Shown here one piece after another: positions 1 to 24,618 of a DNA stretch of 24,618 bases. A program made the translations under genes and the position numbers. Under the pieces are notes generated by a model that saw nothing but the letters and a program-made list of their open reading frames with translations, made no database searches and was not told the DNA's origin. Position 1 is the first letter of the stretch. Every line of letters starts with the position of its first letter. The stretch is from a virus: positions 1 through 24,618 of IMG/VR virus record IMGVR_UViG_3300042197_003773; one strand, given 5' to 3'.

Positions 1-10
1 GTTGATCGGA

Positions 11-265
11 CTACTTGCCCCAGCGGGCGAGAACAGCGCGGGCAAAACAATGTTGCTGAGTAGGCCAAGGGCCTTGATCTTGACTCGCAGACCAAGACCA
101 AAGATCACTCAGCTCTTCATCCGTTGGTCCCACCGTCTCGGGATCGGGTTCAGCCAAGGCGGCGCGGGCGCGGTGGGCTAGCGGGGACATGCGAATCGCT
201 CCGGCTGTAATGCCAGAGTCCAGCGCATCAATCAGCTCAGCGCACAGTTGTTTGTAATCAGTCAT
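11..265 (-). CDS. Conserved hypothetical protein, 84 aa
   Basis: Small soluble protein starting MTDYKQLCAELIDALDSG and ending FARAVLARWGK. The N-terminal half looks helical, followed by an RARAAL segment, an acidic Pro-rich linker (AEPDPETVGPTDEEL) and a Trp-rich C-terminus (LWSWS). I recognise this layout (helix, RARAAL, Pro/Glu linker, AVLARWG end) from small proteins common in phages and genomes of marine and freshwater Synechococcus, but no function is known to me. It lies 18 bp downstream of the next minus-strand gene and is the last complete gene of the left-hand cluster; its operon probably continues beyond base 1. Confidence 0.8.
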   Translation of the reverse strand: MTDYKQLCAELIDALDSGITAGAIRMSPLAHRARAALAEPDPETVGPTDEELSDLWSWSASQDQGPWPTQQHCFARAVLARWGK

Positions 266-283
266 GGTGAGAAGTGATGTTGA

Positions 284-661
284 CTAATCGGGCAGGGATT
301 CAAGAGCGCGGCGGATGGTTTCAGCAGCCTCTTTCTTCAGGTAGCCCCTAGAAAAACTGAACTGCAGCTCATCCAACGCCTTACCCTTAAGGCTTGGCGG
401 CTCGGGGCGGCGATGGCGACGGAGACCGTCTGCACAGTCGGTTGAATAAACCGTTGCCTCATACTCACAGCACGCCTCTAGCTCAGTGTCTGCGCCCCAA
501 CGGGCGGCATTCTCAACCAGTGCAATAACTTCACTCTCAGAAAGAGAGTGACATTTCTGCACTACAAAAGTCCCATCTTTTGGCGTCTTGGTATATCTGG
601 GAGCATTAAGCCACTGCTGCACCAGCTCAGGCGGTGGGGTGATCGGGTGTTCAGTCTTCAT
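284..661 (-). CDS. Conserved hypothetical protein, 125 aa
   Basis: Starts ITPPPELVQQWL after a short leader and ends ETIRRALESLPD. The middle carries AARWGADTELEACCEY and RRPEPPSLKGKALDEL, a pattern seen in a recurrent family of picocyanobacterial and cyanophage hypothetical proteins; function unknown. The EACCEY pair of cysteines is the only unusual local feature. It overlaps the upstream gene (stop at 651) by 11 bp, so translation is probably coupled. No signal peptide or membrane segment is apparent. Confidence 0.82.
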   Translation of the reverse strand: MKTEHPITPPPELVQQWLNAPRYTKTPKDGTFVVQKCHSLSESEVIALVENAARWGADTELEACCEYEATVYSTDCADGLRRHRRPEPPSLKGKALDELQFSFSRGYLKKEAAETIRRALESLPD

Positions 662-854
662 CAGTTGTGGGTAGCGAAGGGCCTAGCCGTTCCAAAGCGC
701 ACAACATGCACCAAGTGCCTTCATGGCCAGGAATGTTGCTGCTAATTGTGTGAGGATGTGTGCCGTGCTTGGGGCAGACTACCTTCGTTGGCGAGTAAAC
801 GATTTTTGGACACGGGTTGAAAACCTTGAGGTCACTAATGGGAAGGTCAGTCAT
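651..854 (-). CDS. Small CxxC-containing protein, 67 aa
   Basis: Contains C-P-K-H-G-T-H (residues about 28-34) and WCMLCALE (about 48-55), with GHEGTWCMLC resembling a treble-clef or zinc-ribbon half. The spacing Cys-Pro-Lys-His ... Cys-x2-Cys suggests one structural metal site. Proteins ending in a GxWCMxCxLExLGPxLP pattern are common among cyanobacterial phage ORFs; the function is unknown. It overlaps the next downstream gene (284-661) by 11 bp. A protein interaction or nucleic-acid binding role would be inference only. Confidence 0.78.
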   Translation of the reverse strand: MTDLPISDLKVFNPCPKIVYSPTKVVCPKHGTHPHTISSNIPGHEGTWCMLCALERLGPSLPTTDED

Positions 855-875
855 GAGGAAGAGAAGTGTGTAGAT

Positions 876-1082
876 TTAAGAGCACGGAAGATCAGTAAGC
901 GTTTTGCATTCTTCTAGGTCGATGATGGTGACGTAGCCTTCGCCGCCCTCGGTGTGCCAAGTGCTTGGATGCGATTTTGCCGCCTCCTTGGCTTCCTCAA
1001 TCGTGGTGCAGGTTTTGATTGGGTAAGACGACACACCACACTCGATGCAGCCGATCTGGTAGACCAAATACCGTGCGCTCAT
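876..1082 (-). CDS. Hypothetical protein, 68 aa
   Basis: MSARYLVYQIGCIECGVSSYP begins a compact alpha/beta-like protein with one CxxC (Cys12-Cys15) and a central EEAKEAAK helix. Its start overlaps the stop of the upstream stomatin-like gene by 4 bp (ATGA), a strong sign that it is translated. The pattern beta strand, CxxC, helix, beta strand suggests a small single-domain fold. I do not recognise a named family. Confidence 0.75.
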   Translation of the reverse strand: MSARYLVYQIGCIECGVSSYPIKTCTTIEEAKEAAKSHPSTWHTEGGEGYVTIIDLEECKTLTDLPCS

Positions 1083-1474
1083 TTCTCGATGCCCAGCGTC
1101 GGAACAGGAAGACCGCCCTCGGTAGGTACATAGATTGTGCGATTACCTTTCTCGCTGCCCTCTTGCAGACCGACGATATAGAGGTACTGCAAATATCGCG
1201 GATTGTCCTTCAGTGAATCACCGATAATGCGGTTGGCTTCTGCAACACCCTTGGCGCGTTCGATCTCGGCTTCCGCTTCGAGCGACGCTGCGTCTTTCTT
1301 GGCCTTTGCTTCGAGTACTTTCACCTGGCGCGTGCTTTCAGCTTCCATCAATGAGGCTCTGCCCGCCAAGGTGCGGTTGTAAACACCCAATTGAGGAAGC
1401 CCCCAAAGGACAAAAGCGAGAGCCGCAAGAGATGCGACGGTAATGCCGATCGTAAAAACAGTGTTGTTTCTCAT
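1079..1474 (-). CDS. Phage membrane-anchored stomatin/SPFH-tail-like protein
   Basis: 131 aa with an N-terminal hydrophobic segment (about residues 5-28, FTIGITVASLAALAFVLWGL) and then a long charged helix. That helix carries the repeat STRQVKVLEAKAKKDAASLE and EAEIERAKGVAEANRIIGDSL, which matches the C-terminal coiled coil of stomatin/prohibitin (SPFH) proteins. It ends in a short beta part (RTIYVPTEGGLPV). The SPFH core is absent; only the membrane anchor plus oligomerising tail remain, and this short form is widespread in tailed phages of proteobacteria and cyanobacteria. The likely location is the inner membrane with the coiled coil cytoplasmic. The exact role is unknown; membrane remodelling or lysis support is inference. 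Confidence 0.85.
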   Translation of the reverse strand: MRNNTVFTIGITVASLAALAFVLWGLPQLGVYNRTLAGRASLMEAESTRQVKVLEAKAKKDAASLEAEAEIERAKGVAEANRIIGDSLKDNPRYLQYLYIVGLQEGSEKGNRTIYVPTEGGLPVPTLGIEK

Positions 1475-1495
1475 GATGACTGCTTTGGTTGATTG

Positions 1496-1699
1496 TTACT
1501 TCCAGCGCTCTTGCATCGCTGGTTTGTCTTTTGAATAAAAAGCGATGAACTGCTTGTAGTTCTCCTCCAACCACTCACGAGTGGCTCGATTAGCGAGCCC
1601 AGAAATACTTGTGTCGCTCATGTTGGCGAGCTCGACAAGCTTCTCGTAAATAGGTCGAGGAACGGTAAATGTCACACGGGTGTTGCGGGCGTTTGTCAT
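1496..1699 (-). CDS. Ribbon-helix-helix DNA-binding protein
   Basis: 67 aa using the ATG at 1699, which overlaps the stop of the upstream small gene as ATGA; an in-frame GTG further upstream is less likely. The sequence RVTFTVPRPIYEKLVELANMSDTSISGLANRATREWLEEN has the CopG/Arc-type ribbon-helix-helix order: a beta strand with alternating polar residues, a helix, a short turn and a second helix. Such dimeric proteins bind short inverted repeats and often repress their own operon. The C-terminal tail (YKQFIAFYSKDKPAMQERWK) is short and basic. There is no toxin partner with a recognisable fold beside it, so a plain regulator is more likely than an antitoxin. Confidence 0.8.
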   Translation of the reverse strand: MTNARNTRVTFTVPRPIYEKLVELANMSDTSISGLANRATREWLEENYKQFIAFYSKDKPAMQERWK

Positions 1700-1860
1700 G
1701 CGTCGTCCTCGGTGAACCACTCGGGGGCGAGGAGCACGCTTAGCACTGTTTCATTGGGGTAAAGTTCGTGCAAGCAGAGCCTAGCGTCTTCTAGATCAAA
1801 TGCCATCAATCCAACTGTGCGACATTGGAGACGGGCTTGATACAGCTTTAGGTTTTGCAT
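1696..1860 (-). CDS. Small hypothetical protein, 54 aa
   Basis: Reads MQNLKLYQARLQCRTVGLM, then AFDLEDARLCLHELYPNE, and ends LLAPEWFTEDDA. The ATG at 1858-1860 directly abuts the TGA of the upstream gene (stop at 1861), and its own TGA overlaps the ATG of the downstream ribbon-helix-helix gene (ATGA). Perfect packing on both sides is the main evidence. The AFDLEDARLxxxELYP phrase resembles tiny picocyanobacterial phage ORFs. Function unknown. Confidence 0.72.
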   Translation of the reverse strand: MQNLKLYQARLQCRTVGLMAFDLEDARLCLHELYPNETVLSVLLAPEWFTEDDA

Positions 1861-2103
1861 TCAAGTACGAAGTAGGCGGGATAAGCGGCGGGCAAAGCGC
1901 TTTGACTGCACGCGGTCGTAGGTCGTGGTGTGCCAGTCGCCACAAATGGGGCAGTGGTAGGGCGTGCCGGTGTAGCTGCCCCGGCGGAGATGCGCAGAGG
2001 CAGCTTGGCGATTCAGGTGGGGGATCTTGGTCGCGCACATGGCGCGGGCGCGCTCGAGAAAGCTGTCATCTGGCAGGGAGAGGGGATCGATGTGTGGGTG
2101 CAA
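1861..2103 (-). CDS. Small zinc-finger-like protein, 80 aa
   Basis: Contains MCATKIPHLNRQAASAHLRR followed by YHCPICGDWHTTTYDR. The CPxCGxWH motif (Cys-x2-Cys-x3-His) together with the upstream Cys resembles a one-finger zinc domain found in many small phage proteins of the form 'C-x-K-x-x-Y/H-L-N-R-x-x-A ... Y-x-C-P-x-C-x-x-W-H'. The C-terminus is basic (KRFARRLSRLL), suggesting nucleic-acid binding. It is followed without a gap by the 54-aa gene. A ribosome- or DNA-associated role is inference. Confidence 0.82.
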   Translation of the reverse strand: MHPHIDPLSLPDDSFLERARAMCATKIPHLNRQAASAHLRRGSYTGTPYHCPICGDWHTTTYDRVQSKRFARRLSRLLRT

Positions 2104-2113
2104 AGGGGCGTGG

Positions 2114-2290
2114 TCAGTCGAGCTCGGAGCGTACGGGGAGGGCGGCCCGGGATGTGGGAGCTGCCTCGGGTAGGGAGGCGCGGTCGATGGCGCCGGCTAA
2201 GTCGGAGGCGGCGCTGAAGATGGGGCCGACCACGGGGGCGAGCTCGGAGCAGTAGCGGGAGACGGTGCTCCAGAAGCGGGTGTCAGGCAT
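2114..2290 (-). CDS. Small hypothetical protein, 58 aa
   Basis: Translates as MPDTRFWSTVSRYCSELAP, then VVGPIFSAASDLAGAI, and ends LPVRSELD. The start codon overlaps the last 8 bases of the upstream helix-turn-helix gene (stop at 2283), and the gene ends 10 bp before the ATG at 2103. Placement in a packed operon and a clean frame support it. There is no recognised domain; it is rich in Ala/Ser/Pro. Confidence 0.62.
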   Translation of the reverse strand: MPDTRFWSTVSRYCSELAPVVGPIFSAASDLAGAIDRASLPEAAPTSRAALPVRSELD

Positions 2291-2675
2291 TGGCGGTGCG
2301 GAAGTGGGTGATGGCGGCGTTAATCAGGTCGCTGCGGGTGGAGCCGTGGGGGGCGGCGGCGAGGGCGGAGTCGAGCCAGCTGAGGTTGTCGGGGGTGAGG
2401 ATCAGCTTGACTTTTAGGCGCTCCAGGTCGCGGCGCAGGCTTTCGTTGGTGCGAGCTGCGGCGCGGCGGGCGGCCTCGGAGCGGTAGCGGTCGAGGTCGT
2501 CCTCGGTGAGGTGGCCCAGGCAGACGGCCTGCTGTAGCAGCTGGAGGATGCGCTGGCGGCTGAGGCCGAGCTCGGAGGCGAGGTCGGTCCACTTGACGAA
2601 GCCTTGGCGGGCGTAGTGGCTCTCGGCGAGGGAGATCAGCTCGGTGTAGCGCTCGGTGGGGGTGGGTCGCATCAC
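2283..2675 (-). CDS. Helix-turn-helix DNA-binding protein, 130 aa
   Basis: Residues about 20-55 (HYARQGFVKWTDLASELGLSRQ followed by RILQLLQQAV) form a clear helix-turn-helix; DLASELGLSRQRILQ is a typical recognition unit. A basic coiled segment follows (RRAAARTNESLRRDLERLKVK). The C-terminus (LTPDNLSWLDSAL, then STRSDLINAAITHF) resembles a ribbon-helix-helix dimeriser. Two DNA-binding-like parts in one small protein suggest an operon regulator. It starts 4 bp inside the end of the upstream gene and overlaps the downstream 58-aa gene. A second in-frame ATG (residue 2) could also be the start. Confidence 0.82.
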   Translation of the reverse strand: MMRPTPTERYTELISLAESHYARQGFVKWTDLASELGLSRQRILQLLQQAVCLGHLTEDDLDRYRSEAARRAAARTNESLRRDLERLKVKLILTPDNLSWLDSALAAAPHGSTRSDLINAAITHFRTANA

Positions 2676-2941
2676 AAGCGGATAGGGGAGAGGTAGACGG
2701 CGATGATGCGGAGGTCGCGCCAGCCGAGCTGTTGCAGGGCGGCGGCGCGGCGGCTGGCGGCGGTGATGTCGACGAAGCGGGTGGCGTCCTCGGGGGAGGG
2801 GCGCGTCACGATCGGGGGGCCGTCGGCGGCGTGGCTGGCGGTGAGGAAGCCACCCTCAGCGCGGATCGTGTAGTAGAGGCGCGTGGTAGGTGTCCGCGGG
2901 GTAGTAGCGGCTGGGGATGCCGCGATCTCGGAGGCGTGCAT
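2672..2941 (-). CDS. Hypothetical protein with uncertain start, up to 89 aa
   Basis: The convincing part begins at about TTRLYYTIRAEGGFLTASHA and continues through TRPSPEDATRFVDITAAS to RIIAVYLSPIRL, a beta-rich small domain. The only nearby ATG (2941) would put 20 Pro/Ala-rich residues in front and overlap the upstream gene (stop at 2856) by 86 bp. The natural start should lie near 2888, where the codon is ACG instead of ATG. Possibilities are a non-standard start, translational coupling or frameshifting from the upstream gene, or a decayed start. The stop overlaps the next ATG by 4 bp. Confidence 0.6.
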   Translation of the reverse strand: MHASEIAASPAATTPRTPTTRLYYTIRAEGGFLTASHAADGPPIVTRPSPEDATRFVDITAASRRAAALQQLGWRDLRIIAVYLSPIRL

Positions 2942-3041
2942 TGGCAGCGAGGATTTCGGTGGTGGTTGCGTAGGTGCGGTAAAGGACAGTGCCTGTGGTG
3001 GGGTTGCACAGGTCGTAATGGGCAAACGCAGGTGAAGCCAT
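2856..3041 (-). CDS. Hypothetical protein, 61 aa
   Basis: MASPAFAHYDLCNPTTGTVL continues into a small domain with ANARLRDRGIPSRYYPA. The phrase FAHYDLxNPxTGxVLxRTYAT recurs in cyanophage small proteins I recognise, so this frame is the real one among the three overlapping minus frames here. Its last 10 or so codons overlap the probable beginning of the next gene in another frame, where no canonical start is found. Function unknown. Confidence 0.7.
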   Translation of the reverse strand: MASPAFAHYDLCNPTTGTVLYRTYATTTEILAANARLRDRGIPSRYYPADTYHAPLLHDPR

Positions 3042-3136
3042 GCGAAAGCAACGGCTGGGCCGTGAAGGAGGGGAAGGTTGGGCCGGGCGGCGCTCAGCGC
3101 TCGGGGCGGGCCGGCTCGTTCAGTCTGGCAGGGTCA

Positions 3137-3538
3137 TCAGGGAGCGGTGTGGTGGATGCGGTAGGTACTTTCGCCGTCGAGCTCGGTGAAGTCGGGGGCG
3201 GCGTCGTAGAGGTTGAGGCAGGCTTCGATGAACTGGGCGACGCGGGCGTAGTCGAGGGCGGAATTGATCCAGCGGGTTTCGAGCTCGTCGTTGTCGTCGA
3301 GGAGCTGCTCAATCTGCAGGCAGGCGGTGCGGTTGAAGCAGCGCCAGAGCTGCGTGATGAACACGACGGTGTCCAGGAAGGACGCGTCGCTGAGCTCGCC
3401 CTTGGTCAGCTCCGTGTGGAACAGGTGGACGAGCTTGCGGTGGCGGGGGCGCAGCGAGTCGTAGTTGGAGAACATCTCGCGGACGTTGCTGTCGCTGAGG
3501 TGCTCGAAGAGCGCTTCGGGGGTTTCTGGGATCTGCAT
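3137..3538 (-). CDS. Hypothetical protein, 133 aa
   Basis: A mostly helical protein: MQIPETPEALFEHLSDSNVR is followed by YDSLRPRHRKLVHLFHTELT and an acidic middle (LDDNDELETRWINSAL). The C-terminus YDAAPDFTELDGESTYRIHH looks like two beta strands. No motif identifies a family. The start has a clean 80-bp gap upstream that contains a strong hairpin (3572-3588). Codon usage is strongly C-ending on the coding strand, like its neighbours and unlike the AT-rich HNH gene before it. Confidence 0.8.
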   Translation of the reverse strand: MQIPETPEALFEHLSDSNVREMFSNYDSLRPRHRKLVHLFHTELTKGELSDASFLDTVVFITQLWRCFNRTACLQIEQLLDDNDELETRWINSALDYARVAQFIEACLNLYDAAPDFTELDGESTYRIHHTAP

Positions 3539-3571
3539 GGCGTGGTGGGCGCTCTAGCGCAAGGGTAGGGA

Positions 3572-3588
3572 GGCCGGCTCAGCCGGCC
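3572..3588 (-). other. Strong GC hairpin between genes
   Basis: GGCCGGC-TCA-GCCGGCC forms a perfect 7-bp stem with a 3-base loop between the HNH gene (ends 3621) and the 133-aa gene (starts 3538). No T-run follows in either direction, so this is more likely an mRNA stability or processing element, or a weak terminator, than a classical intrinsic terminator. Confidence 0.45.
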
Positions 3589-3620
3589 ATGCGGGGGCAT
3601 AAAAGGTGCGATAGGCGTCT

Positions 3621-4115
3621 TTAATCTGTCAAATGCGTCCAGATCTTTCGCCGACGCACAAGACTAATCAGGGATTCAGACACACCATATTTAGCAGCTA
3701 AATAACGTAAAGTAGCTGTACTAGCCCTAATATGTTTGACTGCCTCGTCGTTTAACTTGGCTTTTGCATTGTCACTACCGCGTAAACCTATCCTACGGTT
3801 TCTTGTAGCAGTATCACGCATATTCTGTGCATGATCTCCTGGGTATAAATGAGCAGGATTACAGCACCGTGTATTATCGCAGTAATGAAGTGCGTGTTCA
3901 CTTGGTAAAAGACTACGTCCTAGCTTTATGGCAAGAGCAACTCTGTGAGCTCTAACCATACGACCGTTAAAATGAATAGATCCGTAGCCTTTACCTGAGC
4001 CTTTTAGGCAACCTAGCCACTCCCAGCACGAATCGGGATTAGTTCGTTTGATTTTAGCCCAGAATCTATTCTCTAGATCTAAGCGTTGTGTCGAACCTAA
4101 AGGAGGCAGTTTCAT
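3621..4115 (-). CDS. HNH homing endonuclease with C-terminal HTH
   Basis: 164 aa from the ATG at 4115, which lies two bases after the TGA of the DUF932 gene; an in-frame GTG at 4136 would add 7 residues. The order LENRFWAKIKR ... CWEWLG ... GKGYGSIHFNGRMVRAHRVA ... HYCDNTRCCNPAHLYPG is the HNH_3-type nuclease (H-C-N/H core). A helix-turn-helix tail follows (LNDEAVKHIR ... LAAKYGVSESLISLVRRRKIW) that would give DNA specificity. These proteins nick or cut cognate alleles lacking the gene and spread by repair. The gene is clearly AT-richer than both neighbours, consistent with recent independent arrival. It is free-standing; the upstream DUF932 gene appears complete. Confidence 0.9.
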   Translation of the reverse strand: MKLPPLGSTQRLDLENRFWAKIKRTNPDSCWEWLGCLKGSGKGYGSIHFNGRMVRAHRVALAIKLGRSLLPSEHALHYCDNTRCCNPAHLYPGDHAQNMRDTATRNRRIGLRGSDNAKAKLNDEAVKHIRASTATLRYLAAKYGVSESLISLVRRRKIWTHLTD

Positions 4116-4117
4116 AC

Positions 4118-5197
4118 TCAAACGAGGGAAAGACACGCAGCGCGAGCGCGCTCAATACGTTTAGCACCTTCCCCGCCCCATAGACTCAAGAGGCGGGCGC
4201 GGGCGCGCTCGGTGGAGTCGGTGGAGCGGCCGGTGTCGTGGGTGGCGTGCTGGGTGATGGCGTTGAAGAGGCCGTAGAGGGTGCCGGCTACGCCGGGGAT
4301 GTCGCGGATACCCAGGCCGGTGTCACCGGCGTAGTGGTTGCGGATGGTGGCGACCTCTTTGAGGTCCGCGATGGTGCGGGGGCGCTTGTCGCCGGTGGAT
4401 TTGTCGCGGATGGGGGTGGCGAGCTTGTCGGCGTAGGTGGCCTCGAGGACGCGGCGGGCGAGCTCGGTGGTGAGCTGCACGTTGGCGAGGGAGCGCATCT
4501 CGTCGACAGAGCGGGCGAAGCTGCGGCGCTCGAGGTCGATGAGGTGGGGCAGCTGCTGGGCGAACTGCGTGACGGAGGCGGTGTGCTTGCGGCGGAGGCC
4601 GGCGCCCTCGTGGACAGCGTTGCCGACGGCCTTGCCGGTGAGGTAGGCGAGCTGGTTGGCGCAGATCAGGCGGACGTCGCTGAAGAAGACGCCGAAGCCG
4701 CTGCTGCCGTCGTGGGAGTTGAAGAGGTGGAGGTAACGGCGGACGCGGTCGCCGGGGACGACTTCGTCCTCGGTGTCGATGGTGGCCGTGGCGAAGACCT
4801 TGCGGCCGCCGCGGATGGAGAGGACGCTCTCGATGTGGATGTCCTCGCGGAGGTAGTCGAGGAGGCTGATCAGGGCGTTGTTCTGGACGGGGGTGTAGCC
4901 GGTGCCGTGGATGCCGAGTAGGCCGTCGGTGTCGCTGCGGACGATGGCGACGTGCTCGGGGGAGGTGATGGGGCCGTCGGCGCCCATGAAGGTGACGGGG
5001 CGGCGCTCAGCGGTCCAGTCGAGGCCGGCGATGGTGAAGGCCTCGGAGGCGGAGGCGCGCTCGGGGATGAAGGTGCCTACCTGGGCGGTGAGGGGGTTCA
5101 CGGCGTAGCCGTGGTCGCGGTAGCGGCCGTAGACCATGGGGCCGTGGCCGTTGGCGGCGTAGGCGGTGGAGACAGTGTTAGGGGCGTAGTCGCGCAT
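4118..5197 (-). CDS. DUF932 (phage/plasmid-like, TIGR03299-type) protein
   Basis: 359 aa from the ATG at 5197 (MRDYAPNTVSTAYAANGHGP); the longer open frame upstream is Pro/Ser-rich antisense-like sequence and is rejected. Recognisable parts are PVTFMGADGPITSPEHVAIV, DGLLGIHGTGYTPVQNNALI, GRKVFATATID, YLHLFNSHDGSSGFGVFFSDVRLICANQL and the C-terminal LWGGEGAKRIERA. These are signatures of the DUF932 family, common on phages and plasmids and in some genomes near replication or defence genes; the biochemical role is not established. Length matches the family. The preceding 85 bp hold three hairpins. An HNH gene follows immediately. Confidence 0.9.
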   Translation of the reverse strand: MRDYAPNTVSTAYAANGHGPMVYGRYRDHGYAVNPLTAQVGTFIPERASASEAFTIAGLDWTAERRPVTFMGADGPITSPEHVAIVRSDTDGLLGIHGTGYTPVQNNALISLLDYLREDIHIESVLSIRGGRKVFATATIDTEDEVVPGDRVRRYLHLFNSHDGSSGFGVFFSDVRLICANQLAYLTGKAVGNAVHEGAGLRRKHTASVTQFAQQLPHLIDLERRSFARSVDEMRSLANVQLTTELARRVLEATYADKLATPIRDKSTGDKRPRTIADLKEVATIRNHYAGDTGLGIRDIPGVAGTLYGLFNAITQHATHDTGRSTDSTERARARLLSLWGGEGAKRIERARAACLSLV

Positions 5198-5220
5198 GGC
5201 GGTGGGGTGGTTGGGTAAAG

Positions 5221-5279
5221 GCTGGCGGAGCCAGCTGCGTTGATGACGGAGGCGCAGCCCTCCGCGCCGCGAAGCGGCG
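5221..5279 (-). other. Three consecutive hairpins between genes
   Basis: In transcription order on the minus strand: CGCCGC/GCGGCG with a 3-base loop (5265-5279), GGAGG/CCTCC with a 6-base loop (5248-5263), and GCTGGC/GCCAGC with a 3-base loop (5221-5235) followed by CTTTA. They fill the gap between the 91-aa gene (stop at 5283) and DUF932 (start 5197). The last may act as a weak terminator; together they could set the relative expression of the two transcripts. Confidence 0.5.
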
Positions 5280-5282
5280 TGG

Positions 5283-5558
5283 TTACTCAGCGTCGAGGGC
5301 TTCGTAGTGGTAGAAGGCGGAGGCCCAGGCGGCGAACTCGGGGTCTTCGGGGAGGGGGTAGCCCTCGTCTTGCCAGTCGGATTCGTGGGTGCCACAGGGG
5401 GCGTACCAGCCGCCTTCGTCGCCGGTCCAGCCAGCGCGCCAGCGGGCTCCGGCGATGCGGTCGTCCTCGGCCATGGCGGCCTCGACGGCGCCGAGGTGGG
5501 TGTACCAGGAGTCGCCGACGCGGGCGGCCATGGCGAGGTTGAAGGAGGGGTCGTTCAT
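5283..5558 (-). CDS. Hypothetical acidic Trp-rich protein, 91 aa
   Basis: Begins MNDPSFNLAMAARVGDSWYT and continues with the Trp/Gly-rich GARWRAGWTGDEGGWYAP, then EDPEFAAWASAFYHYEALDAE. It is acidic and aromatic. The ATG at 5558 overlaps the stop of the upstream 84-aa gene by 4 bp (ATGA), fixing this start rather than the much longer open frame reaching back to 6068. I do not recognise a family. It is the last gene before a block of three hairpins. Confidence 0.72.
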   Translation of the reverse strand: MNDPSFNLAMAARVGDSWYTHLGAVEAAMAEDDRIAGARWRAGWTGDEGGWYAPCGTHESDWQDEGYPLPEDPEFAAWASAFYHYEALDAE

Positions 5559-5809
5559 TCGCCGAGGTGGATGAGGTGGGCTTCGAGGTACTTGTGGACC
5601 TCGTGGAGCTTGCGGGCGGCCTCGGAGCGCTCCGCGCCGGCCTGGGCCCAGGCGCCGGCGGGTTGGACGTAGTAGTCGCGACAGTTGAACTCGATGGCGT
5701 TGAAGGCCTCGATGGCTTCGTTGAGGCGGTTCCAGGCGGCGAAGTAGCCGTCGGCGAGGGTTTTGCGGCCGGTGCCGTTGAGGTGGATGGAGGGAAGGGT
5801 GAGACTCAT
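5555..5809 (-). CDS. Conserved phage hypothetical protein, 84 aa
   Basis: MSLTLPSIHLNGTGRKTLAD opens a family I recognise from many phages: 'LPxIHLNGTGxxTLxDGY' followed by a helical body and a shared C-terminus (FNCRDYYVQPAGAWAQAGAE, later YLEAHLIHLGE). The function is unknown to me. Two tandem TGAGACTCA repeats overlie its first codons (5800-5817), so a DNA-binding protein acting there would sit on the translation start region. It lies 5 bp downstream of the RlpA-like gene fragment. Confidence 0.85.
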   Translation of the reverse strand: MSLTLPSIHLNGTGRKTLADGYFAAWNRLNEAIEAFNAIEFNCRDYYVQPAGAWAQAGAERSEAARKLHEVHKYLEAHLIHLGE

Positions 5810-5817
5810 GAGACTCA
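5800..5817. repeat. Tandem pair of 9-bp TGAGACTCA sites
   Basis: TGAGACTCA occurs twice head-to-tail with no gap (5800-5808 and 5809-5817). Each copy is a near-palindrome TGAG-N-CTCA. The pair spans the stop of the RlpA-like gene and the start of the 84-aa gene. The same tandem 9+9 layout occurs at 10571 and 14629 and, less perfectly, at 17268, 18858 and 20590. Confidence 0.8.
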
Positions 5818-6087
5818 GTAGGAGATGTGGACGGTGGCGATGCCGTCGAGCGGGACGCCGAGGCGGTAGGCAGCGCCGGCGCTGAGATCGAGCGAGCTGC
5901 AGTCGCAGCGGTCGGTGATGGGCACCATGAGGGAGCGGCCTCGGTGGGAAACACGCACTCGGGTGCCGCAGGGGAGCCAGGGGTGCGCGGCGGAGTAGCC
6001 CCAGTGGTCGTAGCGCTGGCCGCAGTAGGTGGTGCGGCCTGCGTAATAACTATCGTAAACCGTTGCAATCACTGGACGGGCTTGGCC
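5815..6087 (-). pseudogene. RlpA-like double-psi beta-barrel domain, 3' part of a split gene
   Basis: GQARPVIATVYDSYYAGRTT leads into YCGQRYDHWGY, GTRVRVSHRGRSLMVPITDR and DLSAGAAYRLGV. This is the RlpA/3D-type double-psi beta-barrel, with YYAGRTTYCG in place of the usual ASWYG start and the ITDRC/DLS signature of the family. Family members are secreted cell-wall-binding or wall-degrading proteins. The expected signal peptide is not directly upstream; it is found beyond the HNH gene at 6661-6720. The open frame continues to an ATG at 6471 (with another at 6231) through sequence antisense to or overlapping the HNH gene, so an N-terminally altered product is possible but unproven. Confidence 0.7.
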
Positions 6088-6655
6088 AGTTAAGGGCGAT
6101 AGTAGGAATAACGTGCTTCCAAGTCCTGCCACAAAGTGCTTGATAAAGCGCCCGGTTGGTAACGCCGTATCTATGCGCCAGCGCAGTAATAGAGCTCCCT
6201 GGCTGCCAGGTACGACGCAAATCAATGACATCTTGTTCTGTGAGTCTCGCGGAGGGATGCGAGGATCCTTTGACTGGATTGCCGCATCCAAACCGTCCGT
6301 GACTGACAGCGTGTGCTGAGTTCTCTTGGTAAGTAACCCACTCAAGATTCGATACATGGTTGTCGGAATGGTTGAAGTTGATGTGATTGACACATGGCTT
6401 GTTCTCTGGGTTCGGTAGGAAGGCTTCGGCAACAAGGCGATGAAGATAAAAGCGCGTGCCTTGACCTTCATGGAACAAAGAAACGCCTAAGTACGCGCCG
6501 GTCTTTTTGGGAATGACTATTCGACCTTTGTGCATGCGTTCTTTTCCTGTTTGTTCCCTTACAAGCCGATCCAGTGATCTCACGCGACCTTCTGAAGAAA
6601 CTAAATAGAAGGGAGCGAACCGTGGATCGGTTACAGGCGTCCAGACTTCAGCCAT
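6050..6655 (-). CDS. NUMOD4/HNH homing endonuclease, 201 aa
   Basis: The N-terminal NUMOD4-like motif EVWTPVTDPRFAPFYLVSSE (then GRVRSL) is followed by HNH_3: YLHRLVAEAFLPNPENKPCV, NHINFNHSDN, VSNLEWVTYQENSAHA. A C-terminal HTH follows (RLTEQDVIDLRRTW ... YGVTNRALYQALCGRTWKHV). All domains are complete, so the enzyme should be active. The last 19 or so codons (IPTIALNWPSPSSDCNGLR) go beyond the usual GRTWKH ending and read into the RlpA-like domain in another frame. The gene is AT-richer than its surroundings and sits exactly between the signal peptide and body of the RlpA-like gene, so it looks like an insertion. No room is left for a conventional group I intron core outside the ORF. Confidence 0.9.
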   Translation of the reverse strand: MAEVWTPVTDPRFAPFYLVSSEGRVRSLDRLVREQTGKERMHKGRIVIPKKTGAYLGVSLFHEGQGTRFYLHRLVAEAFLPNPENKPCVNHINFNHSDNHVSNLEWVTYQENSAHAVSHGRFGCGNPVKGSSHPSARLTEQDVIDLRRTWQPGSSITALAHRYGVTNRALYQALCGRTWKHVIPTIALNWPSPSSDCNGLR

Positions 6656-6660
6656 GGCTA

Positions 6661-6720
6661 TCAGCGATCGGAATCCGGCGCGCAGAGCGCGAGCGCCGCG
6701 AACAGGGCGAGGCGCTTCAT
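6661..6720 (-). pseudogene. Signal-peptide 5' fragment of the split RlpA-like gene
   Basis: MKRLALFAALALCAP is a textbook signal peptide (KR n-region, Leu/Ala-rich h-region), then DSDR and a TGA stop. The ATG at 6720 overlaps the stop of the upstream 67-aa gene by 4 bp (ATGA), so this is a genuine, formerly functional gene start. Joining CAP to QARPVIATVYDSYY at 6084 would restore a normal secreted RlpA-like protein of about 105 residues. The HNH start codon at 6655 follows 5 bp after the stop. Confidence 0.68.
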
Positions 6721-6920
6721 TGGGCGCCCTCGTACAAGCGGGTGCCGGGGGCGAAGTCCTCGAGGATGTGGCCGAAGGCCATCTCGATGCGCTGCTTGTT
6801 GCGCGGGTCGGCGACGTACCAGGCCTGGGCGAGGGCGCGACAGAAGCCGCCGCCGTGGCGCTCCATGGAGGCGACGGTGCAGTGGAGCTGCTGCGCGGTG
6901 AGGTGAGCAGTAATGGTCAT
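6717..6920 (-). CDS. Conserved phage hypothetical protein, 67 aa
   Basis: MTITAHLTAQQLHCTVASME is followed by the conserved-looking helical phrase FCRALAQAWYVADPRNKQRI and FGHILEDFAPGTRLYEGAQ. The pattern 'F-x-x-A-L-A-x-A-W-x-x-A-D-P-x-N' occurs in short proteins of many bacterial phages; function unknown. It is linked to both neighbours by 4-bp ATGA overlaps. Confidence 0.82.
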   Translation of the reverse strand: MTITAHLTAQQLHCTVASMERHGGGFCRALAQAWYVADPRNKQRIEMAFGHILEDFAPGTRLYEGAQ

Positions 6921-7264
6921 GGCTGGTAGTTGGTGGTGAGGGCGACGTAGACGGTGGGGTCGTCGGTGGCCAGGCCTTCGGCCTGTTCACGGAGCTGGGT
7001 TTTGCGGAGGGCCTCCATGAGGGCCTCGGTCTCGGGGGTGTAGGTCCAGCGGTGGCGGAGCTTGCGGGTGACGACGAGGTCGCCTTGCTCGATGCGGTCG
7101 AGATCGAGGCGCTGCATGCGTTCGCAGAGCCAGTGGCGGTGAGCCGTGAGCTCGGCGGTGATGCGTTGGGACTGGAGCTGGAGCTCGTGGGCGGTGGACA
7201 GGCGGCGGCCGATGGCGCCGGTGGGGGAATAGGAGCGGGTCGTGCGTTGGGGGGAAGTGCGCAT
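6917..7264 (-). CDS. Conserved phage hypothetical protein, 115 aa
   Basis: A basic N-terminus (MRTSPQRTTRSYSPTGAIGR) precedes a helical coiled-coil-like region (LQLQSQRITAELTAHRHWLC). A strand-rich middle follows (LDRIEQGDLVVTRKLRHRWT, then YTPETEAL), and the end is DDPTVYVALTTNYQP. The RHRWTYTPETEAL phrase recurs in phage proteins that sit with recombination or accessory genes; its function is not known to me. Its stop overlaps the ATG of the downstream 67-aa gene by 4 bp, and a 60-bp gap separates it from the gene upstream. Confidence 0.8.
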   Translation of the reverse strand: MRTSPQRTTRSYSPTGAIGRRLSTAHELQLQSQRITAELTAHRHWLCERMQRLDLDRIEQGDLVVTRKLRHRWTYTPETEALMEALRKTQLREQAEGLATDDPTVYVALTTNYQP

Positions 7265-7324
7265 GTGGGTGATTTGTAGCAGGTAGTTGTGATGAACGCA
7301 AGGAAGCTAGCAGAAGCTCACACG

Positions 7325-7531
7325 TTAGTGCGCGGGCTCCAGGGTGCAGATGACTTCGTATGGGGTGCCGCGGAGGCCGTACTCGGTGTAGAGGGCTTCC
7401 GCTTCGGTGGCGCACTCGGTCCAGTGCTCGTGGTCGTGGTCGGCGGAGAGGAAGTGCCAGACGCGCACGGGTGGGGCGGCGGGCTCAGGGTCTGGTGGGC
7501 TGAGGGGGCGGGGGTCGGGGCAGTCGCTCAT
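7325..7531 (-). CDS. Hypothetical protein, 68 aa
   Basis: A proline-rich N-terminus (SDCPDPRPLSPPDPEPAAPP) leads into VRVWHFLSADHDHEHWTECA and EAEALYTEYGLRGTPYEVIC. The second half looks like a small alpha/beta domain, with a His/Asp/Glu cluster (DHDHEH) that could bind metal. The ATG at 7531 overlaps the stop of the 51-aa membrane protein gene by 4 bp, which fixes the start against a longer proline-rich frame. No family recognised. Confidence 0.75.
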   Translation of the reverse strand: MSDCPDPRPLSPPDPEPAAPPVRVWHFLSADHDHEHWTECATEAEALYTEYGLRGTPYEVICTLEPAH

Positions 7532-7683
7532 GGGCCGGGGTAGTGAATGGGCGTCAGGCTCGGGAGGGTGTTGGTGGGGCGTTGGTATCCGTAGTCGATC
7601 GCCATGGCGGCGAGGGCCAGGCCGAGGAGGAAGCCGGCGAGGTGCTCGGCGCGAATCCAGGGAGGGGTGGGGCGGCGGGTCAT
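7528..7683 (-). CDS. Small single-pass membrane protein, 51 aa
   Basis: MTRRPTPPWIRAEHLAGFLL continues GLALAAMAIDYGYQ and ends PSLTPIHYPGP. One hydrophobic helix (about residues 15-30) follows a basic N-terminus, predicting N-in topology. Both ends are locked by ATGA overlaps (upstream stop at 7680, downstream start at 7531). Function unknown; an accessory membrane or lysis-regulating role is inference. Confidence 0.7.
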   Translation of the reverse strand: MTRRPTPPWIRAEHLAGFLLGLALAAMAIDYGYQRPTNTLPSLTPIHYPGP

Positions 7684-8390
7684 GCGAGGGCGGGGGTGGG
7701 TTGGACGTGGGCGGCGCGGGAGCCGTGGGCCCAGATGGCGACGTCGGCGGAGGCACCGTCGCAGAGGCCGCAGGTGGCGCAGTTGGTTTTGTTACCGCGC
7801 TCGGTGGAGGCGGCGCAGTGGACGGTGTCGATGGGGTCGGGGGCGCCGAGGGGCAGCACGGTGAAGGTGCGCCAGCCGGCGGCGCGGGCATCGGCGAGGT
7901 CTTGCAGGGAGTCGCAGGACGCCTGCACCACGCCGCGGAGCCAGGAGCCGACAGCGCGGCGCCACTGGTGGGTATAGCCGGTGCGCTTGCGGACTCGGGG
8001 GAGGATCGGCTCCCAGATCCAGCTGGGGACGGCGGCCGGGTCACCGGCGGAGCCGAGGCGCAGGTCGAAGCCGTCGAAGTCAGCAGGTTGCGCCGGCGCG
8101 TAGCCGGCGCCGTGGTGCCAGCAGTTCCAGACGCTGAGGGGCGCCTGATACCACTGGACGTAGCAGGTGCGGTTAAGGCGGTGCGGGCAGTCCCCGCAGA
8201 CGGAAGCGCCGTCCTCGGAGGCGAAGGCGTGGTGCGGCGGTATGTCGGCGCGAAGGATCCATGTTTGGATCATGGCGCCGGTTTTGGCGTTACCGGAGCG
8301 CGCGGCGAAGCCGGTGGCGATGACGACGATCGGTGCGCCGTCCAGCATCGACGGGCCCTCGTAGAGGACGCGGCCGTTGGGGTTGGTCAT
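7680..8390 (-). CDS. Conserved Cys-rich phage protein (gp88-like)
   Basis: 236 aa from the ATG at 8390 (MTNPNGRVLYEGPSMLDGAP). Conserved-looking segments are PIVVIATGFAARSGNAKTGA, MIQTWILRADIPP, SVCGDCPHRLNRTCYVQWYQ, DLRLGSAGDPAAVPSWIWEP, KRTGYTHQWRR, AGWRTFTVLPLG and TNCATCGLCDGASADVAIWA. It has two CxxC clusters (GDCPH/RTCY and NCATCGLC), consistent with a metal or iron-sulphur site. The family is common in phages of proteobacteria and cyanobacteria; it resembles the mycobacteriophage gp88 type in layout (TG ... C-x2-C ... GDP ... C-x2-C). The biochemical function is not established. Its stop overlaps the next ATG by 4 bp. Confidence 0.85.
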   Translation of the reverse strand: MTNPNGRVLYEGPSMLDGAPIVVIATGFAARSGNAKTGAMIQTWILRADIPPHHAFASEDGASVCGDCPHRLNRTCYVQWYQAPLSVWNCWHHGAGYAPAQPADFDGFDLRLGSAGDPAAVPSWIWEPILPRVRKRTGYTHQWRRAVGSWLRGVVQASCDSLQDLADARAAGWRTFTVLPLGAPDPIDTVHCAASTERGNKTNCATCGLCDGASADVAIWAHGSRAAHVQPTPALA

Positions 8391-8469
8391 GCTGTCTACA
8401 GCTTGTGAAGAGAAAGGGCGAGGCGCCCAGGGAGCTCGCCCACAAAAGAGGTAGAGCTCCGGGGGAGCG

Positions 8470-8637
8470 TCAGCGGGGGAGTACAGGGGTGCCGCGCAAG
8501 CGGCCAAGCTCGGCGGCCTCGGTGTCGGACATGTCGTTAAGGGCCTCCCATTCGGTCTCGGTTAGGGCGTCGTCGGGGAGGAGGTAGCAGGTCTCGGCGG
8601 TGAGGACGGTACCGGTGGAGGCGTCGATGAGGAGCAT
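8470..8637 (-). CDS. Small hypothetical protein, 55 aa
   Basis: MLLIDASTGTVLTAETCYLL is followed by PDDALTETEWEALNDMSDTE and a short end LRGTPVLPR. Proteins of the form 'DxxTGxVLxxxxCYxxPDxxLxxxEW...MSDxEAAELGRxxGTP' recur in picocyanobacterial phages; function unknown. The start at 8637 sits 5 bp after the stop of the upstream gene (8643). An 80-bp gap without an ORF follows before the gp88-like gene. Confidence 0.75.
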   Translation of the reverse strand: MLLIDASTGTVLTAETCYLLPDDALTETEWEALNDMSDTEAAELGRLRGTPVLPR

Positions 8638-8642
8638 GGGAG

Positions 8643-8846
8643 TCAGGCGCGGGGGTCGGGGGTGAGGCCGAGCTCGTGGAGGATCTGGCCTGTGGTGAAG
8701 TAGGGGGAGGCTGCGGCGGTGGCGCCGCAGAAGCGCCAACAGCGGAAAGTGGCCGACCAGTAGAGGTCGGATCGGTCGATGCCGACCGAGGCGAGCTGCT
8801 CGGCGGTAACGGGAGGGAAGGCGACTTCCCGGAAGTGGGTTTGCAT
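8643..8846 (-). CDS. Hypothetical protein, 67 aa
   Basis: MQTHFREVAFPPVTAEQLAS continues into VGIDRSDLYWSATFRCWRFC and SPYFTTGQILHELGLTPDP. The aromatic/Cys cluster YWSATFRCWRFCG is distinctive. It is helical at the C-terminus. It lies 3 bp downstream of the stop of the 62-aa gene. No named family recognised. Confidence 0.75.
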   Translation of the reverse strand: MQTHFREVAFPPVTAEQLASVGIDRSDLYWSATFRCWRFCGATAAASPYFTTGQILHELGLTPDPRA

Positions 8847-8849
8847 GGT

Positions 8850-9038
8850 TCAGAAAGCGTTGAAAGCGTCCTCGGGCCACACTTCCTCGATGTGGAAGGT
8901 GGCGTCCGGGTGGCGGCGGGTGAGGCCGGCAAGTTCAAGCACGACATCGGCGCGGCTGTAGCCCCAGATGCCTGTGGGGTTACAGCGGCTGCCGAGGTCG
9001 TCGGTGATGGTGCAGAAGATTTCGTAGGTCACGGTCAC
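8850..9038 (-). CDS. Hypothetical protein, 62 aa
   Basis: MTVTYEIFCTITDDLGSRCN leads to PTGIWGYSRADVVLELAGL and RRHPDATFHIEEVWPEDAFN. The strand-helix-strand pattern suggests a compact alpha/beta fold of ferredoxin-like size. Its start overlaps the stop of the upstream 96-aa gene by 4 bp (ATGA). Function unknown. Confidence 0.78.
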   Translation of the reverse strand: MTVTYEIFCTITDDLGSRCNPTGIWGYSRADVVLELAGLTRRHPDATFHIEEVWPEDAFNAF

Positions 9039-9325
9039 TCCAGGTAGAGGTATTCGTAGACGTCAGGGTCGTCGGCGCAGCTGCAAGCCCAGGTCCAGAG
9101 GACACGCTTGCGGTTCTCGTTGTGGTCGCAGAGGTCGGTGCGGTCCCACGCGCCGAAGCCGCGTAGGTACTGACGGAAAAGCCAGGCGGGGCCGTCGAAC
9201 TCGAGGTGGTCCACCCAGTAGGAGACGTCTGCGTCGCAGTCGCCTTGGTGGGAGCAGTCGATGACGCACTCGATGGGTAGGGCGCGGATGGCGGCGCGGC
9301 CTTCGAACCAGTCGTTGCAGTACAT
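9035..9325 (-). CDS. Hypothetical acidic protein, 96 aa
   Basis: MYCNDWFEGRAAIRALPIEC is followed by DCSHQGDCDADVSYWVDHLE and FDGPAWLFRQYLRGFGAWD. The C-terminus ends WTWACSCADDPDVYEYLYLE. It is very acidic and aromatic, with about eight cysteines (CSHQGDC, CDH, ACSC), so metal binding or disulphides are possible. Small acidic phage proteins sometimes mimic DNA or inhibit host nucleases, but nothing specific supports that here. It is coupled to the downstream gene by ATGA. Confidence 0.78.
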   Translation of the reverse strand: MYCNDWFEGRAAIRALPIECVIDCSHQGDCDADVSYWVDHLEFDGPAWLFRQYLRGFGAWDRTDLCDHNENRKRVLWTWACSCADDPDVYEYLYLE

Positions 9326-9326
9326 G

Positions 9327-9557
9327 TCAGCGGTTGCGGAGAGCGGGAGGCAGAGAGCGGTTCCGGCGGGTGAGCTCCATGCCGTAGGTGGACGCCTGGT
9401 CCAGGTAATAGCCCTCGCGGGCGGGATTCCAGCCGCGCATACCGGCGGCGGCCTGGTGGCAGTCCGCGATGACGTAGCGCAGGGAGTGGGAATCCAGAGT
9501 TGCCGCGTGGGACTCCCAACGAGCGAAGTGCTCGGCGGTGGCGTGCTCGGTGATCAC
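9327..9557 (-). CDS. Hypothetical protein, 76 aa
   Basis: MITEHATAEHFARWESHAAT leads to LDSHSLRYVIADCHQAAAGM, with REGYYLDQASTYGMELTRRN near the end. A helical, His-rich N-terminus and the phrase SLxYxIxDCxxAAxxxxxxNPxxxGYYxDQASTYGMEL recall a widespread small phage family; function unknown. It overlaps the upstream gene (stop at 9554) by ATGA and ends one base before the start of the downstream gene. Confidence 0.8.
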   Translation of the reverse strand: MITEHATAEHFARWESHAATLDSHSLRYVIADCHQAAAGMRGWNPAREGYYLDQASTYGMELTRRNRSLPPALRNR

Positions 9558-9772
9558 TGGCCGGCCTCGATGAGGGCGAACAGTTCCGCCTTGACTGCGG
9601 AAACGGTGAGGCCGGTCACGGTGTGGAGGCCGTACATGCCGTGGTAAGCACCATCGGCGTCGGTGATGAGGGCGATGGCCTGGGGGTTGACGCCCTCGGG
9701 GCGCTCAACATCGGAGCGCCAGATGAACTCCAGGTAGCCGGGTACATCGGCGCGGCGGGAAGCAAAACGCAT
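9554..9772 (-). CDS. Hypothetical protein, 72 aa; first gene of the left operon
   Basis: Taken from the ATG at 9772 (MRFASRRADVPGYLEFIWRS) rather than the TTG at 9817, because the TTG would overlap the T-run of the terminator-like hairpin at 9815-9846. The C-terminal half (GVNPQAIALITDADGAYHGM ... VKAELFALIEAGQ) is alpha/beta. No family recognised. It is preceded by the roughly 950-bp non-coding region, so it probably heads the transcript for the whole left cluster. Confidence 0.72.
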   Translation of the reverse strand: MRFASRRADVPGYLEFIWRSDVERPEGVNPQAIALITDADGAYHGMYGLHTVTGLTVSAVKAELFALIEAGQ

Positions 9773-9814
9773 GCTGGTCACAGCTTGGGGACATGAGATG
9801 CAAAGCACCTCAGC

Positions 9815-9846
9815 CAAAAGACCCCCGGACGCAGTGCGCCAGGGGG
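9815..9846 (-). terminator. Intrinsic terminator or attenuator before the left operon
   Basis: On the minus strand CCCCC and GGGGG arms (9842-9846 and 9822-9826) close a hairpin whose inner bases can also pair (GGCG/CGTC), followed by TCTTTTG. It lies about 45 bp upstream of the ATG at 9772 and downstream of TTGACA elements at 10344 and 10463. It would either end a non-coding RNA or attenuate the operon transcript. Confidence 0.55.
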
Positions 9847-10339
9847 AACTTCTGGGGGAGATGGTTTGTGCCTGGCAGAGCCGTTTGCCAGGGCTTGGCC
9901 GTCCTAGTGAAGCCGGAGCGGCGGGCTACCCCTAAGGGGTGTATCTGCAGGCCAGGCGTTAAGGGGCTGGCGCACCCGCTGTGACCCCTGTCGGGGGCAG
10001 CGTTGATCCCCCTGCAGCAGCGGGATCGGTAAAGACACATGCAGTGCGCCCTCCTGCAGGAGGTTCCGCGTTCGCCTACTTGCCCCCAGCCATCGGGTAC
10101 TGGCCGCCTCACCCTCTATCGCCCATCGTTATGGCGTTCGGGAATCTCGGCGACGGTCCTCGTGTTCGGTGTGATCCGAACAGGCCGTACGTGAGGTGCA
10201 AGAGCTAGCGCCCAGTCAGTTTGGGCGCACTGCTGCTATAGCTCCGGGATCCGCCCGGCCGGCCGCGCTTTATCGGCTGCGCACTGCGTTTAACGCATCG
10301 GTGGTTTCGAACTGACGTAAGTGTGGCACACAAGGCGCC

Positions 10340-10365
10340 GATCTGTCAAGCAACCGGCCGGAGCC
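10340..10365 (-). promoter_or_regulatory. Candidate minus-strand promoter, repeat copy 1
   Basis: The plus-strand text GATCTGTCAAGCAACCGGCC gives TTGACA on the minus strand (10344-10349). A CTTGTG element follows 9 bases later, and a weak -10 candidate CACACT lies at 10320-10325 with an 18-bp spacer. The -10 is poor, so activation or an alternative sigma factor may be needed. It points toward the left operon. Confidence 0.45.
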
Positions 10366-10457
10366 GGTACCGGCGCGCAGCCGCGGGGAGCTGGCCTGAG
10401 GCCTAGGCTCCGCGGGGCGGCTGTGCTCCGATGCCATGAATGGTTGCACAAGTTCGG

Positions 10458-10483
10458 GATCCTGTCAAGCAATACGCCGGAGC
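10458..10483 (-). promoter_or_regulatory. Candidate minus-strand promoter, repeat copy 2
   Basis: GATCCTGTCAAGCAATACGC repeats copy 1 about 118 bp away, including the following CCGGAGC. It again carries TTGACA on the minus strand (10463-10468), followed 10 bases later by CTTGTG. The -10 position (AACCAT) is weak. The shared block suggests duplicated promoters or operators under the same control. Confidence 0.42.
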
Positions 10484-10570
10484 GGCTTGCCAAGGAAGAC
10501 GAAAACGCGCATGATGTGCGCGCGTGAGCTCAGTCTGGCATGGCGCTGCGCAGCCGTCAAGCCACCTCAG

Positions 10571-10652
10571 TGAGTCTCATGAGTCTCACCTAAGGGGCTT
10601 GAGTCTCATTGTGTCTCAGGTTGAGTCTCGCCTTGCGTCGCAGTGAGACTGG
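10571..10652. repeat. Cluster of six 9-bp TGAGNCTCA-type sites
   Basis: Exact TGAGTCTCA occurs at 10571, 10580 and 10600. One-base variants are TGTGTCTCA at 10610 and TGAGTCTCG at 10622, and TGAGACTGG at 10644 is a two-base variant. The first two are tandem without a gap. Each is a near-palindrome. The cluster lies downstream of the sigma-factor gene, in non-coding DNA, and is the densest of all copies in the window, so it is the best candidate for a multi-site operator. Confidence 0.8.
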
Positions 10653-10726
10653 GGTAAGGGTGCAGACATCTCGGCCTGGCCTAGAAAAAATGTATGTATA
10701 TAAATTTTACAAGAATAGTGTTACGG

Positions 10727-11617
10727 TTAAGCGTCGAAAGCTTCCCAAGTGTAGGAGAGCTCTACACGTAGCTTGTGTAGGGCTTTTTTGTACATGGCGG
10801 AGATGCGATATCGCGATATGTTCAGCTCTTCCGATAGCTGATGCAAGCTGCGCTTCTCAAAGTACAGTGATTGCACGATCAGATGTTGTGTTGGATCGAG
10901 CGTGCCGAGTGCGCGGTAGAGCAGCTCTTCGCGCTCGGTGGATAGAACCGCTAGGTCCGGGGATTCGTTGATGGTGGGGTTGTCAGTAGTGAGTACCTCG
11001 AGAATAGATGTATCTGATAGCTGGCAAAGGGAATCAATAGACGTGCAATCGGTGATGGTGCAGCTGACTAAGGTCTCGGTTATGCGCTCACAGGGGAGGT
11101 CGAGCTCGGTGCTCAGCTCCTCGAGGGTGGGGGGCCTGCCATAAGCTGCAGTTAATGTGTGTATTGTGCGGCGGATTTTTGTAGCTAAATCCTGTACGTT
11201 AATCGGTAGCCGTATTGTGCGGGATGAGTTGTAGAGCGCGCGTGATATTGACTGCCTAATCCACCAGTAGCTGTAAGTGCTAAAGGCGTAGCCGCGAGTA
11301 GGGTCAAAGAGCTCGATACCGCGGATGAGGCCGAGGCTGCCCTCCTGGATGAGGTCGCTCAGCTCGAGGCCGCGGTTCTGGTAGCGCTTGGCGAGGTGAA
11401 CAACGAGCCGCAGATTGGTGCGCACCATGATGTCCAGGGAGCGCTTGCCGAGCCGGGCAACGTGAGCGGGGGCGGCTGTGCGATCGGGCTCGGAGGCACC
11501 GGGTGGCGTGTAGTCGACCCAGGCGCGGATGCGGTAAGCGTGGCGGAGCTGCGCTTCGCGGGAGAGGATCGGGTGCCGGGCGATGTCGCTGAGGTACTTG
11601 GAGATGAGATCCGACAT
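10727..11617 (-). CDS. Sigma-70 family sigma factor (cyanobacterial group 1/2-like)
   Basis: 296 aa. Region 1.2 (SDLISKYLSDIARHPILSRE) is followed by region 2 (NLRLVVHLAKRYQNRGLELS, DLIQEGSLGLIRGIELFDPT, YAFSTYSYWWIRQSISRALY, SRTIRLP), region 3 (IRRTIHTLTAAYGRPPTLEE) and region 4 (ALGTLDPTQHLIVQSLYFEK, then LHQLSEELNISRYRISAMYK). The -10 recognition segment is close to primary sigma factors. The region 4.2 recognition helix differs: SRYRISAMYKKAL replaces the usual SRERVRQIEKEAL, which implies altered -35 or activator contacts. It would redirect host RNA polymerase to element promoters, probably late ones. It is the last gene of the early minus-strand operon; its 3' two thirds are AT-richer than its 5' end. 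Confidence 0.93.
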   Translation of the reverse strand: MSDLISKYLSDIARHPILSREAQLRHAYRIRAWVDYTPPGASEPDRTAAPAHVARLGKRSLDIMVRTNLRLVVHLAKRYQNRGLELSDLIQEGSLGLIRGIELFDPTRGYAFSTYSYWWIRQSISRALYNSSRTIRLPINVQDLATKIRRTIHTLTAAYGRPPTLEELSTELDLPCERITETLVSCTITDCTSIDSLCQLSDTSILEVLTTDNPTINESPDLAVLSTEREELLYRALGTLDPTQHLIVQSLYFEKRSLHQLSEELNISRYRISAMYKKALHKLRVELSYTWEAFDA

Positions 11618-11633
11618 GGCTCAGGCGGCAGGC

Positions 11634-11837
11634 TCAGGCGGCGGGTGAGCTGTGGAGATCTCGGACCAGGGAGCCGAGGAGCCAGGCTCGGGCGTGAGCG
11701 AGGCCGTGCTGCTTCGCGATTCTGAAGTACAGCTCGCTGTATGGACCAGTGACTGGGTTACGGCGAATTGTTTCAGCGGATGCGCTGGAGGTGAGGCGTA
11801 TGTACTGGGGCAGCACAGTGGCGAGATGAGAGTCCAC
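11634..11837 (-). CDS. Hypothetical protein, 67 aa (GTG start)
   Basis: Starts with GTG at 11837, overlapping the upstream TAG stop by one base. The sequence includes HLATVLPQYIRLTSSASAET, RRNPVTGPYSELYFRIAKQH and HARAWLLGSLVRDLHSS. The phrase NPVTGPYxxLYF with a C-terminal helix is found in small phage proteins near replication genes; function unknown. It lies 16 bp before the sigma-factor start and is probably co-transcribed with it. Confidence 0.75.
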   Translation of the reverse strand: MDSHLATVLPQYIRLTSSASAETIRRNPVTGPYSELYFRIAKQHGLAHARAWLLGSLVRDLHSSPAA

Positions 11838-12022
11838 TAGACGGTGATTTTTAGCTGAACGTAGTATGCGGTAGAGGAAGAACCGAAGCGAGAAACAGGA
11901 GTAATGATTAAGTCGTCGACGGTTGTTCCGGTAATCTCGCTGAAGTCGTTAAGGGTGGCCGTGATGTGCTTTTCTAGCTGTTCGATCTGCTGACGCAGTT
12001 CAAGGACAGTTATGGTTGTCAT
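11837..12022 (-). CDS. Hypothetical protein, 61 aa
   Basis: MTTITVLELRQQIEQLEKHI forms a coiled-coil-like helix, followed by a strand-rich second half (VDDLIITPVSRFGSSSTAYY, VQLKITV). This helix-beta layout, with a final 'Y-x-V-x-L-K-I-x-V' strand, recurs in small phage proteins; function unknown. Its ATG overlaps the dNMP kinase stop by 4 bp. The gene is distinctly AT-richer than the following GC-rich part of the kinase gene. Confidence 0.78.
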   Translation of the reverse strand: MTTITVLELRQQIEQLEKHITATLNDFSEITGTTVDDLIITPVSRFGSSSTAYYVQLKITV

Positions 12023-12630
12023 ACGGATACCGTGTACTCGTTAAAGGCTACGATGTCGTCGATATCAGCGTATAAGGCTTCCAGCGATTTATTGTTATCA
12101 ATAATGTGCGTTAAGCCTATGGAGTAATCGTTCTCGGGGTCAGCCAGGGCGCGGAGGTGATCGAGGCTGCCCTCGGAGGCGTGGCGGGTGTTGCGTTTGA
12201 TGTCGGGGCGGGTGACCTTCCAGAGCTGGGCGCCGAAGCGATCGAGGAGAGCGGCTTCGTTGGGGAAGCGCATGTCGTCGACGACCACTTTGGTTACGCC
12301 CTGGAGGTGGAGGCGCATGTAGCGGGAGGTCCAGCAGCGGAGCCAGATCTCGGGGTGGACGCAGTCGCGGCCCCACTCGGTGCCAAGTGTGCGGAGTAGG
12401 TGGCGGGCGTCGACGTGTTCGTCGATCTCGGGGAGGGGCGCAGTCTTGGCGACGTGCGTCATGTGGTGGGCGTCCTGGGCGCTGTAGCCGAAGTCCAGCA
12501 GCAGGGTGCTGATCATGGCTTTCAAGGGCTCGGCGAAGCTGAGGTGGGTGTAGCCGTGGTGGGTGACGAGGTGATCAGCGATGGTGGATTTGCCGCTGCC
12601 GGCGGCGGGGGAGTAGATGCCGATGAGCAT
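12019..12630 (-). CDS. Deoxynucleoside monophosphate kinase
   Basis: 203 aa. Walker A is at residues 8-16 (PAAGSGKST), followed by the AEPLKAMISTLL segment typical of phage dNMP kinases (T4 gp1-like P-loop family). The LRTLGTEWGRDCVHPEIWLR segment is the dNMP-binding lid/base part found in this family, and VVVDDMRFPNEAALL is the second conserved signature. The enzyme phosphorylates dNMPs with ATP to supply precursors for phage DNA synthesis in the cytoplasm. It lies 2 bp downstream of the unknown 129-aa gene, in the same operon as the nuclease. The first 500 bp of the coding region are C-rich at third positions while the last 110 bp are AT-richer. Confidence 0.88.
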   Translation of the reverse strand: MLIGIYSPAAGSGKSTIADHLVTHHGYTHLSFAEPLKAMISTLLLDFGYSAQDAHHMTHVAKTAPLPEIDEHVDARHLLRTLGTEWGRDCVHPEIWLRCWTSRYMRLHLQGVTKVVVDDMRFPNEAALLDRFGAQLWKVTRPDIKRNTRHASEGSLDHLRALADPENDYSIGLTHIIDNNKSLEALYADIDDIVAFNEYTVSV

Positions 12631-12632
12631 GA

Positions 12633-13022
12633 TCAGTCGTTGAGGTAGCGGGGATAGAGGAAGACGAGAACCCAGGCGTAGACGGCTTTGCCGGCCTCGG
12701 TGTAGATCGGGGGTGGTTCGTCGCCGTTCTGCTTGGGATCGCCGAGCACTTGCCAGAGTGTGCGAGCTAGGTATTGGACGTTGTGCGTGCTGATGTCGTC
12801 ATTGGTGAGAAGCGCACACAGAGATGCCAGCACGTGGGTAGCTGTAATTTCAAAGTTCAGACCTGTTTTTGTAGTTAGGTCACGGTAGAGCTCCATCGTG
12901 TCCGCACTGTTTGTGTCCTCTAGGTGGGTGGGGTCGATGCCGCGTGCTTGGGCGTGCTGTACGAGTAGGGCGCCACCGATGACGTTGGATACGAGAGCGT
13001 GAATAGGTGTCGTCTCAGTCAT
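12633..13022 (-). CDS. Hypothetical protein, 129 aa
   Basis: Mostly helical: TPIHALVSNVIGGALLVQHA, then YRDLTTKTGLNFEITATHVL, SLCALLTNDDISTHNVQYLA and TEAGKAVYAWVLVFLYPRYL. No catalytic motif or membrane segment is obvious. It starts inside the 3' end of the nuclease gene (ATGA overlap) and ends 2 bp before the dNMP kinase, so it belongs to the replication operon. A role as a partner of the nuclease or kinase is inference from position only. Confidence 0.78.
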   Translation of the reverse strand: MTETTPIHALVSNVIGGALLVQHAQARGIDPTHLEDTNSADTMELYRDLTTKTGLNFEITATHVLASLCALLTNDDISTHNVQYLARTLWQVLGDPKQNGDEPPPIYTEAGKAVYAWVLVFLYPRYLND

Positions 13023-13699
13023 GCACGTGCTCGGGTGAAACGTTTGATGCGGGCCTCGAAGTGCTGCATGTACTGCGTGAGCTGCCGGGGGGAGAGTTCC
13101 TCAATTTGAGGGGCTTCGTCGGGGATAGCAACAACGATCAGGGCGCGAGTTATGTTTAGCCCTTGAGGTTTGTACACGTAGTTGGCCGCGGCTACGTATG
13201 CGGCTACTTGAAGTGAGTACTCGTACATCTTCGCGGGGTTTCGCAGCTTGTCCGCGGTTTTCCAGTCAAGTAGAGAGGGCTGCTCGCCGTCGTCGTCTAA
13301 GTAGGCGATGCAATCGAATGTTCCTGCGTAGCGAAGCGGGTGATAAATGGCACCTTCCATCACGAGAGGTTTACGCACTCGGTCAAGGAAGGCTCGTGAG
13401 CTATTCCAGTAGGGGGTGTTGAGGAAGTCGAAGCCGGGCTCAGTGCCGTCGAGGAGGTAGCGCTCAACAGCGTCGTGATGGCGGGTGCCGCGGAAGCTGG
13501 CCAGGTTGCAGATGAAGTCAGCGCGGGCTTCGCCTACGGATTCGCGCCAGGCCTGCAGGCCTGTGCTGTCGCGGGTGCTGCTCAGGATTGTGGTAACAGA
13601 GCTGCAAGGACCGAGTGGTGTGGAGTAGCTGCGCTCACCGTTCTCGTGGGAGCGGACCGGTTCATACTTGGGGAGGCCGCGGATGGCGTCAGTTGTCAT
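13019..13699 (-). CDS. PD-(D/E)XK superfamily nuclease (RecB/Cas4-like)
   Basis: 226 aa. SSVTTILSSTRDSTGLQAWR is followed by GTRHHDAVERYL (E79), the metal-site strand RYAGTFDCIAYL (D129), LLDWKTADK (D145, K147) and the YSLQVAAY helix (Q164). This E...GxxD...(D)xK...Q order is the PD-(D/E)XK exonuclease pattern found in phage genome-maintenance or recombination exonucleases. It probably degrades host DNA or processes ends for replication and recombination. It sits with dNMP kinase and the candidate ssDNA-binding protein. Its 5' end overlaps the XRE gene by 11 bp. Confidence 0.88.
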   Translation of the reverse strand: MTTDAIRGLPKYEPVRSHENGERSYSTPLGPCSSVTTILSSTRDSTGLQAWRESVGEARADFICNLASFRGTRHHDAVERYLLDGTEPGFDFLNTPYWNSSRAFLDRVRKPLVMEGAIYHPLRYAGTFDCIAYLDDDGEQPSLLDWKTADKLRNPAKMYEYSLQVAAYVAAANYVYKPQGLNITRALIVVAIPDEAPQIEELSPRQLTQYMQHFEARIKRFTRARA

Positions 13700-13922
13700 A
13701 GGGGACGCCCTCGAGGGGGAGCAGGAGTGCGTTGGCGTCGCATTTGAAGACGCGCATGAGATCTGTGAGAATGTTCGGGTCGATCAGCTTGGTTTTGCCG
13801 CTGGCTATGCGACCCAGGGAATATGGAGAGATTCCAGCGGACTCGGCAACATCGCGCAGTGTGAGTTCTGTGCGGAATAGGTGGAAGCGGATGTTGCGAC
13901 CCAGCAGCTTTGTGGTATCCAT
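13689..13922 (-). CDS. XRE-family (Cro/C1-type) transcriptional regulator
   Basis: 77 aa, essentially one helix-turn-helix domain: NIRFHLFRTELTLRDVAESA, GISPYSLGRIASGKTKLIDP, ILTDLMRVFKCDANALLLPL. TLRDVAESAGISPYSLGRIASG is the five-helix XRE HTH with its recognition helix. The size is Cro-like, with no C-terminal oligomerisation/peptidase domain. It lies just downstream of a strong terminator (13931-13957), so its level may depend on read-through. It is a natural candidate to bind the TGAGNCTCA or CTTGTGCAGA sites in the control region; this is inference. Confidence 0.87.
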   Translation of the reverse strand: MDTTKLLGRNIRFHLFRTELTLRDVAESAGISPYSLGRIASGKTKLIDPNILTDLMRVFKCDANALLLPLEGVPYDN

Positions 13923-13930
13923 CGAGGTGT

Positions 13931-13957
13931 AAAAGAAAAAGGGAGCTTTAAGCTCCC
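13931..13957 (-). terminator. Intrinsic terminator after the first early gene
   Basis: On the minus strand GGGAGC-TTAAA-GCTCCC is followed by TTTTTCTTTT. It lies 13 bp downstream of the candidate ssDNA-binding gene and just upstream of the XRE regulator. It should give high expression of the first gene and lower, read-through expression of the rest; antitermination could make this switchable. Confidence 0.85.
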
Positions 13958-13970
13958 CCGTTGGATAGGG

Positions 13971-14504
13971 TTAAGCGGAGGCTTCAGCAAATGGATCTTC
14001 GCCGTCGAATAGACGGTTCAGATCACACTTGAGTTCGTCAAAGCGCTTTTGAATGTCAGCTTTGATCGCTTTAGGAGGTGCGGCGACTAGGGTGTACTCG
14101 GTCTTTTTACCTTCGCCGGTTTTTCCGATCTTGACGTCATAGGCGGTAGGGTCGCCGTAGTCTTCGTCGGAGATGAACTTAAAGAGCTGATCCATCAGAG
14201 TCTTCTGCGTGATCTGCAGAATCTTGAAGTCGTCAGCGGAGTAGTCATAGACAAGACCGGCGATGAAACGCTTAACGGTCTGGTAGCCCTCCTGCTGGCG
14301 GATGTTGGCGGGCAGCTCCTCGGGCTTGGTTTCCCAGCGGATGGGCTTGTTGTCGTTGGTCCAAGCCTCGAAGCCGGTGATACCGGAGCCGAAGAAACGC
14401 ACTCGGACTTCTTCGGTGATCTTGGAGGGGTTCAGGTAGCGGCCGGAACCGGACGACTCCTTGGAGATCTCCTCGATGGCGTCGGGTGACAGGAATGCGG
14501 ACAT
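13971..14504 (-). CDS. Candidate phage ssDNA-binding protein
   Basis: 177 aa. MSAFLSPDAIEEISKESSGS opens a family I recognise from cyanobacterial phages: GRYLNPSKITEEVRVRFFGS, GITGFEAWTNDNKPIRWETK, FIAGLVYDYSADDFKILQIT, QKTLMDQLFKFISDEDYGDP, YDVKIGKTGEGKKTEYTLVA and an acidic tail LFDGEDPFAEASA. 'YLNPSK ... RFF ... GW/AW ... P-R-W' and the beta-rich middle recall OB-fold ssDNA-binding proteins of T4 gp32 or T7 gp2.5 type, and an acidic C-terminus is typical of SSBs that recruit replication partners. The position as first gene after a strong promoter with its own terminator fits a highly expressed SSB. The assignment is by layout, not a firm homology. Confidence 0.7.
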   Translation of the reverse strand: MSAFLSPDAIEEISKESSGSGRYLNPSKITEEVRVRFFGSGITGFEAWTNDNKPIRWETKPEELPANIRQQEGYQTVKRFIAGLVYDYSADDFKILQITQKTLMDQLFKFISDEDYGDPTAYDVKIGKTGEGKKTEYTLVAAPPKAIKADIQKRFDELKCDLNRLFDGEDPFAEASA

Positions 14505-14561
14505 GTGGCGAAATCCCTCGAATAGTGGGTGATGTGCCAGAGGTGCGGGGGTTACCGCCCT

Positions 14562-14622
14562 CTTGTGCAGATCCTAGGGGATCGACGTGATCTTGTCAAC
14601 GCTACCCGGACGCTTGTGCAGA
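14562..14622 (-). promoter_or_regulatory. Early minus-strand promoter with flanking repeat operators
   Basis: On the minus strand TTGACA (14594-14599), a 17-bp spacer and TAGGAT (14571-14576) form a near-consensus sigma-70 promoter about 60 bp upstream of the ATG at 14504. The 10-mer CTTGTGCAGA occurs twice on the plus strand (14562-14571, overlapping the -10 and start site, and 14613-14622, just upstream of -35), 51 bp apart. A repressor binding both would block or loop the promoter. Confidence 0.8.
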
Positions 14623-14628
14623 AATCGA

Positions 14629-14646
14629 TGAGTCTATTGAGACTCA
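14629..14646. repeat. Tandem 9-bp sites in the divergent control region
   Basis: TGAGTCTAT (14629-14637) and TGAGACTCA (14638-14646) are adjacent, in the same 9+9 layout as at 5800 and 10571. They lie upstream of the minus-strand promoter and in front of the plus-strand primase leader, where one protein could control both directions. Confidence 0.75.
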
Positions 14647-14661
14647 TGCAGGCGGGTTGTG

Positions 14662-14734
14662 CCCCCTGCTGGGGGTGGTTACGGTGAACCACGGCCAAGA
14701 AAAAACCCCCTGCGGGTGGCAGGGGGTCTTGGCC
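14662..14734. other. Three stacked hairpins in the primase leader
   Basis: CCCCC/GGGGG with loop TGCT (14662-14675) is followed by GTGGTT/AACCAC with a 6-base loop (14675-14692). A long composite hairpin then pairs GGCCAAGA (14693-14700) with TCTTGGCC (14727-14734) and CCCCCTGC with GCAGGGGG around loop GGGTG. The five-A bulge at 14701-14705 is a T-run on the minus strand, so the inner stem is also a good minus-strand terminator. On the plus strand the block would sit in the 5' leader of the primase mRNA and could attenuate or protect it. The region 14505-14757 holds no gene. Confidence 0.65.
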
Positions 14735-14757
14735 TTCACTTGCTTCCACAGATCGTA

Positions 14758-17529
14758 ATGGACAACGAGAACAAAAGCAACGGTGCAGACTTGCTACAAG
14801 GTCGCGCCATTGAGTTGCTACGGCGAGACGTGTTCCCTGATGGGTGGGCTTTTGTGCCAGTAGCTGGCAAGGCCACCTTCGTCAAAGAGTGGAGCACAAA
14901 GCCGCTGACGCGGATTGAGTGCATGACGGCATACCAGCTCAGGCAGGACTACGTGGGCCTGGGCGTGGTGACAGGATCGTTCTCGGGGGGACTGATTGCT
15001 CTCGACATCGACGGGCCTGAGGCAGATGCGCGCTACCGCGATGTAGCTGGCGCTGAGTACGAGCCCTATGGCGAGGAGCGGACGATGTCGTGGACATCGG
15101 GTAAGCAAGGGCGGCGGCAAATCCTCTACCAGGTGCCAAAGCGGTTGGTGGCCGAGCTCGAGCATGTCAAGACGCTGATTCTGCGCACCGATGACGGTGG
15201 ATGGCATCTGGGGCATGGGGACACCAACCGTGGTGCCGGTGGTGACGTGGATGCGATCAGCGGGGCGGCCTACGAAGAGGTTGTGCTGCGGTTCAACGCA
15301 TGTCAGAGCGTTGTGCCGGGGTCACCGCACCCAGATACCAAGCAGCCCTATCGGTTCCTCAACTACAACGAGGGCCAGGTAGCGACGGCGCCGCAGTGGG
15401 TGCTGGATGTGCTGCGGCCGTACCGGAAGCCGGTGCAGTGGCTGTCTGAGGCGGAGCAGAAGGAGGTCATGAGCGACCTCGGGGGGCTGACGGCGGTGCC
15501 GCCGCGGCAGATCCGCGGGTGGTTCTTCAAGGAGGAGGTGCAGTCGTTACTGCGGCCTCGGTTGGAGCAGCTTGTGTTCCGCCACGAGGTGTTCGACAAG
15601 TACGGGTGGAAGAGCCGCAGCGGGGAGAGGCCGCAACGGATGAGTGGGTGCCCATGGCATGGCGGCCGTAGTGGGACCACGTTCCAGTACGCCGAAGAGA
15701 CCGGGTGCTGGGACTGCAAAGCGTGCGGTGTGGGGGGTGACGTCCTCGATTTCGTGCACAAGATCCGCACCAAGGACATGCACGCGGGGCGACCGAATGG
15801 GCCCGATCTCGAGGCCTATGTGGCAGAGCTGGCCGGCGAGCTCGGGTACGACTATCCGGCGTGTGCGACGGCGACGGAGGTCACCATCAAGGATGCGCCG
15901 CTGAAGCGGCTGACGGGGGAAGAGTTCTTCACGACAGCGGAGCGGATCATCAACGGGTACGACAACGCGGAGCTTGCGCACTATCAGCTGATGGAGCTGG
16001 TGCGCGACTCAGGGCTGACGCACGTCTACAAGTCGGGGCCACAGGTGGAGTCCGCGCTCGAGCGGTTTCTGCTGCACCAGGAGCAGGTGGTAACGGATCC
16101 GCTGTGGCAGGAGAAGGTGCGTGGTGACCGGGACTATCTGATCCCGGACTTTTTGTCGAAGCCGTCCTCGGTGATGCTGCATGCCCGCGGCGGTATGGGT
16201 AAGACCAGGCTGGCGGTGTTGATCTCCAAGATCGTGGGGCAGAAGCGCCCGATGAAGGTGCGGGGGCTGACGGTGGAGCCGACGGTCTCGGGGAATGTGC
16301 TGTTCATCGGCAATGACATGTCGATGACGGACTATGCGGAATACTTCGATCAGCAGGGGATCGACTCCAGCGGGGCTGATCGCTGGATGCACTTCAAGCC
16401 GCAGTGGCAGCAGAGCCAGTATCGGGTGCTGGTGCGGTGGCTGGAGGAGATCAAGCCGGTGCTCGTGGTGGTGGACTCGCTGACCTCGGTGAGCATGATG
16501 ATCGCCGCCAAGGAGTACGAGAAGGAGTACGCCAACACGCTGTACCGCTTGGCGCGGGAGAACGGCACGGCGTTTCCGGCGACGACGTTCCTGTGGATCC
16601 ACCACAACACCAAGGACGGCACGAAGTTCCGGGGGACGGACACGCTGCGGAACGCGGTGCACGAGACCTGGGAGCTCAAGGATCTAACGGATGAGGATCG
16701 GGCGCAGTACGGCGACCATGCGCTCATCCTCGAGATCGACAAGAGCCGGGGCATGCGGGGTGGTGATCGCTTCCTAGTGCGGGAGGACATCGAGGAGGCG
16801 CTGAGCATCGAGGACCTGACTCCGACCGTGACCCGGGAGAACGGAGGCAACGGGGATGAGCAACCGCGGACGATCGTTCTCGGGCTACTCAAGGAGGCTG
16901 AGGTGCCGATGACGGCCAAGGAGCTGCGTTATGCGCTGAATGCGCGGCTGGCGGGGCGCAGGGGGCCGGGGACGTGTGTGAGTGAGAAGACAGTGAAGCG
17001 GTGGGTGCAGCGGTGGGTTGTTGCCGGTCTCGTGGAGGAGTCGGTGGTGAGACAGGGGGGACAGAAAGGGGGGCGCCCTTGCACAGGATTTTCTGTCAAG
17101 GGTCCTATAACAGAGCCACAGAATGTCCAAAACCCCCCTCTTTTCTTCGAGAACGGTTCCAGGGGAAGGGATTTGGGTTTTGGACAGGGTGAGGCAGAAA
17201 ATGTCCAAAACCTCGAAGTGTCCAAAACTCCCGAGGTCGAAACGGTTCAGGCGGATGCAGTCTCAACTGAGACGCATGAGACTGATCTGTCTGTGGAAAA
17301 CTTGGGGAAAAACTCCCCTCAAAGTGGCCCTGAGGTTTTGGACATTTCGGACACCGAGGAGGGGTTGTCCAAAACCTTCGAGGCTGAAACCCTTTCCAGC
17401 ACAGGCGTTTCGGAGAATGGCTCCGAGGTTTTGGACACGGCCTCGGGGGTATATAGGACCCCCCTCTCTACGCAGGACTACGGAGACTGGGACGACACCG
17501 GGTGGGGTGGTACTTCATCTAGGCGGTGA
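14758..17529 (+). CDS. Primase-helicase / replication initiator
   Basis: 923 aa from the ATG at 14758; an upstream in-frame start at 14659 would translate the leader hairpins and is rejected. The N-terminal primase-polymerase (AEP)-like domain has GLGVVTGSFSGGLIALDIDG (acidic pair in ALDIDG, residues 81-86). A zinc-finger follows (CPWH at 298-301, CWDCKACG at 317-324). A RecA/RepA-like ATPase then has Walker A GGMGKT (478-483), FIGNDMS, Walker B VLVVVDSL (D573) and TTFLWIHHNTKDGTKFRGTD. A winged-helix region follows (TAKELRYALNARL ... SEKTVKRWVQRWVVAGLVEE). The last 140 or so residues are low-complexity and overlie the TGTCCAAAAC repeats. It should load at the origin, unwind DNA and make primers for the downstream polymerase. 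The start lacks a Shine-Dalgarno sequence, as do most plus genes here. Confidence 0.9.
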   Translation: MDNENKSNGADLLQGRAIELLRRDVFPDGWAFVPVAGKATFVKEWSTKPLTRIECMTAYQLRQDYVGLGVVTGSFSGGLIALDIDGPEADARYRDVAGAEYEPYGEERTMSWTSGKQGRRQILYQVPKRLVAELEHVKTLILRTDDGGWHLGHGDTNRGAGGDVDAISGAAYEEVVLRFNACQSVVPGSPHPDTKQPYRFLNYNEGQVATAPQWVLDVLRPYRKPVQWLSEAEQKEVMSDLGGLTAVPPRQIRGWFFKEEVQSLLRPRLEQLVFRHEVFDKYGWKSRSGERPQRMSGCPWHGGRSGTTFQYAEETGCWDCKACGVGGDVLDFVHKIRTKDMHAGRPNGPDLEAYVAELAGELGYDYPACATATEVTIKDAPLKRLTGEEFFTTAERIINGYDNAELAHYQLMELVRDSGLTHVYKSGPQVESALERFLLHQEQVVTDPLWQEKVRGDRDYLIPDFLSKPSSVMLHARGGMGKTRLAVLISKIVGQKRPMKVRGLTVEPTVSGNVLFIGNDMSMTDYAEYFDQQGIDSSGADRWMHFKPQWQQSQYRVLVRWLEEIKPVLVVVDSLTSVSMMIAAKEYEKEYANTLYRLARENGTAFPATTFLWIHHNTKDGTKFRGTDTLRNAVHETWELKDLTDEDRAQYGDHALILEIDKSRGMRGGDRFLVREDIEEALSIEDLTPTVTRENGGNGDEQPRTIVLGLLKEAEVPMTAKELRYALNARLAGRRGPGTCVSEKTVKRWVQRWVVAGLVEESVVRQGGQKGGRPCTGFSVKGPITEPQNVQNPPLFFENGSRGRDLGFGQGEAENVQNLEVSKTPEVETVQADAVSTETHETDLSVENLGKNSPQSGPEVLDISDTEEGLSKTFEAETLSSTGVSENGSEVLDTASGVYRTPLSTQDYGDWDDTGWGGTSSRR
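17124..17437. repeat. Iteron-like cluster; candidate replication origin inside the primase gene
   Basis: Seven copies of the 10-mer TGTCCAAAAC or its complement GTTTTGGACA lie within 314 bp. Forward copies start at 17124, 17202, 17219 and 17366; reverse copies start at 17176, 17334 and 17427. Six of the seven extend to an 11-mer ending or starting in CC/GG; the copy at 17219 has T instead. They are read in different frames as VQN, VSKT, LSKT, GFGQ and EVLD, so selection is on DNA, not on the protein. They fall in the disordered tail of a replication initiator, as the lambda origin lies inside gene O. Three TGAGAC-type 9-mers lie in the middle. Confidence 0.75.
17257..17285. repeat. Three 9-bp TGAGNCTCA-type sites within the iteron cluster
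   Basis: GCAGTCTCA (17257-17265), TGAGACGCA (17268-17276) and TGAGACTGA (17277-17285); the last two are tandem. They sit between the two halves of the TGTCCAAAAC cluster, linking the putative regulator site to the putative origin. Confidence 0.6.
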
Positions 17530-17532
17530 GCA

Positions 17533-17754
17533 TCAGCCCCGGCGCCAAGGGAGCTCGTCGTCGAGCTCGGTCAGGTAGCTGGTGCTGATAGGGGTGGACG
17601 CATCTCGCAGCAGTAGCGTTGCTATGAAGCTGCGAGATGTAAAGTGAGACTTAATGAGACTCTTAGCTAGAGCTTTTAGGTCTGCTATATTGGTGCACTC
17701 ATCAACCTGCCGCAATGCTGCTTCTTGCGCAAAGCTAAAGGCAATGTTGTCCAT
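17533..17754 (-). CDS. Hypothetical protein, 73 aa, on the opposite strand between primase and polymerase
   Basis: MDNIAFSFAQEAALRQVDEC leads to TNIADLKALAKSLIKSHFTS and RSFIATLLLRDASTPISTSY. A helical protein with the phrase QxDxCxxIxxLKxLAKxLIKxHFxxRxF, which I associate with small cyanophage and cyanobacterial proteins of unknown function. It runs against the two replication genes, ending 4 bp from the primase stop and starting 25 bp before the polymerase ATG. Two TGAGACTYN sites (17645 and 17655, spaced 10 bp) lie inside it. It could be expressed in the lysogenic state, when replication genes are silent; this is inference. Confidence 0.72.
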   Translation of the reverse strand: MDNIAFSFAQEAALRQVDECTNIADLKALAKSLIKSHFTSRSFIATLLLRDASTPISTSYLTELDDELPWRRG

Positions 17755-17778
17755 GCAAACACTCGCATTTAACTGAGT

Positions 17779-19728
17779 ATGCCCTCAACTGAATCGCTCG
17801 CGCACAAGGAAGCTTTAGATAATGTTGATTTCGACTTCATCCGGGGGCCGAAGGCGGCGGCGTTACTGGCCCGTAGGGTTTCCGAGCTCGGGGAGGTGAC
17901 CGGCCCGCTTGGCGTGGATACGGAGACCACCGGCCTTGATCCGCTGGCAAATCGCGTGCGTCTCATCCAAGTCGCGAGTTGCGACTACGCATTGGTTGTG
18001 GACGTGGAGGCGTGGCGCGAGGGCGGCAAGCGTCAGCTTCCCTGGGATGCACCTGGACTGCAGCAGCTCAAGGTGCTGCTCGAGGGGCCGAAGCACAAAG
18101 TGCTGCAGAACGCGGCGTTTGACTTGAACTTCCTCGCTGGGGAGGGCGTCGAGCTCGGGGGGTCGATCTTCGATACGATGGTGGCCGCCAAGGTGGTCAA
18201 CAACGGCACAGGAGCCAAGAACGATCTCGGAAGCTTGGTGAACCGAGTGCTGAAGGTGCCGCTCGACAAGGAGTTGCAGAAGGCGGACTGGAGTGGCGAG
18301 ATCTCGGACGAGATGGTGCGCTACGCAGCACGAGACGCTGTGTGCCTTCCACGGATGGTGCCAGCGCTTGTAGAGGCACTGAAAGACTCCGAGGTGTCGC
18401 CCTCGGTGACGTTGTGGGACGTCTTTCGGCTGGAGATGATGGCGCTGCGTCCGATTGCGCGGATGCAGTGGAACGGGTTCGGGTTCGATGCGGTGGCTGC
18501 CGCAGCTCTGCAAGTCTCATTGCAAGACAATGCTGAGACGCTTAAGACTGTGTTCCTCGAGGCCTTGGATGAGGCCATCAAGCGGGAGAACCCGGATGAG
18601 CCTGGGGTGTGGCTACCGCGCGATGACGATGGGACGCTGAATACCCGGGAGAAGGACTCGGGGTCGATTCGCTTGGGGACGAAGCGCTACAAGGGCTTTA
18701 ATCCGCGCTCGCCGAAGCAGATGGCAGAGCGCTTTGAGCAAGCGGGGATATTGCTGCCGCCGGATGAGAAGGGGGCACCGAGCCTGGATCAGAACCTGCT
18801 GGCGTTTCTGAAGGGGGAGCACGAGCTCGTGGAGATGTACATGCAGTGGAAGGCGGCTGTGACTCGTGTGTCTCATATTGAGAAGCTGCTGGAATCGATC
18901 GGGCCAGATGGCAGGATTCATGCCGGGTATAGGCAGATGGGTACGGAGACAGGAAGGCTCAGCTGTTCTTCGCCGAACCTGCAGCAGGTACCCAGGGAAG
19001 CTGAGTTCCGCCGTCTTTTCCGAGCTCGGGAGGGCTACTGCTTGGTGGTGGCCGACTTCTCACAGGTGGAGCTGCGTGTAGCAGCGGAGCTTTCTGGGGA
19101 GGAGCGCATGCTTGCCGCGTACCGTGCTGGTAGGGATCTGCATACGGAAACTGCAGCTTTGGTAACAGGTAAAAGTGCTGATAGTATTACGAAGAAAGAA
19201 CGGACATCAGCTAAGCTTTGTAATTTTGGACTTTTGTATGGGGCTGGAGCTGCTACGTTGAGGAAGCAAGCTGTTGCACAATATGGTGTGGATATGGTGT
19301 TAGAAGAGGCGCAGGAGCTAGTTACTGGGTTTAGGGAAGCCTACCCGCAGCTATATAAGTGGCAAACTGAAGAAGGTAATAAGACAACACGAGCTGTATT
19401 TACTAGGTATGGACGGAGGCGCATACTAACAGGGTTTAACGATAAATACACAACTCGTATCAACACGCAGGTACAAGGTACTGCGGGAGATATTGCTAAG
19501 ATAGCTCTTGCCATGATATGGAAGCAAATCAACGCAGCCCGGGCAGGCGAAGCGCTGCTTATCGCAATGGTGCACGACGAGATCGTCCTCGAGGTCGAAG
19601 AGGAGGTGGTAGACAAATGGGCGAAACGCTTAGCAGCTGCCATGGAAGCTGCTGGTTCGGTGGTTTGTCAGCAGGTACCTATCGTGGCAGAAGCGTCTTT
19701 TGGTACTACCTGGGCTGACGCAAAATAG
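17779..19728 (+). CDS. Family A DNA polymerase (PolA-like) with 3'-5' exonuclease
   Basis: 649 aa. Exonuclease motifs: Exo I DTETTGLDP (D47, E49), Exo II LQNAAFDLNFL (D115), Exo III YAARDAVCL (Y182, D186). Polymerase motifs: A VVADFSQVELRVAAELSGE (D426), B RTSAKLCNFGLLYG (K479, F483, Y487), C MVHDEIVLEV (H599, D600, E601). All catalytic residues are present and there is no 5'-nuclease domain, as in T7-like phage enzymes. The residue equivalent to E. coli 762 is Phe (F483). It replicates the element together with the primase. About 370 bp (19140-19510), covering motif B, are much AT-richer than both flanks, suggesting recombination within the gene. Confidence 0.95.
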   Translation: MPSTESLAHKEALDNVDFDFIRGPKAAALLARRVSELGEVTGPLGVDTETTGLDPLANRVRLIQVASCDYALVVDVEAWREGGKRQLPWDAPGLQQLKVLLEGPKHKVLQNAAFDLNFLAGEGVELGGSIFDTMVAAKVVNNGTGAKNDLGSLVNRVLKVPLDKELQKADWSGEISDEMVRYAARDAVCLPRMVPALVEALKDSEVSPSVTLWDVFRLEMMALRPIARMQWNGFGFDAVAAAALQVSLQDNAETLKTVFLEALDEAIKRENPDEPGVWLPRDDDGTLNTREKDSGSIRLGTKRYKGFNPRSPKQMAERFEQAGILLPPDEKGAPSLDQNLLAFLKGEHELVEMYMQWKAAVTRVSHIEKLLESIGPDGRIHAGYRQMGTETGRLSCSSPNLQQVPREAEFRRLFRAREGYCLVVADFSQVELRVAAELSGEERMLAAYRAGRDLHTETAALVTGKSADSITKKERTSAKLCNFGLLYGAGAATLRKQAVAQYGVDMVLEEAQELVTGFREAYPQLYKWQTEEGNKTTRAVFTRYGRRRILTGFNDKYTTRINTQVQGTAGDIAKIALAMIWKQINAARAGEALLIAMVHDEIVLEVEEEVVDKWAKRLAAAMEAAGSVVCQQVPIVAEASFGTTWADAK

Positions 19729-19769
19729 CGCTTTAGGTGTTAGGCTGTGCTTGTAGCGTTTTTTGACCG

Positions 19770-20159
19770 ATGCTGACTGGACAGGAGCTGCTTTCGTTTG
19801 TGAAAGCCAATGCCGACATGGATCAAGCCGAGCTTGCCCGTGAAGCTGGCTATGTGAAGACTACAGATAAAGGTACTGAGCGCTTGTTGATCAACAAGCT
19901 GCACGAAGCGCTGCTTGATGCTAAGGGTGTGAAGCTTAAGACCAGTAAGAAGCCGGGTAAGACTGCTCAGTTTATGACCACCGTGCATCGCACTGGGGTT
20001 ATTCTGGTTGGCAAGACTTATTCTGAGAAGTTCGGTGTAGAGCCTGGCGATGAACTCAAAATTGTTATTGAGGATGATGCGATTCGCTTAGTGCCTCAAA
20101 CAGCTGGATCTAAGCCGGCGGTAACTAAAGTTGGTTCTAACACTGCATCTGCTATCTGA
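19770..20159 (+). CDS. cyAbrB-family transcriptional regulator
   Basis: 129 aa. The N-terminal part LTGQELLSFVKANADMDQAE, LAREAGYVKTTDKGTERLLI, NKLHEALLDAKGVKL and the C-terminal swapped-hairpin AbrB domain FMTTVHRTGVILVGKTYSEK, FGVEPGDELKIVIEDDAIRL match the cyanobacterial cyAbrB family (relatives of CalA/Sll0359 and Sll0822). That family controls carbon/nitrogen metabolism and other genes in the host. Unlike Bacillus AbrB, its DNA-binding domain is at the C-terminus, as here. No cysteine is present. A copy on a phage element could imitate or compete with the host regulator, or keep phage genes silent. Base composition is host-like, less G-skewed than neighbours, consistent with later acquisition. 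It is followed directly by a 75-aa gene. Confidence 0.9.
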   Translation: MLTGQELLSFVKANADMDQAELAREAGYVKTTDKGTERLLINKLHEALLDAKGVKLKTSKKPGKTAQFMTTVHRTGVILVGKTYSEKFGVEPGDELKIVIEDDAIRLVPQTAGSKPAVTKVGSNTASAI

Positions 20160-20386
20160 TGAACGATTGCGAGCTGCGGTCTCGGTTGTTGGCTCGCTTA
20201 AACCGGATTGCAGAGCGTTTACCTAATGGGCTCCTTCATCGTTTGGTGGAGGATGCCCAGTTTTTTTATGATTGGAACTTAAAGAAAAGAGGTGCTAGGA
20301 AGAGCAGCCGGGTAGCACAAGCTAAAGCTACTGTGGCTAAAGCTGAAGAAAACTACTGGCGTAGCGTGCGCAAGCGTGTTGGGTAG
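20159..20386 (+). CDS. Small basic hypothetical protein, 75 aa
   Basis: Starts within the TGA of cyAbrB (TGATG), so the two are translationally coupled. MNDCELRSRLLARLNRIAER leads to LPNGLLHRLVEDAQFFYDWN and a very basic tail (KKRGARKSSRVAQAKATVAK ... RSVRKRVG). The N-terminal 'LRSRLLxRLxRxxxxxxxxLLHRLVEDAxFF' helix pair is seen in short phage proteins. The basic tail suggests DNA or RNA binding, possibly as partner of cyAbrB. Function unknown. Confidence 0.78.
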   Translation: MNDCELRSRLLARLNRIAERLPNGLLHRLVEDAQFFYDWNLKKRGARKSSRVAQAKATVAKAEENYWRSVRKRVG

Positions 20387-20410
20387 ACTTTCACTATTCG
20401 CTCTTGGTTC

Positions 20411-21565
20411 ATGGCATCGCGCAGTCGGAGCTACGCCAATACGTGGGAAGGTGTGGTGCAGGCGGCTAAAGACGCTGGTGCAAAGTGGGTGCAGCTGGTA
20501 GCTGCGCAGTGGGCTTTGGAGTCCGGTTACGGAAAGCACACCAGCGGGCGGCACAACTACTTCGGGCTGAAGGCTGCGGGATCTCAGGGTGCGACGCATG
20601 AGACTCGCGAGTTTGTGGATGGCAAGTGGATCACGATCTCGGCGGAGTTTTTGGACTTTTCCGACCTCGGGGCATGTGTGAAGTATCTCGTGACCCGGTG
20701 GTACAAGGACTGGGACAAGTACGAGGGTGTGGATCGGGCGCCGACGCTTGAGGTGGCAGCGAAAGAGCTGGTCAAGCAGGGCTACGCCACGGATCCTGAT
20801 TATGCGAGCAAGCTGCTGCGGCTGGTAGAGGAGAACGGAGCGAAGACGGAAAACCCGGCTACGCCTGTGGTGAAGGCGAGTCCGAAGCCGATCTTGTATC
20901 GGGTGGAAGCGGTTCAGGCGACGTGGCTCAAGAAGGAGCCGGTTCAGGCCGCCGAGCTCGGGGAGAAGGAGAAGGTGTACTGCCCCAGGGGTAAGGACTA
21001 TGCAGTGGTTGCATATTCCGAGTGTGTGGCGGATGCGCATGCGCGGGTGGAGTTGGCAGCCGATTCTGGAACGTGGTTCCTGTTTGAGCCGCACTGGCGG
21101 AAGGTGGTGGCCGACGCGCCTGGGATGGCCAGCGATGTCGACTGGAGCGATTTTGGGTGCATGGTGACGCCGAACCTCAGCGTGGGTGAGATTCTGCAGT
21201 GGGATAAGCGGCGGATTCCGGGGTCGGCGTCCTCGGTGCGTATGCGCTTACTGCGAACGGCAGCGGAGTTTCAACGGGTGAGGGAGGCGTGGGGTCGGCC
21301 GCTGGGGGTGACGAGCTTTTACAGGCCGGAGCCCATCAATGCACAGGTTGGTGGTGTGCCGGGCTCGAGGCATGTTGCAGGGGAGGCTTTTGACGTCTAT
21401 CCGGTGGATCGGAGCCTGGAGAGTTTCTACCAGTGGATCCGCAATCGGTGGACGGGCGGGTTAGGTGACGGACGGGGCCGCGGTTTTGTCCACTTAGATA
21501 CGCGGGATGGAGGTGGTTTCGTACCGGGCGCAGGGGCACGGCCTGCGGCGGAGTGGTTGTACTAA
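20411..21565 (+). CDS. Modular endolysin: glucosaminidase plus M15 peptidase
   Basis: 384 aa. The N-terminal FlgJ/GH73-like N-acetylglucosaminidase has VAAQWALESGYGKHTSGRHN (likely catalytic E37), YFGLK and FLDFSDLGACVKYLVTRWYK. The central region (about 165-260: ILYRVEAVQATWLKKEPVQA ... SGTWFLFEPHW) looks like an SH3-type wall-binding part. The C-terminal M15_3/VanY-like zinc peptidase has VTSFYRPEPINAQVGGVPGS, RHVAGEAFDVYP and FVHLDTR (zinc ligands H321, D328, H361). It would cut both glycan and peptide bonds of peptidoglycan at lysis. No signal peptide, so release needs a holin; candidates lie in the opposing cluster at 21702-23141. It starts without a Shine-Dalgarno sequence. Confidence 0.9.
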   Translation: MASRSRSYANTWEGVVQAAKDAGAKWVQLVAAQWALESGYGKHTSGRHNYFGLKAAGSQGATHETREFVDGKWITISAEFLDFSDLGACVKYLVTRWYKDWDKYEGVDRAPTLEVAAKELVKQGYATDPDYASKLLRLVEENGAKTENPATPVVKASPKPILYRVEAVQATWLKKEPVQAAELGEKEKVYCPRGKDYAVVAYSECVADAHARVELAADSGTWFLFEPHWRKVVADAPGMASDVDWSDFGCMVTPNLSVGEILQWDKRRIPGSASSVRMRLLRTAAEFQRVREAWGRPLGVTSFYRPEPINAQVGGVPGSRHVAGEAFDVYPVDRSLESFYQWIRNRWTGGLGDGRGRGFVHLDTRDGGGFVPGAGARPAAEWLY

Positions 21566-21705
21566 TGGATGACCGCACTCGGGAGAACTGGGCAAAGGTC
21601 AAGGCTGCGCTCGAGCAGGCGGGCAAGACCGACTGTGATTTCTACCGGCGTGCGGTTGCGGTGGTGACGACGGGACGGGACCCGGGCCCTGCGTTTGGGG
21701 CTTAA
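21565..21705 (+). CDS. Small conserved hypothetical protein, 46 aa
   Basis: MDDRTRENWAKVKAALEQAG continues KTDCDFYRRAVAVVTTG and ends DPGPAFGA. The TAATG overlap with the endolysin stop supports it. The pattern 'RTxxNWxKVKxALExAGKTDxxFYxRAxAxxxGxxDP' is a recurrent tiny phage protein; function unknown. It ends by sharing TTAA with the convergent gene at 21702. Confidence 0.78.
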   Translation: MDDRTRENWAKVKAALEQAGKTDCDFYRRAVAVVTTGRDPGPAFGA

Positions 21706-21878
21706 GGCTTAGGTGTGTAGCCCATCTGCTCGGCGTACATGCGGCTCATATACTCGTCTTCGCAGTAGCGGCAGATGCTGTTGAAGCAGGTGCGGTAGTA
21801 GGTGGCGCCGTCCTCGGAACAGAGCTGGTCGATGGTGTAGCCATCACCGAGGTCGATTGTGCTGACTAGGGTGCTCAT
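21702..21878 (-). CDS. Small Cys-rich protein, 58 aa
   Basis: MSTLVSTIDLGDGYTIDQLC is followed by SEDGATYYRTCFNSICRYCE and DEYMSRMYAEQMGYTPKP. Four cysteines (C20, C31, C36, C39, spacing C-x10-C-x4-C-x2-C) could form one zinc site. The start overlaps the stop of the membrane/coiled-coil gene by 4 bp (ATGA). It converges with the plus-strand lysis genes with a 4-bp shared end; no terminator separates the two directions, so antisense overlap is expected. Confidence 0.75.
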   Translation of the reverse strand: MSTLVSTIDLGDGYTIDQLCSEDGATYYRTCFNSICRYCEDEYMSRMYAEQMGYTPKP

Positions 21879-22165
21879 CGCATTTCCAGCTTGATTATGC
21901 GCCTGTCGTGTTCTTGGACTTTTTCTTCTAGGTTGGCGAAACGGCCTTCAAAGCGTTCTTGGTTGTTTAAGATGCGGGTTATTTGACCTTCGAGTTGCTG
22001 TAATCTATTGGGGAGTTGTATTACTAACCAGCTCATGCCGCCGGCGGTGCTGATAATGGCGGCAGCTAGTACGGCGGCGGCAGTCGCTTCCATGACTTGG
22101 ATACGGCTTATGCGCTGAGTCTGTGGCCGCGAGTCCTCGGGCGGTGTGGGTGGTGGGGTAGCCAC
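21875..22165 (-). CDS. Membrane-anchored coiled-coil protein, holin/XhlA-like
   Basis: 96 aa; a shorter start at M25 (MEATAAAVLAAAIISTAGGM) is also possible. One transmembrane helix (about residues 27-50) is followed by a long coiled coil (LPNRLQQLEGQITRILNNQE, RFANLEEKVQEHDRRIIKLE). One TM plus amphipathic coiled coil resembles XhlA/haemolysin-type or spanin-like lysis accessory proteins. It lies close to the endolysin but on the opposite strand. A holin or lysis-accessory role is inference. Confidence 0.75.
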   Translation of the reverse strand: MATPPPTPPEDSRPQTQRISRIQVMEATAAAVLAAAIISTAGGMSWLVIQLPNRLQQLEGQITRILNNQERFEGRFANLEEKVQEHDRRIIKLEMR

Positions 22166-22222
22166 GAGGACGGCTGATGGTCTCTCTGATACCTCAGCGT
22201 AGCGTTGAGCGGTAGCAGAGGT

Positions 22223-22363
22223 TTATGGTTTGCCTTGGCCCACGCGCTTTTTCTTGCCACGGCGGCGAGGGCGAGAGTTTTGGCCGTAACCCTGTCTTGT
22301 GGTTTTGGGGCGTCCTGATATGTGCTCTATATGGGCAGTGCCTGTTTTAGCTTTTGTTGCCAT
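22223..22363 (-). CDS. Very basic small protein, 46 aa
   Basis: MATKAKTGTAHIEHISGRPK is followed by TTRQGYGQNSRPRRRGKKKR and VGQGKP. Nearly a third of residues are Lys or Arg, with Gly, as in nucleic-acid-compacting or ribosome-like tails. Similar short 'RPRRRGKK...VGQG' proteins occur in cyanophages. The start overlaps the stop of the upstream 30-aa gene (TGATG). A DNA or RNA binding role is inference. Confidence 0.7.
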   Translation of the reverse strand: MATKAKTGTAHIEHISGRPKTTRQGYGQNSRPRRRGKKKRVGQGKP

Positions 22364-22455
22364 CAGTGATCGTTATCGCGTGGGTTGATTGCCACTAGAC
22401 AGTAAGCCAAGCCGATCCCAGCGAGCCATGCAGAAATCAGAAAAGCCAGCACCAT
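22363..22455 (-). CDS. Tiny membrane protein, 30 aa
   Basis: MVLAFLISAWLAGIGLAYCL then VAINPRDNDH: one hydrophobic helix covering nearly the whole protein and a short polar end. The TGATG link to the basic 46-aa gene and the 5-bp gap after the HNH stop support translation. It could be a holin-type or regulatory micropeptide; there is no direct evidence. Confidence 0.6.
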   Translation of the reverse strand: MVLAFLISAWLAGIGLAYCLVAINPRDNDH

Positions 22456-22460
22456 AGTAA

Positions 22461-22967
22461 CTAGCCTTGCGCGAACTCTCCGTGTAGCTTTGCGCGTAGT
22501 GCCAATGCTGCTGCAGCAGCTTCTTCTTTTGTGTCAAAGTAGCCGGCGTGATGCTGTCTACGGTCTAACTGGACAACGGCTCTCCATTTGCTGATGTTTT
22601 TATACCAGTAAACGCCCTTGACGCCCGATGCGCTGTTTGAGTTAGCTCCCCGGTTCATGCCGTTTTGGGAGTATGTGGCCGCACGCAAATTCTCGATGCG
22701 ATTATCCGCCTTATTCCCGTTAATGTGGTCTAAGACAGGGGCGAGATTTTTACCGTGCATTGCCCATACAATGCGATGTACATAGTATAGTTTTCCGTCA
22801 ATACCAACCTGTAAATACCCTTTAGCAGAAAGAGTGCCGACTGGGCGTCCCATTTTGCGGCGAGGCTTGTAAACCTTCCAGAAAAGATTTCCGCTTTTGT
22901 AAGTAAAAAGCTCGTTGGCTTTTTCGCAGCTCAGGTCGGAGCGGCGGTGATAAGCTCTTTTTGTCAT
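22461..22967 (-). CDS. HNH endonuclease with C-terminal AP2-like domain
   Basis: 168 aa from the ATG at 22967 (MTKRAYHRRSD); a longer start at 23009 is less likely. KSGNLFWKVYK leads to MGRPVGTLSAKGYLQVGIDG, YYVHRIVWAMHG, PVLDHINGNKADNRIENLRA and ATYSQNGMNRG, the HNH_3 core (H-N-N). SGVKGVYWYKNISKWRAVVQ and HHAGYFDTKEEAAAAALALR then form an AP2/ERF-like DNA-binding domain. This is a third architecture, different from the two HNH genes on the left. It is free-standing between two tiny membrane-protein genes and AT-richer than the left-hand operons. Confidence 0.9.
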   Translation of the reverse strand: MTKRAYHRRSDLSCEKANELFTYKSGNLFWKVYKPRRKMGRPVGTLSAKGYLQVGIDGKLYYVHRIVWAMHGKNLAPVLDHINGNKADNRIENLRAATYSQNGMNRGANSNSASGVKGVYWYKNISKWRAVVQLDRRQHHAGYFDTKEEAAAAALALRAKLHGEFAQG

Positions 22968-23033
22968 CGTGGAAAAGCACGGTGGCCGGGGGCAAGGTGT
23001 TGCAAGCACCGTTGCCCCGCAACTATGGCAAGA

Positions 23034-23141
23034 TCACCAAAACCGATCCTGCCAGTCGTAGGTATGACACCATTGCCACACCATCAAACCAAGGATGGAG
23101 ATGGCCAGCAGTGATGCGCCGACGGTAATGATTAAACCCAT
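23034..23141 (-). CDS. Tiny membrane protein, 35 aa
   Basis: MGLIITVGASLLAISILGLM then VWQWCHTYDWQDRFW: a hydrophobic helix with a Trp-rich cytoplasmic or interfacial end. The ATG overlaps the 3' end of the upstream DUF7936-like gene by 10 bp in another frame. With the 30-aa protein and the coiled-coil protein it makes three small membrane proteins near the endolysin. Confidence 0.62.
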   Translation of the reverse strand: MGLIITVGASLLAISILGLMVWQWCHTYDWQDRFW

Positions 23142-23449
23142 GGCACACCAGCAGCTTTTGTAGGCGCCTGTTGTTCATCAATTTGGGCTTGCAGGGCGTT
23201 CTCGATCTCGGTGATCTTTTCGGGACCGCCCAGCTTGTCCTGCACCCATCCGAGCACGACGTCTTTTGTGAGATCGGCGTAGGGGATCATGGTGGCAGGA
23301 TCTGGCTGCTCCAAACCGACGCTGCCATAGGCAGAGCTGCTGTAGATACCGTTGTTAGCTGCAATCGTATAATGAACCGTAAAAATTGCACCATCAGAGG
23401 TGTGGCGCTCCATGTTTGCCACATTCCATTCAAATACGGTGTCAGCCAT
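23132..23449 (-). CDS. DUF7936-like phage protein, 105 aa
   Basis: MADTVFEWNVANMERHTSDG, then AIFTVHYTIAANNGIYSSSA, IPYADLTKDVVLGWVQDKLG, EKITEIENALQAQIDEQQAP and a VPWV end. 'F-x-W-x-V-x-x-M-x-x-x-x-x-x-x-x-x-V-F/I-x-V-H-x-T ... PYADLT ... VLGW ... QID' is characteristic of the DUF7936 family in marine and freshwater phages, often near tail or assembly genes. The exact function is unknown. A short GAAGC-GAAA-GCTTC hairpin (23458-23471) separates it from the integrase. Confidence 0.85.
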   Translation of the reverse strand: MADTVFEWNVANMERHTSDGAIFTVHYTIAANNGIYSSSAYGSVGLEQPDPATMIPYADLTKDVVLGWVQDKLGGPEKITEIENALQAQIDEQQAPTKAAGVPWV

Positions 23450-23471
23450 GCGTAAGGGAAGCTTTCGCTTC

Positions 23472-24341
23472 TCATAGTACAGGCATTTCGTATTCCTGGG
23501 TAGTGTTGCAGTAATGCTTGAAGATCACCTCGCTTGTGTTTCCCGCCCATGCAGCGACTTGAGGTACGGGAATCCCTGCTTCGATCCAACGGCTGATGGC
23601 GGTGTGGCGACAGTCGTAAGGACGGTATAAGTGTGAGATTAGTTCTACTTGTTTGAGAGGGCTTAGCTTTTTACGAAAGTAGCTCTGGAAGGCAAGGCGA
23701 TCCCAAGGAAATAAATACTCATCTGTTTGAGGTAAACTAGATAGTATGTCGAGACAGCGTTGGTTAAGTGGTACCCAGCGTTTTTTGTTAGTTTTTGTAC
23801 TATTTTTTATTCCATGAGTAAGTGTGTAATTTTGATGGACTAACACACGATTATCTTTAATGTCGTTCCACGTTAGCGCACGGACTTCACCTGTGCGCAT
23901 AGCTGTTTGGAGCATAAACTCTGTGTATAAAGCCCAGTTAACGTGCTTGTACGTTTGCTTAGCTTCTAATGCGGCTAGGACAAGTCCTACTTCATTACGC
24001 GGTATTACTATTATATCTTCATCTTTTTGGGGTGCTTTGGGCATTTTGAAGCTAGCTAACGGGTTACGCGGTATAAGTGCTACGTCTTCCTGCGCAGCCC
24101 AGCGATACATTGTTTTAAGATACATAGCAACACGTCTGGATGTGAGTACTGGCTGTTGACCTAGTACCCAGATCATGATCTCACGAGCTCGGGAAATATC
24201 TTGCTGAGGGCAGCGAGCTAGCCATTTAGTAACTTGCTTGTAGTCTGATGTAAGACTTGTCGGGCAAAGCGATATGGCGCGTTCTGTTTGGAAAGCGATC
24301 CACAGATCGGATAGGAGCATGCTGATAGGTTGAGCCAGCAC
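23472..24341 (-). CDS. int: Tyrosine-type integrase
   Basis: 289 aa. The N-terminal core-binding region (SDLWIAFQTERAISLCPTSL ... RVAMYLKTMYRWA) is followed by the catalytic domain: box I LQTAMRTGEVRALTW (R149), a Lys-rich beta hairpin (STKTNKKRWVPL), box II YRPYDCRHTAISRWIEAG (R245; Tyr242 where His is usual) and VPQVAAWAGNTSEVIFKHYC (N268 at the usual His position, nucleophile Y277). It has the normal catalytic Arg/Arg/Tyr and a full-length fold. It integrates and excises the element at an att site, which is not identified here. AT-rich relative to the replication genes. An alternative start at M8 is possible. Confidence 0.93.
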   Translation of the reverse strand: MLAQPISMLLSDLWIAFQTERAISLCPTSLTSDYKQVTKWLARCPQQDISRAREIMIWVLGQQPVLTSRRVAMYLKTMYRWAAQEDVALIPRNPLASFKMPKAPQKDEDIIVIPRNEVGLVLAALEAKQTYKHVNWALYTEFMLQTAMRTGEVRALTWNDIKDNRVLVHQNYTLTHGIKNSTKTNKKRWVPLNQRCLDILSSLPQTDEYLFPWDRLAFQSYFRKKLSPLKQVELISHLYRPYDCRHTAISRWIEAGIPVPQVAAWAGNTSEVIFKHYCNTTQEYEMPVL

Positions 24342-24382
24342 CTATTGTTGCAGTAAATAAGTTAGTACAGTAGTAGGGTAAT

Positions 24383-24478
24383 CCGTACGCTCTATGTACG
24401 GTACATACAGCTTGGTAGTGTCAAAGACTTGTAAGCCCGGCTGATGAGTTGGAACTATCCGGGATTTCCAGATAGTTC
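24383..24478. repeat. Inverted repeats upstream of the integrase gene
   Basis: CCGTAC/GTACGG with a 7-base spacer (24383-24401) and GAACTATC/GATAGTTC with an 11-base spacer (24452-24478). A minus-strand TTGACA lies between them (24419-24424), but without a convincing -10 box. These could be arm-type integrase sites, an excisionase or repressor operator, or part of attP. The 24342-24512 gap has no gene. Confidence 0.5.
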
Positions 24479-24512
24479 AGCCAAGTACAGCAGTGAAGGG
24501 GACTTCCGCCGA

Positions 24513-24618
24513 TCAGCAAGCCATAAGAACGCAAGGCACGCAGTAACTGCCGTCCTCGTAGGTGCAGCACACGTTGGTGCTGGTGACTTTGGCGATGGTC
24601 TTGCTGCGGATGATGTCG
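24513..24618 (-). CDS. Partial Cys-rich ORF at the right edge
   Basis: Only the C-terminal 34 or so residues are in the window: DIIRSKTIAKVTSTNVCCTY then EDGSYCVPCVLMAC and a TGA stop. Five cysteines in 18 residues (CC ... C-x2-C ... C) suggest a metal-binding or disulphide-bonded tail. C-ending codons match the other minus-strand genes. The product cannot be identified. Confidence 0.5.
   Translation of the reverse strand, partial: DIIRSKTIAKVTSTNVCCTYEDGSYCVPCVLMAC

Follow-up and report, generated by a model that had tools for sequence, protein, structure and literature searches.

Background

To avoid causing harm, homing endonuclease genes usually reside inside introns or inteins, or in the spaces between genes. 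Several arrangements have been described in phages and in fungal mitochondria. The free-standing seg and mob genes of bacteriophage T4 are promoter-less and overlap their neighbours (PMC2988022). In Aeromonas phage Aeh1 the gene mobE is inserted in nrdA, and in T4 mobA is inserted in gene 60; both are intron-less insertions that split the gene in which they reside, an arrangement known as 'genes-in-pieces' (PMC2988022). In the fungi Allomyces and Glomus, the mitochondrial mORFs found in atp6, atp9, cox2 and nad3 bring with them a recoded replacement of the C-terminus of the invaded gene (PMC3630166).

In this work we analyzed a 24.6 kb stretch of viral DNA, the IMG/VR record IMGVR_UViG_3300042197_003773 (hereafter, the window), in which an intron-less HNH endonuclease gene interrupts a conserved gene whose parts remain intact, as in the genes-in-pieces. 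The interrupted gene encodes a secreted RlpA-like barrel protein. The window also carries genes for a DNA polymerase A, a primase-helicase, an integrase, a sigma-70-type factor (10727-11617, minus strand, with regions 1.2 to 4) and a DUF932 protein. A cyanobacterial host is likely, given that the named relatives of the barrel, all below 50% identity, are found mostly in Synechococcus phages. No second barrel gene is present within the window, and the record may be a fragment.

Results

The barrel gene of the window is split by an HNH gene

A preliminary description had proposed that the gene of a RlpA-like secreted protein is split here by an HNH gene, and both the Pfam domains and the existence of uninterrupted relatives confirmed it. 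All the features of the split locus are on the minus strand. The ATG at 6720 opens the sequence MKRLALFAALALCAPDSDR, whose stop ends at 6661; this remnant of the 5' end of the barrel gene (6661..6720) is the signal peptide MKRLALFAALALCAP followed by DSDR and a stop (TGA TAG), that is, the truncated signal peptide originally noticed. Five bases past this stop lies the ATG of the HNH homing-endonuclease gene (6050..6655), which encodes 201 aa with NUMOD4 (4e-7, 30.6 bits, cut-off 23.4) and HNH_3 (9e-9, 35.3 bits, cut-off 24.8) domains and belongs to PHROG 59. Its GC content is lower than that of its surroundings, and the HNH-motif residues VNH, DN and NLEW..T..EN are invariant in the three lineages that were aligned. 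The mature RlpA-like DPBB barrel (5815..6078; RPVIATVYDSYYAGRTTYCG...) shows a DPBB_1 match (1.6e-16, 60.7 bits, cut-off 28.8) and is similar to PA4485 (4avr). The barrel shares its frame with the severed signal peptide, one frame ahead of that of the HNH gene. As had been described, the 3' end of the HNH gene overlaps the barrel in another frame; the barrel frame, which is the +1 frame of the HNH gene, contains no stop in the 136 codons that precede the mature protein (6079..6486).

Close relatives with the same neighbouring genes (L003-L006) carry an uninterrupted gene that reads MKRLALFAALALCAPAQARHVTATVY; in L005 and L006 the continuous sequence is MKRLALFAALALCAPAQARHVTATVYHEWYHGRTTYCG, and L003 and L004 are near-identical. 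These relatives show that the gene is normally continuous. A search for such homologues had been suggested as a means to define the ends of the insertion, and the comparison with the empty gene of L003 did so: nucleotide homology is lost at about 6677 and is found again from about 6039. The first ~13 codons of the barrel (6078-6040) are unlike the empty allele in nucleotide sequence. From these two breaks it follows that the insert also replaces about 16 codons past the cut, and that it encodes this segment of the protein with a different nucleotide sequence.

Four HNH lineages occupy the same site

Searches with the HNH and barrel sequences revealed the same split arrangement on eight further viral contigs, and four HNH lineages in all, including that of the window. 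The HNH proteins are about 48-58% identical to that of the window (56-57% for L042-L045, 48% for L064, L066 and L067, and 53% for L140); the endonucleases found at this one site differ by about 50%. Two further scans, with the HNHs of L140 and L064, gave no new split loci; of the 80 loci retained in a genome scan for HNH relatives, not one was next to a barrel; and among the best matches listed in named phages, the HNH relatives were about 40% identical and none was at this site. An HNH relative (39%) was observed in L131 (3668-4060, minus strand) just downstream of an unsplit barrel and on the opposite strand. On contig IMGVR_UViG_3300044591_000287 (L108 and L119), a barrel gene lies near both ends, possibly as two copies or as an end repeat.

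In a tree, the five split-locus HNHs that were included group as a single clade (100/96), whereas the barrels of the split loci are scattered among unsplit barrels. The histories of the HNH and of the barrel are therefore different, as expected of a mobile element. In addition, presence/absence polymorphism at a single site was found in relatives of the window: L081 is an empty allele whose flanks are mostly 94-99% identical to those of L042 and L066, which means that near-identical phages are either empty (L081) or carry an HNH of type A (L042) or of type B (L066). The HNH gene is, with hardly any doubt, a homing element inserted into the barrel gene. Cleavage of the empty site and homing by this HNH are putative activities.

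The ends of the insert vary. In L066 about 625 bases are inserted past the VTAT codons, and the 3' end of the insert encodes HAREVTAS and rejoins VYDSWYHGR in frame, which gives the insert its own copy of the mature N-terminus. In L042, 632 bases take the place of 79 that comprised the mature start and most of the signal peptide. In L140 the native sequence is left at about MIRA on the 5' side and is recovered at about VTATVYATEF, nearly as in L009, and the exchange is essentially limited to the signal-peptide codons. The HNH start also differs; in L064 it is a TTG that overlaps the stop of the signal-peptide piece, and in L042 the HNH is fused to the old ATG of the barrel. We also looked for remnants of the 5' exon past the break in L066, L140, L042 and the window, but the similarities (e.g. 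QWYH in L140) were not significant when compared with shuffles, and hence we propose no target-site duplication.

Two other HNH genes are present in the window, both on the minus strand. One (3621-4136) begins directly after the DUF932 stop codon (TGAGTATG), a position where the relative L005 has no HNH, and looks like another homing endonuclease insertion, in this case intergenic. The other (22461-23009) encodes HNH_3 and AP2 domains and is near the integrase gene (23472-24341).

The barrel frame is kept open over the 3' end of the HNH gene

In all four lineages the barrel frame runs on into the HNH gene. Before the mature Arg, this frame is open for 136 codons in the window, 117 in L042, 103 in L064 and 64 in L140, and the residues that precede this Arg are TGRFIKHFVAGLGSTLFLLSPLTGQA, TGRYTKHLAGILGSTLLLNVQLTGHT, RRRLFTRFFAAAVGSTWSLLLPSTGHA and MALHGARWTCLFAAGLGATLIQPLPLIA, respectively. 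The pattern GLGSTL, shared by these sequences, follows in part from the conserved HNH motif GRTWKHV read in the other frame; for this reason shuffles and natural controls were needed. In the shuffle test, the synonymous codons of the HNH gene were shuffled, and the openness and hydrophobicity of the barrel frame were scored. The open run gave P values of 0.002 (window), 0.0013 (L042), 0.020 (L064) and 0.31 (L140), and the stretch before the barrel was more hydrophobic than the shuffles with P values of 0.012, 0.049, 0.021 and 0.11, in the same order; only L140 was not significant in either score. As a natural control, 122 non-redundant related HNHs from elsewhere were examined, with the run counted to a fixed point, 8 codons beyond the conserved C-terminal motif of the HNH. 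At least 60 codons of the +1 frame were open in 4/4 split lineages (130, 111, 97 and 60) and in 1/122 controls (Fisher test, 4e-4 with GC-matched controls and 5e-7 overall; these values overstate independence, as the four lineages are one clade). In L042, L064 and L140 the TAG stop of the HNH gene is embedded in the codons that encode the presumed cleavage site, which forces the Arg codon to be AGG or AGA; the empty alleles L005, L009 and L081 use CGN.

The overlapping stretch resembles a signal peptide

The preliminary description had suggested that a hydrophobic stretch of the barrel frame could serve as a substitute signal, and this became the key point of the analysis, since the stretch recurs in the four HNH lineages. 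It has a signal-peptide-like layout ahead of the conserved mature N-terminus. In the window the candidate replacement signal peptide (6079..6231) reads MSLICVVPGSQGALLLRWRIDTALPTGRFIKHFVAGLGSTLFLLSPLTGQA from the ATG at 6231, with a hydrophobic core at about 6135-6085; GTG 6132 is an alternative start. A crude rule for signal peptides (basic n-region, uncharged hydrophobic core, small residue at the cleavage site, and an in-frame start) was passed by 3/4 lineages (the window passes, L064 fails), by 1/122 controls and by 91/113 native barrel N-termini. In L042 a Thr occupies position -1 of the presumed cleavage site. No start codon supported by a Shine-Dalgarno sequence was identified for the barrel, and the likely start varies by lineage. 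An ATG or TTG is found 50-53 codons ahead of the Arg in 4/4 lineages, but such a conserved internal start was set aside, start codons being too frequent in this region to count. Considering these data, the odds that the overlapping stretch acts as a signal peptide appear slightly better than even.

Most of the original signal peptide is absent in L042 and L140; hence, in these loci the barrel must start inside the HNH region. The preliminary description noted that the two pieces, once joined, give a normal secreted protein, but the functional product of the split loci is probably not the joined pieces.

The interrupted barrel is likely still in use

In all lineages the barrel is intact and retains the RlpA motifs AAH and DR. 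For most pairs dN is lower than dS, by itself a weak sign because the barrels recombine; the maintenance of the upstream frame is a stronger sign of a live barrel. We consider it likely that the barrel of the split loci is still expressed. The alternative that the HNH insertion disabled the barrel, leaving either a pseudogene of recent origin or a cytoplasmic protein with no leader, which looks intact through recent insertion and recombination, is in our opinion unlikely. It agrees with the loss of the signal peptide, with the lack of a convincing internal ribosome site, and with the recombination between split and unsplit barrels. Against it, every lineage keeps the barrel and at least 60 upstream codons open, unlike the control HNHs, no stop or frameshift was found in the barrel frame of any split locus, and the divergence of the HNHs at this site shows that the arrangement, as a type, is not recent.

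It is improbable that a programmed +1 frameshift from the HNH yields the barrel as a fusion protein, or that the barrel arises by reinitiation past the HNH stop. The +1 position of the barrel frame, its long open run, and the overlap of the HNH stop with the barrel start in L042, L064 and L140 would fit such a mechanism, but no slippery site was recognised, the hydrophobic stretch would be buried by the HNH part of the fusion, and reinitiation downstream of the stop would give a leaderless barrel. Finally, an unrecognised self-splicing intron (or an intein) that restores the original protein is very improbable: the signal peptide and barrel of the window share a frame and HNH genes are often within group I introns, but, in agreement with the absence of an intron core noted from the start, an Rfam covariance search found no catalytic core of group I or II introns and no relevant match at gathering or relaxed thresholds, the HNH ORF occupies nearly the whole insert, the insert ends differ between lineages, removal of the insert would not restore the full coding sequence in L042 and L140, whose 5' piece is without most of the signal peptide, and an intein would require a continuous frame, while the HNH is one frame off with stops in between.

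Discussion

We favour, as the rather probable explanation of these sequences, that a phage gene encoding a secreted RlpA-like barrel was invaded at its 5' end by a mobile HNH homing-endonuclease element without an intron, and that the 3' end of this element supplies a new signal peptide through which the barrel would be exported. The expression of the HNH would exploit the old start region of the barrel gene. Translation of the barrel would begin inside the HNH gene, in a second frame, and the overlapping stretch would take over as signal peptide, with cleavage close to the original site (..xA↓RxVTA). In this manner the element would restore the protein that it interrupted, lowering its own cost. 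The 3' end of the element thus probably doubles as a replacement signal peptide. There is about an even chance that the HNH gene is under dual coding selection and that the +1 frame of its 3' end encodes a functional signal peptide together with the mature N-terminus of the interrupted gene.

If this is true, the parasite carries a built-in repair of the 5' end of its target, and may move between phages without knocking out the secreted protein. To the ways in which homing endonuclease genes avoid harm, confirmation would add overprinting, in which the 3' end of the parasite doubles as the missing export signal of the host gene, and it would offer a case, open to testing, in which an alternative reading frame gave rise to a signal peptide. 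The empty and occupied alleles are a natural set for studying how homing elements settle in a coding sequence. Among open-licence papers we found no report of a replacement N-terminus that overlaps an endonuclease gene.

The product of the interrupted gene resembles the RlpA-type DPBB proteins (PA4485, PDB 4avr) in its DPBB_1 domain and in the conserved AAH and DR motifs, which align; in contrast, the phage barrel is a short, single-domain protein with extra conserved cysteines, and its activity is putative. As for the element, the seg and mob genes of T4 also use the transcript and start region of a neighbour; nonetheless, they are located between genes and cut off no signal peptide. The insertions in nrdA of Aeh1 and in gene 60 of T4 are closer, given that an intron-less phage HNH gene splits a protein gene that appears to be still used. 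In those systems two polypeptides reassemble, whereas here only the signal peptide is severed and the remainder seems to be given a new N-terminus by the overlapping HNH sequence. In this respect the fungal mORFs are also alike, since an endonuclease ORF enters a gene with a recoded copy of part of it and a hybrid results. There the replacement is a C-terminus and is located upstream of the endonuclease ORF; the phage locus would be the mirror image, with a replacement N-terminus that overlaps the endonuclease ORF in another frame, and this overlap would be its new feature.
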